In this document: piece after piece, positions 1-52,832 of the stretch
Numbering within the stretch: the first letter of the stretch is position 1
Layout: each line of letters starts with the position of its first letter
From: Clostridia bacterium
Lineage (GTDB): Bacteria; Bacillota; Clostridia; Christensenellales; Aristaeellaceae
Length of the DNA: 52,832 bases
Reading direction: 5' to 3'
Assembly (NCBI GenBank): GCA_030529995.1
Contig: JAUMVT010000008.1
Span: forward strand, 6,871 to 59,702
Translations under genes and position numbers: made by a program
Notes under the pieces: generated by a model
The model's input: the letters and a program-made list of their open reading frames with translations, nothing else
What the model was told of the DNA's origin: nothing
Database searches by the model: none

Positions 1-183
1 GCGTCGGAGGGCTCGCAAGCCCTCCGACTGCCCATCGGCTTTCAGCGACATGTGCGGTGAAAGCCGCAGCTTTCCGACAGGAAAGCTTCCTTACACGAGT
101 GAACGGCCGGGAGAACGGCGCAGCCGTTCGACCAGTGAGCGAGTGCAGCCTCGCAGAAGCGGCGAAGCCGGTTCTGCGACGTG
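1..183 (+). repeat. Modular hairpin intergenic repeat, copy 1
   Basis: The element opens with a perfect hairpin: GTCGGAGGGCT (3-13), loop CGCA, AGCCCTCCGAC (18-28). Further dyads follow, including GAACGGC/GCCGTTC around 101-129 and GCAGAAGC/GGTTCTGC near 154-177. Matching modules occur in reverse orientation at 24009-24193 and in shortened form at 20048-20139 and 41535-41552. It fills the gap downstream of the minus-strand aspartate kinase gene and continues off the left edge, so its true end is unknown. It has no coding potential that I trust. A role in transcript ends or as a non-autonomous mobile repeat is inference. Confidence 0.75.
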
Positions 184-184
184 C

Positions 185-1501
185 TTACAGCACGAATTCC
201 TTATAGATTGCCCGAATCGTGGTCTCGAAATCCCTGTCGTTCACGCCCACCAGAATGGAAAGCTCGCTGGAGCCCTGGTCGATCATCCGCACGTTCACCC
301 CTGCGGCGGACATGGCGGAAAACAGCCTTGCGGCAGTACCGCAGTTGTGCACCATGCCTCGGCCTACCGTGGCGATAATGGACATGTCATCATGAATGGT
401 CACCACATCGGAGCCGGTGAGCTCAATGATCCGGCTGACCACCTTTTCCCGCTTGGCCTTCAGGGCGGAGCCTTCCACCACCACGCACATGGTGTCAATG
501 CCCGTAGGCGTGTGCTCGAAGGAGATGCCCTCGTCCTCCAGCACCTGCAGCACCTTCCGGCCGAAGCCCACCTCGCTGTTCATCATGGCCTTTTCCACGG
601 AAATGACGCTGAAGCCCTTCCGGCCTGCAATGCCGGTAATGGTGGGGGTGTCCGTTTCCGGGGGCATATCCAGGGCAATCACCGTGCCCGGATGGGTGGG
701 ATCATTGGTATTGCGGATGTTGGTGGGGATGCCTGCCTTGTGCACGGGGAACATGGCGTCCTCGTGGAGCACGGAAGCCCCCATGTAGCTCAGCTCCCGC
801 AGCTCCTTGTAGGTAATGGAGGAGATTTCCCGGGGCTGCTCCACCACCCGGGGGTCAGCCATGAGGAAGCCGCTGACGTCCGTCCAGTTTTCGTATACGT
901 CCGCGTTCACCGCCCGGGAAACAATGGCGCCGGTAATGTCGCTGCCCCCACGGCTGAAGGTGTGGACAGACCCGTCCGGCAGGGCGCCGTAGAAGCCGGG
1001 CACCACCGTAGGCACGCCGCCAATCAGCAGCTGCCCCAGCCGCTGATTGGTTTCCTCCGGCAGGAAAGCCCCGTGGTCGTCAAAGCAGATGCCCTTGGCC
1101 GCGTCCAGGAACTGCCAGCCCAGATAATCCGCCAGCAGCATGCCGTTCAGGTATTCACCCCGGCTGGCGCAGTAGTCCCGGCTGGCGCCGGCGGCGATCT
1201 GCTCATTGATTTCGTCCAGGGCGGAGGCCAGATCCGTCTTCAGCCCCAGCTCCTCGGCAATGTCCATGTACCGGGCGGCGATCCGGTCGAAGGTTTCCTG
1301 ATAATCCTCCCCGGCGGCCTGCTGAGCATGGCACCGGTACAGTAGGTCGGTGACCTTGTCGTCTTCCTTAAACCGCTTGCCCGGGGCGGAGGGCACCACG
1401 TACCGCCGTGCCTCGTCCATGGACAGAATGCGCTTCACCTTGGCGAACTGTCCCGCGTCTGCCAGCGAGCTTCCACCGAACTTGGTCACAATCTTCCTCA
1501 T
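185..1501 (-). CDS. Aspartate kinase (monofunctional, ACT-domain type)
   Basis: Phosphorylates L-aspartate in the cytoplasm, the first step to lysine, threonine and methionine. The 438-residue protein starts with VTKFGGSSLAD, the kinase nucleotide-binding signature, followed by APGKRFKEDDKVTDLL. FSRGGSDITGAI lies mid-protein and two ACT-like regulatory segments are at the C-terminus (ITGIAGRKGFSVISVEK and IIATVGRGMVHN). The pattern SSLADAGQ...SAPGKR...TKVTDLL-like resembles the YclM/ThrD class of Bacillus subtilis more than the lysine-sensitive LysC class. The ATG at 1501 is chosen because homology begins there, although the frame is open further upstream. It is the last gene of a six-gene minus-strand operon, 14 bp after the GNAT gene. 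The effector amino acid cannot be read from sequence. Confidence 0.95.
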   Translation of the reverse strand: MRKIVTKFGGSSLADAGQFAKVKRILSMDEARRYVVPSAPGKRFKEDDKVTDLLYRCHAQQAAGEDYQETFDRIAARYMDIAEELGLKTDLASALDEINEQIAAGASRDYCASRGEYLNGMLLADYLGWQFLDAAKGICFDDHGAFLPEETNQRLGQLLIGGVPTVVPGFYGALPDGSVHTFSRGGSDITGAIVSRAVNADVYENWTDVSGFLMADPRVVEQPREISSITYKELRELSYMGASVLHEDAMFPVHKAGIPTNIRNTNDPTHPGTVIALDMPPETDTPTITGIAGRKGFSVISVEKAMMNSEVGFGRKVLQVLEDEGISFEHTPTGIDTMCVVVEGSALKAKREKVVSRIIELTGSDVVTIHDDMSIIATVGRGMVHNCGTAARLFSAMSAAGVNVRMIDQGSSELSILVGVNDRDFETTIRAIYKEFVL

Positions 1502-1515
1502 AAGATACCACTCCC

Positions 1516-2037
1516 TCAGCTCTTTTCGTTGATTCTGCCCATCAGCACCACGTCGTGATACTTGCCGCCCCGGAAGATTTCCCGCCGAAGCCTGCCTTCC
1601 TCCTGAAACCCGTTGGCCGCGTAACATCGGATGGCGGCTTCGTTGAAGGCGAACACGGAGACCTTCAGCTTGTGCAGGTTCATCTCCTGAAAGCAGAAGT
1701 CGCACAGCAGCTCCATGGCTTCCTTCCCGTAGCCCCGACCTCGCCAGTCCGGGCCGATCATAATGGCCACCTCGGCCACCCGGTTTTTCCAGTCCAGCCG
1801 GATCACGCCGCACCGGCCTACCATGTCCCCCTGGAAATCCTCCACGGCAAACTGGTACTCTCCCCGGCTGTAGCTGCTCTGCTGCTCCAGCCAGCGGCGC
1901 TCATCCTCGTAGGATGCGGGAAAGGGAATGCCGCTGAGCATCCCCTTCACGGTGTCATAATCGTTGATAAATCGGTGATTGCCTTCCAGATCCCCCTGCT
2001 CAAAGGCACGGAGGCGTACCAGGGTTCCGTTGTACAT
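1516..2037 (-). CDS. GNAT family N-acetyltransferase (RimJ/RimL-like)
   Basis: A 173-residue acetyl-CoA-dependent N-acetyltransferase. The acetyl-CoA-binding motif A is visible as IGPDWRGRGYGKEAMELL, with the R/Q-x-x-G-x-G/A core. It is preceded by the strand GRCGVIRLDWKNRVAEVAIMI and followed by LHKLKVSVFAFNEAAIRCYAANGF, the typical RimJ/L-type end with bulky side chains. The start at 2037 has AGGAGG seven bases upstream. It lies between a PIG-L deacetylase (12 bp upstream) and aspartate kinase (14 bp downstream), so it is cotranscribed. Substrate is unknown. The family modifies ribosomal protein N-termini, antibiotics and small amines, and nothing here discriminates. Confidence 0.9.
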   Translation of the reverse strand: MYNGTLVRLRAFEQGDLEGNHRFINDYDTVKGMLSGIPFPASYEDERRWLEQQSSYSRGEYQFAVEDFQGDMVGRCGVIRLDWKNRVAEVAIMIGPDWRGRGYGKEAMELLCDFCFQEMNLHKLKVSVFAFNEAAIRCYAANGFQEEGRLRREIFRGGKYHDVVLMGRINEKS

Positions 2038-2049
2038 GGATTCGCCTCC

Positions 2050-3315
2050 TCAGTCAATGTTCTCGAACATGTCGCCGCCGATGACGTCCAGGCCTACCGT
2101 GGTGTAGTACAGGCCGAAGAGGCTGTTGTCCCAGATGCCGCCGTCCTCCACCTGCCACCGCTTCCCCTGCTGGGATACATGGCACTTGAAGGCCTCCCGT
2201 GCCACGTCCTGAGCGGTCATGCCGCCGAAGTAGCTCAGGGGCTGATGCCAGTCCATCTGAATCTGATTTTCTGCGTACAGGTGCATGTACACCTTGGGCA
2301 CGTCATAGGCGGCAAGGCCGGTATCCGTCAGTTTGTCCCCGTCGGCAGCCACCGCAATGGCCTGCCGTCCTGCCCAGGAGAAGGCCCGGTGCACCCCGTG
2401 GCCGTACTCGCCCTTTTCGTCCTGCAATACCACCACGCTGGGCTGATAGGTGCGGTACAGGGTGGCCACCTTGTTCACGGTTTTCTGCCTGCCCCAGGAG
2501 TCGAAGATGGTGTTCACGTTCTGGGTAATGATGTCCTCAAACCCGGCGAACACGGGATAGATCCGCACGCCGCAGGTCCACAGGCAGTCCAGCAGCTCCA
2601 GACGGCGATTGTATACGTTGAAGGCGGCACAGACCACCAGCACCTTCTTCTGCATCTGCCCGGCGTAGTAGGGAATCAGTCCACCGAACCAGAGGATTTC
2701 ATCATCCGGGTGACCGGCCAGCACCATCATGTCCACAGGGCCTTCCGCCTTCTGCCACACCTGAAAGTCGTCCGGCAGCTTGCCCGGGGTCACCACCGTC
2801 AGCTCGCAGATCTGCAGCTTGGCGCTTTCCGATTCTCTGCCGATAATGCGGAAGGTTTCCGTCAGGTTGGGCAGGGGAATGTACTGGGCGTTAAAGTCCG
2901 CATCGCACCAGGCCACTTCCTGCCAGGTGCCGTCTTCCTGCTGGGTCTGAATGCTGACGGACAGGGGGAAGGAGCGCCACTTGATCAGGATGCCTGCCGC
3001 CACTTCCCCTTCCGGCGGGGTAATCTGCAATTGGCGCACCCCGTGGTTCTGGCTCACGTCCAGAAAGGTGCGGTAGTTGCCGTCCCGCACCTGATCCAGG
3101 TGCTGATTCTTCGCTTCCCCGTTCAGCAGGCACTGGGCGGTAATGTCCCGTGCCATTTCTTCCGTATCCGTGGCGGTAGCCAGGTCGGAAACTGTAGCCA
3201 AATCAGAAGCCGTGGCCAAATCAGATGTCGTCGCTTCCGCTGAGGCTGACAGCATCATCATCAAGGAGATCATCAGTGCCAGTATCATAACCCGGAATGT
3301 TTTCCATAAAGTCAT
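2050..3315 (-). CDS. Secreted PIG-L family deacetylase, second of a tandem pair
   Basis: The PIG-L/LmbE family comprises zinc-dependent N-deacetylases acting on GlcNAc-containing substrates. The metal motif is GHPDDEILWFGGL, with a distal GHGVHRAF supplying further ligands. The N-terminus is a signal peptide (MTLWKTFRVMILALM, then ASAEA), followed by SDLAT repeats as a linker and a roughly 110-residue beta-sandwich-like segment before the catalytic domain. The start at 3315 is preferred over ORF-extending codons because it begins the signal peptide and has GAGAGG about 12 bases upstream. The 5-prime end overlaps the upstream paralogue by 95 bases. It probably acts outside the membrane on a surface polysaccharide. 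The substrate is not known. Confidence 0.85.
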   Translation of the reverse strand: MTLWKTFRVMILALMISLMMMLSASAEATTSDLATASDLATVSDLATATDTEEMARDITAQCLLNGEAKNQHLDQVRDGNYRTFLDVSQNHGVRQLQITPPEGEVAAGILIKWRSFPLSVSIQTQQEDGTWQEVAWCDADFNAQYIPLPNLTETFRIIGRESESAKLQICELTVVTPGKLPDDFQVWQKAEGPVDMMVLAGHPDDEILWFGGLIPYYAGQMQKKVLVVCAAFNVYNRRLELLDCLWTCGVRIYPVFAGFEDIITQNVNTIFDSWGRQKTVNKVATLYRTYQPSVVVLQDEKGEYGHGVHRAFSWAGRQAIAVAADGDKLTDTGLAAYDVPKVYMHLYAENQIQMDWHQPLSYFGGMTAQDVAREAFKCHVSQQGKRWQVEDGGIWDNSLFGLYYTTVGLDVIGGDMFENID

Positions 3316-4447
3316 TGCCAAGAACATCCTCTCCCACAGTGGTGTCATATAAGCCAAAGAGGCTGTTGTCGTTTTCGCCCCCGTCTTCCATCTGCCAGTG
3401 CTTCACCTGGCTCACATGGCATTGAAGGGCTTCGGTGGCTACGGTCAAGCCGTCCTTTCCGTCAAAGGCGGCAAGGGGCTGGTGCCAGTCCAGCTGAATC
3501 TGCCGGTTTTCGTACAGGTGGACGTAGACCTTCTTCACCTGCCAGGTGCCGTATTCCTTCACGGATTCCTTGTACTTGTCTTCCTTGGCGGCATAGGCGG
3601 CGGCCTTTACCGCAGCGTCTGCCGTGGCACGGTGCCCTCCGTGGCCGTACTCCCCGTGAAAGTCCTGGGTAATCAGCACTTCCGGCTGATAGGCACGAAT
3701 GAGGGCGGTCAGCTTCTTCAGCAGGTTGTTTTTGTTCCAGTGCTTGTACTGCCCCTCCAGGGTTTTGGCACGGGCGTCCGGCATCCCCACAAAGGAGGGA
3801 TAGGCGGTAACCCCGCACTTTTGCAGTCCGTCCAGCAGCTCCAGCCGCCGGTTGGGGGTGGAGGGAACCACATACACCACCTGCACCGTCAGGCCTTTTT
3901 CCCCGGCGTAGGTAGGCAGCAGACCACCGAACCACAGCAGTTCATCATCCGGGTGGCAGACCACCAGCATCATGTCCGCCTTGTCCGCCTGCACCCAGTG
4001 GGGAGCGTCCTCCGGCTCATCCCCTTCGCCGTACACCTTGAATTCCGCCAGATACATGCGGCCGCTGCTGGTGTTGGTCAGGCGGATGATGGTAGTGCCT
4101 TCCGGCATGGACACATAGTCGCTGAGATAGTCGCCTACCGTGCCGCAGACTGTCCAGTTGCCGCCCGTGTAGGCTTCCACCGTGCCGGCGGCGGCGTGGT
4201 CATAGAATTGCAGCTTCAAGCCTCCCAAGGCTTTCCCTTCGCAGGCAAACTCCAGCACGCCCCCCTTTTTCAGGCTGTAGTAGGTGGTGTACTTGCCGTC
4301 CCGCATCGTCTTGGGCTTGGTGGTTTTTCCTCCGGCGGTAACAGTGACCTGCTTGGTCAGCTCTTCCGCCGCCTCGCCCCGGGCGGTGCATAGCCAGCCG
4401 GTGAGCAGCAAAGTCAGCAGCACCAGCCAAACCAATCGTCGCTTCAT
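3221..4447 (-). CDS. Secreted PIG-L family deacetylase, first of a tandem pair
   Basis: Paralogue of the downstream gene, about 408 residues. The signal peptide MKRRLVWLVLLTLLLTG is followed by a beta-rich N-terminal domain (about residues 25-140), then the catalytic domain with VVCHPDDELLWFGGLLP and GEYGHGGHRAT. Both proteins share the closing pattern of FGLYDTTVG followed by a short end. This one carries an extra acidic tail (DTGTDDLLDDDAVSL...) encoded inside the next gene's signal-peptide region. The ATG at 4447 overlaps the ComF-like gene's stop by four bases (ATGA), indicating translational coupling. Role inferred: extracellular deacetylation of a glycan. The duplication could reflect two substrates. 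Confidence 0.86.
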   Translation of the reverse strand: MKRRLVWLVLLTLLLTGWLCTARGEAAEELTKQVTVTAGGKTTKPKTMRDGKYTTYYSLKKGGVLEFACEGKALGGLKLQFYDHAAAGTVEAYTGGNWTVCGTVGDYLSDYVSMPEGTTIIRLTNTSSGRMYLAEFKVYGEGDEPEDAPHWVQADKADMMLVVCHPDDELLWFGGLLPTYAGEKGLTVQVVYVVPSTPNRRLELLDGLQKCGVTAYPSFVGMPDARAKTLEGQYKHWNKNNLLKKLTALIRAYQPEVLITQDFHGEYGHGGHRATADAAVKAAAYAAKEDKYKESVKEYGTWQVKKVYVHLYENRQIQLDWHQPLAAFDGKDGLTVATEALQCHVSQVKHWQMEDGGENDNSLFGLYDTTVGEDVLGNDFMENIPGYDTGTDDLLDDDAVSLSGSDDI

Positions 4448-5106
4448 GCGTGCGTGTTCTCCTCTTGCTTGTCTTCCTTGGCGCCGGTGGCCGTCAGCAC
4501 CCACACGGAGCGTGCGCCGCTTTTGAGCAGGGCACGGGTGCAGAACAGCGCCGTGGCGCCGGTGGTGTGCACATCGTCCACCAGCAGCACGTTTTCCCCG
4601 TTCATGGGGATGGCGTCGAATACGCCCTCCAGGTTCCGGAGCCGTTGCTCCCGATGGAGCCCCTCCTGGGTGTGCCGGGACTCATCTCCACGGATCAGCA
4701 GCTTCAGGCAGGGGACGTTCATCCGGTGGGCAACGCATTGCGCCAGCACACGTCCGTGGTCAATGCCCCGCTTCCGCCGCCGCTTGTCCGGCATGGTGAC
4801 CCAGGTGACGATCGTATCCTTGGGCAGATCCATCAGCTGCACCGTGCCCATCATACCGTCCGCCAGTACCTCCGCCGCCTGAGCCATGCCGCTGTGCTTC
4901 AGCAGCAGCACTAGCTGCCGGGGAACGTCCTCATGCGCCCAGGTGTACCAGGTGCCGTCCTCCGCTTCCCTGTCCAGCCGGCTGATGTCCATCTGCAGGC
5001 GGCAGGCATCGCACAGGGGCTGACCGCCGGAACCTTCGCCGCAGCACAGGCAGGTCACGTTGGGGGGATACAGGACGCCCCGCAGCCGCCGAAGGAATCC
5101 CTTCAC
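4444..5106 (-). CDS. ComF family phosphoribosyltransferase-like protein
   Basis: A 220-residue protein with the ComF layout: an N-terminal four-cysteine zinc-binding segment (CLCCGEGSGGQPLCDAC), then a type I phosphoribosyltransferase domain with the PRPP-binding loop VLLVDDVHTTGATALF. Known ComF members take part in DNA uptake for natural competence, but many family members have no proven role. The start is a GTG at 5106 that overlaps the recD2 stop codon as GTGA. Sequence upstream of it in the same frame is not ComF-like. Coupling to recD2 suggests a DNA-processing link, which is inference from context. It is followed by an ATGA overlap with a PIG-L gene. Confidence 0.9.
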   Translation of the reverse strand: MKGFLRRLRGVLYPPNVTCLCCGEGSGGQPLCDACRLQMDISRLDREAEDGTWYTWAHEDVPRQLVLLLKHSGMAQAAEVLADGMMGTVQLMDLPKDTIVTWVTMPDKRRRKRGIDHGRVLAQCVAHRMNVPCLKLLIRGDESRHTQEGLHREQRLRNLEGVFDAIPMNGENVLLVDDVHTTGATALFCTRALLKSGARSVWVLTATGAKEDKQEENTHA

Positions 5107-7340
5107 CGAATGAGCAGGGCGGCGGTTTGCTGCAGCCGCTCCGTCAGGGCGGTGTACCGCTTCAGGATGTGATCGTTTTTCGTCATCTGGTAAATCACGT
5201 CCTCCCGGCCTACCAGCACCACCAGATTCCGTGCCCGGGTTAAGGCGGTGTAGAAGAGATTTCGTGTCAGCAGCATGGGAGGTCCTCCCACCACCGGCAT
5301 CACCACCACCGGGAACTCGCTGCCCTGGCTCTTGTGCACCGACAGGCAGTAGGCCAGATCCAGATTCTCCAACTGTGCGCTTTGGTAACATACTTCCTTT
5401 TCCTCATCGAAGAGCACCGTCAGGCTGTTGTCTTCCTTATCCACGTGGGTGATAAAGCCCACATCCCCGTTGAAGACCCCGGTGCCGTCCTCCCAGCCGG
5501 CGGCGGTTTCCTTCCGCCACTCCAGCTGGTAGTCGTTCTTGGTCTGCATCACCTTGTCTCCCAGGCGGAAGACGGTTTCCCCGTAGGTGAGGGAAGGCCG
5601 GCCGGGACTGGGGGGATTCAGCTCCTTTTGCAGCAGGGCGTTCAGGCTGTTGACGCCGCAGTCCCCTTTTCTCGTGGGGGACAGCACCTGAATGGAGCGC
5701 ATGGCCTGCTGCAGCCGGGTCTTTTCATCATAATGAAGGAACTTGGGCAGCCGCAGGGTTGCCAGCTGCACAATGCTCTGGGCGGCACGGGTGGCGGTTT
5801 CGTTCCGCTCGAAGAAGAAGTCCGTGCCCTTTTCGTTCAGCAGGGGCATTTCCCCGTGATTGATCCGGTGGGCGTTCATGACAATGCGGCTGGTTTCATC
5901 CTGCCGGAAAATATCCGTCAGCCGCACCTGAGGCACCACGCCGCTTGAGAGAATATCCCCCAGCACATTCCCCGCGCCTACGCTGGGCAGCTGATCCGCG
6001 TCGCCCACCATCAGCAGCCGGGTGCCCGGCTCAATGGCTCGCAGCAGGGAGCGCATCAGCATCAGATCCACCATGGACATTTCGTCCACAATGATGCAGT
6101 CCCCCTCAATGGGAGTGTCCTGATCCCGGGCGAAGGAGCCGTCGTCCCCCCCGTATTCCAGCAGACGATGGATGGTCTTGGCCTCCACCCCGGTGGCCTC
6201 GGTCATTCGCTTGGCGGCACGGCCGGTGGGGGCGCACAGCACCACTTCCCCCTCCTTGGCCAGCAGGGAAATGATGCAGTTGATAATGGTGGTTTTGCCT
6301 GTGCCGGGGCCGCCGGTGATGACCATGACCCCGGTATTCATGGCGGACACAATGGCCTCCCGCTGCCGGGGGCTGAAGCGGATGTTCCACTTTTTTTCGA
6401 AGCGGTCAATGTCCTGCTCCACCTGCCGGTGGGTGTCCACGGTCAGGGCGGCCATCAGCTCGCACAGCCGGTGCGCCACTTCCTTTTCCGCACTGTCAAA
6501 GGCGGGCAGGTACACCCGGTCGTCCGGGTCGGCGGGGGTCTTGGTCAGCACCACATCGTGCTTCAGCGCCAGATACATCAGCTGCCGCTCCACCAGCTCC
6601 TCCGATGTGTGGAGCAGGGTGCTGGTGCGCTTCATAAGCTCTGCCTTGGGCAGATACACGTGCCCCATGGAGGCGGCCATGTCCCGCAGCACGTACTTGA
6701 CGGCGCTCTGGATGCGGAACTCGCTGTCCTCCGGAATGCCCAGGGCCATGCCGATGCGGTCCGCTGTCAGGAAGCCTACGCCCTCCAGATCGTCGCACAG
6801 CCGGTAGGGGTTCTGGCGGATCACTTGGGGGGTGTTCTCCCCGTACTGCTTGGTGATCTTCATGGCCAGGTTGGCAGGCACCCCGTAGCTTTGGAGGAAG
6901 ACCATGGCTTCCCGGGCACGCTGCTGCTCCTGAAAGCTTTCCGCAATCTGCTTCCACCGCTTCTTGCCCATCTTCGGCACTTCCTGCAGCCTTTCCGGAT
7001 GCTCGCTGAGCACGGTCAGGGTTTCCTCGCCGAAGTATTTCACAATTTCCCGTGCCGTGGAGGGACCCACCCCCCGAATCAGCCCGCTGCCCAGGTATCG
7101 CTCGATGCCCAGCAGGGTGGTGGGGGTCTGCACCTGGCACAGGGCACACTTGAACTGGCGGCCGTACTGGGGATGCTCTACCCAGTCGCCCTGCAGCACC
7201 ACCTGTTCCCCGGAGGAGAGCATGGGCAGCACCCCCACCACGGTGGTTTCGCTGCGGCCTGTGCGGATGGTCACCACGGAGTACCCGTTGTCATGATTGC
7301 GGTATACCGTGCCCACAACGCTTGCCTCGATCTGTTCCAT
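5103..7340 (-). CDS. recD2: RecD2-type ATP-dependent DNA helicase
   Basis: A 745-residue superfamily 1B 5-prime to 3-prime helicase not bound to RecBC. Residues 1-70 form an OB-like N-terminal domain (SVVGTVYRNHDNGYSVV), followed by helix-hairpin-helix segments (GSGLIRGVGPSTAREIVKYF, then FQEQQRAREAMVFLQSYG). Walker A is ITGGPGTGKTTIINC and Walker B is IIVDEMSMVD. The C-terminal UvrD-like motif is LSVHKSQGSEFPVV. The ATG at 7340 has AAGGAGG eight bases upstream. It is the first gene of a six-gene operon driven by a promoter at 7377-7406. RecD2 proteins are tied to replication-fork and mismatch repair functions in Firmicutes. Confidence 0.95.
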   Translation of the reverse strand: MEQIEASVVGTVYRNHDNGYSVVTIRTGRSETTVVGVLPMLSSGEQVVLQGDWVEHPQYGRQFKCALCQVQTPTTLLGIERYLGSGLIRGVGPSTAREIVKYFGEETLTVLSEHPERLQEVPKMGKKRWKQIAESFQEQQRAREAMVFLQSYGVPANLAMKITKQYGENTPQVIRQNPYRLCDDLEGVGFLTADRIGMALGIPEDSEFRIQSAVKYVLRDMAASMGHVYLPKAELMKRTSTLLHTSEELVERQLMYLALKHDVVLTKTPADPDDRVYLPAFDSAEKEVAHRLCELMAALTVDTHRQVEQDIDRFEKKWNIRFSPRQREAIVSAMNTGVMVITGGPGTGKTTIINCIISLLAKEGEVVLCAPTGRAAKRMTEATGVEAKTIHRLLEYGGDDGSFARDQDTPIEGDCIIVDEMSMVDLMLMRSLLRAIEPGTRLLMVGDADQLPSVGAGNVLGDILSSGVVPQVRLTDIFRQDETSRIVMNAHRINHGEMPLLNEKGTDFFFERNETATRAAQSIVQLATLRLPKFLHYDEKTRLQQAMRSIQVLSPTRKGDCGVNSLNALLQKELNPPSPGRPSLTYGETVFRLGDKVMQTKNDYQLEWRKETAAGWEDGTGVFNGDVGFITHVDKEDNSLTVLFDEEKEVCYQSAQLENLDLAYCLSVHKSQGSEFPVVVMPVVGGPPMLLTRNLFYTALTRARNLVVLVGREDVIYQMTKNDHILKRYTALTERLQQTAALLIR

Positions 7341-7376
7341 GCCGCGCCTCCTTCCCGGGAAAAAATACACCAGACC

Positions 7377-7406
7377 ATTATAGCACCAAAGCAGGGGGGA
7401 TGTCAT
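7377..7406 (-). promoter_or_regulatory. Sigma-A promoter of the recD2 operon
   Basis: On the minus strand the -35 is ATGACA (7401-7406), the spacer is 18 bp, and the -10 is TATAAT (7377-7382). It lies 37 bp upstream of the recD2 start. No other promoter of comparable quality is seen in the tightly packed genes below it. Confidence 0.75.
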
Positions 7407-7504
7407 CTTTTTTGAAAATGGGAGGATGAGAGGGCAAACGGCTGCTGGAATCTTCCTCTGCGTTCTTTCCACTGCAATAGTGGGCTGTTGGAATAAGCAT
7501 TAGG

Positions 7505-7542
7505 GCATCAACAAAGCGGCACTGCTGATACCCTGTTGATGC
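7505..7542. other. Inverted repeat downstream of hexokinase gene
   Basis: GCATCAACA (7505-7513) pairs with TGTTGATGC (7534-7542) around a 20-base loop. It sits 10 bases past the hexokinase stop but lacks a T-run on the minus strand, so it is not a standard terminator. The rest of the gap 7341-7551 holds the recD2 promoter and nothing else I recognise. Confidence 0.45.
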
Positions 7543-7551
7543 ACACTGTTA

Positions 7552-8793
7552 TTATTCCGTTTTTCCCACCACCCCCGCTGCAGCCCCCAGCAAATTCGCC
7601 TCCTCCGTGCGCACAAATTTCACGGGGCAGTCGGCCATCGCTTCTGCCAGCAGCTGCTGCAGCAGGGGATTCTTCCAGTAAGTGGAGCCTTCAACGGCCA
7701 GCAGTACAGGCTGCTCCCTGACACCTATTTCATCCAGAATGCCGTGGAGGGTCATGCTGACCAGCAGCACCGCCCGGCGGACAATGGCCATGGACAGCTC
7801 ACGGAGCAGGGCCTTGTCCCTTGCGTCCGGGAAGGCTTCCTCCAGTAGGCAGCTGTGCCCGTTCACCATTTTGGATACATCAATGGCAGTGGGATGCACG
7901 TGGGTCAGAACTTCCGGATTGGCCAGCATCCCCTGTTCCGCCGCCAGCTTCAGCAAGGCGCCCAGCAAAGACCCCTGATACGCCCCGGAAAGCATCTTTT
8001 CCAGAACGCTCTGATCCGGGTCGATGCTGCCCTTGCGCACCAGCAAATCCGCCGGGCTGGGGGTCATGAGGGAGAAAGCTCCCGATTCAATATTGATGAT
8101 GCTCCGCCCCTCCTGCGCCTGCAGGGCAGGGGCTTTTGTGATGCGCCGGTTCTCCTCCCCGTAGCAGCAGTTGAAGCCCGTGCCCAGAATCATGCCGATG
8201 CACCCATCGGTACCGGGATGCTGGGTGACCGCCCCCAGCAGAGCGGCAGGCGCATCGTTCATCACGCGGATCCGGGTAGGGGCAGGCGCACCCAGCGCAT
8301 GCAAAGCCTCCCGAAGGCCGGTGGCCACGGTGTCGCCCACCAGCCCGTCCACCTGCAGCTCCTTGTCCAGGTACAGCACCCGGGCATCCCCATCCGGCAG
8401 AATGTCCGCCGTAAAGCTGAAGCAAAAGCCGATGGGCAGGGGAGAGGCCATCATGGCGGCGGCGTCCTCCGCCAGGGAGCGGAAGAAAGCCTCACGGCTC
8501 AGCCGCCCCTTTGTGCCGGGCATGGGACGGTCTTTCCGAGCGAGGATTTCCATGCCGTCTTCTGTCAGGCGAACATGGGCGGTGCGCAGGTTGGTGCCCC
8601 CGGCGTCCAGCACCAGGGCTTCCCCGGTGGGACGGCGGCGGTTCAGCGGCAGATAGGAGGGCAGCATGGGCAGTCCTCCCGGCTGACCGGCAAGCCCCAG
8701 CGCCATGGCACGGCGGAAGGCTTCCCTGCCTTGGGCAAGGGCACGATCGGTGGGCATAAAGCCTATGGAAGACAGAAAAGATTCGCAGTCCAT
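7552..8793 (-). CDS. Hexokinase of the eukaryotic-type family
   Basis: Cytoplasmic ATP-dependent hexose kinase, 413 residues. The motifs of the hexokinase/actin-like ATPase fold are visible: phosphate-1 LVLDAGGTNLRTAHV, the sugar-binding segment GFCFSFTADI (the F-S-F type signature), connect-1 with catalytic Asp in VMNDAPAALLGA, phosphate-2 GMILGTGFNCCYGE, and an adenosine-type motif LLAVEGSTYWKNP. This arrangement is closer to eukaryotic hexokinases than to the bacterial ROK glucokinases most Firmicutes use. Two ATGs lie near the AAGGAG. The second (8793) has proper spacing and is used here. It is a single gene, flanked upstream by the terminator of the dipeptidase gene. Confidence 0.88.
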   Translation of the reverse strand: MDCESFLSSIGFMPTDRALAQGREAFRRAMALGLAGQPGGLPMLPSYLPLNRRRPTGEALVLDAGGTNLRTAHVRLTEDGMEILARKDRPMPGTKGRLSREAFFRSLAEDAAAMMASPLPIGFCFSFTADILPDGDARVLYLDKELQVDGLVGDTVATGLREALHALGAPAPTRIRVMNDAPAALLGAVTQHPGTDGCIGMILGTGFNCCYGEENRRITKAPALQAQEGRSIINIESGAFSLMTPSPADLLVRKGSIDPDQSVLEKMLSGAYQGSLLGALLKLAAEQGMLANPEVLTHVHPTAIDVSKMVNGHSCLLEEAFPDARDKALLRELSMAIVRRAVLLVSMTLHGILDEIGVREQPVLLAVEGSTYWKNPLLQQLLAEAMADCPVKFVRTEEANLLGAAAGVVGKTE

Positions 8794-8833
8794 CCTCATT
8801 CTCCTTATACGATCATAACGATTCACACATTCG

Positions 8834-8863
8834 AAAAATCTCCCGCCCACCGGGAGCGGGAGA
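8834..8863 (-). terminator. Rho-independent terminator after pepV
   Basis: Minus-strand stem TCTCCCGC/GCGGGAGA with a run of five T directly after it, beginning 12 bases past the PepV stop codon. Confidence 0.85.
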
Positions 8864-8875
8864 CACATTTGCAAT

Positions 8876-10243
8876 TTACTCGGCGCACAGCCGCATCAGC
8901 GCATTGGCATAAATTCTAGCGGCCTTCATCAGCTTGGTGACGGAAGCGTACTCGTTGGCCTGATGGGCAAGATCCTCATCATCCGGGAAGGCTGCGCCAA
9001 AGGCGACCCCCTGCTTGAGCACCTTGGCGTAGGTGCCGCCGCCGGTGGACTGGGCCTCTGCCGGCAGGCCGGTTTCCTCATGATAGGCAGCCAGCAGGTT
9101 GGAGACCAGCTCCGTATCCGCCGGCACGTGATGGGGCGCCTTGGCGGTGGCATCCACAAAGGTGAAGCCGGGCAGATGAACTCTGGCAGCGGCTTCGATG
9201 GCCTGCAGATCCGCCTTCACCGGGCAGCGCATGTCCAGGGTGGCAGTGATGACGCCCTTTTCCAGGTGGAGGATGCCCATGTTGCAGGTCAGTGCACCGG
9301 AGATTTCATCTTCGCAGGCGCAGCCCAGGGACCTGCCGTCTGTTTCTATGCCCACCGCATCGGCCAGGGTGCGGAATGCGCCTTCCACGCCCAACTCCCT
9401 GAGCAGCAGGAGCATCATGCCGATGGCGTTCCGTCGTCCTTCCGGGTAGGCGGCGTGTCCGGGAATGCCCTCCGCCGTTACCTTCACTCCGTCGGCGGTG
9501 ACTTCCGCCGTGTAGGGCAGGCCGGTCTCGGCGGCATAAGCCTCTACCGCACGAGCCAGATCCTCTCCGCCCTCCAGCAGGGCAACGGATTCGCCGGGGA
9601 TTACGTTCATTCTTTCGCCGGTGAACAATTCCTTCACCTGCAGGCCGGTTTTGGCTGCCGGGGCGGTGATGGCGGCGTGGAACATGCCCTTCTCCGTGTT
9701 AATCAGGGGGAAGGATGCGTCCGGGGAGAAGCCCACGTCCGGCATCTGGGTATGGGTGGTGTAATAGGCCATATCCTGCCAGTCGCTTTCCTCATCGCAG
9801 CCCAGCACCATGCGGATGGAACGCTTCAGGGGCACCCCTGCGTCCTTCATGGCCTTCATGGCCAGCAGCGCCGCAATGCTGGGACCCTTGTCGTCATTGG
9901 TGCCCCGGCCCAGGATGATATCCCCTTCCAGGGTGGCAGAGAAGGGAGGCACACGCCAGCCGTCTCCTGCGGGCACAACGTCCAGATGCCCCAGCACCGC
10001 AATGGCTTCCGGCTTGTCGCCCAGGGTGATGTCGCAGGCGTAGCCGTCAAAGTCGCGGACGGCAAAGCCCATGGCCTTGGCGTCTTCCATGGCCACGTCC
10101 AGCATCTTCCGCACATCCTTGCCGAAGGGGGCACCGGGGGCAGGGGTATCCTTCACCGAAGGGATCTGCACCCACTTGGTCAGCAGATCCACTAATACGG
10201 GTTCCATTGCATCAAGCCGTGCCGCTACATTCTGATCCAGCAT
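8876..10243 (-). CDS. pepV: PepV/Sapep-type dipeptidase (M20 family)
   Basis: A 455-residue metallopeptidase that hydrolyses dipeptides in the cytoplasm. M20 features in order: the first metal site VLGHLDVVPAGDGW, the bridging region GRGTNDDKGPSIAALLAMK, the catalytic/metal Glu pair in LGCDEESDW, and the lid domain in the middle. The C-terminal STGGGTYAKVLKQGVAFGAAFP and DEDLAHQANEY supply the last ligands. The start is the second in-frame ATG (10243) since AAAGGAG is adjacent to the first and about nine bases from the second. It is the second gene of a two-gene operon with the small protein upstream (9 bp stop-to-SD region). It ends in a clear terminator. Confidence 0.93.
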   Translation of the reverse strand: MLDQNVAARLDAMEPVLVDLLTKWVQIPSVKDTPAPGAPFGKDVRKMLDVAMEDAKAMGFAVRDFDGYACDITLGDKPEAIAVLGHLDVVPAGDGWRVPPFSATLEGDIILGRGTNDDKGPSIAALLAMKAMKDAGVPLKRSIRMVLGCDEESDWQDMAYYTTHTQMPDVGFSPDASFPLINTEKGMFHAAITAPAAKTGLQVKELFTGERMNVIPGESVALLEGGEDLARAVEAYAAETGLPYTAEVTADGVKVTAEGIPGHAAYPEGRRNAIGMMLLLLRELGVEGAFRTLADAVGIETDGRSLGCACEDEISGALTCNMGILHLEKGVITATLDMRCPVKADLQAIEAAARVHLPGFTFVDATAKAPHHVPADTELVSNLLAAYHEETGLPAEAQSTGGGTYAKVLKQGVAFGAAFPDDEDLAHQANEYASVTKLMKAARIYANALMRLCAE

Positions 10244-10258
10244 GATGAACATTCTCCT

Positions 10259-10549
10259 TTACGCATTTCTGGGATCCTGGGAGCGCTTCTTTTTCGCTTC
10301 CGGGTCGATATATTCGATTTCCAAATGATCGAAGGGAACACTTTCAAAGAAGGATTCCTTCAGGAATCTGGTTTGTCCGAATGCTTCCCACTCCCGCTGA
10401 TTTTTCTCCAGCCAGAGGGGACGGGGCAGATCCAGCTGATGGCAGGCTTCCTCCAGTGCCTCTTGCGGATTCTCCCGGGTGCAGGGCGCAGTGGTTTGCC
10501 TGTCGATTTTGTGATGGCGGATCGTACGTACCCACAGGGCAGTTGCCAT
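10259..10549 (-). CDS. Small conserved clostridial protein of unknown function
   Basis: A 96-residue soluble protein with no recognised domain. It reads LWVRTIRHHKI near the N-terminus, then EALEEACHQLDLPRPLWL, a region with FGQTRFLKESF, and FDHLEIEYID near the end. This pattern resembles short hypothetical proteins seen across Clostridia, but I know no function for it. The second ATG (10549) is used because AGGAGG is seven bases upstream of it and only one base from the first ATG. The gene is driven by a promoter at 10579-10607, back to back with the infC promoter, and precedes pepV. Confidence 0.75.
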   Translation of the reverse strand: MATALWVRTIRHHKIDRQTTAPCTRENPQEALEEACHQLDLPRPLWLEKNQREWEAFGQTRFLKESFFESVPFDHLEIEYIDPEAKKKRSQDPRNA

Positions 10550-10578
10550 GTTCATGCCTCCTTCCGGTTCCTTCCGCT

Positions 10579-10607
10579 ATTATGCCACAGTTTTTTCGGG
10601 CTGACAA
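10579..10607 (-). promoter_or_regulatory. Promoter of the small-protein/pepV operon
   Basis: Minus strand: TTGTCA (10602-10607), 17-bp spacer, CATAAT (10579-10584), ending 30 bp from the gene's start. Divergent from the infC promoter. Confidence 0.75.
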
Positions 10608-10642
10608 GGGTAGGGAAGGGGGCAAATCCCCCAATTTCCCCC

Positions 10643-10671
10643 TTGACAACGCCCTTCACACGGGGTATAAT
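10643..10671 (+). promoter_or_regulatory. Consensus sigma-A promoter of infC-rpmI-rplT
   Basis: Perfect TTGACA (10643-10648), 17-bp spacer, perfect TATAAT (10666-10671). The predicted transcript starts near 10678, giving a leader of about 165 nt before infC, as expected for an attenuation-controlled ribosomal operon. Confidence 0.92.
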
Positions 10672-10777
10672 ACTCATGTTTGAAGTAGAAGCATGCCCGC
10701 TTCTCACCCGGAACGGCGAAAACTGTCGGGTCTGCGGCATTCTTTTCCCTCGGGGGAGAGATGATTGTGTCAGCTGA

Positions 10778-10806
10778 GCAGCGGGTGCGCATCCCGCTGC
10801 TTTTTC
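10778..10806 (+). terminator. Leader terminator (attenuator) upstream of infC
   Basis: GCAGCGGG (10778-10785) pairs perfectly with CCCGCTGC (10793-10800) and is followed by five T, inside the infC leader. In Bacillus subtilis and relatives the infC-rpmI-rplT operon is repressed by L20 binding the leader and favouring termination. The position here fits that scheme. An alternative antiterminator pairing was not worked out. Confidence 0.8.
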
Positions 10807-10841
10807 TATGCCGCAGCGGTCGAACGATTTTGAGGAGGTGC

Positions 10842-11432
10842 ATGGTTATCGCACTCGATCTGATGATCAACGAAGACATCCGCGACAGAGAGGTTCGCCT
10901 GATTGATGAAAACGGCGAGCAGCTCGGCGTCATGCCCACGCAAAAGGCGCTGGAACTTGCGGAGGAACGTGGCCTGGACCTGGCCAAGATTCAACCCACC
11001 GCAAAGCCTCCCGTCTGCAAGTTGCTGGACTATGACAAGTACCGCTACGAACAGTCGCGGCGGGAGCGTGAGAATCGGAAGAATCAGCGGGTCGTGTCGC
11101 TGAAGGAAGTCCAGCTGTCCGCCACCATTGAGGAGAATGACATCCTCACCAAGGCGAAGATGGCTACCCGCTTCCTGCAAGACGGCGACAAGGTGAAGGT
11201 TTCCATCCGCTTCCGTGGCCGCCAGATCACCCATTCCGACATCGGCATGCAGGTCATGCATGACTTTGCCGAACGCTGCCAAGAGGTCAGCACGGTGGAG
11301 CGCCGTCCCCTGATGGACGGCCGTCACCTGATCATGATCCTGGCACCCAAGGCTGCCAAGGCCTCCTTCGCCGAGAAGAAGGCACGCAAGGAAGCTGCAC
11401 AGGCTGCTGCCCCTGAAGAGGCAAAGAATTAA
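10842..11432 (+). CDS. infC: Translation initiation factor IF-3
   Basis: IF-3 binds the 30S subunit, prevents early 50S joining and checks the start codon. The 196-residue protein shows the N-domain INEDIRDREVRLIDENGEQLGVM and the C-domain VSIRFRGRQITHSDIGMQVM. The ATG at 10842 is used: GAGGAGG ends four bases before it, which is close. An ATC two codons later (10848) has ideal spacing and would match the atypical start codons IF-3 genes use for autoregulation, so the true start is open. It is the first gene of the classic infC-rpmI-rplT order. The A-rich C-terminus is usual. Confidence 0.95.
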   Translation: MVIALDLMINEDIRDREVRLIDENGEQLGVMPTQKALELAEERGLDLAKIQPTAKPPVCKLLDYDKYRYEQSRRERENRKNQRVVSLKEVQLSATIEENDILTKAKMATRFLQDGDKVKVSIRFRGRQITHSDIGMQVMHDFAERCQEVSTVERRPLMDGRHLIMILAPKAAKASFAEKKARKEAAQAAAPEEAKN

Positions 11433-11452
11433 CAGCAAAGGAGGACCATACC

Positions 11453-11653
11453 ATGCCTAAGCAAAAATCCCACCGTGGTGCTGCAAAGCGCTTCTCTTTC
11501 ACCAAGAGCGGTATCGTCAAGCATAAGCAGATGAACGCAAACCATCAGGTGCGCCTCAAGACCACCAAGCGGACCCGCCACCTGCGGGCCGATGGCGTTG
11601 TGGACAACAATGCCGAAGCACGCACCATTCATAAGCTGCTGCCCTACAAATAA
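11453..11653 (+). CDS. rpmI: 50S ribosomal protein L35
   Basis: A 66-residue basic protein starting MPKQKSHRGAAKRF and ending RTIHKLLPYK, the standard L35 length and pattern, including KTTKRTRHLR. AAAGGAGG lies nine bases before the ATG. It lies 20 bp after infC and 30 bp before rplT in a single transcript. Confidence 0.98.
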   Translation: MPKQKSHRGAAKRFSFTKSGIVKHKQMNANHQVRLKTTKRTRHLRADGVVDNNAEARTIHKLLPYK

Positions 11654-11683
11654 GCCCGATGGCTGGCAAGGAGGTATCATCCA

Positions 11684-12034
11684 ATGGCACGTATTAAGAG
11701 AGCCGTTAACGCTCATAAGAAGCGTCGTAAGGTTATGAAGCTGGCGAAGGGCTACTGGGGAGCAAAATCCAAGCAGTACCGCGCCGCATCCGAGCAGGTT
11801 GCCCGTTCCCTGCGTTACGCCTATGAAGGCCGTAAGCTGCGTAAGCGTGATTTCCGCCGTCTGTGGATCACCCGTATCAACGCCGCTGCCCGCCTGAATG
11901 GCATGAGCTATTCCACCTTCATCAATGGCTTGAAGAAGCACAATGTTGAAGTGAACCGCAAGATGCTGGCTGACCTGGCTGTGAACGACGCCGCCGGTTT
12001 CGCCAAGCTGGTTGAGCTGGCAAAGGAAGCCTAA
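11684..12034 (+). CDS. rplT: 50S ribosomal protein L20
   Basis: A 116-residue rRNA-binding protein needed early in 50S assembly, and the known autorepressor of this operon in Bacillus. The sequence starts [20 protein letters not shown], continues [15 protein letters not shown], and ends in the globular RNA-binding part with [25 protein letters not shown] precedes the ATG at good spacing. The transcript ends at the terminator 12043-12075. Confidence 0.98.
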
Positions 12035-12042
12035 TCAACATC

Positions 12043-12075
12043 AACTGTCTCGCCGAAAGGTGAGGCAGTTTTTCT
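12043..12075 (+). terminator. Rho-independent terminator after rplT
   Basis: A 12-bp stem AACTGTCTCGCC/GGTGAGGCAGTT (two G-U pairs) closed by a GAAA tetraloop, followed by T5. It begins 9 bases after the rplT stop. Confidence 0.93.
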
Positions 12076-12079
12076 TTGC

Positions 12080-12116
12080 AAAAATTGCTCCCCCCGTGCA
12101 TGATCACGAAGGGAGC
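12080..12116 (-). terminator. Terminator for the Gfo/Idh gene
   Basis: On the minus strand GCTCCCTTCGTG pairs with CACGGGGGGAGC (12087-12116), then AATTTTT. It is convergent with the rplT terminator a few bases away. Between here and the stop at 12175 I see nothing else. Confidence 0.8.
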
Positions 12117-12174
12117 GTTTCATTTTCCGATGGATTTTGTCCCAACAGGTTTTCAAGCCTGCCGCAGAGCAATT

Positions 12175-13341
12175 TTACTTTGTCACCTTGCTGCCGTAGC
12201 TGTCGGAGGTGTCGGACACCACGTCCCGGTCTTCCTTGGCACGGGAGGTGGCACGGCGCTCGTTCAGCAGCTTCAGGAACTTTTCCTCATCAATGGGCAG
12301 GGACACGGTTTCCCCTGTCCAGCCGGAAAGGTGAATGGCATTGGACAGCATGAGTCCCCGAATGCCTTCACGGCCGTCGGCGATGAGGGGTGTGCCGTGG
12401 AGAATCTTCCCGGCAAAGGCGTTGAGCACGGCCACGTGCTGCTCGTTCTTCCCGTCGGTTTCCACAGAAACACGCTCGCACGGAGGCTTGGCAAAGCCCT
12501 TGTCGCAGGTGACGCACCATTCCCGCTCGTCCACGCCCAGCTTGTCATAGACCAGCTCGTTGTTGTCGCAGATCAGCCGACCCTTGGTGCCGGTAATCTC
12601 CAGCCGGTTGGTGCCGGGAGCGTCTCCCGTGGTGGTAATGAACACACCGGTGGCGCCGTTGGCAAACTCCAGGTAGGCGGTTACATCGTCCTCCACCTCA
12701 ATGTCATGCCACTTGCCCTCGTGGGTGAAGGCGTGGACACGCACCGGCAGGCCGCACAGCCACTGGAGCAGATCCAGCTGATGGGGGCACTGGTTCAGCA
12801 GCACGCCGCCGCCTTCCCCTGCCCAGGTGGCGCGCCATGCGCCGGAATCATAGTAGAACTGGGTGCGGTACCAGTCGGTGACGATCCAGTTCATCCGCTT
12901 AATCTCGCCCAATTCGCCCCCGTCGATCATTTCCTTCATCTTGCGGTACAGGCAGTTGGACCGCTGGTTGAACATCATGCCGAAGACCAGCTCCGGATGC
13001 TTGTCCGCCTCTGCGTTCATCTCCCGCACCTGCAGGGTGTACACACCGGCAGGCTTCTCGCACATAACGTGGAGCCCGTGGTTGAAGGCGTCAATGGCCA
13101 GGGTGGGATGCTGATAATGGGGCACGGCAATCAGTACAGCGTCGCATGCGCCGCTGGCGATCAGGTCGCTGCCTTCGGTGAAAACCTGCGCGTCCGGCAC
13201 GTTTTCATGAATCCACTGGCGCCGGGATTCCTTCCGATCCGCCATGGCGGTGATTTTGATTTCCGGGCACTTGCCCTCCAGAATGTTCTTCGTATGGCCT
13301 GAGCCCATGTTGCCCACGCCGATAATGCCAAGTCGAAGCAT
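12175..13341 (-). CDS. Gfo/Idh/MocA family NAD(P)-dependent oxidoreductase
   Basis: A 388-residue sugar or inositol dehydrogenase-like enzyme. The N-terminal Rossmann fold has LGIIGVGNMGSGH and the family signature CEKPAGV at about residue 93. The catalytic region HQLDLLQWLCG provides the conserved His. The C-terminal beta-sheet domain includes EVEDDVTAYLEFANGATG. It starts at 13341 with GGAGG upstream, 21 bp after the sugar-isomerase-like gene, with which it forms a two-gene operon. The pairing of a Gfo/Idh enzyme with a xylose-isomerase-like TIM barrel is common in inositol and rare-sugar breakdown. The substrate is not identifiable. The last ~30 residues (RATSRAKEDRDVV...) are a polar tail. 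Confidence 0.92.
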   Translation of the reverse strand: MLRLGIIGVGNMGSGHTKNILEGKCPEIKITAMADRKESRRQWIHENVPDAQVFTEGSDLIASGACDAVLIAVPHYQHPTLAIDAFNHGLHVMCEKPAGVYTLQVREMNAEADKHPELVFGMMFNQRSNCLYRKMKEMIDGGELGEIKRMNWIVTDWYRTQFYYDSGAWRATWAGEGGGVLLNQCPHQLDLLQWLCGLPVRVHAFTHEGKWHDIEVEDDVTAYLEFANGATGVFITTTGDAPGTNRLEITGTKGRLICDNNELVYDKLGVDEREWCVTCDKGFAKPPCERVSVETDGKNEQHVAVLNAFAGKILHGTPLIADGREGIRGLMLSNAIHLSGWTGETVSLPIDEEKFLKLLNERRATSRAKEDRDVVSDTSDSYGSKVTK

Positions 13342-13362
13342 GATTCGTCCTCCCCAAGCGTT

Positions 13363-14214
13363 TTACAGGGTTGCCAGAATGTCCTTCAGTGCCTTGACGG
13401 CGGCATGGAAGGCGGTCTTGCTGTCCGGGTAGGTTTCGTGATGGGTCACAGGTTCGCCCTGCAGATCCTTCAGCCCGTCAAACACGGTCAGGTGGGGTTC
13501 CACCGTCAGGATGACCTCTCCGTCGTGCTCCGCGTTCACCTTCTTCAGGATTTCCGCCACATGGCCGTCTCCGTGACCGGCTGCCACCACAGCGCCGTCC
13601 TTGAGGAAGGCATCCTTGATGTGCATGTAGGTCACATAGTCCTTCAGCTGCTCGTAGCCCTCGGCGGTGTTCATGCCGCACTGCACAAAGTTGGCCGGGT
13701 CAAACACGAAGCCCATGCGGGGATAATACTTCTCCATCAGCTCCACGCACCGCTGGGTGGTGTCGCCGTAAATATCCTTTTCGTTTTCATGCACCAGATA
13801 AATGCCGGCCTTGTCGGCAAGATCCAGCATGATGTCCAGCCGGCGGAAGACTTCTTCCTTCCAGTCCTCCGGCTTGGCACCCTTGGGGGGATAGAAGCTG
13901 AACATGCGAATCCGGTCGCAGCCCAGCACCTTGCACAGCTCCAAGCCGTGCTTGAAGGATGCCAGATGTTCGTCGAAGGGCTCGTCCAGCTGTGCCTTAC
14001 CAAAGGGAGAACCCAGGGCAGAAAGCTTCACCCCGGCGGCGTCCAGCTTTTTCTTGACCTCGGCCGCTTCCTCCAGGGTCAGGGCGGAGCAGTTCTTGCC
14101 GTCCACACCGCGGAGCTCAATGCGATCCATGCCTTCTTCCTTCAATGCCTGAAGCTGCTCATCCAGCACGGGGCTTGCTTCATCGGCGAATGCAGACAAA
14201 CGGAATTTTGCCAT
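13363..14214 (-). CDS. Sugar phosphate isomerase/epimerase (xylose-isomerase-like TIM barrel)
   Basis: A 283-residue protein of the AP-endonuclease-2/xylose-isomerase-like superfamily. Features: LSAFADEASPVLDEQLQALKEEG at the N-terminus, IELRGVDGKN, metal-binding Glu in YLVHENEKDIYGDT, FVFDPANFVQCG, and HIKDAFLKDG with VAAGHGDGHV near the C-terminus. These provide the Glu/Asp/His metal ligands typical of the fold. The ATG at 14214 is preceded by AAAGGAGG. First gene of a pair with the downstream oxidoreductase. Reaction is probably isomerisation or epimerisation of a keto-sugar or inosose. This is inferred from family and context. Confidence 0.9.
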   Translation of the reverse strand: MAKFRLSAFADEASPVLDEQLQALKEEGMDRIELRGVDGKNCSALTLEEAAEVKKKLDAAGVKLSALGSPFGKAQLDEPFDEHLASFKHGLELCKVLGCDRIRMFSFYPPKGAKPEDWKEEVFRRLDIMLDLADKAGIYLVHENEKDIYGDTTQRCVELMEKYYPRMGFVFDPANFVQCGMNTAEGYEQLKDYVTYMHIKDAFLKDGAVVAAGHGDGHVAEILKKVNAEHDGEVILTVEPHLTVFDGLKDLQGEPVTHHETYPDSKTAFHAAVKALKDILATL

Positions 14215-14262
14215 AAGGAATGCCTCCTTTATGATATGCAGGATTTTCTGTCTTTTCTATTC

Positions 14263-14275
14263 GACCAAAATGGTC
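14263..14275. promoter_or_regulatory. 13-bp palindrome upstream of sugar-isomerase operon
   Basis: GACCA-AAA-TGGTC is a perfect inverted repeat 49 bp before the minus-strand operon's start codon, a candidate repressor site. I could not place a convincing -35/-10 around it. Confidence 0.4.
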
Positions 14276-14303
14276 TGATTCCTGCCTGTTTTGCACAAAA
14301 ATG

Positions 14304-14349
14304 AAGGAGCCCCCGCCACGATGTTTTCACAGGCGAAAAGCTCCTTTTT
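14304..14349. other. Terminator-like hairpin between divergent genes
   Basis: AAGGAGC (14304-14310) pairs with GCTCCTT (14340-14346), with an inner CGCC/GGCG pairing, and T5 follows on the plus strand. It precedes the TATGAT (14354-14359) that could be the -10 of the acetyltransferase gene. No known gene ends here, so it may be a leader, an insulator or the end of a short RNA. Confidence 0.45.
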
Positions 14350-14395
14350 GTGGTATGATGCAAAGGTGTAAATCAAACGAAGCGAGGGATTCACC

Positions 14396-14989
14396 ATGGA
14401 CGTACTTTCCGTTATGCAGTCAAACGAGCCTTATGTCAGCGGCTATGCCAACTTTCCCCGGGAGCTTTCCCGCCGTGCCAAGAAGCTTTGCTGGGCGTAC
14501 AACCAAACCTCTCCCGATGAGGAAGAAAAGCGCCGGGGCATTCTCCAGCAGCTCTTTGGCACCTGCCATCCCCTGACCGGCATCGAGCCGGATTTTCACT
14601 GCGACTACGGCTTCAACATTCACACCCACGGGCTTACGGTGATTAATTACAACTGCTCCATTCTGGACACCTCTCCGGTGAACATCGGGGCAGGGGCGTT
14701 CATCGCCCCCAACGTGTGCCTGGCCTGCTCCGGCCATGCCCTCGATGGAGAACAGCGTGCCCGGGGCATCGGCACTTCCGCCCCCATTACCCTGGAGGAG
14801 AACGTGTGGATTGGCGCCAGTGCGGTGATCCTCGGAGGCGTGACCATCGGTGCCGGGTCGGTCATCGGTGCCGGCAGCGTGGTGAACCGGGACATTCCCG
14901 CCGGGGTCATTGCCGCCGGCGTGCCCTGCCGGGTGCTGCGGAAGGTGACGGAGAAGGATCGGGTAGATGAGGGGAAGTTGGCGTTTTAA
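14396..14989 (+). CDS. Sugar O-acetyltransferase (maltose/galactoside type, left-handed beta-helix)
   Basis: A 197-residue acetyl-CoA-dependent acetyltransferase of the Maa/LacA group. The N-terminal helical region is SRRAKKLCWAYNQTSPDEEEKR. The hexapeptide beta-helix follows: FHCDYGFNIHTHGLTVINYNC, GAGAFIAPNVCLACSGHALD with the catalytic His, then ITLEENVWIGASAVILGGVTI and GAGSVVNRDIPAGVIAAGVP. Start ATG at 14396 with GAGGG nine bases upstream. It transfers acetyl groups to free sugars, possibly for detoxification. It is a stand-alone gene, convergent with the PolC-like gene, with no terminator that I can see in the 50 bp between them. Confidence 0.93.
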   Translation: MDVLSVMQSNEPYVSGYANFPRELSRRAKKLCWAYNQTSPDEEEKRRGILQQLFGTCHPLTGIEPDFHCDYGFNIHTHGLTVINYNCSILDTSPVNIGAGAFIAPNVCLACSGHALDGEQRARGIGTSAPITLEENVWIGASAVILGGVTIGAGSVIGAGSVVNRDIPAGVIAAGVPCRVLRKVTEKDRVDEGKLAF

Positions 14990-15039
14990 GAAAAGAGAAG
15001 AAAGGACAAGGGCCGGGAAGAACTGTGGAAAACCGGGCA

Positions 15040-17754
15040 TCACCCTCCCTGCCGCACCTTTTTCTCCAGCAGCAGTTCCAAGACCCTCAGCCTGTCTTGC
15101 GTCTTCCATGGCTCGGGAACCGGCTTGTTTCGTTCTCTCAAGAGGACGACTCGAAGTTCCGCTTCATCCATTTCGGTGTCTCCGTCCTGAAGGGCATCTT
15201 TCCATTGCTCAAGCGCCGCCGTGTAGAAGGCTTCGGGATGATGGAGCTTGAACCAGGCGCATCGCAGGGCGTTGGACACGAGGGCAGCCGTATGGGCTCT
15301 CGAAAACATGTATCGAATTTTTTTGCAGGCGGCCATATACCAGTCATCTACACCGTGCTGCTGCATAACAGCTGCCATTGCATCGGTGAATTTTCCCCTT
15401 CTGCCCAGATCCTCCATCATTTGATACGCCGTCTCATAGGCAGCACCTTTGCGCAGCAGAAGGCGCATCACGTCCTCCCGGGCTGCCGGCAGCTCACTCA
15501 GCGTGACCTTGCCGGCGTGCAGCATCGCTTTCGTTTCGGCGGACCATACGCCGGTTCCGTGAAGCAGGCAGAACGTGATGATCAGGTCGTTGACGGTCTG
15601 CGGCTGTGTCTCAGGCAGGATTTCCCGTGCCGCTGCTTCGTCAAAGTACGGAATGCCGTAGGTGCCCGTTTCGCACAGGATGCGTCGGCTTGTTGTGCCT
15701 AACGCGTCAGGAGAGCGGAACAAACTCAGCGCCTGCGAATCTGCCAGCGGCACCGTGGCAGGGTCAATGCCTGTCAATTCCCGCAGCCGATCCAGCATGG
15801 GGTGGCTGTTGATATAGCAGCAGGTAAACTTCAAAAGGACGTGATACAGGGTGAAAGCACCGTAATGGGTGCAGGCGCAAATTTCATCATTCTCCCGTCG
15901 GCAATAGGTCAAGGGCGTAAAATCATCTGCGCTGTATGCCCGGGGAATGATGAAATAGCGGCCGGCCTTCGGCATCACCTGACTGCAGAAGGAGTCGAAA
16001 AGCTTTTCCGTAAGCCCGTTGACGGTTGCTTCGCTTGGCGATTGATGATGATCCGTCAAATACTGCCGGGTGAAGCCTTTGATTTCTTCCCGGTCGGGGA
16101 ACACAGGCTCTCCCGCCTGAATCACGTGATCCTTGCCGAACAGGGCCGCCAGCTGCTCTTCTACAAGGGATTGACAGGTTCCGGGAACATCCGGTTCAAA
16201 GTCGGGGCTTTTTTCGCCCTGAAGCCCGAAGCAGGATGCGGGGAAGAGATCCGCGCCATCCCCGCTGCAGATCTCGCCGCATACAGGACAGACTTGTGCC
16301 GGAAGATCCGCACCTACCCGGCAGGCATCCGCCTCCGCCAGCCAGGTATGATGGCAGGAAGGGCAGATGTAATGGGGCGGCAGGGGATTGACGCTTGTAA
16401 TGCCCAGCAGCCATGCTATAAAGGAGGCACCGCACACGCCTCGGACAGATATGGTTTTGCTTTGCTTGCGGACGGCCTCGGCAATCTGCCGGGCAATGAG
16501 ATAATGAACCCAGCTGTTTTGTTTGCCGATCAGTTCCAGCTCCGTTGTCAGACGCTCCTGCACAAAGGCAGGCAGGGGATCCCCGTACAGCGCCTGCGTC
16601 TGCGTCCATGCCAGCTTCGCAACCGTTTCCTCCTGATGGGGAAGGGAGGGAAGCAGGGGACTGCGCGCATCCTGCCGGGGCGGATAAAGGGAAATGTCCT
16701 CATCCACCTGCTCCGCAAGGGCTCGGGAGGCATCAATGACCACCTGCCGGGAAGTTTTTGCTCCGAGGAAAGCCATGGCCTTCATCATTTCATCGGTGGT
16801 TCGCAGGTACAGCTTTCCGGCATCCTGCTCAATGCGGCCTGTGCTGTACAGCAGAATGTTGCGGCAAAGGCTGTCCTCCGGGTCAAGATAATGGGCGTTG
16901 CTTACGGCAACAACAGGTTTCCCGACTGTCTGACCGAGCTTCACCACACGCCGGATCAGGCTCCGTGCCTGAGGCAGATCCATGGGTTCGTTCTCCGGCG
17001 GCTGAATTTCCAAATAATCGTAGAAGGAAGCGATTTGATAAAGCTGCTCCTCCGACGCACCGGAGCGCAAGGCCTGCTGAACCTCTCCCTGATCACAGGA
17101 GCAGCCCACCAGCAAGCCCTTTCGGTATTGCATAATCAGCTCTTTGGTTACGCCAAAGGGATCCTTTTGGCTGCTCGTCAGCAAATGATTCAGGCCTTTG
17201 AGGCCCTCGCTGCTCTTGCTCAGCAGCATCACATGGGTATCCTGCCCATCATTTCCATGCAGACAAAGTTCGCAGCCGGGGATTAGCTTGATCCCCTTTC
17301 GCCGGGCGGCATCAAGAGCCTGCGGAAGATTCATCATGCTGTGAAAATCCGTTATGGCAACAGCACCATGCCCCCAGCAGGCCATCCTTTCCATCAGATC
17401 CACAGGCGAACCGATGCCGTCCAGGACGGATGCGCCTGTTTTTGTGTGCAGTTCCACCCGTGTAACGGGGGCTTCATCCCTTCGCGTACTCATTTGCTTC
17501 TCCCTTTTCGTGGTTCGCGAAACCCATGAAGCCGCACCCTGCCTGTTGTCCTGCTCGGCAAGCAATGTATCCAGGGATACCTCCAGCACCTCTGCCAGCT
17601 TGCAGCATGTTGCCATGCGGGGCTTGGCGCTGCCGTTTTCCCACTTGGACACGGCCTTGTCCGACACGCCTACAAGCTGTCCCAGCTGAAACTGGGAATA
17701 GCCCTTCTCCAGGCGCAGACCGGTTAGCAGGTTTCCGAATGCGTAGTCCTTCAT
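15040..17754 (-). CDS. HTH-PHP-PolC-like fusion lacking polymerase catalytic residues
   Basis: A 904-residue protein. Residues 1-70 are an Xre-type helix-turn-helix (QLGQLVGVSDKAVSKWENG). About 97-300 resemble the PolC PHP domain (RVELHTKTGASVLDG, AITDFHSMMNLPQAL). About 380-870 follow PolC closely, with VRGVCGASFIAWLLGITSVN, the four-Cys zinc site C464/C467/C489/C492, GIPYFDEAA, CKKIRYMFSRAHTAALV and WFKLHHP. There is no exonuclease insert or C-terminal DNA-binding end. The PolC active-site D-x-D is D518-F-E520, the third Asp position is T644, and the QHPGG motif is gone. The PHP motif H-x-H is H103-T-K105. Polymerase activity therefore looks lost. An internal ATG at 17493 with a GGGAG site could yield a form without the HTH. 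Function unknown; a DNA-binding regulator or replication decoy is speculation. Confidence 0.85.
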   Translation of the reverse strand: MKDYAFGNLLTGLRLEKGYSQFQLGQLVGVSDKAVSKWENGSAKPRMATCCKLAEVLEVSLDTLLAEQDNRQGAASWVSRTTKREKQMSTRRDEAPVTRVELHTKTGASVLDGIGSPVDLMERMACWGHGAVAITDFHSMMNLPQALDAARRKGIKLIPGCELCLHGNDGQDTHVMLLSKSSEGLKGLNHLLTSSQKDPFGVTKELIMQYRKGLLVGCSCDQGEVQQALRSGASEEQLYQIASFYDYLEIQPPENEPMDLPQARSLIRRVVKLGQTVGKPVVAVSNAHYLDPEDSLCRNILLYSTGRIEQDAGKLYLRTTDEMMKAMAFLGAKTSRQVVIDASRALAEQVDEDISLYPPRQDARSPLLPSLPHQEETVAKLAWTQTQALYGDPLPAFVQERLTTELELIGKQNSWVHYLIARQIAEAVRKQSKTISVRGVCGASFIAWLLGITSVNPLPPHYICPSCHHTWLAEADACRVGADLPAQVCPVCGEICSGDGADLFPASCFGLQGEKSPDFEPDVPGTCQSLVEEQLAALFGKDHVIQAGEPVFPDREEIKGFTRQYLTDHHQSPSEATVNGLTEKLFDSFCSQVMPKAGRYFIIPRAYSADDFTPLTYCRRENDEICACTHYGAFTLYHVLLKFTCCYINSHPMLDRLRELTGIDPATVPLADSQALSLFRSPDALGTTSRRILCETGTYGIPYFDEAAAREILPETQPQTVNDLIITFCLLHGTGVWSAETKAMLHAGKVTLSELPAAREDVMRLLLRKGAAYETAYQMMEDLGRRGKFTDAMAAVMQQHGVDDWYMAACKKIRYMFSRAHTAALVSNALRCAWFKLHHPEAFYTAALEQWKDALQDGDTEMDEAELRVVLLRERNKPVPEPWKTQDRLRVLELLLEKKVRQGG

Positions 17755-17775
17755 GTTTTCCCTCCGACCAAGGAA

Positions 17776-17804
17776 AGGGTAGCATCCCCCGCGGGGAATA
17801 ACAA
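17776..17804 (-). promoter_or_regulatory. Promoter with palindromic spacer before the HTH-PolC-like gene
   Basis: Minus strand TTGTTA (17799-17804), 17-bp spacer, TACCCT (17776-17781). The spacer contains the near-perfect palindrome ATTCCCCGCGGGGGAT, centred about 38 bp upstream of the start codon. It is a plausible operator for the protein's own helix-turn-helix domain (inference). Confidence 0.5.
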
Positions 17805-17844
17805 GGCGGATGATGTCGAAGAAAAGTAGAGATTGGGCGCCGGG

Positions 17845-18528
17845 TTATTCCCTCTCGCTCCCCACTTCCGCCTCATACAGCCGGATGTTCACTTGGGTTT
17901 TCCTGTTCAGCAGGCGAATAAAGCCCTCTGCGCACAGCTCGTTGATCAGCTTGCTGACCGTGACCCGGGCACTGCCCACAATGGTGCTGATTTCGTACTG
18001 GGTGTAGTTGATTTTCAGGTCGTACCAGCTCCCGTCCACCACGTGGCCGGTATCCGCCGTGGCGCAGTACAGCTGCTTCAGCCGATCCTTGCAGGGGGTA
18101 AACACAAGGCTGGCAATCTCCTGCTGCAGAATGCGCATCTTCTTGGAGTAGCTTAAGAGAATCTCCTCGCAGAAAAGGGGGCTTTCCTTCAGCAGCATCT
18201 GATACTTGTCGGTGGGGATGCAGTACAGGAGGGAATTAACCTCCGCCTTGGAAAACAGCCCGGTCACATCGTGAAGGGCACAGGGGGTCTCTCCGTAAAA
18301 CCAGCCGGCGGACAGGGTATAGAGAATCTTCTCCGTGCCGTCCGGGGCAATCATATAGTGCCTGGTGCGGCCGCTGGCAATGTAGTACACACCCTCCGGC
18401 ACGTCGCCGGGCTGCAGAAAAACCGTCTTCGCCGGAATCTCTAATGCAACGGCGTTTTGGGCAATCAAGTCGCGCAGCTCGTTGGGGTTTGACATGGGCA
18501 GCGTTACATTAGAATCCTTCCGCTTCAT
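17845..18528 (-). CDS. Crp/Fnr family transcription regulator
   Basis: A 227-residue regulator: cyclic-nucleotide-binding-like beta-barrel (about 30-120; VFLQPGDVPEGVYYIASGRTRHYM, LSAGWFYGETPCAL), a dimerisation helix, and a C-terminal winged helix with recognition region YEISTIVGSARVTVSKLINEL. It lacks the N-terminal cysteine cluster of FNR, so an iron-sulfur oxygen sensor is unlikely. The ligand is unknown. ATG at 18528 with GGGAG upstream. Transcribed away from the CyuA-like gene, and its promoter -10 sits inside a palindrome (18556-18571), suggesting autoregulation. It may control the divergent catabolic/transport cluster. Confidence 0.93.
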   Translation of the reverse strand: MKRKDSNVTLPMSNPNELRDLIAQNAVALEIPAKTVFLQPGDVPEGVYYIASGRTRHYMIAPDGTEKILYTLSAGWFYGETPCALHDVTGLFSKAEVNSLLYCIPTDKYQMLLKESPLFCEEILLSYSKKMRILQQEIASLVFTPCKDRLKQLYCATADTGHVVDGSWYDLKINYTQYEISTIVGSARVTVSKLINELCAEGFIRLLNRKTQVNIRLYEAEVGSERE

Positions 18529-18555
18529 CCGGAACTCCCTCCTGCTATCAAGATA

Positions 18556-18591
18556 GTGATTATTGTATCACAAAAAGAAGGCAATGCACAA
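18556..18591 (-). promoter_or_regulatory. Promoter and palindromic operator of the Crp/Fnr gene
   Basis: Minus strand: TTGTGC (18586-18591), 18-bp spacer, TACAAT (18562-18567). The 16-bp dyad GTGAT-N6-ATCAC at 18556-18571 covers the -10. Its half-site resembles Crp/Fnr boxes, though the spacing is two bases longer than the E. coli Crp consensus. A second loose dyad, AAATGT...ACATTT, lies around 18607-18642 towards the CyuA-like gene. Confidence 0.65.
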
Positions 18592-18754
18592 TGTTCAGCA
18601 GGCAAAAATGTAACCTAAGATACAAAGTTAATACAAAACATTTGTTGCTTCCATATTGCATAGCAGGTCTTTCCTGAGTACCATAGAGGCAGACAAGGGC
18701 GTCTTGTACCTATAACGGAATAAAGAACCACAATATGCTTCCGGGAGGTCGTAT

Positions 18755-20023
18755 ATGGATCAGCATATGTACGATGAATACCTAGCCATCCTGCGGGAAG
18801 AAATTGTACCCGCACTGGGGTGTACCGAACCGATTGCCATTGCCTACGCATCCGCCAAGGCGCGGAGTATCCTGGGCAGGCTGCCCGAGCACATCACGGT
18901 AAAGTGCTCCGGCAACATTATCAAAAACGTGAAGGCCGTCATCGTTCCCACCACGGGGGATATGAAGGGCATCGAAACCAGCGCGGTGCTGGGTGCCGTA
19001 GGCGGCAACCCGGAAAAGAAGCTGGAGGTTCTGGTGGATGTGACCGATGAGGATCTTCAGCTGACACGGAAGCTGCTGAAGCAGAAGATTTGCAGCGTGG
19101 AGCTGCTGGAGGGCGTGTCCAGCCTGCAGATCATTGTGGAGATGCGGGCAGGGGAAGAATCCGCTCTGGTGGAGGTAGCCTTCGCCCACACGAATATTGT
19201 GCGCATGGAGCACAACGGAGAAGTGCTCTTCAAGAAGGGACTCACCGCCAAGAACGCCACGGAGACGGATCGTTCCCTGCTGAACCTGCGGGATATTTAT
19301 GATTTTGCCCTGGCGGTGAAGCTGGAGGACGTGGCCGACCTGATGGAGCGTCAGGTGGACTGCAACATGAAGATTGCCCGGGAGGGTCTTTCCAATAAGT
19401 ACGGTGCCAACGTGGGCGCAACCATGCTGGCTCACTACGGGGATGATGTCCGCACCCGTGCCTGTGCACTGCCTGCCGCCGGCAGTGATGCCCGGATGAA
19501 CGGCTGTGTGCTGCCGGTGATGATCAACTCCGGCAGCGGCAATCAGGGCATGACCGTCAGCCTGCCGGTGGCGGTCTATGCGGAGGAACTGGAAGTCACT
19601 AGGGACAAGAAGATCCGTGCTCTGGTGCTCAGCAACCTAATTGCCATTTATCAGAAGAACGAGCTGGGCAAGCTCAGTGCCTACTGCGGTGCGGTATCCG
19701 CCGCCGTGGGGGCAGGGGCAGCCATTGCCTACCTGAACAATGCGGACTATGAGGTTATTGAGGAAACCATCATCAACACCTTGGGCAATGTATCCGGCAT
19801 TGTGTGCGATGGGGCGAAGGCCTCCTGTGCGGCGAAGATTGCCTCCTCCGTCAATGCGGCAATCCTTGCCTACCACATGGCCAGCGAACGCCGGGGCTTC
19901 CACGATGGGGAAGGCTTGGTGAAGGCGGATGCGGAAAAGACCCTGAAGAGCTACGGCCGCATGGGTCGTGAGGGTATGCGTGCCACGGATATCGAAATCC
20001 TTCGCATTATGCTGGAGGACTGA
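18755..20023 (+). CDS. CyuA/UPF0597-type L-cysteine desulfidase-like (serine dehydratase-related) enzyme
   Basis: A 422-residue member of the family related to the alpha chain of iron-sulfur L-serine dehydratases, which includes E. coli CyuA (YhaM), a cysteine desulfidase. Visible conserved segments: EEIVPALGCTEPIAIAYA at the start, TVKCSGNIIKN, LPVMINSGSGNQGMT, AYCGAVSAAVGAGAA and GIVCDGAKASCAAKI. The cysteines in these segments are likely iron-sulfur ligands. The ATG at 18755 has GGGAGG seven bases upstream. It begins a same-strand series continuing with a DapA-like lyase, and is divergent from a Crp/Fnr regulator. Substrate could be cysteine or another amino acid. The family level is secure, the substrate is not. 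Confidence 0.9.
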   Translation: MDQHMYDEYLAILREEIVPALGCTEPIAIAYASAKARSILGRLPEHITVKCSGNIIKNVKAVIVPTTGDMKGIETSAVLGAVGGNPEKKLEVLVDVTDEDLQLTRKLLKQKICSVELLEGVSSLQIIVEMRAGEESALVEVAFAHTNIVRMEHNGEVLFKKGLTAKNATETDRSLLNLRDIYDFALAVKLEDVADLMERQVDCNMKIAREGLSNKYGANVGATMLAHYGDDVRTRACALPAAGSDARMNGCVLPVMINSGSGNQGMTVSLPVAVYAEELEVTRDKKIRALVLSNLIAIYQKNELGKLSAYCGAVSAAVGAGAAIAYLNNADYEVIEETIINTLGNVSGIVCDGAKASCAAKIASSVNAAILAYHMASERRGFHDGEGLVKADAEKTLKSYGRMGREGMRATDIEILRIMLED

Positions 20024-20047
20024 ATCGGCGGAAAAACTTCGGATGGC

Positions 20048-20139
20048 GTTGGAGGGTTCGCAAGCCTTCCAACCCTGGATCGGGAATCGGCGAAGCCGGT
20101 TTGCCGATGTCTTGGCTGAAAAGGCTCTGCCTTTTTCAA
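20048..20139 (+). repeat. Modular hairpin repeat, short copy 2
   Basis: GTTGGAGGGTT (20048-20058), loop CGCA, AGCCTTCCAAC (20063-20073), then ATCGGC...GCCGAT, then GAAAAGGC/GCCTTTTTC (20118-20137) as a terminator-like stem. The first two modules match those at 1-28 and 24124-24185. It lies between the CyuA-like and DapA-like genes and may reduce read-through. Confidence 0.7.
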
Positions 20140-20183
20140 CATACAGATGAGCAAGAAAAAATATGAAAGCGAGGATACACACC

Positions 20184-21137
20184 ATGATGAATCTCCAAGG
20201 TTCCTGGGTTGCTATGCCGACTCCCTTTACGGATGATAATCAGATTGATATTGAGGGCTTTAAGCTGCTGATTGCCCGTCAGATCAAGTACGGCTCCAGC
20301 CAGCTGTTCATTCTGGGCTCCGCAGGCGAAGTGACCCTGCTGGCCCTTGAGGAAAAGAAGCTGATCGTCAAGTCCGTTATTGCCTACATGAAGGATCGTG
20401 CGGCCCGTGGGCTGAAGGTGGTACCCGTGTTCTTCAGCGCCGCTTCCATGACCACGGAAGCCAGCGTTGAGTTTGCTCAGTTCTGCGAGGCAGAGGGAGC
20501 AGACGGCGTGGTGTTCACCGTGCCTCCGTACGTGCTCATTACACAGCATGCGGCAAAGACCCATCTGGATACCTGCATGAGCAGCGTGAAGATCCCCTGC
20601 GGCATTTACAACAACCCCAGCCGTCTGGGCGTGCAGGTGCTGCCGGAGACCATTCAGTACCTGGCAGAGAAGCATCCCAACTTCGTGGTGGATAAGGAAG
20701 CTATGCCCAGCGTGGAGCAGCTGGTGCAGGTACAGCGTCTGTGCGGCGGCAAGGTCAAGATCATGTGCTGCGACTATCCTCACTACTCCATTGTCATCCC
20801 CACCCTGGCAGTGGGCGGCACCGGCACGGCCAACATCGGCGGCAACATCATCCCCGAGGAGGCCGCCAAGTATTCCCGCCCCTGGACGGACATGACCATC
20901 ATCGAAGAGTGCCGCACGGAGTACTTCAAGTGGTTCCCCCTGCTGCAGGAGCTGTACACCTTCTCCAACCCGGTGGTGATCAAGGCTGCCCTGAACCTGC
21001 TGGGTCTGCCCGGCGGACACCTGCGGAAGCCCTATGAGGACTATGCCGGCGCCAAGCTGGAGCACCTGCAGGAGACCATGACCCAGATGGGCGTCATCGA
21101 GAAGTATCACATCAGCAACGATACCATTGAAATCTAA
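20184..21137 (+). CDS. Dihydrodipicolinate synthase family (DapA-like) lyase/aldolase
   Basis: A class I aldolase-type TIM barrel of 317 residues. Features: AMPTPFTDDNQIDIEGF at the start, the pyruvate-carboxylate loop GSAGEVTLLALEEK (GTTGE in DapA), CGIYNNPSRLG with the catalytic Tyr, and the Schiff-base lysine in FVVDKEAMPS. It is unlikely to be the lysine-pathway enzyme itself: it sits with catabolic and transport genes, and the motifs are divergent. Family members also cleave sialic acid, keto-deoxy sugars or deaminate hydroxyproline derivatives. ATG at 20184 is chosen for GAGG nine bases upstream. In this cluster a lyase or deaminase acting after a transporter is plausible. Confidence 0.9.
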   Translation: MMNLQGSWVAMPTPFTDDNQIDIEGFKLLIARQIKYGSSQLFILGSAGEVTLLALEEKKLIVKSVIAYMKDRAARGLKVVPVFFSAASMTTEASVEFAQFCEAEGADGVVFTVPPYVLITQHAAKTHLDTCMSSVKIPCGIYNNPSRLGVQVLPETIQYLAEKHPNFVVDKEAMPSVEQLVQVQRLCGGKVKIMCCDYPHYSIVIPTLAVGGTGTANIGGNIIPEEAAKYSRPWTDMTIIEECRTEYFKWFPLLQELYTFSNPVVIKAALNLLGLPGGHLRKPYEDYAGAKLEHLQETMTQMGVIEKYHISNDTIEI

Positions 21138-21176
21138 GCGGCTTTGCCGAGGTTTACCCCGAAGGGAGTGAAAATC

Positions 21177-22538
21177 GTGGCTGAAAAGGTTGTTATCATC
21201 GGCGGAACCGCCGCCGGCCTGAGTGCTGCTTCCAAGGCCAAGCGGGTGGATCCGTCTCTGGAAATCACCGTGTTTGAAAAATCGGGCTACATCAGCTATG
21301 GCGCCTGCGGTCTGCCTTACTTCGTAGGGGATATGATCAAGGAGCCCAATGATCTGGTAAGCCTGAGCGTGGATCAAATGACCCGCAAGCGGGGCGTGCC
21401 CACCTTCATTCATCATGAGGTAACGGGCATTGACCGGGCAGCAAAAACCGTCACCGTGAAGAATCTGGACACGGGAGACGTTTTCACACAAGGCTATGAC
21501 AAGCTGGTCATTGCCACCGGCGCCCGCCCCATTGTTCCCGATATTCCCGGGGCAAAGGCGGAAGGAGTCTACACCCTGCGCACCGTGGAGGACGGCATTC
21601 GCCTGAAGGGCGTTGTCCAGTGCCATGCGCAGAAGAAGGCGGCCATTATCGGCGGCGGCTTCATCGGCATTGAAGTGGCAGAGGAAATGACCAACAGCGG
21701 CGTGGAGGTGCATCTGTTTGAGATGATGCCCCGGCTGCTGCCCTTCCTGGACGAAAGCTTCTCCCAGACCGTGCTGGATACCCTCACCGCCCACGGGGTG
21801 CATGTGCACCTGAACGCCGGGGTGGAGGAACTCCTGACCAAGGACGGCCGTGTCTGCGGCGTTCGTGCGTCGAACGGGGAAGAAACCCCTGTGGACTATG
21901 CCCTGATGAGCATCGGCGTTGTTCCTGCCAGCGATCTGGCACGGGACGCAGGCCTGACCCTGGGCATCAAGGGCGCTATCGTTGTGGATGATGAAATGCG
22001 CACCGGCGATCCCTGCATCTGGGCCTGCGGCGACTGCGTGCAGATGAAGAACCGCATCACCGGCGGCGCCGTCTATGTGCCCCTGGGCACCACAGCCAAC
22101 AAGCAGGGACGGATTGCCGGCGGCAACCTGGCAGGGGAGCATGAAACCTTCAAGGGTGTGCTGGGCTCCATGGTCACCAAAGCCTTTGACCTGTACATTT
22201 CCGCCACGGGGCTGTCCCTGACCCAGGCCAAGGCCGCAGGCTATGACGCGGCGTCCTCCGTCATCACCAAGGGGGATCGGGCTTCCTACTATCCGGGCAG
22301 CCGGGACAATACCATCTGCCTCATTCTGGATAAGAAGACAGGCCGGCTCCTGGGAGCCCAGGCCATCGGCAGCGAGTCCGTTGCCGGCCGCATCAACGTG
22401 TTCGCCACCGCCATTACCTGCGGCATGACCGTAGGGGAAATCAACGAGCTGGATCTGGTGTACGCGCCCCCTGTTGCCCCTGTGTATGATCCCATCCTCA
22501 TTGCCGCCAGCCAGGCCATGAAGAAAGTGGAGGGCTGA
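21177..22538 (+). CDS. FAD-dependent CoA-disulfide-reductase-like pyridine nucleotide oxidoreductase
   Basis: A 453-residue flavoprotein. FAD-binding is at the N-terminus (KVVIIGGTAAGLSAASKAKR) and the redox cysteine is in SYGACGLPYFVGD, as in CoA-disulfide reductases and NADH oxidases with a single active Cys. NAD(P)H-binding is in AAIIGGGFIGIEVAEEM, second FAD contact in IWACGDCVQMKN, and a C-terminal dimerisation domain (PPVAPVYDPILIAA) follows. The GTG at 21177 is the start: AAGGGAG lies eight bases upstream. The 40-bp gap before it contains CGGCTTTGCCG, a fragment of the hairpin repeat family. Likely role is disulfide or persulfide reduction, which would fit a cysteine-handling cluster (inference). 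Confidence 0.92.
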   Translation: MAEKVVIIGGTAAGLSAASKAKRVDPSLEITVFEKSGYISYGACGLPYFVGDMIKEPNDLVSLSVDQMTRKRGVPTFIHHEVTGIDRAAKTVTVKNLDTGDVFTQGYDKLVIATGARPIVPDIPGAKAEGVYTLRTVEDGIRLKGVVQCHAQKKAAIIGGGFIGIEVAEEMTNSGVEVHLFEMMPRLLPFLDESFSQTVLDTLTAHGVHVHLNAGVEELLTKDGRVCGVRASNGEETPVDYALMSIGVVPASDLARDAGLTLGIKGAIVVDDEMRTGDPCIWACGDCVQMKNRITGGAVYVPLGTTANKQGRIAGGNLAGEHETFKGVLGSMVTKAFDLYISATGLSLTQAKAAGYDAASSVITKGDRASYYPGSRDNTICLILDKKTGRLLGAQAIGSESVAGRINVFATAITCGMTVGEINELDLVYAPPVAPVYDPILIAASQAMKKVEG

Positions 22539-22541
22539 GAA

Positions 22542-22952
22542 ATGCCGGAGATTTTCGAAGTGACCGTGAAAAGCGGCGAGGATATCCGTCAGGTGATTGC
22601 CGATTACGTCATGGAAAAGGGCTGGCAGAGCGTCATGATCCCTGCGGCCATCGGCTCGGTCATCGGCATGGAATTTACCGCACCCATCGAAAATGAACTG
22701 CCCCTGAAAACCGGCGTGACCCCCTGTCACGATGCGGCAGAGCTGCTCTCCTTCACCGGGGAGATCATGCGCCGGGAATGCGTTGATCCGGCTCTGCTGG
22801 CCGTGTACCCGGATAAGACAAGCCCGCTGTTCATTCACATCCATGCCAGCTGCGCTACGGCAGGCGGCCATGTGATGGGCGGCGGCATGCGTGCCGGACG
22901 TGCCTTCCGTGCCGTTCGTGTATTTCTGGTTCCACTGAATGATGCGGTCTGA
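22542..22952 (+). CDS. PPC (DUF296) domain protein
   Basis: A 136-residue protein consisting only of the PPC/PCC fold seen in plant AT-hook proteins and stand-alone bacterial proteins. The start is FEVTVKSGEDIRQVIADYV. The conserved metal-like motif HIHASCATAGGHVMGGGM corresponds to the family H-x-H...GGH pattern, and the end is VRVFLVPLN. It starts 3 bp after the flavoprotein stop, so it is cotranscribed. Biochemical function of bacterial PPC proteins is not settled. The His residues suggest metal or small-molecule binding. Confidence 0.88.
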   Translation: MPEIFEVTVKSGEDIRQVIADYVMEKGWQSVMIPAAIGSVIGMEFTAPIENELPLKTGVTPCHDAAELLSFTGEIMRRECVDPALLAVYPDKTSPLFIHIHASCATAGGHVMGGGMRAGRAFRAVRVFLVPLNDAV

Positions 22953-22998
22953 TGGTCCCAGGCAGCGTTACCGTTTGCATAAAAGAGGAGGAATTTTC

Positions 22999-24000
22999 AT
23001 GAAAAAGATCGTTGCTTTGGTGATGGCGCTGACCATGCTGTTCTCCGTAACGGCATTTGCTCAGGCTGATGAAATTACCCCGCCTTCCAAGCCCCTCCGT
23101 TACTCCCTGGGCACCAGCTCTTCCGGCGGCAACTTCTACCTGGTTGGCGGCGGCATTGCCACCGTGCTGAATAACGCACTGCCTGACTTCTTCGTCATGA
23201 CCGCTGAGGAAACCGGCGGCTCCACCGCCAACCTGACCCTGATCCAGAACGGCGAGGCCGAGCTGGGCATCAGCATGACCTCCGCCATTGCAGAAGCCGT
23301 GGCCGGCGAAGCCGAATGGACCGGCGGCGCCATGGACAAGATCCGGGGCATGGTAGCCCTGTATCCTTCCTACCTGACCATCTACTCCCTGAAGTCCACC
23401 GGCGCAACCAAGCTGACCGACCTGAACGGCAAGATCGTGGGTCTGGGCTCCAAGGGCGCTGCCATGGACAGCATCCTGCGGGAAGCCTTCGGCAAGATGA
23501 ACATCACCCCTTCCTCCATCTTTAACGATGGTCACAGCGCTACCGCATCCGCCGTGGGCAACGGCAGCGTAGGCGTGGCTGTGCTGTTCTCCCTGCCTCC
23601 CTTCTCCGCCATTACAGAGCTGGAAGCCAGCAATGACCTGACCTTCGTAGGCCTGACGGAAGAAGAGCAGGATTTCCTGTGCGAGAACTATCCCTTCTAC
23701 AGCAAGGCCGTGCTGCCTGCCGGCTCCTACAAGGGCGTGACGGAAGACCTGCTCACCGTGTCCGAATGGAACATGCTGGTGACCAGCTCCGACGTTCCTG
23801 CGGATTATGTGTACCTGATGACCAAGACCCTGCTGGAGAGCAACGAAGAACTGCTGCAGATCTACAAGGGTCTGAGCTACGTAACCGCTGAGAACATCCT
23901 GAATTACAACTGCCCGCTCCACGCCGGCACCGTTCGTTACCTGAAGGAGATCGGCGTTGACGTGCCGGAAAGCCTGATTCCCCCGGAATACGCAGAGTAA
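22999..24000 (+). CDS. TAXI family TRAP transporter solute-binding protein
   Basis: A 333-residue secreted substrate receptor. Signal peptide MKKIVALVMALTMLFSVTAFA is followed by YSLGTSSSGGNFYLVGGGIATVLN and TAEETGGSTANLTLIQNGEAELGI, the TAXI signature region. NGKIVGLGSKGAAMDSILRE follows. ATG at 22999 has GAGGAGG upstream. The permease gene follows after a repeat and a strong terminator, so the receptor can be made in excess of the permease. TAXI receptors bind glutamate/glutamine-like or other carboxylates. The ligand here is unknown but probably is the substrate of the upstream enzymes. Confidence 0.95.
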   Translation: MKKIVALVMALTMLFSVTAFAQADEITPPSKPLRYSLGTSSSGGNFYLVGGGIATVLNNALPDFFVMTAEETGGSTANLTLIQNGEAELGISMTSAIAEAVAGEAEWTGGAMDKIRGMVALYPSYLTIYSLKSTGATKLTDLNGKIVGLGSKGAAMDSILREAFGKMNITPSSIFNDGHSATASAVGNGSVGVAVLFSLPPFSAITELEASNDLTFVGLTEEEQDFLCENYPFYSKAVLPAGSYKGVTEDLLTVSEWNMLVTSSDVPADYVYLMTKTLLESNEELLQIYKGLSYVTAENILNYNCPLHAGTVRYLKEIGVDVPESLIPPEYAE

Positions 24001-24008
24001 TCTCGCTT

Positions 24009-24193
24009 TCGGCAAAGTGGCTTTGCCACTTTGCCGAGGTTTTCACGCCCTCACTGGTCGAACGGTTTCACCTCTCTCCCGGCCGTTCGGTCGTGTAAGG
24101 AAGCAATCCTTCGGATTGCTTCGGGAATCGCCGTACACGCCGCCGATTCCCGATCTAAAGTTGGAGGGCTTGCGAGCCCTCCAACGCCACCCT
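24009..24193 (-). repeat. Modular hairpin repeat, copy 3 (reverse orientation)
   Basis: Read on the minus strand it matches copy 1 module by module: GTTGGAGGGCT-CGCA-AGCCCTCCAAC (24160-24185), a GGGAATCG dyad (24122-24152), TTCCTTACACGA..GAACGGCCGGGAGA and CCGTTCGACCAGTGAG (24049-24103). It ends in CGGCAAAGTGGC-TTT-like 12-bp perfect hairpin (24010-24036). Internal hairpin modules differ between copies. Confidence 0.8.
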
Positions 24194-24213
24194 AGGTTTG
24201 CTAATGGTCTACA

Positions 24214-24257
24214 GCTTCGCCCAAATGGGGACCATGCATTTGGACGAAGCCTTTTTC
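24214..24257 (+). terminator. Strong terminator between TAXI receptor and permease genes
   Basis: GCTTCG-C-CCAAATG (24214-24227) pairs with CATTTGG-A-CGAAGC (24237-24250), one mismatch, followed by CTTTTT. It may be partial in action, lowering permease relative to receptor. Confidence 0.85.
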
Positions 24258-24333
24258 AAAAGCAAAACGTCCCTGAGTACCCTCGAATTTGTCCGGCATT
24301 GTTTTTGACTTTCCAACAAGGAGCAGCATAAAC

Positions 24334-26232
24334 ATGAAAAAGAAAATCGCCTACGATAAGCTTGTACAGGCTATCGTAATCGCAGTTTCCATCTTTGCGG
24401 CCTTCTTGCATATCGGCAATTTTACCGTCTTCACCATTCCCAGCATTCTGTTTTACGCATGGCACCTGCTCATCGGTCTGGTGCTGATCTTCCTCTACTA
24501 CCCCCTCGGGCGGAAGATGAAGGAAAAGACGAAGGCGCAGACCATATGCTTCAGGATCATTGACTGGATCTGCATTCTGCTGACCCTGGCCGTCAGCATC
24601 TATGTCATCACCAATTACGAGACCTATGTTTCCAACATGCAGAACAACAAGCTGACGGATGAACTGCTGGTCTTCGGCGTCATCATCACCTTGCTGACGC
24701 TGGAGGCAGGTCGCCGGGTGCTGGGCAATGTGCTGCCCATCATCGCCATCATCGCCATTCTTTACGCCTTCTTCGGGGATCAGATTCCCGGCCTGTTCGG
24801 TCACCGGGGATACAGCCTGCGCCGTGTGGCACTGGCCATCTTCTCCGACCGTGGCGTGTACGGTTCTCCCATCGGTACGTCCGCCAATAACGTGTACCTG
24901 TTCCTGCTGTTTGCGGCCTATCTGAACGTGTCCCATGCGGACGTGATCTTCCAGGACATCGCCATTGCTCTGGCTGGCCGTAATCGCGGCGGCCCTGCCA
25001 AGATGGCCGTCATCGCCAGCGCCCTGTTCGGCACCATTTCCGGCAGCTGCGTGGCTAACGTGGTCAGCACCGGCGCCTTCACCATTCCCCTGATGAAGCG
25101 GAACGGCTACCAATCCAAGTTCGCCGGCGCCGTGGAAGCCGTTGCATCCACCGGCGGGCAGATCATGCCCCCCATCATGGGCGCCGCCGCCTTCGTGCTG
25201 GCGGACGCTACGGGCACACCCTACTCCACCGTCTGCATTGCCGCCATCCTGCCGGCTGTCATGTACTATGTGTGCCTGTTCAAGATGGTGGACTTGGAGG
25301 CCGTGAAGCATAACCTGAAGGGTTTGTCCCCGGACATGATCCCCGACCTGAAGACCTCCGTGAAGAAGGGCATTAAGCTGTTTGTGCCCATTATCCTGCT
25401 GCTGGTGCTGATGCTGGGCGTGGGCACCACCCCTATGGTGGCAGCCATCTGGTCCATCGTGGCCAACATCGTGTGCAGCTTCCTGGATAAGAATGACCGG
25501 ATGACCTTCGCTGACCTGATTCAGGGCATGGTATCCGCAGGCAAGTCCCTGTGCACGGTGGTGGGCGCCTGCGCCGCTGCCGGCATCATTGTGGCCATCT
25601 TCTCCCTGACCGGTCTGGGACTGAAGTTCTCCAACTTCATTGTGCAGCTGGGCGGCAACATGCTCATCCCCAGCCTGATCCTGTCCATGGTGGTGTGCGC
25701 TATCCTGGGCATGGGTCTGCCCACCACGGCGGCCTACATCGTGTGCGCAACCTCCATCGCCCCCGCCCTCACCGGTCTGGGCATTCCCACCCTGGCAGCC
25801 CATTTGTTCCTGCTGTACTTCTCCTCCCTGTCTGCCATTACGCCCCCGGTGGCCGTTGCCTCCTATGCCGCAGCAGGCATTGCGGACGAGAACCCCATGA
25901 CCGTGGGCTTTACCGCCGTGAAGCTGGGCATTACGGGCTTCATGCTGCCCTTTGCCTTCACCCTGAACACGGACTATATCAACTTTGCCTTTGATATTCA
26001 GACCCTGCTGACCTGGCTGTCCGGCCTTGCCATCAGCTATTCGCTGGCCATTGCCCTGCAGGGGTACATCGAACAAAAGATTACCATCTTTGAGCGCATT
26101 GCCTATATCGGCGTCATTGTGCTGACGATTACCGCCAGCAAGCTGTACTCCATCATCGGCATCGTGCTGTTCATCGCCCTGTACACCTTCCGTAAGGTGC
26201 AGGCAAAGAAGATGGAAAAGGCTGCGGCATAA
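24334..26232 (+). CDS. TRAP transporter fused permease (4TM/12TM type)
   Basis: A 632-residue inner-membrane protein fusing the small (DctQ-like) and large (DctM-like) TRAP subunits, as usual for TAXI systems. Many hydrophobic spans are visible from about residue 10 (LVQAIVIAVSIFAAFLHI) to the C-terminus (IVLFIALYTF). Signature segments are VANVVSTGAFTIPLMKRNGY, EAVASTGGQIMPPIMGAAAF and ILGMGLPTTAAYIVCA. ATG at 24334 has AAGGAG ten bases upstream. Ion-gradient-driven uptake together with the TAXI receptor. The C-terminal end KVQAKKMEKAAA is cytoplasmic-like. Confidence 0.95.
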   Translation: MKKKIAYDKLVQAIVIAVSIFAAFLHIGNFTVFTIPSILFYAWHLLIGLVLIFLYYPLGRKMKEKTKAQTICFRIIDWICILLTLAVSIYVITNYETYVSNMQNNKLTDELLVFGVIITLLTLEAGRRVLGNVLPIIAIIAILYAFFGDQIPGLFGHRGYSLRRVALAIFSDRGVYGSPIGTSANNVYLFLLFAAYLNVSHADVIFQDIAIALAGRNRGGPAKMAVIASALFGTISGSCVANVVSTGAFTIPLMKRNGYQSKFAGAVEAVASTGGQIMPPIMGAAAFVLADATGTPYSTVCIAAILPAVMYYVCLFKMVDLEAVKHNLKGLSPDMIPDLKTSVKKGIKLFVPIILLLVLMLGVGTTPMVAAIWSIVANIVCSFLDKNDRMTFADLIQGMVSAGKSLCTVVGACAAAGIIVAIFSLTGLGLKFSNFIVQLGGNMLIPSLILSMVVCAILGMGLPTTAAYIVCATSIAPALTGLGIPTLAAHLFLLYFSSLSAITPPVAVASYAAAGIADENPMTVGFTAVKLGITGFMLPFAFTLNTDYINFAFDIQTLLTWLSGLAISYSLAIALQGYIEQKITIFERIAYIGVIVLTITASKLYSIIGIVLFIALYTFRKVQAKKMEKAAA

Positions 26233-26266
26233 AGGTTATGTAAGTCTGAATTACACACAAAGGAAA

Positions 26267-26306
26267 CCAGCCGTCTCGGTTCTTCGGGGCGGCTGGCATG
26301 TGTTTT
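26267..26306 (+). terminator. Terminator after the TRAP permease
   Basis: CCAGCCG (26267-26273) pairs with CGGCTGG (26290-26296), extended inward by weaker pairs, then CATGTGTTTT. The T-run is short. Confidence 0.6.
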
Positions 26307-26379
26307 GGGGAATAGAAAAAGCTATTCACTTGAGGGAACAGCGCAGGGTATCATAAACCCAGATGGGGGGTGCTCCATG

Positions 26380-26540
26380 TTTACAGCTGGTTTTCGGGGA
26401 GAGCGCGAGAGGTAAGTGAGCGGCTATGCGCCAGTGGCGCATAAAGCAGCCGCGAACGCATCAACCGAAACGAGCAAGCGCAGCTTGCGACGATTGAGGT
26501 TGCGGAAGCTTTTAGCATAAAAGTTTCCCTCCCGCAAATT
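26380..26540 (+). repeat. Hairpin repeat B, copy with a 91-bp internal insert
   Basis: Starts TTTACAGCTGG-TTTTCGGGG and continues GAGCGCGAGAGG like the copy at 26549, but 26413-26503 is extra sequence. Joining 26412 to 26504 restores the long stem (GGAAGCTTTTA/TAAAAGTTTCC). The insert folds by itself: GCGGCT-ATGCGCC-AGT-GGCGCAT...AGCCGC. Confidence 0.7.
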
Positions 26541-26548
26541 TAAGCTTG

Positions 26549-26616
26549 TTTATAGCTGGTTTTCGGGGAGAGCGCGAGAGGGGAGCTTTTGACACAAAAG
26601 CTTCCCTCTCGCAAAA
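26549..26616 (+). repeat. Hairpin repeat B, intact copy
   Basis: TTTATAGCTGG-TTTTCGGGG leads into a 16-bp stem, GAGAGGGGAGCTTTTG (26574-26589) with CAAAAGCTTCCCTCTC around an ACA loop. Same layout as 41582-41646. It lies 8 bp past the minus-strand phosphohexomutase stop. Confidence 0.75.
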
Positions 26617-26623
26617 ACATACG

Positions 26624-28051
26624 TTACTCCTCTTCTTTCATCTTCAGGCCGCAGAAGTCGGCCATGGTCTTCACGTGTGCCCGAGCCCGGGCAGAGGAGG
26701 GCATTTCGCAGAAGATCCGCAGCCGGGGTTCCGTGCCGGAGAACCGGGCGATGAGCCAGCCATCGGCAAAGCGAACCTTCACCCCGTCCATGTAGCTGAC
26801 GGAGGTGATCTCCTCGCTGAACTCAGGCAGCTTCTTGTCCACCATCAGCATCTGCTGCAGCCGATCCTTCATGTCCTGGTCAAAGGGCCAGTCAAACTCC
26901 AGCATCACCAGATGCCCGTACCGCTTGTACAGATCCTCTACCAGCTCGCTCAGCTTCTTGCCGGTTACGGCCAGCATCTCCACCAGCAGGGCAGCGGCGT
27001 AAATGCCGTCCTTGCCTTGAATGTGCCCCCGCACGGTCAGGCCGCCGCTGGATTCGCCGCCGATGACCGCACCGTGTTCCTCCATAGCGGAGGAAATGTA
27101 CTTGAAGCCTACAGGCACTTCATAGCACTTCTCGCCGTAGGCTTCCGCTACCTTGTCTAGCATATGGGTGGTGGCCAGGTTCCGCACGGCACAGCCGTGC
27201 CAGCCCTTGATCCGCAGCAGATAGTCGTACAGCAGCACCAGAATCTCATTGGGATGAATGAACCGACCCTTGTCGTCAATAATGCCCAGCCGGTCCGCAT
27301 CGCCGTCGGTGGCAATGCCGATGTCCGCATGATTCTCCTGCACGGAGGCACGCAAAGCCCCCAGAGTATCCACGTTTGGGGCAGGCAGACGGCCGCCGAA
27401 CAGGGTGTCATGCCGCTCGTGAATCACGTCCACGTCGCACCGTGCCGTCAGCAGAATGGTCTGCAGGCTGGTGCGGCTGACGCCGTACATGGGGTCGAGG
27501 ATAATCCGAAGCCCACGGCTGCGGATAGCATCCATGTTCACTGCACGGATAATGCTGTCCAGATAAGCGTTCTGGGGATTGATCTCTTCAATCAGCCCGG
27601 TTTCAATGCCCTTGGCATAGGGGATGGGATGCAGCTCCTCTTCTTTGATGGCGTTGGCTGCGTCCCCGATTTCGTTGGTAACCTCCTCCACCGCATCCCG
27701 GCCGCCCTTGGTGAACAGCTTAATGCCGTTGTACAGGGCAGGATTGTGGCTGGCTGTAACCGCCATGCCGTAATAAAGACCATAATCCTTCACCGTGAAC
27801 ATGATCAGGGGGGTGGGGGCTTCCCGGTCAATCACCCGGGTGTGAATGCCCTCACTGGCCATGATCTCCGCCACCCATTCCGCCGCTTCCCGGGAAAGGA
27901 AACGCCGGTCATAACCAATCACAAAACCCCGGCCGTCGCATTCCTCTGCCTTCATCCGCCGTGCCACGGCCAGCGCCAGCCGCTGAATGTTCACCCGGAT
28001 AAAGTCATCACCGATAATGGCACGCCATCCGCCGGTACCGAAATGAATCAT
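26624..28051 (-). CDS. Phosphoglucomutase/phosphomannomutase family protein
   Basis: A 475-residue alpha-D-phosphohexomutase that interconverts 1- and 6-phosphates of hexoses. All four family loops are visible: the phosphoserine loop AVTASHNPALYNGIK, metal-binding IATDGDADRLG, sugar-binding GGESSGGLTVRG, and phosphate-binding RFSGTEPRLRI. Start ATG at 28051 with AGGAGG eight bases upstream; a preceding TTG is not needed. The exact substrate (glucose, mannose or glucosamine phosphate) cannot be told, although the serine-loop context is of the PGM/PMM class. Stand-alone gene; no clear promoter seen in the 200-bp gap to the MBL gene. Confidence 0.95.
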   Translation of the reverse strand: MIHFGTGGWRAIIGDDFIRVNIQRLALAVARRMKAEECDGRGFVIGYDRRFLSREAAEWVAEIMASEGIHTRVIDREAPTPLIMFTVKDYGLYYGMAVTASHNPALYNGIKLFTKGGRDAVEEVTNEIGDAANAIKEEELHPIPYAKGIETGLIEEINPQNAYLDSIIRAVNMDAIRSRGLRIILDPMYGVSRTSLQTILLTARCDVDVIHERHDTLFGGRLPAPNVDTLGALRASVQENHADIGIATDGDADRLGIIDDKGRFIHPNEILVLLYDYLLRIKGWHGCAVRNLATTHMLDKVAEAYGEKCYEVPVGFKYISSAMEEHGAVIGGESSGGLTVRGHIQGKDGIYAAALLVEMLAVTGKKLSELVEDLYKRYGHLVMLEFDWPFDQDMKDRLQQMLMVDKKLPEFSEEITSVSYMDGVKVRFADGWLIARFSGTEPRLRIFCEMPSSARARAHVKTMADFCGLKMKEEE

Positions 28052-28198
28052 CAAACATACCTCCTCAGCTTCCCGCCTCAGGCAGGTCGTATCTAATCAC
28101 TACACCCTATGAGATTCTCCGAAATTCAGGCTATTCCTCCTTTTCAGAAAAAAGTTTCGGAAGTTGTATTATTGTTGTATTAAACATGACTAACGCCC

Positions 28199-28227
28199 TT
28201 GCCATTCACTGTGCATGCTGGTATACT
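28199..28227 (+). promoter_or_regulatory. Promoter of the MBL-fold hydrolase gene
   Basis: TTGCCA (28199-28204), 17-bp spacer, TATACT (28222-28227), ending 20 bp before the start codon. Just upstream lies a direct repeat TTGTATTA-TTG-TTGTATTA (28164-28182). Confidence 0.75.
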
Positions 28228-28247
28228 ATCCTCGGAGGTGTGTTTTC

Positions 28248-28997
28248 ATGCTGCAGCAGATCACGGAGCGTTGCTATGAGCTTCCCTTTGATGAGCGGAC
28301 GGATCGTCCCTCCCTGGGGTACGTGCGGGGAGATCGCTTTGCCCTGCTGGTGGACGGGGGCAACAGCCCCGACCATATGGCGCTGATGCACCGCGCCCTT
28401 GACGAAAAAGGGCTTCCCCGGGAACAGCTGGCAGCCGTGACCCACAGCCACTGGGATCACACCTACGGCCTGTGCGCAACGGATGCGCCGGTGATTGCCT
28501 GCAAAAAGGCGCAAAAGGCGCTGCTGGCCATGCAGCACTGGGCATGGACGCCGGAGAAGATGCAGCAGCGGCTGGATACCCGGGAGGATATTCTGTTCTG
28601 CCATTCCTTCATTTTGAAGGAGTACCCGGATCCCACGACCATCCGGGTGCGGGCGGCGGACATTGTGTTTGATGAATTCCTGGAGCTGGATCTGGGCGGG
28701 GTGCATGCTCGGCTCATGCGGCTGAACAACAGCCACTCGGAGGACAGCGTGGTGGTCTTCATCCCGGAGGACGGGGTGGTGTACCTGGGGGATATTGCCT
28801 ATAAGGATCTGCACCACGAACCGCCCTGCTGGCATGCCAACCGCCGGGCGGATCTGATGGGAGCACTGGATCGGCTGGACTTCCAATGGGCAGTGCCCGG
28901 GCACCACGGTACCTGCCAGCGGGATGCCTTCTTCCGAGGAATGGAAGAGGAGTTCGCCCACGATAAGGCGGAGGGCATTCTCGTGCTGCAAGACTAA
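28248..28997 (+). CDS. Metallo-beta-lactamase fold hydrolase
   Basis: A 249-residue MBL-fold enzyme. The metal motif H-x-H-x-D-H is THSHWDHTYG, a downstream His is in LNNSHSEDSVVV, the metal-bridging Asp in VYLGDIAYKD, and the last His in AVPGHHGT. ATG at 28248 has GGAGG eight bases upstream. No signal peptide, so cytoplasmic. The family includes hydroxyacylglutathione hydrolase-like thioesterases, lactonases and others. No substrate can be inferred. Monocistronic, with its own promoter and terminator. Confidence 0.93.
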   Translation: MLQQITERCYELPFDERTDRPSLGYVRGDRFALLVDGGNSPDHMALMHRALDEKGLPREQLAAVTHSHWDHTYGLCATDAPVIACKKAQKALLAMQHWAWTPEKMQQRLDTREDILFCHSFILKEYPDPTTIRVRAADIVFDEFLELDLGGVHARLMRLNNSHSEDSVVVFIPEDGVVYLGDIAYKDLHHEPPCWHANRRADLMGALDRLDFQWAVPGHHGTCQRDAFFRGMEEEFAHDKAEGILVLQD

Positions 28998-29005
28998 ATA
29001 CGTGA

Positions 29006-29040
29006 CGCAAGGGAGCATTTTCCCTTGCGCTTTCGTTTAT
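29006..29040 (+). terminator. Terminator after the MBL gene
   Basis: CGCAAGGGA (29006-29014) pairs perfectly with TCCCTTGCG (29021-29029), followed by CTTTCGTTTATT. Confidence 0.8.
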
Positions 29041-29099
29041 TGTACGGATGATTTTACGATACCGTGGATTTGTATTGAGGATTTCTTTGGGGGTGCTGT

Positions 29100-30839
29100 A
29101 TGAAACGATTGCTTTTCCGTCTGCTGCTGGCGGTGCTCTGCCTGCTGCCCCTTTCCTGTCAGGGGGAGACGGCCATTTATGCCTTCGCTGATACCTGGCC
29201 GGAGGCGCTTGCTTCCGCCGTGGCGGATACGCCCTTGGCTTCGGCCAGTCCGGTGGAGGGTTACCTGGCCATCCGGGACGGGGCTTCCGCCTACGGGGCG
29301 GCTGTTGCCCGGGACGATGCCGGGTATCTGCTGGCGGTGTTCCAGGGGGAAGGAGACGCCTGGCAGGCCGCCTATTCCCGGCAGGCTCTCCGGCAGGATG
29401 AGCCTCCGCAGGTGTGGAATCAGGCACTGGCAGAGGAGTGGAGCAAGGCAGACATTGCCGCTTATGACGGTTCGGAGCAGTTTGACTTGATCTATACCGA
29501 TGTGCGGTACACCTGGCAGGCGGAAGGAGACACCTGGCGCCTGACCCGTGCCCTGCTGCCTGTGGCCAATGTGGTGGTGGACGATCATCAGCTGTACTGG
29601 AATGAGGAGACCGTCTTCTATCCCCAGGAAACCACCCTGTCCGGCTTTGTGGAGGAGGAATTCCCCCGCACCCTGCTGGCAGCCCAGACCAATGCCGCCG
29701 CATCCGCTGAGCAGGATCTTTCCCGAGGGGTGACCGCCGGAAGCGGTGCCGATTTTCCCGTGACCCTGTACGCCGCCCCATCCGCCGGCAGCACGGTGGT
29801 GGGCTACTACGCTGCCGGGGTGGAAGCCCAGGTGCTGGATCAGGGCAGCGGCTATGTAAAGCTGGAGTTCGGCGGCAGCTTCTCCGGCTGGACGGAGGAA
29901 TCCCATTTCCTTGCCGGGGCTTCGGAGGATGGTGCTTCCAAGCTGCAGGGGGAGATTACCATTCCCTCGCCGCTGGTGGGCAAGTATTGTTCCCTGCTGG
30001 ATGCCCCCAAGGCGGACGCGTCCTCCCTGGCCCTGCTGGGGGTGCACTTTCAGGTGCGTGTGCTGGGCATTACGGCGGATGGGGAGTACCTCCACGTGGA
30101 GCTGACGGACGGGCAGACCGGGTATCTGCCGGCGGCGTCCGTTTCGGCGGGGGATGTATGGATCACCAGCGATGTCCGGGAAAACCGGCTGAACCTGCGC
30201 CAGTCTCCCTCCACCAAAGCCCAGACCCTGGGGAAGTATTTCGGAGGCGTGAAGGCGCAGCAGCTGTACGCCCCTCCGGCGGATGAAGGGTGGATGCGGG
30301 TCAGCATCTACGGCTACACCGGGTGGATGATGCGCTCCTTCCTGGATACGGACGCTTCTGCCGTGCCAGAGATGCTGCCGCCCCTTGCGGTGGTGGATCC
30401 TGAAAACGACAGCACCCTGAACCTGCGCATAGAGCCGGATCAAAAGAGCGACGCCCTCGCCCAGTATCCCACCGGCACGGTGGTGGAGATCCTTGGGGTG
30501 AACAGCAACTGGGCTCACGTTCGGGTGCAGGACGGCAGCACCGGTTTCATGCTGCTGAAGCACGTGGGCGGCGAGCCTGTGTCCGCCGTGAAGAACGCTT
30601 TCACCTTGGCGGAGGACACCACCCTGACGGATGCCTTCGGCAACGAAAATGTGACCCTTGCTGCCGGCACTGCCGTAGCCTCGGCAGATGGACGGCTGTG
30701 TCCTGTGTGGCGGTATGATGCGGCCAAGGGCGGCATGGTCTTTGCCCTGCCGGAGCAGGCGGAGCTCCATGCAGCGGATGCCTGGGGCTATGTGCTGACG
30801 GAGAACGCCCCGGATATGTGGACTGTTGAAGAAGAATAA
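29100..30839 (+). CDS. Secreted protein with four bacterial SH3 domains
   Basis: A 579-residue exported protein. The N-terminus MKRLLFRLLLAVLCLLPLSC is a signal peptide; the Cys could be a lipidation site, but the preceding residues are a weak lipobox. After a ~180-residue unassigned region come four SH3b-like repeats, at about 205-265, 290-350, 355-420 and 425-495. They show motifs such as NRLNLRQSPSTKAQTLGKYF and STLNLRIEPDQKSDALAQY. The end (about 500-579) is a short beta-rich segment. SH3b domains usually bind peptidoglycan peptides, so a cell-wall-associated role is likely. No hydrolase domain is visible. GGGGG lies upstream of the ATG. Confidence 0.85.
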   Translation: MKRLLFRLLLAVLCLLPLSCQGETAIYAFADTWPEALASAVADTPLASASPVEGYLAIRDGASAYGAAVARDDAGYLLAVFQGEGDAWQAAYSRQALRQDEPPQVWNQALAEEWSKADIAAYDGSEQFDLIYTDVRYTWQAEGDTWRLTRALLPVANVVVDDHQLYWNEETVFYPQETTLSGFVEEEFPRTLLAAQTNAAASAEQDLSRGVTAGSGADFPVTLYAAPSAGSTVVGYYAAGVEAQVLDQGSGYVKLEFGGSFSGWTEESHFLAGASEDGASKLQGEITIPSPLVGKYCSLLDAPKADASSLALLGVHFQVRVLGITADGEYLHVELTDGQTGYLPAASVSAGDVWITSDVRENRLNLRQSPSTKAQTLGKYFGGVKAQQLYAPPADEGWMRVSIYGYTGWMMRSFLDTDASAVPEMLPPLAVVDPENDSTLNLRIEPDQKSDALAQYPTGTVVEILGVNSNWAHVRVQDGSTGFMLLKHVGGEPVSAVKNAFTLAEDTTLTDAFGNENVTLAAGTAVASADGRLCPVWRYDAAKGGMVFALPEQAELHAADAWGYVLTENAPDMWTVEEE

Positions 30840-30844
30840 AAAAC

Positions 30845-30878
30845 GGGATGCTGTGAAGTACGTGTTTCACAGCATCCC
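30845..30878. terminator. Bidirectional terminator
   Basis: A 13-bp perfect stem GGGATGCTGTGAA/TTCACAGCATCCC. On the minus strand it is followed by GTTTTTT, a strong terminator for the barstar-like gene. On the plus strand it closes the SH3 gene with a poorer T-run. Confidence 0.88.
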
Positions 30879-30885
30879 TGTTTGA

Positions 30886-31134
30886 TTACAGTTGTTTCAC
30901 TTGCCCGCCCAGGTCTTCAAACACCTGCACGCAGGCCGCCCAAGCCTTGGCCGTATCCCCCTCGGCATGTCCCAGCACCCACACGTTCACGGGCTGAGGG
31001 CGCTCTGCCAGACAGTCATGGAGGGCATCAGCGTTCATGCCGTAGTGGTCAGGCAGTGCCAGCATACGGCGCAGGGCTTCATGAAGGGCGTGCCGGTCAG
31101 CATAGCGGCCGGGTTCCATCAGGATCGTCTCCAT
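30886..31134 (-). CDS. Barstar-like protein
   Basis: An 82-residue acidic protein resembling the barnase inhibitor barstar. The diagnostic region is MLALPDHYGMNADALHDCL, close to the family pattern L-P-x-Y-Y-G-x-N-x-D-A-x-x-D-C-L, with a tail VFEDLGGQVKQL. Barstar binds and blocks secreted ribonucleases in the cytoplasm. Many bacteria carry orphan copies. It starts 10 bp after the pyruvate kinase stop, so it is cotranscribed with pyk. No barnase-like gene is in the window. Confidence 0.82.
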   Translation of the reverse strand: METILMEPGRYADRHALHEALRRMLALPDHYGMNADALHDCLAERPQPVNVWVLGHAEGDTAKAWAACVQVFEDLGGQVKQL

Positions 31135-31144
31135 GGCCTGTGCC

Positions 31145-32899
31145 TCAGTTGCAGCTGACCGTGCCGGTCTTGCCGTTCATGGTAACCACAGCGCCGGTCT
31201 TCAGGATGGAGGTGGCGTTCTTGGCACCGATGATCACGGGAATATCCAGGCTCATGCCGGCAATGGCGCCGTGGCCTTCCGGGTCAGCGTCTTCCAGGAT
31301 CAGTCCGGCAGCCTTCCGCACCAGGGGCAGCATCTCCTTGGTGGTCTGGTGACACACCAGAATGTCGCCGGTGGAGAAGATTTCCTTGCCATCTTCATAG
31401 TTTTCTGTCACCACAAGGGGAGCGGTAATGGCATCGCCGCTGACGCCCGTGCCCTTCACCAGCATGTGACCCACCACATGCACCTTCATCAGGTTGGTGG
31501 TGCCGGGAATGCCCAGGGGTACGCCGGCGGTCAGCACCACCAGTTCCCCATCCTTGATGAGGCCGGCATGCTGAGCGGCGTTCACCGCATGCTCGAACAG
31601 GTCGTCCGTGTTCTCTTCCTCGTCAATGATCAGCGGCACAACGCCCCAGCTCAGGTTCAGCTGACGCCATACGGTTTCGCTGGTGGTGCAGCCTACGATG
31701 GTGCAGTTGGGACGGAAGCGGGAGATGACCCGCGCGGTCTGGCCGGACTTGGTCACGGTGATGATGGCACTGGCCTTCAGGTCGTTGGCAGAGGTGACGG
31801 TGGCGTGGCTGATGGCGCCGGTTACGTCCGGGCTGCCCTGGCTTTGGATCCTGGCAAAGCGGGCGATGTAGTCAATATCCGCCTCCGCGCGCAGGGCGAT
31901 GCGGGCCATGGTTTCCACAGCCTCCACAGGATAGGCGCCTGCAGCGGTTTCGCCGGAGAGCATGATGGCACTGGTGCCGTCATAAATGGCGTTGGCCACG
32001 TCGGTGGCTTCTGCACGGGTGGGGCGGGGGTTCTTCATCATGGAGTCCAGCATCTGGGTGGCGGTGATGACCGGCTTGCCCACGGCCACGCACTTCTTAA
32101 TGAGCATCTTCTGCAGGGCAGGCACGTCTTCCAGGGGGATTTCCACGCCCATGTCGCCCCGAGCCACCATGATGGCGTCTACCACACGGAGGATTTCATC
32201 GATGTTCTGCACGCCCTCCATGTTCTCGATCTTGGCGATGATGCGGATGGAGTCGCAGCCCTTCTCCTGCATGATGTGACGAATCTGCATAATATCGTCC
32301 GCATTCCGGGTGAAGGAAGCGGCGATGAAGTCAAAGCCGTTTTCCACGGCGAAGAGAATATCATCCCGATCCTTGGGGCTGACGAAGGGCATGGACAGAT
32401 GAGCGCCGGGAATGTTTACGCCCTTGTGATTGGAGATGGCACCGCCGTTGTTCACCCGGCAGCACACTTCCGTATCCGTTACGTGCTCCACGGTGAGGCC
32501 AACCAGACCGTCGTCAATGAGGATGGAGCTGCCGGGGCGCACGTCCCGGGGCAGGTTCTTGTAGGTGACGGACACACGGGTCTCATCGCCCAGCACATCC
32601 TCCGTCGTGAGGGTGAACAGCTGACCTGCATCCAGCACCACCTTGCCATCGGCAAAGTCCCCTGTGCGGATTTCGGGACCCTTGGTATCCAGCATGGTGG
32701 CCACGGGCAGCCCCAGCTCTTCCCGCAGGCGGCAGACTTCCTTGTACCGCTTCAAATGATTCTCATGGGTGTCATGAGAAAAATTGAACCGTGCCACGTC
32801 CATGCCGGACAGCATCAACTGGCGAACCAGTCCCTTTTCGAACAGATTGGGACCCATGGTGCAAACGATCTTCGTTTTCCGCAGCGGTGTTGCAGTCAT
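31145..32899 (-). CDS. pyk: Pyruvate kinase with C-terminal PEP-utiliser-like domain
   Basis: Catalyses phosphoenolpyruvate + ADP to pyruvate + ATP, the last glycolytic step. 584 residues, the long form found in Bacillus and Clostridia. N-terminal RKTKIVCTMGP and VARFNFSHDTHENH, catalytic IIAKIENMEGVQNID with Lys/Glu, MVARGDMGVEIPLEDVP, and ITATQMLDSM. The extra C-terminal domain (about 480-584) has GMSLDIPVIIGAKNAT but GHGAI where PEP-utilisers have the phosphorylatable TSHAA, so it is non-catalytic as usual in this family. ATG at 32899 with GAGG about ten bases upstream. A TATGAT near 32980 on the minus strand may be its -10, with a weak -35. Confidence 0.97.
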   Translation of the reverse strand: MTATPLRKTKIVCTMGPNLFEKGLVRQLMLSGMDVARFNFSHDTHENHLKRYKEVCRLREELGLPVATMLDTKGPEIRTGDFADGKVVLDAGQLFTLTTEDVLGDETRVSVTYKNLPRDVRPGSSILIDDGLVGLTVEHVTDTEVCCRVNNGGAISNHKGVNIPGAHLSMPFVSPKDRDDILFAVENGFDFIAASFTRNADDIMQIRHIMQEKGCDSIRIIAKIENMEGVQNIDEILRVVDAIMVARGDMGVEIPLEDVPALQKMLIKKCVAVGKPVITATQMLDSMMKNPRPTRAEATDVANAIYDGTSAIMLSGETAAGAYPVEAVETMARIALRAEADIDYIARFARIQSQGSPDVTGAISHATVTSANDLKASAIITVTKSGQTARVISRFRPNCTIVGCTTSETVWRQLNLSWGVVPLIIDEEENTDDLFEHAVNAAQHAGLIKDGELVVLTAGVPLGIPGTTNLMKVHVVGHMLVKGTGVSGDAITAPLVVTENYEDGKEIFSTGDILVCHQTTKEMLPLVRKAAGLILEDADPEGHGAIAGMSLDIPVIIGAKNATSILKTGAVVTMNGKTGTVSCN

Positions 32900-33075
32900 C
32901 CTTTGATCGACCTCACTTTATCATAAAATCATCGTGCAGGCGAACCTATCGCCCGTGGGACTTTCCAACTCTTCCCGTTTATATCATACACCAAAAGTTT
33001 GCACTTGGAAAGTGTTGCTTTGAAATTAACAATCAAAACATCCCTCTCTTTCTATCGTGTGAATCACCCCGACAT

Positions 33076-33112
33076 AAAAAAGGGGTCTGCACCTTTCGAT
33101 GCAGACCCCTTT
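33076..33112 (-). terminator. Terminator after the MerR-controlled flavoprotein
   Basis: AAAGGGGTCTGCA/TGCAGACCCCTTT (33079-33112), a 13-bp perfect stem with T6 on the minus strand, 13 bases after the stop codon. Confidence 0.93.
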
Positions 33113-33124
33113 GCATGTTTGGAA

Positions 33125-35632
33125 TTACTTGTTGTCCTCGGTGATAGCCTGTGCTGCAACACGGCCGGACACGATGATCTCGGTGATAGCGTTGCCGCCC
33201 AGACGGTTGCCGGCATGGATGCCGCCGGTGACTTCGCCTGCTGCGTACAGACCGGCGATGGCATTGCCGTCTGCATTCAGCACGTGACGGTTGGTGTCAA
33301 CCATCACGCCGCCCATGGTGTGGTGGGTGGAAGGAGCCATGAAGCGGACACGAATCTGATCCAGAGAATAGGTCTCAGGCAGATACTTGCCGTTTTCATC
33401 CTGCTCCACATTGCCCACGGTGCCGCGGACGGACAGCTTTTCCACTTCCAGGGTGTCGGCAGTGCCCATGACGTAAGCATCGTAGTCTTCGATGGTCTTG
33501 CGCAGGGTAGCAGCATCGCAGCCCAGCTTCTCAGCCAGCTCTTCCACGGTCATGAAGTACATACGGCCTTCAACATCCTGCTGGGTGTTGTTGAATCCGC
33601 CTGCACCGGCGGTAACACCGGTGTTGGAAACTTCCACATAGATGCCGGGCACATACTTCAGACCCAGCTTCTCAGCGGTTTCCTTGCTCATGCTGTTTTC
33701 GAATGCGCCCTCGGACAGCACGTCACGCTCGGCGGATTCGTCCACATACCGCTTGCCGGTAGCAGCGTTGATGAAGATAACATTTTCGCCTGCACCGCCG
33801 GACAGGTTGCCGTTGTCAACCCAGCCCAGAGGCATCATCTGCGTCCAGCCTTCGCCCTCAGTGGCAGCGCCTGCAGCCACAGCCATGGTGATGCCGTCGC
33901 CGGTCAGAGAGGAGCGGTTGGTGGTGCCGATGTTGTCAGCGATGTAGCTTTCGTCCCAGTAGGTGTTGGTCTCCTGCACCATTTCGATGTTGGCTGCATA
34001 GCCGCCGGTGGCCAGGATGACACCCTTGGTGGCGTGCATGGTCACTTCGGTGCCGTCATACATGGTGGCCTTCACGCCGGTAACACGGCCGTTTTCGTCA
34101 ACGATCAGCTCGTTGGCGGTGGTGCGGAGCATCACCTTGTTGTTCTCGTTGGCGGTAACCATGGTGTTGTAAGGCACGGCGAAGTAAGCGCCCCACTTGC
34201 CGGAGTACTCAACACCGTCCACAACGCCGCCCACGGGAGCATTTTCTCTCTGCCACAGGCAGCCGATCAGGGTGGACTGCTTGGTGTAGTCGAAGATAGC
34301 GCCCTGGCTTACCAGCCACTCCTTGATTTCCTGGCCGCCTTCGATGAACTGGCTGACCAGGTCATAACGGCCGTATACCCAATCGGTCTTGTCGGCATTG
34401 GGACGGAGGCCGCCGTAGTAGGTCTGGAAGATGTGCAGGTTGATGGTGGAGAACAGGGTCAGCTGGGTCTCTGCCACGCCGGCATCCAGCTGGGGCTGTG
34501 CCCAATCCAGGTAAGCCTGAATTTCCTGCTTCAGAGCCTGCAGGGTGGGCAGGTATTCCTCATGCACGCCGCGGACAGCGTTCAGGGCAATGTTGCCTGC
34601 CACGAAGGGATGATCGTCGTCCAGGGTGCCGTCGAAGGGCTCCTCGGACCAGGTCAGGATGGTCTTCAGGGTGTCGATACGGCCTGCATCGTTCTTCACC
34701 TTGTCGTAGGTCTGACCGTCAATGGGGTTCACGCCCGTGGTGGCATCGGGATCAGAAGCATCCCATACCAGGTAGGACATAACGGACTGGAAAGCGCCGC
34801 CGGAAACCAGGGTGTTGCCGCCCATTTCCGCGTTCTTTTCCAGCACCACAACGGTATTGCCGTCCTGGGCAGCCTGTGCGGCAGCGGTCATGCCTGCGCC
34901 GCCGGCACCCACGATGACCACGTCATAGGTCTCTTCGATGGGATCCTGAGCGGTGTGCTTCACGGTGTTTGCCTTGAAGGCGCTCAGGTTGGTGCACTGT
35001 GCCTGCTCGGCAGCGTCGTTCACGGCAGCACGCAGAGCAGCGCTGGAGAAGGTTGCGCCGGAAACACTGTCCACGCCGGAGCCGTTGGCAGCCAGCATGT
35101 CGGTGATCATGGGCTCAAAGGCCACATCGCCTACGTGAGCGGTCTCGGAGGACTCGGTCACTTCGATGGCGGTAACGGCGGTATCGGAGAAGGTAACGTT
35201 CACCGTGACATTGCCGTTGTAGCCCTTAGCGGAGGCGGTATAAGTGCCTGCGGTGAAGGCAATGGCGGCATCATTGGCCACAGCTTCACCCTTGGCCTGT
35301 GCCAGTGCGTCAGCAAAGGCAGCCTTCACGGCGGTGCTGGTCACGGTTGCGCCGGAGGTAACTTCCACGGCGTCCGCATCGGTTACGCCCACCAGAGAGG
35401 TGTTGTAGCCCTCAATGGCTGCGCCGCCCAGTGCGGGGGTTTCACCCTCGCCGGTTACCTGAACAGCCGTTACGGTGGAATCGTCCACGGTGATCTTCAC
35501 CGTGACATTGCCGCCAAAGCCCTGTGCAGTGGCTTCATAGTCGCCCGGAGTAAAGCCTTCTGCGCAGCCGGTGGCGAAAGGCGTCACTGCCAGCATCATG
35601 GCCAGACCCAGGGAAATGATCTTCTGCTTCAT
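33125..35632 (-). CDS. Secreted fumarate-reductase-like flavoprotein with two FMN-binding domains
   Basis: An 835-residue exported oxidoreductase. Signal peptide with possible lipobox (FATGC, Cys23). Two FMN_bind domains follow (about 25-110 and 120-215), each with an ApbE-type flavinylation motif, SGATVTS and SGATFSS. Residues about 250-835 are the FAD_binding_2/flavocytochrome c reductase domain: VVIVGAGGAGMTAAAQAAQ, GKRYVDESAERD, THHTMGGVM and GIHAGNRLGGNA. The last two match substrate-carboxylate contacts of soluble fumarate reductases. The position of the fumarate-binding His seems to be Met (TQMMPLG), so the acceptor may not be fumarate. Driven by a MerR-type promoter. Probably receives electrons from membrane flavins for extracellular respiration. 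Confidence 0.92.
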   Translation of the reverse strand: MKQKIISLGLAMMLAVTPFATGCAEGFTPGDYEATAQGFGGNVTVKITVDDSTVTAVQVTGEGETPALGGAAIEGYNTSLVGVTDADAVEVTSGATVTSTAVKAAFADALAQAKGEAVANDAAIAFTAGTYTASAKGYNGNVTVNVTFSDTAVTAIEVTESSETAHVGDVAFEPMITDMLAANGSGVDSVSGATFSSAALRAAVNDAAEQAQCTNLSAFKANTVKHTAQDPIEETYDVVIVGAGGAGMTAAAQAAQDGNTVVVLEKNAEMGGNTLVSGGAFQSVMSYLVWDASDPDATTGVNPIDGQTYDKVKNDAGRIDTLKTILTWSEEPFDGTLDDDHPFVAGNIALNAVRGVHEEYLPTLQALKQEIQAYLDWAQPQLDAGVAETQLTLFSTINLHIFQTYYGGLRPNADKTDWVYGRYDLVSQFIEGGQEIKEWLVSQGAIFDYTKQSTLIGCLWQRENAPVGGVVDGVEYSGKWGAYFAVPYNTMVTANENNKVMLRTTANELIVDENGRVTGVKATMYDGTEVTMHATKGVILATGGYAANIEMVQETNTYWDESYIADNIGTTNRSSLTGDGITMAVAAGAATEGEGWTQMMPLGWVDNGNLSGGAGENVIFINAATGKRYVDESAERDVLSEGAFENSMSKETAEKLGLKYVPGIYVEVSNTGVTAGAGGFNNTQQDVEGRMYFMTVEELAEKLGCDAATLRKTIEDYDAYVMGTADTLEVEKLSVRGTVGNVEQDENGKYLPETYSLDQIRVRFMAPSTHHTMGGVMVDTNRHVLNADGNAIAGLYAAGEVTGGIHAGNRLGGNAITEIIVSGRVAAQAITEDNK

Positions 35633-35656
35633 GTTGTTTCCCCTTTCTTTTGTCCA

Positions 35657-35674
35657 GACAGCAACATTGCTGTC
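35657..35674. other. Leader hairpin before the flavoprotein start
   Basis: GACAGCAA-CA-TTGCTGTC, a perfect 8-bp inverted repeat in the 5-prime untranslated region, between the promoter and the ribosome site AAAGGGG. It could be a stability hairpin or second operator. Confidence 0.5.
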
Positions 35675-35683
35675 GCTTTAACA

Positions 35684-35714
35684 ATTATAGGGGGTAAAGC
35701 GGCTTTACTGTCAA
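35684..35714 (-). promoter_or_regulatory. MerR-type promoter with 19-bp spacer and palindromic operator
   Basis: Minus strand TTGACA (35709-35714), a 19-bp spacer, TATAAT (35684-35689). The perfect dyad GTAAAG-CCG-CTTTAC (35694-35708) fills the spacer. An overlong spacer with a central dyad is the hallmark of promoters that MerR proteins untwist to activate. The adjacent upstream gene encodes a MerR protein. Confidence 0.9.
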
Positions 35715-35744
35715 GGGGGTTCGGTCATCATTTGTTCAATTTTT

Positions 35745-36614
35745 TCACAAATTATTCACTTTGTCCGCATTTGAAGAGGAGGAGACGGCATCCTCTTCCT
35801 CCTTTTCCACCGGCAGGAAGAATTCGTGCACGCCCCACCGTTCACCGTCTTCGTTGCGGTATACGATGCAGATGTTGGAGTAGATGTCTCCGCAGAGTCG
35901 ATAACCCTGCCCTTGTGTCCAAGCCAGCAAATCGGAAATGTCCGGAGGATCCCCCAATCTCGCTTTGGCGTACCCGACGGCGCACAGCCGACCGGGCAGC
36001 AGCACGGCGCAGCTCAGGGGCAGCTGCAATGCTTCCGCCTTCTCCCGGGAAAGGGTGGAGCCGAACACAAAGGCATGCTGCAGGTTTCGATCATAATACA
36101 TGGCGGAAAGCGTCACCGGGGGCATGGCATCCACCCAGCGTTTTTCCTCGCTGCGCTCCCGGGCAATCTTCTCCTTTTCCGCCTCGGTGGAGGCACTGGC
36201 TTCGTCCGGCACACGGTGCCAGAAGTAGGTTTCCGGCACCATCTGCAGGGATTTTCTCCCGGCCTTGTAGGCGGCAATGCACTGCTGCTGACGCTCCAGC
36301 TCCTGATGCATCCGGGCAATGGCTTCCTCCCTCTTCTTCAGCTCCCGGATTTTATCTTCCAGCCGCTCCTCCATGTCGGGGAAGGTGGTTTCCACCACCA
36401 TGGTCTGGGCATCCTCCAGGGAAAAACCCAGGCTTTCGTAGGTGCGGATCTGCTTCAGGGTGGTGATTTCGTCCCGCTCGTAGTAGCGGTACCCGGTTTG
36501 TTCGTCCCGGGTGCTGTTCACAATGCCTTTTCGTTCGTAGTAGCGGATGGCCTCCTTGGTCAGCCCGAAGAACTCCGCCATTTCTCCTATGCGGTATTTC
36601 ATACGCTTGTACAA
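35745..36614 (-). CDS. MerR family regulator with GyrI-like effector domain
   Basis: A 289-residue activator. Residues 5-75 form the winged helix (YRIGEMAEFFGLTKEAIRYY, then GYRYYERDEITTLKQI). A coiled-coil dimerisation helix follows (about 85-125), then a C-terminal ~150-residue domain resembling GyrI/BmrR drug-binding domains, ending GVHEFFLPVEKEEED. Start: a TTG at 36614 has GGGAGGG five bases upstream, whereas the ATG at 36602 has no site at proper distance, so TTG is preferred. It lies downstream of the HIT gene and directly upstream of the promoter with its presumed operator. An organic small-molecule inducer is likely. Confidence 0.93.
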   Translation of the reverse strand: MYKRMKYRIGEMAEFFGLTKEAIRYYERKGIVNSTRDEQTGYRYYERDEITTLKQIRTYESLGFSLEDAQTMVVETTFPDMEERLEDKIRELKKREEAIARMHQELERQQQCIAAYKAGRKSLQMVPETYFWHRVPDEASASTEAEKEKIARERSEEKRWVDAMPPVTLSAMYYDRNLQHAFVFGSTLSREKAEALQLPLSCAVLLPGRLCAVGYAKARLGDPPDISDLLAWTQGQGYRLCGDIYSNICIVYRNEDGERWGVHEFFLPVEKEEEDAVSSSSNADKVNNL

Positions 36615-36659
36615 AAAGACCCTCCCGGCACAAGACGGCTGGAAGGGTACTTCGCTTTC

Positions 36660-37079
36660 TTACAGATTTTCCTTGATCTTTTCGATCATCTCGGCATACT
36701 CCGCATCCGTCAGCAGGGTCTTGCCGGGATTCATGGCAAACACGCCGCCCCACTCATAGCCGTCCTTGTACTTGGGCACAAGGTGCATGTGCAGGTGGCA
36801 GCCCGTGTCCCCGTAGGCGCCGTAGTTCACCTTATCCGGGTGGAAGGCCTTGTGAATGGCCTTGGCAGCCCGGTTTACATCCGCAAAGAAGGCATTCCGC
36901 TCTTCATCGGTCAGGTCAACGATTTCGCTCACATGATCCTTGTAGGCCACAATGCACCGACCCGGGTGGCTCTGTTCTTTGAAGAGAATCAGCGTGCTGA
37001 CGCTCAGCTCGCAAATCACAATTCCGAAGGCATCCAGCAGCTCTCCCCGAGCACAGTATCCGCAATGAGCATCCTTCAT
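36660..37079 (-). CDS. HIT family protein
   Basis: A 139-residue histidine-triad nucleotide-binding protein. The catalytic triad motif is HLHMHLVP near residue 95; the N-terminus has a CxxC-like pair (HCGYCARG), as in zinc-binding HIT hydrolases. The rest matches the family (RCIVAYKDHVSEIVDLTDEE). Probably hydrolyses nucleoside phosphoramidates or dinucleotide phosphates. GGAGGG precedes the ATG at good spacing. Situated between the S24-like regulator (34 bp upstream) and the MerR gene (45 bp downstream), likely in the pgsA operon. Confidence 0.94.
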   Translation of the reverse strand: MKDAHCGYCARGELLDAFGIVICELSVSTLILFKEQSHPGRCIVAYKDHVSEIVDLTDEERNAFFADVNRAAKAIHKAFHPDKVNYGAYGDTGCHLHMHLVPKYKDGYEWGGVFAMNPGKTLLTDAEYAEMIEKIKENL

Positions 37080-37113
37080 CAGTCATACCCTCCTGTTTTC
37101 TGCATTTCCTATT

Positions 37114-37848
37114 TTATAGATCAAACTCCACCCGGACGCACCGGCCGAGGAAGTTCACCTCGCTGAGCTGCAGGGTCTTAGCATCATACTCCCGGTCAAA
37201 GGACTGGAGCAGCACCTGAAAGCGCTCCATTACCTTCACCTTCCGCAGTGCCCGGTGCCCGTCGTACTCCACCAGCATGACAGCGCCGTCAATGGGGCTC
37301 TGGGCAGGCACGGTCAGCGCCACATCCCCGGCATGGATGCGGAAGCCCCGCATGCTGGCGTCCGGGGCAAGGAAGTAGAACACCTTGTCCGGCTTCGCCC
37401 CCTCGATCATGCCGTTTTCAATGGGCAGCAGCCGGTAGCTGACCGGCTTCATCACGGCGTTCATCACCGGCACCCGCTTCAGCACGCTGGTCAAGGCATC
37501 CAGCCACACGCTGCCCGTTACGGCCGGATCCTTCTCGTCCGTGGAGGCCACCACTTCCGCCTCCGCCGGCCGCACCTTGGGCTTGGCCATCTGCTTGGCC
37601 ATTTGAGGCTGTACCTGCGCCAGATCCACCGTGGCGGCAATATCGTCCAGGGAGAAGTCCGCCTCGGTTTGCTCCCGCAGGCCGATGGTCTTCAGGATCC
37701 GCCGTGCCTGATCATCGGCAATAATCCGTGTGCCGGCTTCCACCGCCAGCAGATAACTTTCGCTGACGCCGCACTTCTTCGCCACCTGCTTCGGCGTCAT
37801 TTTCTGCCGTACCCGTTCGGTGCGGATTAAATCACCCAGTCTGCTCAT
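37114..37848 (-). CDS. HTH regulator with S24/LexA-like C-terminal domain
   Basis: A 244-residue protein. Residues 1-60 are an Xre-like helix-turn-helix (MTPKQVAKKCGVSESYLLAV). The C-terminal part (about 160-244) resembles S24 peptidases: LAPDASMRGFRIHAGDVALT around the nucleophile Ser and ALRKVKVMERF around the Lys of the Ser/Lys dyad, so self-cleavage is possible. The usual GDSM is PDASM. Between the domains is a Gln/Lys/Pro-rich linker. It sits 20 bp after pgsA and may belong to that operon. The regulated genes are unknown. Confidence 0.85.
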   Translation of the reverse strand: MSRLGDLIRTERVRQKMTPKQVAKKCGVSESYLLAVEAGTRIIADDQARRILKTIGLREQTEADFSLDDIAATVDLAQVQPQMAKQMAKPKVRPAEAEVVASTDEKDPAVTGSVWLDALTSVLKRVPVMNAVMKPVSYRLLPIENGMIEGAKPDKVFYFLAPDASMRGFRIHAGDVALTVPAQSPIDGAVMLVEYDGHRALRKVKVMERFQVLLQSFDREYDAKTLQLSEVNFLGRCVRVEFDL

Positions 37849-37868
37849 ATTGCAAGATCCTCTCTGTA

Positions 37869-38447
37869 TTACTTATGCCGCAGCTGCTTGGCGGCCTGCA
37901 CCGCATAAACCAGCATAGCCACCAGGGTCAGCGCCACGGACGCCCACAGGACAATGCTGTCCAGAGGCACGCCCCATGCCAGGAATTCCTCGTGGAAGAA
38001 GCTCATCACCAGTGCCAGAATGAACATGCATTGAGCCACCTTGCCCCACATGTTGCTGTACACCACTACGCCCCGGCGGAGCATCACCACACCCCCCAGC
38101 ACCATCAGCAATTCCTTGCCCAGCACCACCCCGAAGGCCACCCAGGGGATGGCGCCCCCGATGGCCTGACACAGCAGTGCCGTGCACACCATCACCTTAT
38201 CCGCCAAAGGATCCATCAGTTTGCCGAAGGCGGTAATCTGGTTATTCTTCCGAGCCAGATACCCGTCCAGAAAGTCCGTAAAGCTGGCAAGAAGGAACAC
38301 GACCAGCGCCCACTTGCTCAGCCCCTTGGCATGGAGCACCACAAACACAGGGATCAGCAGGATTCGCAGCATGGTCAGCACATTGGGCACGTTCCATACA
38401 TCCACGAACAGCTCGGCAACAGATTCCTTCAGTGATTTCTTTCCCAT
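37869..38447 (-). CDS. pgsA: CDP-diacylglycerol-glycerol-3-phosphate 3-phosphatidyltransferase
   Basis: Membrane enzyme making phosphatidylglycerol phosphate from CDP-diacylglycerol and glycerol 3-phosphate. 192 residues, several membrane spans, and the CDP-alcohol phosphotransferase signature D-G-x2-A-R-x8-G-x3-D-x3-D in DGYLARKNNQITAFGKLMD and following residues. N-terminal NVPNVLTMLRILLIPVFV is typical. The ATG at 38447 is favoured by family length; an upstream ATG at 38483 overlaps a TATAAT (38482-38487) that is more likely the promoter -10. First gene of a likely operon with the S24-like regulator, HIT and MerR genes. Confidence 0.93.
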   Translation of the reverse strand: MGKKSLKESVAELFVDVWNVPNVLTMLRILLIPVFVVLHAKGLSKWALVVFLLASFTDFLDGYLARKNNQITAFGKLMDPLADKVMVCTALLCQAIGGAIPWVAFGVVLGKELLMVLGGVVMLRRGVVVYSNMWGKVAQCMFILALVMSFFHEEFLAWGVPLDSIVLWASVALTLVAMLVYAVQAAKQLRHK

Positions 38448-38603
38448 GCGCAGGATACGACCTTTCCCTCGAAATATCTCCATTATAGCACAGCTTTCAA
38501 CCTTTTTGCTACCACAGGAACGGAAAAATGCCGAAGGAAGCAATCAGAAACTTCCGGTTTCTTCCCCTTTATGACCAGTTTCAAAAAGTTGTCCCTCAGG
38601 CTG

Positions 38604-38631
38604 TTGCAATTTGTTAAAAAAATGATAAAAT
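38604..38631 (+). promoter_or_regulatory. Probable promoter of second flavoprotein gene
   Basis: TTGCAA (38604-38609), 16-bp A-rich spacer, TAAAAT (38626-38631), about 55 bp before the start codon. No dyad like the MerR operator of the other flavoprotein gene is present. Confidence 0.6.
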
Positions 38632-38685
38632 AATAACGGTTCAAAAAATTGAATCTTCTGGGGAAAAGGAAGGAGCTCTTTAATT

Positions 38686-40467
38686 ATGAAGAAGGTTCTC
38701 TCTCTGATCCTTGCCGCCTGCATGATGGCAACCATGCTGGTGCTGCCTGCTTTTGCAGACACCACCTACACCGGCGTGGGCGACGGCAAGAACGGCACCG
38801 GTTCCATCGAAGTCTCTGTAACCCTGAACGACGCCAAGGAAATCGTGGCGGTGGAAGTGACCAAGAACGACGACGACGCCGGGGTCAGCGATCCCGCCGT
38901 GGCGGAAATGCCCGGCAAGATTGTGGATGCCAACAGCCTGAATGTGGACACCGTGGCCGGTGCTACCCTGACCAGCAAGGGCATTCTGGCGGCTGTGGAA
39001 GCCGCACTGGTCAGCGCCGGTGTGAATCCCGATGATTACAAGGCTGCTGCCGACGTGGCTGAAGTGACCAAGACCCCTGTGGAAGAGACCACCGACGTGC
39101 TGGTCATCGGCGCAGGCATGGCCGGCCTCACCTCTGCCCTGGCTGCCAAGCAGAACGGCGCCAACGTGGTGGTCATCGATAAGATGTCCGCTGCCGGCGG
39201 CACCACCAACCTGGCCGGCGGCATTCTGGTGTGCGTAGGCTCCGAGCTGTTCGCCAACAACCGGCTGGACAGCGACAATCTGGAGTCCGTTATGGCTTAC
39301 TGGCACACCAAGATGGCTTCCTCCGGCGTAGACAGCGGCTATCCGGACTATGACCGTCTGGAGAGCGTTGTGGCTGAAACCGGCAAGACCGTTGACTGGC
39401 TGGTGGAAAGCGGCGTGGAATTCTCCTCTGAGCCCTATGCGGCTTCCACCACTTATCCCATGGCACTGGCCAACGGCGGTGGCGCAGGCCTGATCAGCAT
39501 GCTGGTGAAGGTGTGCACCAATGCAGGGGTTGACCTGCGGCTGAACACCACCGGCGTATCTCTGGTGACGGATGACACCGGCGCTGTGGTCGGCGCCGTG
39601 GCTGAAACGGAAGATTCCGAAATCACCTTCCATGCCAAGAGCGTGGTGCTGGCCACCGGCGGCATCTCCCAGAATGAGGAGCTGGTGGAGAAGTACAGCC
39701 CCAAGCTCCACCGTGCAGGCCTGATTCCTGCCAGCGCCGTAAGCCACACCGGCGACGGCTTCCTGATGGCACTGGCTGTGGGCGCAGGCACCTTTGACGT
39801 GTTCTCCACCCCTCTGTATGCCACCACTGTGGATCCTGAACTGTCTGCCCTGACGGATACCTCCGCCATCACCATCTACAGCCAGCTGGGCGTGAACGCC
39901 AACGGCGAACGCTTCGGCAACGAGGCGGTCAGCGCCGGCTGGGATACTCTGGACATGACCGCTTCCGATATGATTCAGGACGGCAATGCTCCCTTCTGGT
40001 ACGTGTTTGACTCCTCCAACGCAGACGTTGTGGCTGCCCTGGAAGCAGGGGTGGAAAGCGGCGTTGTGGCCAAGGGCGAAACCGCCGAGGAGCTGGCCCT
40101 GAACATGCACGTGTACACCAAGAACTTCGTGGCTACCTTCGACGCTTACAATGCTGCGGCTGCTGCTGGCACGGATGAAGAATACGGCAAGGATGCCATG
40201 TTCCTCACCGCCCTGACCACCGCTCCCTTCTATGCCGTGAAGGTTTATCCCACCACCTTCGGCTCTGCCGGCGGCGTCACCACCACGGATCAGGGTCGTG
40301 TCACCCGTCAGGACGGCACGGTGATCTCCGGCCTGTACGCAGCAGGTGAAATGAGCAACCGTTACTATTACAACGAGAACTACATTCTGGCTGCTTCTCT
40401 GGGTCTGTACTCTACCATGGGTCACCGCACCGGCACCGCCGCTGCTCAGGACGCACTGGCAAAGTAA
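38686..40467 (+). CDS. Secreted FMN/FAD flavoprotein reductase with divergent active site
   Basis: A 593-residue exported protein. Signal peptide MKKVLSLILAACMMATMLVL with cleavage after AFA; one FMN_bind domain (about 25-110) with flavinylation motif AGATLTS; then an FAD_binding_2 reductase domain (VLVIGAGMAGLTSALAAKQ, HTGDGFLMALAVGAG, GLYAAGEMSNRYYYNENYI). Unlike the flavoprotein at 33125, the NRLGGNA and HHTMGG substrate motifs of fumarate reductases are replaced, so the electron acceptor is probably not a dicarboxylate. AAGGAG lies upstream of the ATG at 38686. Monocistronic. No ApbE flavin transferase is in the window; it must be supplied elsewhere. Confidence 0.9.
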   Translation: MKKVLSLILAACMMATMLVLPAFADTTYTGVGDGKNGTGSIEVSVTLNDAKEIVAVEVTKNDDDAGVSDPAVAEMPGKIVDANSLNVDTVAGATLTSKGILAAVEAALVSAGVNPDDYKAAADVAEVTKTPVEETTDVLVIGAGMAGLTSALAAKQNGANVVVIDKMSAAGGTTNLAGGILVCVGSELFANNRLDSDNLESVMAYWHTKMASSGVDSGYPDYDRLESVVAETGKTVDWLVESGVEFSSEPYAASTTYPMALANGGGAGLISMLVKVCTNAGVDLRLNTTGVSLVTDDTGAVVGAVAETEDSEITFHAKSVVLATGGISQNEELVEKYSPKLHRAGLIPASAVSHTGDGFLMALAVGAGTFDVFSTPLYATTVDPELSALTDTSAITIYSQLGVNANGERFGNEAVSAGWDTLDMTASDMIQDGNAPFWYVFDSSNADVVAALEAGVESGVVAKGETAEELALNMHVYTKNFVATFDAYNAAAAAGTDEEYGKDAMFLTALTTAPFYAVKVYPTTFGSAGGVTTTDQGRVTRQDGTVISGLYAAGEMSNRYYYNENYILAASLGLYSTMGHRTGTAAAQDALAK

Positions 40468-40485
40468 TCCCACTGAACGGAACAC

Positions 40486-40531
40486 AAAAAGAGACCGGAA
40501 TGCCCTGCAATATGGGCGTTCCGGTCTTTTT
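40486..40531. terminator. Bidirectional terminator between convergent genes
   Basis: AGACCGGAATGCCC pairs with GGGCGTTCCGGTCT, with A5 before and T5 after, so it serves both the flavoprotein (plus) and the NAGPA-like gene (minus). Confidence 0.93.
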
Positions 40532-40545
40532 CCATGTGTCTGTGT

Positions 40546-41415
40546 TTATTCTCCCTGCAATTCGGCAATGGCCAGAATGTCCGCATCCCGGCTGTTGTTG
40601 CCGAAGATGGTTTTCAGGGAACCGGCAGCATTGGTTCGCATGAGCAGGGCGGAGGAAGGACCACCGTCCAGGTCGTAGGCCCACTGGGGATGAATCTCCT
40701 GCAGCAGGAAATCCACGCAGTCCACCAGCGTCAGCCCGGCGTTGGTTTTGTTGGTCACGGTGAGCAGGAAGTAATTGTGCTCATCCATCTTCCCGATGAT
40801 GGTGCGGATGGCCTTCCGGTTGGCAAAGGTCCAGTCCGTGTCCAGAATGGAGACACCGTCCTGAATCAGGGGGCACCGCTCATAGAAGGACCAGGTCTGA
40901 GTAGGGGACTGAGCCAGCACATCCTCCGGGTCGTCTCCTACGTGCATGTGGAGTCCGTCCGCCTGCAGGGTCAGCCCGTAAAAGGGCACGCCGGCCAAAT
41001 TGCGGAACACTTCTCCGTTGGTGATGGTCAGGCTGCCCAGCGGGGTGTAATAGTAGTCGGCACTGGTGCCCGGATAGTTATCCGGAATTTCGGGGAACAC
41101 GGGGCTGACATAGCCGCTGCCGTTCACCACCAGCATGGGGGTAACGTTCAGCTTCTTGGCAATGTCCGAGGGGTAGGACAGATCCTTTTCCCAGTTGGCA
41201 GTAGCCTTGTAAATCTGCTCCCCGGGGGAAAGCATCCATACCTTGGTCAGGTAGCACCGGGCATCCTCCCAGTCAAAGGATTCCATGGAAATGTCCAGGC
41301 TGTCCGAGGTGTAGGTGCGGATCACCTTTCCGCTGAAGGTGTAGGGCATCTCCTCCGCCAGGGCGGAAGAGCACAGGGCGAAAACCGCAAGCAGTGCGGC
41401 AATGATGCGTTTCAT
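40546..41415 (-). CDS. Secreted phosphodiester glycosidase (NAGPA)-domain protein
   Basis: A 289-residue exported protein: signal peptide MKRIIAALLAVFALCSSALA, then a domain of the family shared with the mammalian mannose-6-phosphate uncovering enzyme and bacterial exopolysaccharide proteins. Landmarks are MLVVNGSGYVSPVF (N-G-x-Y/F type), YTPLGSLTITNGEVF, FYERCPLIQDG, and DLDGGPSSALL near the C-terminus (L-D-G-G-x-S-S motif), ending RDADILAIAEL. ATG at 41415 with GGAGGG upstream. It likely cleaves or modifies a phosphodiester-linked cell-surface glycan. Confidence 0.88.
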   Translation of the reverse strand: MKRIIAALLAVFALCSSALAEEMPYTFSGKVIRTYTSDSLDISMESFDWEDARCYLTKVWMLSPGEQIYKATANWEKDLSYPSDIAKKLNVTPMLVVNGSGYVSPVFPEIPDNYPGTSADYYYTPLGSLTITNGEVFRNLAGVPFYGLTLQADGLHMHVGDDPEDVLAQSPTQTWSFYERCPLIQDGVSILDTDWTFANRKAIRTIIGKMDEHNYFLLTVTNKTNAGLTLVDCVDFLLQEIHPQWAYDLDGGPSSALLMRTNAAGSLKTIFGNNSRDADILAIAELQGE

Positions 41416-41435
41416 GGCAAATCCCTCCTGAGGGG

Positions 41436-41464
41436 AGTATAACACAGCGGGGGAGGAAAGACAA
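41436..41464 (-). promoter_or_regulatory. Promoter of the NAGPA-domain gene
   Basis: Minus strand TTGTCT (41459-41464), 17-bp spacer, TATACT (41436-41441) with an upstream TG, 20 bp from the start codon. Confidence 0.8.
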
Positions 41465-41534
41465 TCGGGGGGAGAGAGGGTGAAGGGTGGAGCAAGAAGA
41501 CGATTGCTCAGACCGTCAACAAACCCAGGGCGGC

Positions 41535-41646
41535 GTCGGAGGGTTCGCAAGCAATGATTCCGCTATTTGCAATGATAGATTTTTACAGCTGGTTTTCGGG
41601 TGGGCGCGGGAGGAGCTTTTGCCGCAAAAGCCTCCTCCCGCAAATA
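41535..41646 (+). repeat. Truncated modular repeat followed by hairpin repeat B
   Basis: 41535-41552 is the left arm and loop of the first modular hairpin (GTCGGAGGGTT-CGCA-AGC), then it diverges. 41582-41646 is a full repeat B copy: TTTACAGCTGG-TTTTCGGGT, then CGGGAGGAGCTTTTG-CCG-CAAAAGCCTCCTCCCG. The two families adjoin here. Confidence 0.7.
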
Positions 41647-41670
41647 ACCGTTTTTCTTTGCTTCCCCTCC

Positions 41671-41700
41671 TTGCCCCTATATGGTCTGTGGTGCTATAAT
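41671..41700 (+). promoter_or_regulatory. Promoter overlapping the first ATG of the phosphoesterase gene
   Basis: TTGCCC (41671-41676), 18-bp spacer, TATAAT (41695-41700). The ATG at 41699 is embedded in the -10, so a transcript made here would begin after it. Confidence 0.65.
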
Positions 41701-42799
41701 GTTGCCGAAAGTGGGTGATGAATTGGGCAAGAGGAAGAATGCCTACATTTTCGCTCCCGAGCCTAAGCACCACGGACGAACGGCACTGATTTGGGTGCTG
41801 TCGGTTGTGACCGTGCTGGTGCTGGGTGTTTTGGGCATTAATTTTGTGATTAACCATCAGGTTCGGCTGGATTCCTTCCGCCTTACGGTGCAGAATCTGC
41901 CGGAGGATTTGGAAAACTGGTCCATTCTTCACATCAGTGATTTACAGGGGCAGGAGATCGGCTCGGGGCAGAGCGGCATTCAAAGTGCCATTTCCGGCAA
42001 GAGCTACTCCTGCGTTGTCTTCACCGGGGACATGGTGGGCAAGGACGGAGACGTGCAGCCCTTCCTGGATCTGATTGCTCTGCTGCCGGCAAGCACCCCC
42101 AAGTTCCTCATTGCCGGAGACAGTGACCCTTCCGCCCTGGTGGATGCCACCGCCCACGGCAGCTTGTCCGTGTATGCGGACTGGGTCACCAAGGTGCAGC
42201 AGGCCGGCGTGACCGTGCTGGATGAGCCTCTTTCCGTGACCCGGGGCAAGAGCAACATCTGGTTTGTGCCGGAGTATTATTATTCCCTGGATCTGGACAG
42301 CATGGAAACCGCTTATCAGAACCAGCTCAACAGCCTGAATGAATCGACCGCCGGGCTTACCCCGGATGAGGCTGCCCGGAAGCGTGTGGCGGAATATCAA
42401 TTGGAAAAGATCGCCCGCATCCGGGAAATCAAGGAGACCATCACCGCCAAGAATGACGTGCAGATCGCCGTGACCCACGTGCCCGTAACTTCTGTGGAAA
42501 TGGATGAAACCCGTGCAGGCACGTCCTCCGGGGAAGTTTTCTCCATCCAGAATGCGGCGCTGATTCTGGCCGGCCACTTCTGCGGCGGTCAGTGGCGGCT
42601 GCCGGGGGGCGGTGCCATTTATGTCCCGGATTACGGCTGGTGGCCGGAGGATGAAAACCTGCAGGGGCTGAACTATCTCCGGGGTGTGCCCCAGTACATC
42701 AGCCCCGGCCTGGGTGCGTCGGATTATTATCCCTTCCCCGGGCGGCTGTTCAATCAGCCTGCCGTGACCCTGATTTATCTGACAAGTCGAGTAGTGTAA
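41699..42799 (+). CDS. Membrane-anchored metallophosphoesterase-like protein
   Basis: About 366 residues: a short cytoplasmic N-terminus, one membrane span (ALIWVLSVVTVLVLGVLGI), then an extracellular calcineurin-like phosphoesterase domain with ILHISDLQGQ (D-x-x in place of D-x-H), VVFTGDMVGKDGD (G-D), IAGDSDP (usually G-N-H-D/E), VTHVP and ILAGHFCGGQW (G-H-x-H/C). Some metal ligands are therefore changed, notably the G-N-H motif, so activity is uncertain. The start is uncertain: the ATG at 41699 lies in a TATAAT, and GTG 41711 or TTG 41723 are alternatives downstream of the predicted transcript start. Followed 11 bp later by the MATE gene. Confidence 0.82.
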   Translation: MLPKVGDELGKRKNAYIFAPEPKHHGRTALIWVLSVVTVLVLGVLGINFVINHQVRLDSFRLTVQNLPEDLENWSILHISDLQGQEIGSGQSGIQSAISGKSYSCVVFTGDMVGKDGDVQPFLDLIALLPASTPKFLIAGDSDPSALVDATAHGSLSVYADWVTKVQQAGVTVLDEPLSVTRGKSNIWFVPEYYYSLDLDSMETAYQNQLNSLNESTAGLTPDEAARKRVAEYQLEKIARIREIKETITAKNDVQIAVTHVPVTSVEMDETRAGTSSGEVFSIQNAALILAGHFCGGQWRLPGGGAIYVPDYGWWPEDENLQGLNYLRGVPQYISPGLGASDYYPFPGRLFNQPAVTLIYLTSRVV

Positions 42800-42810
42800 G
42801 GAGTATCAAC

Positions 42811-44193
42811 GTGAAACGTACGAAGACTGCCAAGTATGAAATGGATATGACCACCGGCGCCTTGCTGCCCAAGGTGCTCGCTTTTTCCGGTCCTCTGGTG
42901 CTGACCGGCATTCTGCAGCTGCTGTACAACGCGGCAGACGTGGTGGTGGTAGGCCGCTTTACCGGTGCAACGGCACTGGCGGCCGTAGGCTCCACCGGCT
43001 CCCTGATCAACCTGCTGATTAACATCTTCCTGGGGCTGAGCGTGGGCGCCAGCGTGGTCATTGCCCGGAACTACGGCGCCGGGGACGTGAAGCACGTGCA
43101 GGACGGTGTGCACACCTCCATGACCGTGGCTGCCATCAGCGGCGTGGCGGTGGGCATCATCGGCGTGATCTTCGGCCGCCCTCTGCTGGAAATGATGGGC
43201 AGCCCGGAGGACGTGATTGACGAGGCCGCCCTGTACATCCGCATCTACTTTGCCGGCATGCCCTTCAACATGCTGTACACCTTCGGCGCAGCCATTCTCC
43301 GTGCCGTGGGCGATACCCGCCGCCCCCTGTACTACCTGTCCGTGGCAGGGGTCATCAACGTGATCCTGAATCTGGTGCTGGTGATTGTGTTCCACATGGG
43401 CGTGGCCGGTGTGGCCATTGCCACCATCATCAGCCAGGCGGTAAGTATGGTGCTGGTGCTGATCTGCCTCATCCGCTCCGAGGGTGCCATTCACCTGGAT
43501 GTGCGGAAGCTGCGGGTGGATAAGGAGCAGCTGATGCAGATCGCCCGGGTGGGTCTGCCTGCCGGGTTCCAGGGCAGCCTGTTCTCCATCTCCAACGTGC
43601 TGATTCAGTCCTCCATCAACTCCTTCGGCTCCCTGGTGGTGGCCGGCAACTCCGCCGCCTCCAACCTGGAGGGCTTCGTCTATACCTCCATGAACGCCAT
43701 TTATCAGGCGGATCTGACCTTCACCAGCCAGAACATGGGTGCCGGCCAGTATCACCGGGTTCGCCACGGCATGTGGGTATGCCTTGCCACCGTAACGGTG
43801 GTGGGTCTGGGTGTAGGCTTCCTGTTCCTGACCTTCGGCTCTCAGCTGCTGAGCCTGTACAATGAGGATGCCCAGGTGATTGCCTACGGCATGAAGCGCA
43901 TGTCCATCATCCTGCCCACCTACTTCATTTGCGGCCTGATGGATACCATGGTGGGTCAGCTTCGTGGCATCGGCTATTCCATCATGCCCATGATCGTGTC
44001 CCTGACCGGCGCATGCCTGCTGCGGATTGTGTGGATTCTCACCATTTTCGCCGCGGATCCTACCCAGGAAATCCTTTACCTGTCCTATCCCGTGTCCTGG
44101 GCGGCCACCTTCATTGCCCACATGATCTGCTACCTGATTGTTGTGCGGAAGATTCCTCACGAAAACGAGCCGTTGATTATGAAAGAGGCCTGA
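42811..44193 (+). CDS. MATE family efflux transporter
   Basis: A 460-residue, 12-span membrane exporter of the multidrug and toxin extrusion family, driven by Na+ or H+ gradients. Typical segments: ALLPKVLAFSGPLVLTGILQ, YNAADVVVVGRFTGATALAA, FLGLSVGASVVIARNYGAGD, AILRAVGDTRRPLYYL in the first half and the repeated pattern GNSAASNLEGFVYTSMNA, QNMGAGQ in the second. Start is a GTG at 42811 with AAGGAG seven bases upstream. Between the phosphoesterase and a glycosyltransferase (1-bp gap), suggesting an envelope-related operon. The substrate is unknown. Confidence 0.95.
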   Translation: MKRTKTAKYEMDMTTGALLPKVLAFSGPLVLTGILQLLYNAADVVVVGRFTGATALAAVGSTGSLINLLINIFLGLSVGASVVIARNYGAGDVKHVQDGVHTSMTVAAISGVAVGIIGVIFGRPLLEMMGSPEDVIDEAALYIRIYFAGMPFNMLYTFGAAILRAVGDTRRPLYYLSVAGVINVILNLVLVIVFHMGVAGVAIATIISQAVSMVLVLICLIRSEGAIHLDVRKLRVDKEQLMQIARVGLPAGFQGSLFSISNVLIQSSINSFGSLVVAGNSAASNLEGFVYTSMNAIYQADLTFTSQNMGAGQYHRVRHGMWVCLATVTVVGLGVGFLFLTFGSQLLSLYNEDAQVIAYGMKRMSIILPTYFICGLMDTMVGQLRGIGYSIMPMIVSLTGACLLRIVWILTIFAADPTQEILYLSYPVSWAATFIAHMICYLIVVRKIPHENEPLIMKEA

Positions 44194-44194
44194 T

Positions 44195-45406
44195 TTGAAA
44201 ATACTGATGGTAAACCGGGTGCTCTACCGCCGCAGCAATGCGGAGAATGAAATGTTCCGCCTGGGGGAAGCATTGCAGGGGATGGGGCATCAGGTTTCCT
44301 TTTTTGCCCTGGATGACCCGAGAAACCTGCCCCTGAAGGACGCCTATGTGATCAAGCATCCCCCCATGAGCAGCGGCCGTGCCCTGCGGGTGTCCCTGTT
44401 TGACCGGGGGGCAAGGGAGCACATGCTGAAGCGGATCATGGCGGATCGGCCTGATCTGGCACTGGTGTGGCAGGTGAACCGTACCCTGACCTACAGCGTG
44501 GTGGATGCCTTGACGGCGGCAGATGTGCCTGTGTGGGTCATGCTCACCGACTTTACCCCCGTGTGCCCTGCCCAGTCCCTTGCCCGGGATGGCAGCGAGT
44601 GCCGCAAGTGTCTGGTGCACCGGAACGCCTGGCCCTGCTTCTTCCACCGCTGTGACGGGGATCGATGGGGGAAGTCCTTTGCCGCCGCGCTGGAATCCCA
44701 GTGGATGCGGCTGAAAAAGCGTTGGGATCTGCCCAACGGGTATCTGGTGCCCAGCGAGTATCATCGGCTGATGATGGAGCGGGGACGATTCACCCATGCC
44801 CCCATCAAGGACGTGGGGATTCCTCTGGCGGAGCAGGCTTTTCTTCCCCAGCAGACCCGGCGAGGGGAATATCTGCTGTACGTGGGCAGGCTGGAGATGC
44901 GCAAGGGGATTGTGACTCTGCTGGACGCCCTGCAGCAGTGCGTTGCCGCCCTGCCCCTGCTGGTGGTGGGGGATGGTCCGGAAATGGAGCGGCTGCGGCA
45001 GATCGTCCGGGAATTCGGGCTGCAAAATCGAGTGAACTTCACCGGGCAGATCGGCAGCGACCCTCTGCGCCGTGCCATGGCCGGGTGCCTGTGCCTGGTG
45101 GTGCCTTCCGAGTGCGAGGAGATCGCCCCCTGGGCGCTGCTGGAGGCGCAAGCCATGGGCAAGCCAGCCATTGTCAGTGACCGAAGCGTGCTGCCGGAGC
45201 GGATCACTTCCGGCAAAAACGGCCTGGTGTTCCGCCACCGTTCCAGCCCGGAATTGGCGCAATGCCTGGACGCCATGGCGGAAATCAGCGATGAGGACTA
45301 CCAATCCATGTGCGTCTGCGCCCGGGAAACCGCCTTGGAACAATATACCCCCGACGTCTTCGCCCACCGTGTGCTGAAAGCAGTCGGCGCAGTGGGGGAG
45401 GAATAA
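44195..45406 (+). CDS. Glycosyltransferase family 4 protein
   Basis: A 403-residue GT-B fold retaining glycosyltransferase, cytoplasmic. N-domain: KILMVNRVLYRRSNAENEMF, with a cysteine-rich insert C-x2-C...C...C around residues 132-150 (SECRKCLVHRNAWPCFFHRC). C-domain: LYVGRLEMRKGIVTLLDAL, LLVVGDGPEMERL, VPSECEEIAPWALLEAQAMG (the E-x7-E donor-binding motif). Start is a TTG at 44195 preceded by AGAGG; the next in-frame ATG would cut the first beta strand. It follows the MATE gene immediately. Likely assembles a cell-surface glycan, for which the PIG-L and NAGPA-like proteins could be processing enzymes (weak inference). Confidence 0.92.
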   Translation: MKILMVNRVLYRRSNAENEMFRLGEALQGMGHQVSFFALDDPRNLPLKDAYVIKHPPMSSGRALRVSLFDRGAREHMLKRIMADRPDLALVWQVNRTLTYSVVDALTAADVPVWVMLTDFTPVCPAQSLARDGSECRKCLVHRNAWPCFFHRCDGDRWGKSFAAALESQWMRLKKRWDLPNGYLVPSEYHRLMMERGRFTHAPIKDVGIPLAEQAFLPQQTRRGEYLLYVGRLEMRKGIVTLLDALQQCVAALPLLVVGDGPEMERLRQIVREFGLQNRVNFTGQIGSDPLRRAMAGCLCLVVPSECEEIAPWALLEAQAMGKPAIVSDRSVLPERITSGKNGLVFRHRSSPELAQCLDAMAEISDEDYQSMCVCARETALEQYTPDVFAHRVLKAVGAVGEE

Positions 45407-45425
45407 AGGTGCCCCCAGCGGGGAT

Positions 45426-45468
45426 AAAAAGAGCTGTGAAAGAATCCCCTTCTTCCACAGCTCTTTTC
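45426..45468. terminator. Bidirectional terminator between GT4 and fbp
   Basis: AAAAGAGCTGTG pairs with CACAGCTCTTTT around a 16-base loop. A-run on one side and T-run on the other serve both convergent genes. Confidence 0.85.
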
Positions 45469-45478
45469 ATTTGCTGAT

Positions 45479-47380
45479 TCATTTTTGCAGGTTAATCAAC
45501 CCGTCCCTGGCTGCCGCGAGCAGTGCCTTCAGGTCTTCCACCCGCTCTGCCAGCCGCTTGCCGTTGTCCGTATCCCGGACATGGAGCCGCTTGGGGTAGG
45601 TGACAAACTCGAAGGACTGGGAATGAATATCCCGCCCGTCGTTCAGCGCTTCTTCAAAGGTGGAGAAGGGCTGGTGGGACATGAGCCGCATGCCGTGGGA
45701 GTTGGCAATCAGGGTGTACCCGGCAATGCCGGTGGTCTTCTGATACGCCCGGCAGAAGCCGCCGTCGATGACGATCAGCCGTCCTCCGGCCTTCAGGGGG
45801 CTTTCCCCCCGAATGACCCGGATGGGGGTGTGACCGTTGATGATCCGGCTGTTTTCACTGTCCAGCCCGAAGGCCATCAAGATGCGCATGCAGTCCTGCT
45901 CGTTGTTGCAGTACACATAGTAAGGATTCCGGGGTTCGTGCCAGGCTTCTTCATCCGGTACGAAGAACCGGGCGAAGGTGGTCACGTGGCGGCCGCACAG
46001 GGGAGAATCATCTCCGCACCACAGGTACCACATGAAATCCAGCGCCTTTTGATCCCCTTCGTAGAAGGCCCGGCGAGCCGTCCGGTCGGCATAGTTCATC
46101 AGTGCCTGGCCGGAAAGATCCTGCCCTTCCAGGTGCTTGGTCAGGAAGCTGCCGTCCTCGTTCATGGGCACACAGCCGTGAAACAGCAGGTTCCCGTTGT
46201 ACCGGCGGTAGATTCTGCCTCGGGTGTACAGGAAGCCGATGTGGCTCCGCAGCCGCAGGCTCTGCCGGAAGGCGTCCTGCAGCCCCTTCATCACCTGCTC
46301 CTCTTCGCCGGTCAGCACATAGGGATCATCCCAGGAGATGGTGGGCAGGCGGCGGTGCTTGATGGGCCAGTCCCTGTCCCCGATGCGCACCGTGCCGGCG
46401 CTCAGGTCGATCTTCTCCAGCAGCAGCCGGTCTTCCATGCCGAACTCCGGGTTCCGGCGGATCAGCTGGCCTTCCAGCTTGAACATCATGATGGTGATGG
46501 CTTCCAGCGCCGCCTGATCCAGCTCCATGTCGGGATAAATCTTTTCCGCAAACAGAGCCAGAGGACGCAGGGGAATGCCGTAGCTGTTTTCCAGAATCTC
46601 CATGTTGTGATACTGGAGACAGTTCCGCACCACTCCGGCCACGCAGGCACCGCTGCCGGAGGCCGCGCCCATCCACAGAATGTCGTGATTGCCCCACTCG
46701 ATATCGATGCTGTAGTGGTTCATCAGGATGTCCATGACGCTGTCCGCCCGGGATCCCCGGTCAAAAATATCTCCCACCACGTGCAGCCGGTCGACGGCCA
46801 GGTATTTAATCAGATCCGTCAGGGCGACAATAAAGTCGTCCCCGCTGCCGATGCTGACCAGTGTATCCAGAATGGATTGATGATACTGGTGCCGGTTGTC
46901 ATCCTCGTCCGTCTGGGCGTGGAGCAGTTCATCCAGAATATTGGCGTAGGCCTCCGGCATGGCTTTGCGAACCTTGGAGCGGGTGTACTTGCTGGACAGC
47001 ATCCGAGCCAGGTACACCAGCCGTCCCAGCTGGGTCTGGTACCACTCCGGGCTCAGCTTGCCTTCCTCCTGCAATAGCTTTAATTTTTCCCGGGGATAAT
47101 AAATCAGTGTGCAAAGCTCGGAAACTTCCAGCCCGGTCATGTTGTCCCCAAGCCACAGGTTCACCTTCTCCCGCACCACGCCGGAGCAGTTGTTCATGAT
47201 GTGACAGAAGGATTCATACTCCCCGTGAATGTCACTCATAAAGTGCTCCGTACCCTTGGGCAGGCTGAGAATGCCGCTCAGATTGATAATTTCTGTGCAC
47301 AGGGCCTGCTCGGTGCGGAACTGCTCCGCCAGCAGACTCAGATACTTCAGCCGTTCCGCCGTCATGCTCTCCACAGGCAT
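45479..47380 (-). CDS. fbp: Class III fructose-1,6-bisphosphatase
   Basis: Gluconeogenic phosphatase releasing phosphate from fructose 1,6-bisphosphate. 633 residues, the Firmicutes-specific class III with a metallophosphoesterase core: FMSDIHGEYESF, VVGDIFDRGSRADSV, IEWGNHDILWMGAA and INGHTPIRVIRGESP supply the metal ligands. A large insert between GNHD and the C-terminal part is normal for this class. GTG 47383 and ATG 47380 are adjacent; the ATG is used, with AAGGAGG just upstream. Own promoter at 47405-47433. Confidence 0.97.
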   Translation of the reverse strand: MPVESMTAERLKYLSLLAEQFRTEQALCTEIINLSGILSLPKGTEHFMSDIHGEYESFCHIMNNCSGVVREKVNLWLGDNMTGLEVSELCTLIYYPREKLKLLQEEGKLSPEWYQTQLGRLVYLARMLSSKYTRSKVRKAMPEAYANILDELLHAQTDEDDNRHQYHQSILDTLVSIGSGDDFIVALTDLIKYLAVDRLHVVGDIFDRGSRADSVMDILMNHYSIDIEWGNHDILWMGAASGSGACVAGVVRNCLQYHNMEILENSYGIPLRPLALFAEKIYPDMELDQAALEAITIMMFKLEGQLIRRNPEFGMEDRLLLEKIDLSAGTVRIGDRDWPIKHRRLPTISWDDPYVLTGEEEQVMKGLQDAFRQSLRLRSHIGFLYTRGRIYRRYNGNLLFHGCVPMNEDGSFLTKHLEGQDLSGQALMNYADRTARRAFYEGDQKALDFMWYLWCGDDSPLCGRHVTTFARFFVPDEEAWHEPRNPYYVYCNNEQDCMRILMAFGLDSENSRIINGHTPIRVIRGESPLKAGGRLIVIDGGFCRAYQKTTGIAGYTLIANSHGMRLMSHQPFSTFEEALNDGRDIHSQSFEFVTYPKRLHVRDTDNGKRLAERVEDLKALLAAARDGLINLQK

Positions 47381-47404
47381 CACCCTCCTTTACTCGGCAA
47401 GAAC

Positions 47405-47433
47405 ATTATACGTTTTTTCGATGAAGGGTGCAA
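47405..47433 (-). promoter_or_regulatory. Promoter of fbp
   Basis: Minus strand TTGCAC (47428-47433), 17-bp spacer, TATAAT (47405-47410), 24 bp from the start codon. Confidence 0.88.
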
Positions 47434-47458
47434 GCAGGGAACGGCTCTTATGCCTGCT

Positions 47459-48877
47459 TCATTTGTCCTGATGCAGGGCTTCCAGTTCGTCAATGATGGC
47501 CAGCGTGCGGGCAATCTTACCGCGTTTCTTCTGATTCTGTTCCTTGCGTGCCAGTTTCCTCCCTTTCTTTGAATGCCGGGCAGGAGGCGTGTAACCGGGG
47601 ATGCTTTTCTTTTCCTGCTCCTTCTGCTTTGTTATGGCTTCCTGCTTGTCCACATACTGATCATGGTCAGCAATCAGCCGCAGGAGCACCAGAATTTTGT
47701 GGGACTGGGACATCTGGCGATGATAATCATCAATCGTGGCTTCCTTCTTGCCCTTGCGGCGCATTCTGTTTCGGTGATACAAAGCAGGTTTTCCTGATAC
47801 TTCCTCGATGGCAATGCGCCAGAAGTCGTGCTTGGAACGGATGTGCAGCACCCCATGGCTCAATACGCAGGTCAGCCCTGTCTTGTGACAGTATAACTGT
47901 ACCCGCTCTATGACAGGCTTGTAGAATCGGTCAATGGCAGCACAGTATTTGCAAAGGTGATAGCCTTCCTCTTTGGCCTTCCCCATATGGTCAAACTGTT
48001 TTCGCCGGTCGGCAGGAATCTTTGCCAGAATACGGCAATGGGCATAGTGCACAACATGCCTGCTGGATCGGGTGCTGCCGATCACGCATACAGGCTGATC
48101 GTGATAGTCCTTTTTAGGGGCGACAGCATGAACGGTCACCTTGCAGCAGCTGCAGGTCTTCAGCCCCAGCTGGGTGCAGGTCTTGAAGGGAATGGGGCGG
48201 CAATCTTCCCAATCCGCATCGATGAGGACGCAGTCGGCACGGTGTACCATGCCGGTTTTTCTGTCCAGCACATAATCTTCATGAGATGAAGCGTCTTCCT
48301 CCGGGGACAGTGCCGGAGGCTTCACGGTAAGTTCCAGATTTTGAGACGTCGGCCCGATTAGGCAGCTAACCGGTTGATTGACCCAATGCAGGAGAATCCG
48401 CATTGCCCGGACGTCATTCAACGCCCGATGCTCCGGCCACTTGGCGTTCAGGCCCCGGGCTTTGCAGATTTCATGGGGGCTTCCCTTATTCTTCCGGCCA
48501 TCCTGCAGCGCCATCCTGACCCCTGGCCGCAGGATCCACATGTCGTGGGCGATTTCTTCCCCCGTCACCTGAGCGAATGCTTTCCGGAAGAAGGCCTGGG
48601 ATGATTCGTGCCACCACAGGAGTTCATCCGTGGATAAGAGCCAGCGGCGCAGCGCCTCAAAGACCGTCTCCACCGTATCTGCACGCAGAAACTCCCCGGG
48701 ACTTGCCCCGGAGAAGGCAATGTTCTTCCAATAGACTCCCTTCAGCGTCTGGGGGAATATCAGCCTTGAAAACGTGCTCACCATTTTGAAATCCGAGTCA
48801 ATTCGGATGGCGGCAATCTGCGTAATGAAAACGGCGGCCTGAGATTCATACCATTCCATGTCCATCAGTACATACAT
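47459..48877 (-). CDS. DEDD-exonuclease-like protein with Cys-rich C-terminal part
   Basis: A 472-residue protein of unknown role. Residues 1-165 look like a DnaQ/RNase-H-like 3-prime exonuclease: VLMDMEWY (D6-x-E8, motif I), and H150-R-A-L-N-D155, the H-x4-D of the DEDDh type. Motif II Asp is not clear. The rest includes two cysteine clusters, KTCTQLGLKTCSCCK and GYHLCKYCAA, which could bind zinc, repeated HRADCVLID / HYAHCRIL-like segments, and a very basic C-terminus (KKGRKLARKEQNQKKRGK). ATG at 48877 with GGAAGTGAT upstream. It is divergent from the vWA-PP2C-kinase genes and its base use is intermediate between them and the rest, so it may belong to that system. Confidence 0.75.
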   Translation of the reverse strand: MYVLMDMEWYESQAAVFITQIAAIRIDSDFKMVSTFSRLIFPQTLKGVYWKNIAFSGASPGEFLRADTVETVFEALRRWLLSTDELLWWHESSQAFFRKAFAQVTGEEIAHDMWILRPGVRMALQDGRKNKGSPHEICKARGLNAKWPEHRALNDVRAMRILLHWVNQPVSCLIGPTSQNLELTVKPPALSPEEDASSHEDYVLDRKTGMVHRADCVLIDADWEDCRPIPFKTCTQLGLKTCSCCKVTVHAVAPKKDYHDQPVCVIGSTRSSRHVVHYAHCRILAKIPADRRKQFDHMGKAKEEGYHLCKYCAAIDRFYKPVIERVQLYCHKTGLTCVLSHGVLHIRSKHDFWRIAIEEVSGKPALYHRNRMRRKGKKEATIDDYHRQMSQSHKILVLLRLIADHDQYVDKQEAITKQKEQEKKSIPGYTPPARHSKKGRKLARKEQNQKKRGKIARTLAIIDELEALHQDK

Positions 48878-48927
48878 GAGATCACTTCCCGAAAAAGCAG
48901 ATCGGATTGGGAAAACGTCTGCATCAA

Positions 48928-48955
48928 AGATAAAACATTTGTCGAGGAAATGCAA
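48928..48955 (-). promoter_or_regulatory. Possible promoter of the exonuclease-like gene
   Basis: Minus strand TTGCAT (48950-48955), 16-bp spacer, TTATCT (48928-48933). Moderate match only. Confidence 0.45.
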
Positions 48956-48986
48956 GGAGGGGAGAAAGAATATTTTGGAATAGTAG

Positions 48987-49013
48987 TTGAAAAAAAAAAA
49001 AACAAGGTATACT
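48987..49013 (+). promoter_or_regulatory. Promoter with an A13 homopolymer in its spacer (vWA-PP2C-kinase operon)
   Basis: TTGAAA (48987-48992), 15-bp spacer, TATACT (49008-49013). The -35 and spacer contain 13 consecutive A (48990-49002). Replication slippage in such a run would alter the spacer length, and 17 bp would be optimal. Leader about 60 nt to the vWA start. Confidence 0.7.
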
Positions 49014-49080
49014 TGGGGTGAGAGTTTTTCTTTTGAAGTCTTATAAGAATTTCTAAGGATTTTTTTCGGAGGAATACGCA

Positions 49081-49803
49081 ATGAACATCATGGGAGACTT
49101 TATTTATAAAAAGGCCAAGCCGCTGCCGGTTATCCTTCTGCTGGATACCAGTGGGTCAATGGCCGATGGTGATCATATCGGGACGCTGAATCGAGCTGTA
49201 CAGGAGATGCTGCGTGATTTCAGAAAAGCTGCGAACAACGAGGCAAGCATTTCAGTCGCCATGATAACCTTTTGTAAAGAACAAGCGAGGGTTTATCAGC
49301 CTCTTGCGGACGTTAATGAAATCGACATTGACCGGGTGCGGCTTGAGGCATATGGCATGACGCCGATGGGTGATGCTATTCGTACGGCAAAAGCCATGAT
49401 CGAGGATAAGGAACAGATTCCGTCCCGTGCCTATCGGCCGACGGTTGTGCTTGTGTCTGACGGGGCACCCACGGATGATTGGAAGTCGGCACTGGATGCG
49501 TTCATGGCCAAGGACGCTCGCAGTGCAAAGTGCTATCGAATGGCGATGGGAATAGGCGTTGAGCGGGGAACAGCGGAATATGACGTGCTTCGGCAGTTTG
49601 TCAGCAGTGAAGAGCAAGTATTTGAAGCAACAGATGCAAGTGAAATCAGTAAGTTCTTTCAATATGTGACAATCAGCACCACCGCTAGAACCGTTAGTGC
49701 GAATCCTAATTTGATTCCGGCACGCGCTGATCTTTCGAGTACCTTGAATACCAAGGAATCAGAGGATGATGACGATGACCTTGATGGACTCCTGCCGTTT
49801 TAA
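49081..49803 (+). CDS. TerY-like von Willebrand factor A domain protein
   Basis: A 240-residue single-domain vWA protein. The metal-ion-dependent adhesion site is complete: D22-T-S24-G-S26 in LLLDTSGSM, T94 in GMTPMGDAI, D127 in VLVSDGAPTDDW. The C-terminus is acidic (SEDDDDDLDGLLPF). TerY proteins of this type occur with a PP2C phosphatase and a protein kinase as the TerY-P triad. ATG at 49081 with GGAGG nine bases upstream. The end overlaps the phosphatase gene by 29 bases. Probably a cytoplasmic metal-dependent scaffold or substrate of the kinase/phosphatase pair (inference from family). Confidence 0.93.
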   Translation: MNIMGDFIYKKAKPLPVILLLDTSGSMADGDHIGTLNRAVQEMLRDFRKAANNEASISVAMITFCKEQARVYQPLADVNEIDIDRVRLEAYGMTPMGDAIRTAKAMIEDKEQIPSRAYRPTVVLVSDGAPTDDWKSALDAFMAKDARSAKCYRMAMGIGVERGTAEYDVLRQFVSSEEQVFEATDASEISKFFQYVTISTTARTVSANPNLIPARADLSSTLNTKESEDDDDDLDGLLPF

Positions 49804-50521
49804 TGTAAAAATATTGGAAGCAGAGAGTGTCATCGGAAAAAGCCACACCGCTGCCGGGCTTCCCAATCAGGATGCAGTAAAGAAAGTCATGTTTGAAAAC
49901 GGGAACATTCTTGTCATCGCAGATGGGGTAGGGTCTGAAATTCATGCGGAGCTTGCAAGCCAAGCTGCCGCAGAGGCGGTTATTGAAGTGTTCTGCAGCC
50001 TGGATGCGGGTATGCTGACAGAAGAAGATATTGCGGAAATGCTGTGCGGTACGTTCAGAAAGCGTCTTGCAGCGAAGTGTACCCAAAGGGCGGCTACGAC
50101 ATGCATCTTTTGCGCACATTTGTTCCGTAAAGGCATCTTCCTGGGTCAAATCGGTGACGGTATCTGCTGCGGTTATCAAAACGGGAGTCCGTTTGTGCTC
50201 GCAGAAAAAGATGCGGATTTCGCCAATGTTGTTGTGCCGCTGACGGCGGATTGCTCCCCTGAACGATGGAAGATTGTGAAGCTCGGCGCGGCTGAGGAGC
50301 TTGAACTGATGCTGGCAACCGACGGAGTTGCAGATGATATCCTGCCCGGGAAGGAAGCAGACTTTGCGCATCACCTGATCAACGTTTTAGAAGCGGAGTC
50401 TGTTTCCGATCGAAAGACAGCATTGAAAAGCATCCTGGATCACTGGGAAACGCCCATGTCCTTTGACGATAAGACGATAGCCCTTTATCATTTCATTAGC
50501 AGCGGGAGGGGAATGACATGA
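49775..50521 (+). CDS. PP2C family Ser/Thr protein phosphatase
   Basis: A 248-residue metal-dependent phosphatase. Motifs: GLPNQDAVKK (N-Q-D), VIADGVGSEIHAELAS (D-G-x-G), FLGQIGDGICCGY (G-D-G), MLATDGVADDI and SFDDKTIALYHF (D-D-x-T), giving all metal-binding Asp positions. Start: among clustered ATGs, the one at 49775 has AGAGG nine bases upstream, within the vWA gene's last codons. The stop overlaps the kinase ATG by four bases (ATGA), so translation is coupled. It likely reverses phosphorylation by the next gene's kinase. Confidence 0.92.
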   Translation: MTLMDSCRFNVKILEAESVIGKSHTAAGLPNQDAVKKVMFENGNILVIADGVGSEIHAELASQAAAEAVIEVFCSLDAGMLTEEDIAEMLCGTFRKRLAAKCTQRAATTCIFCAHLFRKGIFLGQIGDGICCGYQNGSPFVLAEKDADFANVVVPLTADCSPERWKIVKLGAAEELELMLATDGVADDILPGKEADFAHHLINVLEAESVSDRKTALKSILDHWETPMSFDDKTIALYHFISSGRGMT

Positions 50522-52011
50522 AACTGCAAAATCTGCCACTCTGTGTGAAAGACACAGACGGGCAGGATTATCCCGTTCCACAAGACGTTCGGGGAGGCGG
50601 ACAGGGCATCTTCTTCCCTTCCGGAAAATTGGCCGTGAAAATACTGTTTCCGAAGCAGTATACCTTGGATCAAAAGCTTGAGGCAGGAGAAGCGGAATAT
50701 CAGAAGTTTCAAAGAAAGCTGATTCACCTCATGGCTATGCCTTATTTGGAGCATGTATCCATGCCGATAGTGGCACTCAAAGCCCCTTACTGCGGTTATG
50801 TTATGCGATTTATGGATGGGCTGAAGCCTTTATCGGATTTTATGAAACCGGCTTCAGAAAAAGAAGGCGGTTATGCGAAAACGTATGCGGCAGAATCTTG
50901 TGACTTGAAAAAAAGAATCCTTGTTTTGCGCAATCTTGCTGATCTTCTGCGAAAAATCCATACAAGCGGGTTGGTGTACTGTGATCTTACACCCGGCAAT
51001 GTCTTTGTTTCCGAAAAAAACAGCGAAGCCGAGGTTTGGCTCATTGACGTGGATAACATCGAATATGGGAATGTATTGCAGTCTCATTGGCAAACCCCGT
51101 GGTACAGAGCACCGGAGGTCTATGGTGGTCAGCGGAACTCGGTTTATTCGGACTGCTATTCATTTGCACTGATTGCCTTTGAATTTCTTACGTCATCGAG
51201 ACCCTTCGACGGAAAAATGGCAGAAGTGCTTGAAAATGAGTCCGGCTGGGATGATGAAACGGAATGGAGTACATCACCTCAAACGGAAGAAAGCACTGCA
51301 CAGAAAAAAATCGAATCCGGAGAAATGCCTTATGTAGATGAATCTTGCACGAAAAACATGCAGCTTTTCGGGCTTCCATTACAATGTGCGATGACACCGG
51401 CCATGCAGGAACTGTTCTTGTTGACTCTGGGCAAGGAAGGCCGTCAAAATCCTGCCAGCCGTCCCTCCATGAATGAATGGTTTCATGTGTTTGATATGGC
51501 GATTGATCAGCTAAGATGCTGCTCAAAAGGACATGCACATCTGGGAAATGCATGCTTCCTTTGCAAAGAAAAACAAACCGGCGAGAAGGAGAGAGTGCTA
51601 ACCGTTTACCGGCGGATCTTTTATGCAGTATCCCCTCCGGTGAGAAGCGAAAACGAAGAAGTGGATCAGCTAAAGGAAGATAAGCGAAAAATCTATGAGG
51701 TAAGGTTTGCAAAAAAAACGCAGCAGCGCGGTAAAAAAGATGAGTATGAATTAGCTGTGCCCTGGAAATGCTTTGCAGATGCACAAGCCGAGCATCGCCC
51801 CGATGCCTGCGCTGTCACTTTGAAACTTGGCATGAATGATGAAAAAATAAAAGCTGCCCATTGTTATGATGCAAAACTGAAAGCGGCGATAAAAAATATC
51901 AGTGACAAAGATACGGTCTTCATCGCCTTTAAAGATCGTTTCTATTATGAATTGGTTGTGGAGGAGGTGACGACAGAAGATGTTGCTTCAGGAAATAAAG
52001 GGACTGTTTAG
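50518..52011 (+). CDS. Ser/Thr protein kinase with Cys-rich segment and extra C-terminal domain
   Basis: A 497-residue protein. Kinase domain about 20-330: glycine-rich GGGQGIF, ATP-binding Lys41 in LAVKIL, catalytic VYCDLTPGNVF (Y-C-D156 replacing H-R-D, with N161), metal LIDVDN (D177, D-V-D instead of D-F-G), and YRAPEV. All key acidic residues and the Lys are present, so it should be active despite the variant motifs. After it, CCSKGHAHLGNACFLC (334-349) looks like a small zinc-binding unit, known in TerY-P kinases. Residues about 400-497 form a further uncharacterised segment. Its end overlaps the next gene by 32 bases. Confidence 0.9.
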   Translation: MKLQNLPLCVKDTDGQDYPVPQDVRGGGQGIFFPSGKLAVKILFPKQYTLDQKLEAGEAEYQKFQRKLIHLMAMPYLEHVSMPIVALKAPYCGYVMRFMDGLKPLSDFMKPASEKEGGYAKTYAAESCDLKKRILVLRNLADLLRKIHTSGLVYCDLTPGNVFVSEKNSEAEVWLIDVDNIEYGNVLQSHWQTPWYRAPEVYGGQRNSVYSDCYSFALIAFEFLTSSRPFDGKMAEVLENESGWDDETEWSTSPQTEESTAQKKIESGEMPYVDESCTKNMQLFGLPLQCAMTPAMQELFLLTLGKEGRQNPASRPSMNEWFHVFDMAIDQLRCCSKGHAHLGNACFLCKEKQTGEKERVLTVYRRIFYAVSPPVRSENEEVDQLKEDKRKIYEVRFAKKTQQRGKKDEYELAVPWKCFADAQAEHRPDACAVTLKLGMNDEKIKAAHCYDAKLKAAIKNISDKDTVFIAFKDRFYYELVVEEVTTEDVASGNKGTV

Positions 52012-52798
52012 GAACGAAACGCTGGAGCTGATTGTTGACAATGCAAGGCAATTTGCACTGAATTCTTTTGTGTCCATTCAGGCACTGGAAGGCACATCAA
52101 CGGTATATATCAATCCGAAGCAAGTGGCATCCGCAGATGTTGTGTTGCAAAATGTGGAGGCGAAATTTGCAACGGACCATTTTGAAGCACAGTGGCGTGA
52201 AATTCAAAAAGGCTCTTATTTTGCACAAGTTTCTTTTGCAAAGGATAATCGTCTTAACGTGGATGTTATCTACGGCTTTCCTACGAGAGAACTGGGAAAA
52301 CTTGAAATTGCCGTGACGGACAGGCAAACGATTAATCGGACAGGAAGAAGACTGCGCAACGTTGATGCTGTTAGGCAGCAAATCGGAAATGATTATGTGC
52401 TTCGTGTGCAGGGTGACGAGTATATTGCAGTTGCAAAACATGAACACGGGACAGAGGATACATTCCAAATTGTCAATGGTAGGCATGCTTATTCCGTTAT
52501 AACATGTGCTCGTCGTGAGCTGGTTGATGAAAGATTCCTGGACGATACCATGGAGGCGACCTCAACTGACAGCAGGCTGGATGAAGAAATATGGACGATT
52601 CATTCTGCGGAGGAGCCATTTCGCACAGACAAAGGCAACTATCTCTTTGAACTGTGGAAATGCGATTTGGAACTGACAGATGAAACAACAGCGGCAAGAC
52701 AAAGTGCTTCTTCAAAGGCTTTTGCAGAAAGTGGCTTGGATAAATATTTGAATATCTGGGAACAGTATATTCGATTCGAATGGTTGATTGTAAAATGA
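51980..52798 (+). CDS. Protein of unknown function, last gene of the vWA-PP2C-kinase cluster
   Basis: A 272-residue soluble protein with no domain I recognise. It has a mixed alpha/beta composition with no signal peptide, and a region KLEIAVTDRQTINRTGRRLRNVD. AGGAGG lies 11 bases before the ATG, inside the kinase gene, so it is part of the same unit. It ends ESGLDKYLNIWEQYIRFEW then LIVK-stop. A +1 shift at the TGA gives a frame open to the window end (beginning EVGHLKRKIHSD), so the product may be the N-terminal part of a longer protein interrupted by a frameshift. It could also be a complete small protein. The low-GC base use matches the three preceding genes. Confidence 0.7.
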   Translation: MLLQEIKGLFRNETLELIVDNARQFALNSFVSIQALEGTSTVYINPKQVASADVVLQNVEAKFATDHFEAQWREIQKGSYFAQVSFAKDNRLNVDVIYGFPTRELGKLEIAVTDRQTINRTGRRLRNVDAVRQQIGNDYVLRVQGDEYIAVAKHEHGTEDTFQIVNGRHAYSVITCARRELVDERFLDDTMEATSTDSRLDEEIWTIHSAEEPFRTDKGNYLFELWKCDLELTDETTAARQSASSKAFAESGLDKYLNIWEQYIRFEWLIVK

Positions 52799-52832
52799 AG
52801 TTGGACACTTAAAAAGAAAAATCCATAGTGAT
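52799..52832. other. Window end, no complete feature
   Basis: 34 bases after the last stop codon. No terminator is seen, and the +1 frame relative to the preceding gene is open, so transcription and possibly translation of the cluster continue beyond the window. Confidence 0.5.

Follow-up and report, generated by a model that had tools for sequence, protein, structure and literature searches.

What becomes of a replicative DNA polymerase once catalytic residues have been lost and a DNA-binding head has been gained? The question is raised by a gene in the 52,832-nucleotide stretch of Clostridia DNA analysed here (the window), whose product joins an Xre-type helix-turn-helix (HTH) to the core of a PolC-type DNA polymerase III. 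The original prediction saw in it a pseudoenzyme turned into a DNA-binding regulator, a replication decoy or an antiphage factor. The parts consulted of a 2013 survey of about 2000 genomes (PMC3919608) give the three catalytic Asp residues as absolutely conserved across the C family. A 2026 survey of more than 3000 species describes inactive Y-family polymerases and inactive proofreading domains, and the sections of it consulted describe no inactive C-family polymerase (PMC12926913). Literature text searches for an HTH–PolC fusion or a C-family pseudo-polymerase found nothing, and searches of the Pfam, NCBIfam, PHROGs and PADLOC libraries gave no model for the fusion, its halves matching their own families.

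The window gene compared with PolC

The features of the gene, all on the minus strand, are as follows.

15040..17754, minus strand: HTH–pseudo-PolC gene, 904 residues; open frame with Pfam, PDB and NCBIfam matches
17563..17718, minus strand: Xre-type HTH, residues 13–64; Pfam HTH_3, 1.6e-12
17023..17454, minus strand: PHP domain, residues 101–244; Pfam 4e-22, metal motif broken in alignments (K105, F137 and, further on, N286)
16111..16623, minus strand: polymerase palm, Pfam DNA_pol3_alpha, residues 378–548; Pfam and alignments
16195..16203, minus strand: D518-F-E520, where PolC has catalytic Asp 1 and 2 (D-I-D); Asp 1 kept, Asp 2 replaced by Glu
15823..15825, minus strand: T644, at the position of catalytic Asp 3 in the PolC alignment
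15529..15777, minus strand: part of the fingers, Pfam DNA_pol3_finger, residues 660–742; H732-G-T-G where PolC usually has HGTD
15292..15312, minus strand: nucleotide-pocket motif Y815-M-F817-S-R-A-H821; YMFPKAH in PolC

In its palm, zinc site, fingers and nucleotide pocket the protein resembles PolC-type DNA polymerase III (TIGR01405, PRK00448; PDB 3f2b, 9qpc), and in this long form the likeness extends to the PHP domain and the thumb region. The Pfam domains and the match to Geobacillus PolC (3f2b), the nearest solved structure, thus bear out the PolC likeness and the N-terminal HTH that had been read from the letters. The structural match covers residues 89–897 (E 6e-139) and stops at 937 of 1041, some 100 residues short of the chain end; palm and fingers have the PolC fold. 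The HTH_3 match, at 47.7 bits, lies above the Pfam cut-off of 23, and the two NCBIfam PolC models fall short of their cut-offs, with 578 bits against 873 and 537 against 1043. The alignments show the palm P-loop R438-G-V-C-G-A-S444 and the zinc cysteines 464/467/489/492 to be retained, and among the PolC pocket residues named in the parts consulted of PMC12592400 one is changed (Y1284 to L). A structure prediction for the whole protein gave a mean pLDDT of 55 with PHP and thumb poor, since a single other alignment row covers them, and the model was used for the HTH and for palm and fingers only.

Residues were called from alignment with 3f2b and with the polC of the same genome, and every catalytic loss in the original prediction reappears there. 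Two of the three catalytic Asp residues are changed, the palm carrying D518, E520 and T644, and the alignment offers no alternative Asp. PKAGRY stands where PolC has the QHPxG loop; in PHP, H103-T-K105 takes the place of H-x-H, and D136-F137 that of D-H in the following motif. The active PHP motif HHDHEH[C/H]DH, as given in the parts of PMC12926913 consulted, is thus broken at K105, F137 and N286. The DnaQ-type exonuclease insert in PHP and the PolC C-terminal part are absent. Loss of the insert is shared with some ordinary PolC proteins, two PolC frames (L058 in G312; L041 in MT836562.1) lacking it with their Asp residues intact. The housekeeping polC whose presence had been left to check was found: the matches in this genome (2.5 Mb, 102 contigs, 92% complete) include one ordinary PolC frame of 1478 residues (L002), 34% identical to the window protein, and one DnaE-like frame of 1319 residues.

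We also considered HGTG, found in 18 of 19 fusions in place of HGTD, as a private mark of the family and rejected it: the 71 ordinary PolC proteins carry HGTD in 64 cases, HGTN in four, HGTA in one and HGTG in two, both of the latter from genomes that harbour the short relatives described below. Ordinary PolC proteins of those genomes often have N, A or G at the Asp of HGTDVW (L219 in G673, L220 in G677, L224, L226, L227 and L228), L219 and L228 having G as the fusions do.

Long and short relatives

A search of 308 genomes of the family at a PolC-type match threshold of E 1e-60 gave matches in 281, and among the matches listed three begin at the HTH: the window protein and those of genomes G282 (44%) and G278 (41%). 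The fusion thus recurs in further genomes, as the original prediction had asked. All three lack the exonuclease and the C-terminal part and have a broken PHP motif; G278 and G282, which are full-length, retain D-x-D and the third Asp as well as the thumb spacing. Loss of catalysis is therefore a trait of the window copy and of the short relatives rather than of all fusions. An HTH–PHP query added a long form in G253 (L094:8164-9393, contig C70), whose frame, next to a MobA/MobL gene, stops at 409 residues; that stretch also carries a serine recombinase gene. When G278 was the query at E 1e-150 in a 395-genome sample of the order that excluded G278 and G282, the window genome alone matched from the HTH. 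A candidate headless relative, G254:C139, was rejected as the end of a PolC in a split frame.

The short forms, encoded by a gene of about 1.5 kb, lack PHP, exonuclease, C-terminal part and most of the thumb. They came from a profile scan of genome contigs, a single-sequence scan having given none; 16 were aligned, L118 being left out because a contig end cuts it. Asp 1 and Asp 3 are missing from all 16. Compared with PolC, the fusions have added an HTH, have lost two or three catalytic Asp residues (G278 and G282 excepted) and are without the exonuclease, the N-terminal and OB part and the C-terminal end, with the PHP motif broken. For the short forms, the case for a dead polymerase rests on the absolute conservation of these Asp residues in real polymerases; set against random draws, the loss did not fall under the already low background at these columns (8568 of 20,000). 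The pocket test used 13 of the 16, near-copies removed.

Two readings of the fusion bear directly on this comparison. First, the HTH could control a polymerase of low activity with an accessory or translesion role. The three Asp residues and the thumb spacing of G278 and G282 speak for such an enzyme, but E520, T644, the missing QHPxG loop, C-terminal end and exonuclease and the broken PHP of the window copy speak against it, as do the short forms without Asp 1 and 3, and we hold it to be very improbable. Second, the window frame could be an artefact of assembly joining two genes, a concern because most copies come from records titled metagenome assemblies. The same junction, however, is seen again in G278, G282 and G253, and 16 short forms have another junction in common, which leaves this reading barely credible.

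In a tree of 41 rows (five PolC loci missed by the motif filter were left out), the window copy groups with G278 and G282 (support 98/83) and the short forms group together (100/100); the union of long and short forms against PolC has weak support (63/95). Since the window copy groups with copies that keep their Asp residues, catalysis was probably lost at least twice. Selection was estimated by the Nei-Gojobori method. The short forms gave dN/dS of 0.08–0.18 (ten pairs, not independent) and G278/G282 gave 0.17. Synonymous sites between the window copy and G282 are saturated (dS 3.0), a closer relative being absent from the genomes compared. The window copy would, in the absence of selection, have acquired 13–67 stops along with its 255–1290 replacement changes; none was found. 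Its branch, at 1.7, is long beside the 0.2–0.4 of its sisters, and part of the protein may for this reason be less constrained; it is possible that constraint has been relaxed at least in part.

The long branch invites a further reading, in which the window copy is a paralogue in decay, once an accessory polymerase, now without its active site and on its way to being lost. Full-length relatives that retain the Asp triad, the truncated G253 copy, C-terminal fragments in two other genomes (G1197, G1311) and a window genus represented by one genome would all suit such decay. Against this, the frame is open over 904 codons, free of stops and frameshifts; the protein retains its HTH, its zinc site and most of the pocket, and the gene its upstream site; and the short forms show dead copies being maintained. 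We thus consider decay improbable. The short forms very probably constitute a maintained family of pseudo-polymerases, and the window copy is itself quite likely to be one that is maintained.

The distribution of the short forms suggests mobility. They match in 13 of 295 genomes of the family of G669, four of the matches being partial: G1275 at a contig start, the fragments in G1197 and G1311, and G1216, whose distant match (L270, G1216:C191:512-1741; 30%) begins after the HTH in a 417-residue frame. A class-wide search with a short-form query matched none of 391 genomes, a set that contained no positive control. All ten genomes examined that carry a short form also have an ordinary polC, and in G672 both lie on contig C24. 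Between G669 and G671, polC is 72% and the short form 96% identical (pS 0.74 versus 0.15); between G671 and G678 the difference runs in the opposite direction, polC being 92% and the short form 56% identical, a pattern that is likewise at odds with the simple vertical inheritance of one copy. Any one neighbouring gene is common to three of 17 loci at most. In pairwise comparison the DNA homology usually gives out 83–170 bp ahead of the ATG and 30–105 bp past the stop; longer stretches are seen upstream in L118/L126 (about 285 bp) and downstream in L117/L128 (about 240 bp). The gene is solitary, with its own promoter, upstream site and terminator-like hairpin, and a search for mobile-element ends found no transposase inside this unit.

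In related short forms (L116, L117, L120, L121, L122 and others), though not in pairs with G678, silent sites are much better conserved in the first 210 bp, which encode the HTH, than in the remainder of the gene. Contigs of G670 and G673 break off within these 210 bp, at what may be repeats or the halves of a single locus.

The upstream site and candidate promoter

Upstream of the window gene lie two candidate control elements.

17813..17832, minus strand: candidate operator TCTCTACTTTTCTTCGACAT, 20 bp, 78 bp before the ATG
17776..17804, minus strand: candidate promoter TTGTTA-17 bp-TACCCT, 8 bp past the operator; a weak fit to the consensus (7 of 12)

Across the 52.8 kb, with up to three mismatches allowed, the operator has no second match (0.04 expected by shuffling), and the genome contains one site at up to two. 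A 20-bp consensus site precedes the start in all 19 members, the window included, at 13–18 of 18 scored positions; the consensus was tuned on these same 19 sequences, and L122 and L128, with too little upstream sequence, were left out. A score of at least 15 is reached by 13 of the 19 members and by 11 of 9500 shuffled upstream regions, while the score of 13 found in L096, L123, L124 and L141 is reached by 6% of shuffled regions. A gap of 7 or 8 bp separates the site from the best −35 box in 17 of 19 members, with a spacer of 16–18 bp, a count made without a shuffled control. L124 and L127 keep this geometry with the ATG at another distance; other promoter boxes were favoured by the scan in G278 and G253.

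Across genomes, the exact site occurs once each in G000, G278, G282 and G253, preceding the HTH–PolC gene, and at up to two mismatches real and reversed-control sites are equal in number (four and four in G278, three and three in G253). The short-form palindrome TCTACC-N3-GGTAGA has 13 exact places in 12 genomes against one control place. Ten of the 13 precede an HTH start, and in two of the ten a contig end leaves the remainder of the gene unseen; the palindrome was not found in G677 or G1166. An extra palindrome in G678 precedes another HTH gene, and a two-mismatch site in G278 lies about 500 bp upstream of a gene for an HTH with a part of about 200 residues (L097/L115).

It is likely that the fusion family binds DNA and regulates its own expression. 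A site upstream of the −35 is more activator-like than the position of a simple repressor, and from it we infer activator-like autoregulation. The Xre/HTH_3 autoregulators (P22 c2, SinR and the C-proteins of restriction-modification systems) differ from the fusion in what accompanies the HTH, here a polymerase core, and in that the candidate site of the fusion lies upstream of the −35.

Regulator or effector

In a rival reading the HTH serves autoregulation only and the dead polymerase half is an effector that blocks or diverts replication, as a decoy, an antiphage factor or a selfish module, with DNA ends, the clamp loader or a phage replication protein as putative targets. No target emerged beyond its own gene, which would suit an autoregulated effector equally, extra operator sites in the genomes are few, and a solitary self-contained gene in unrelated neighbourhoods, common to genomes with distant polC, would suit such a module. 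Genes near the G278 and G282 copies, furthermore, match ShosA, MkoC, RTasHel and GajB models: DprA/ShosA-like and MkoC-like genes lie by the G278 copy and a UvrD helicase with an inserted exonuclease domain by the G282 copy (L038:13496-19777, L037:13408-16077). Against the effector stand the short forms, which have dispensed with most of the thumb, PHP, exonuclease and C-terminal part, and their surroundings. Among 59 short-form neighbours, single members match MADS (mad2, mad3, mad8) and AriA/GajA/PtuA-type models, and the other families, among 25 of 37 PADLOC and 25 of 78 Pfam families listed, are mainly HTH or ordinary. PADLOC models match the window protein by its HTH only. In plasmid and phage collections the matches listed are PolC without HTH; the three contiguous phage-record matches examined are exonuclease-less PolC, two of which run off the record. 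Viral contigs gave one 18-residue match, and another search gave nine HTH loci, none of the HTH proteins examined there containing a PolC part. The decoy or antiphage role of the original prediction thus found little positive evidence, and we regard an effector, with the targets named, as unlikely. The regulator it had also proposed fares better: same-fusion orthologues, short dead relatives under selection and a conserved site and promoter geometry speak for it, and the Asp triad kept in G278 and G282 against it.

Our explanation, towards which we lean slightly, places the window protein in a family of self-regulated one-component DNA-binding proteins with a regulatory, probably ligand-sensing PolC half. 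On the computational side it has the fusion itself and its fold, the missing catalytic residues, the purifying selection acting on short relatives and the conservation of site and promoter geometry; to these we add, by inference, DNA binding, autoregulation with its sign, and nucleotide sensing. The Xre head would bind the 20-bp site that lies directly ahead of the promoter of its own gene. The PolC half would have lost, or be losing, DNA synthesis, and, with P-loop, zinc site and fingers pocket kept, it would signal to the HTH that a nucleotide (dNTP or analogue) has bound. P-loop, zinc site, pocket, HTH and operator are kept while Asp residues, exonuclease, PHP site and C-terminal end, and in the short forms most of the thumb, are lost, which points to ligand binding without synthesis. 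That the ligand is a nucleotide is a tentative proposal, the likeliest for the ligand though rather less probable than not; a dNTP without Asp-held magnesium may bind weakly.

ROK, MocR and BirA are one-component regulators in which an enzyme fold is reused as a ligand sensor beside an HTH, and we know of no enzyme-derived regulator of this kind that stems from a replicative DNA polymerase. We thus rate the kind of regulator as already known and the polymerase source fold as new. ImuB, which partners DnaE2 in lesion bypass and is not known to carry an HTH, offers another likeness. It too is a DNA polymerase kept without catalysis, but of the Y family (a catalytically inactive homologue in the parts of PMC12926913 consulted). 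The related proteins suggest that dead polymerases may be kept elsewhere as regulators of genes. There is close to an even chance that they form a new class of regulators, C-family polymerases stripped of catalysis, separately in the window lineage and in the short forms, that would sense nucleotides or replication state, control their own promoter through the Xre head and spread among Clostridia as a self-contained 1.5-kb gene. Maintained dead PolC cores with a DNA-binding head would, if true, be an exception to the conservation of the C-family Asp residues, and would give a direct way to ask whether a retired polymerase reads nucleotide supply or PolC inhibitors that occupy the pocket. The transition from replicative enzyme to sensor would be testable, as long forms with and without the Asp residues coexist with nearly thumbless short forms.

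Similar heads occur on other proteins. G278 (L038:8991-9620) and G282 (L095:1421-2083, contig C116) encode proteins of about 200 residues with the same HTH and a piece of PHP, the gene in G278 ending about 30 bp within the start of the HTH–PolC gene. An HTH of the same subclass is fused to a C-terminal part of about 200 residues in G278 (L097/L115, contig C3) and G282 (L098, contig C32). Similar HTHs with other enzyme-like parts are found at L100, L130, L131, L132, L135, L138, L142, L144, L153 and L154, the part in L100 matching AAA_28 and, below threshold, CYTH.
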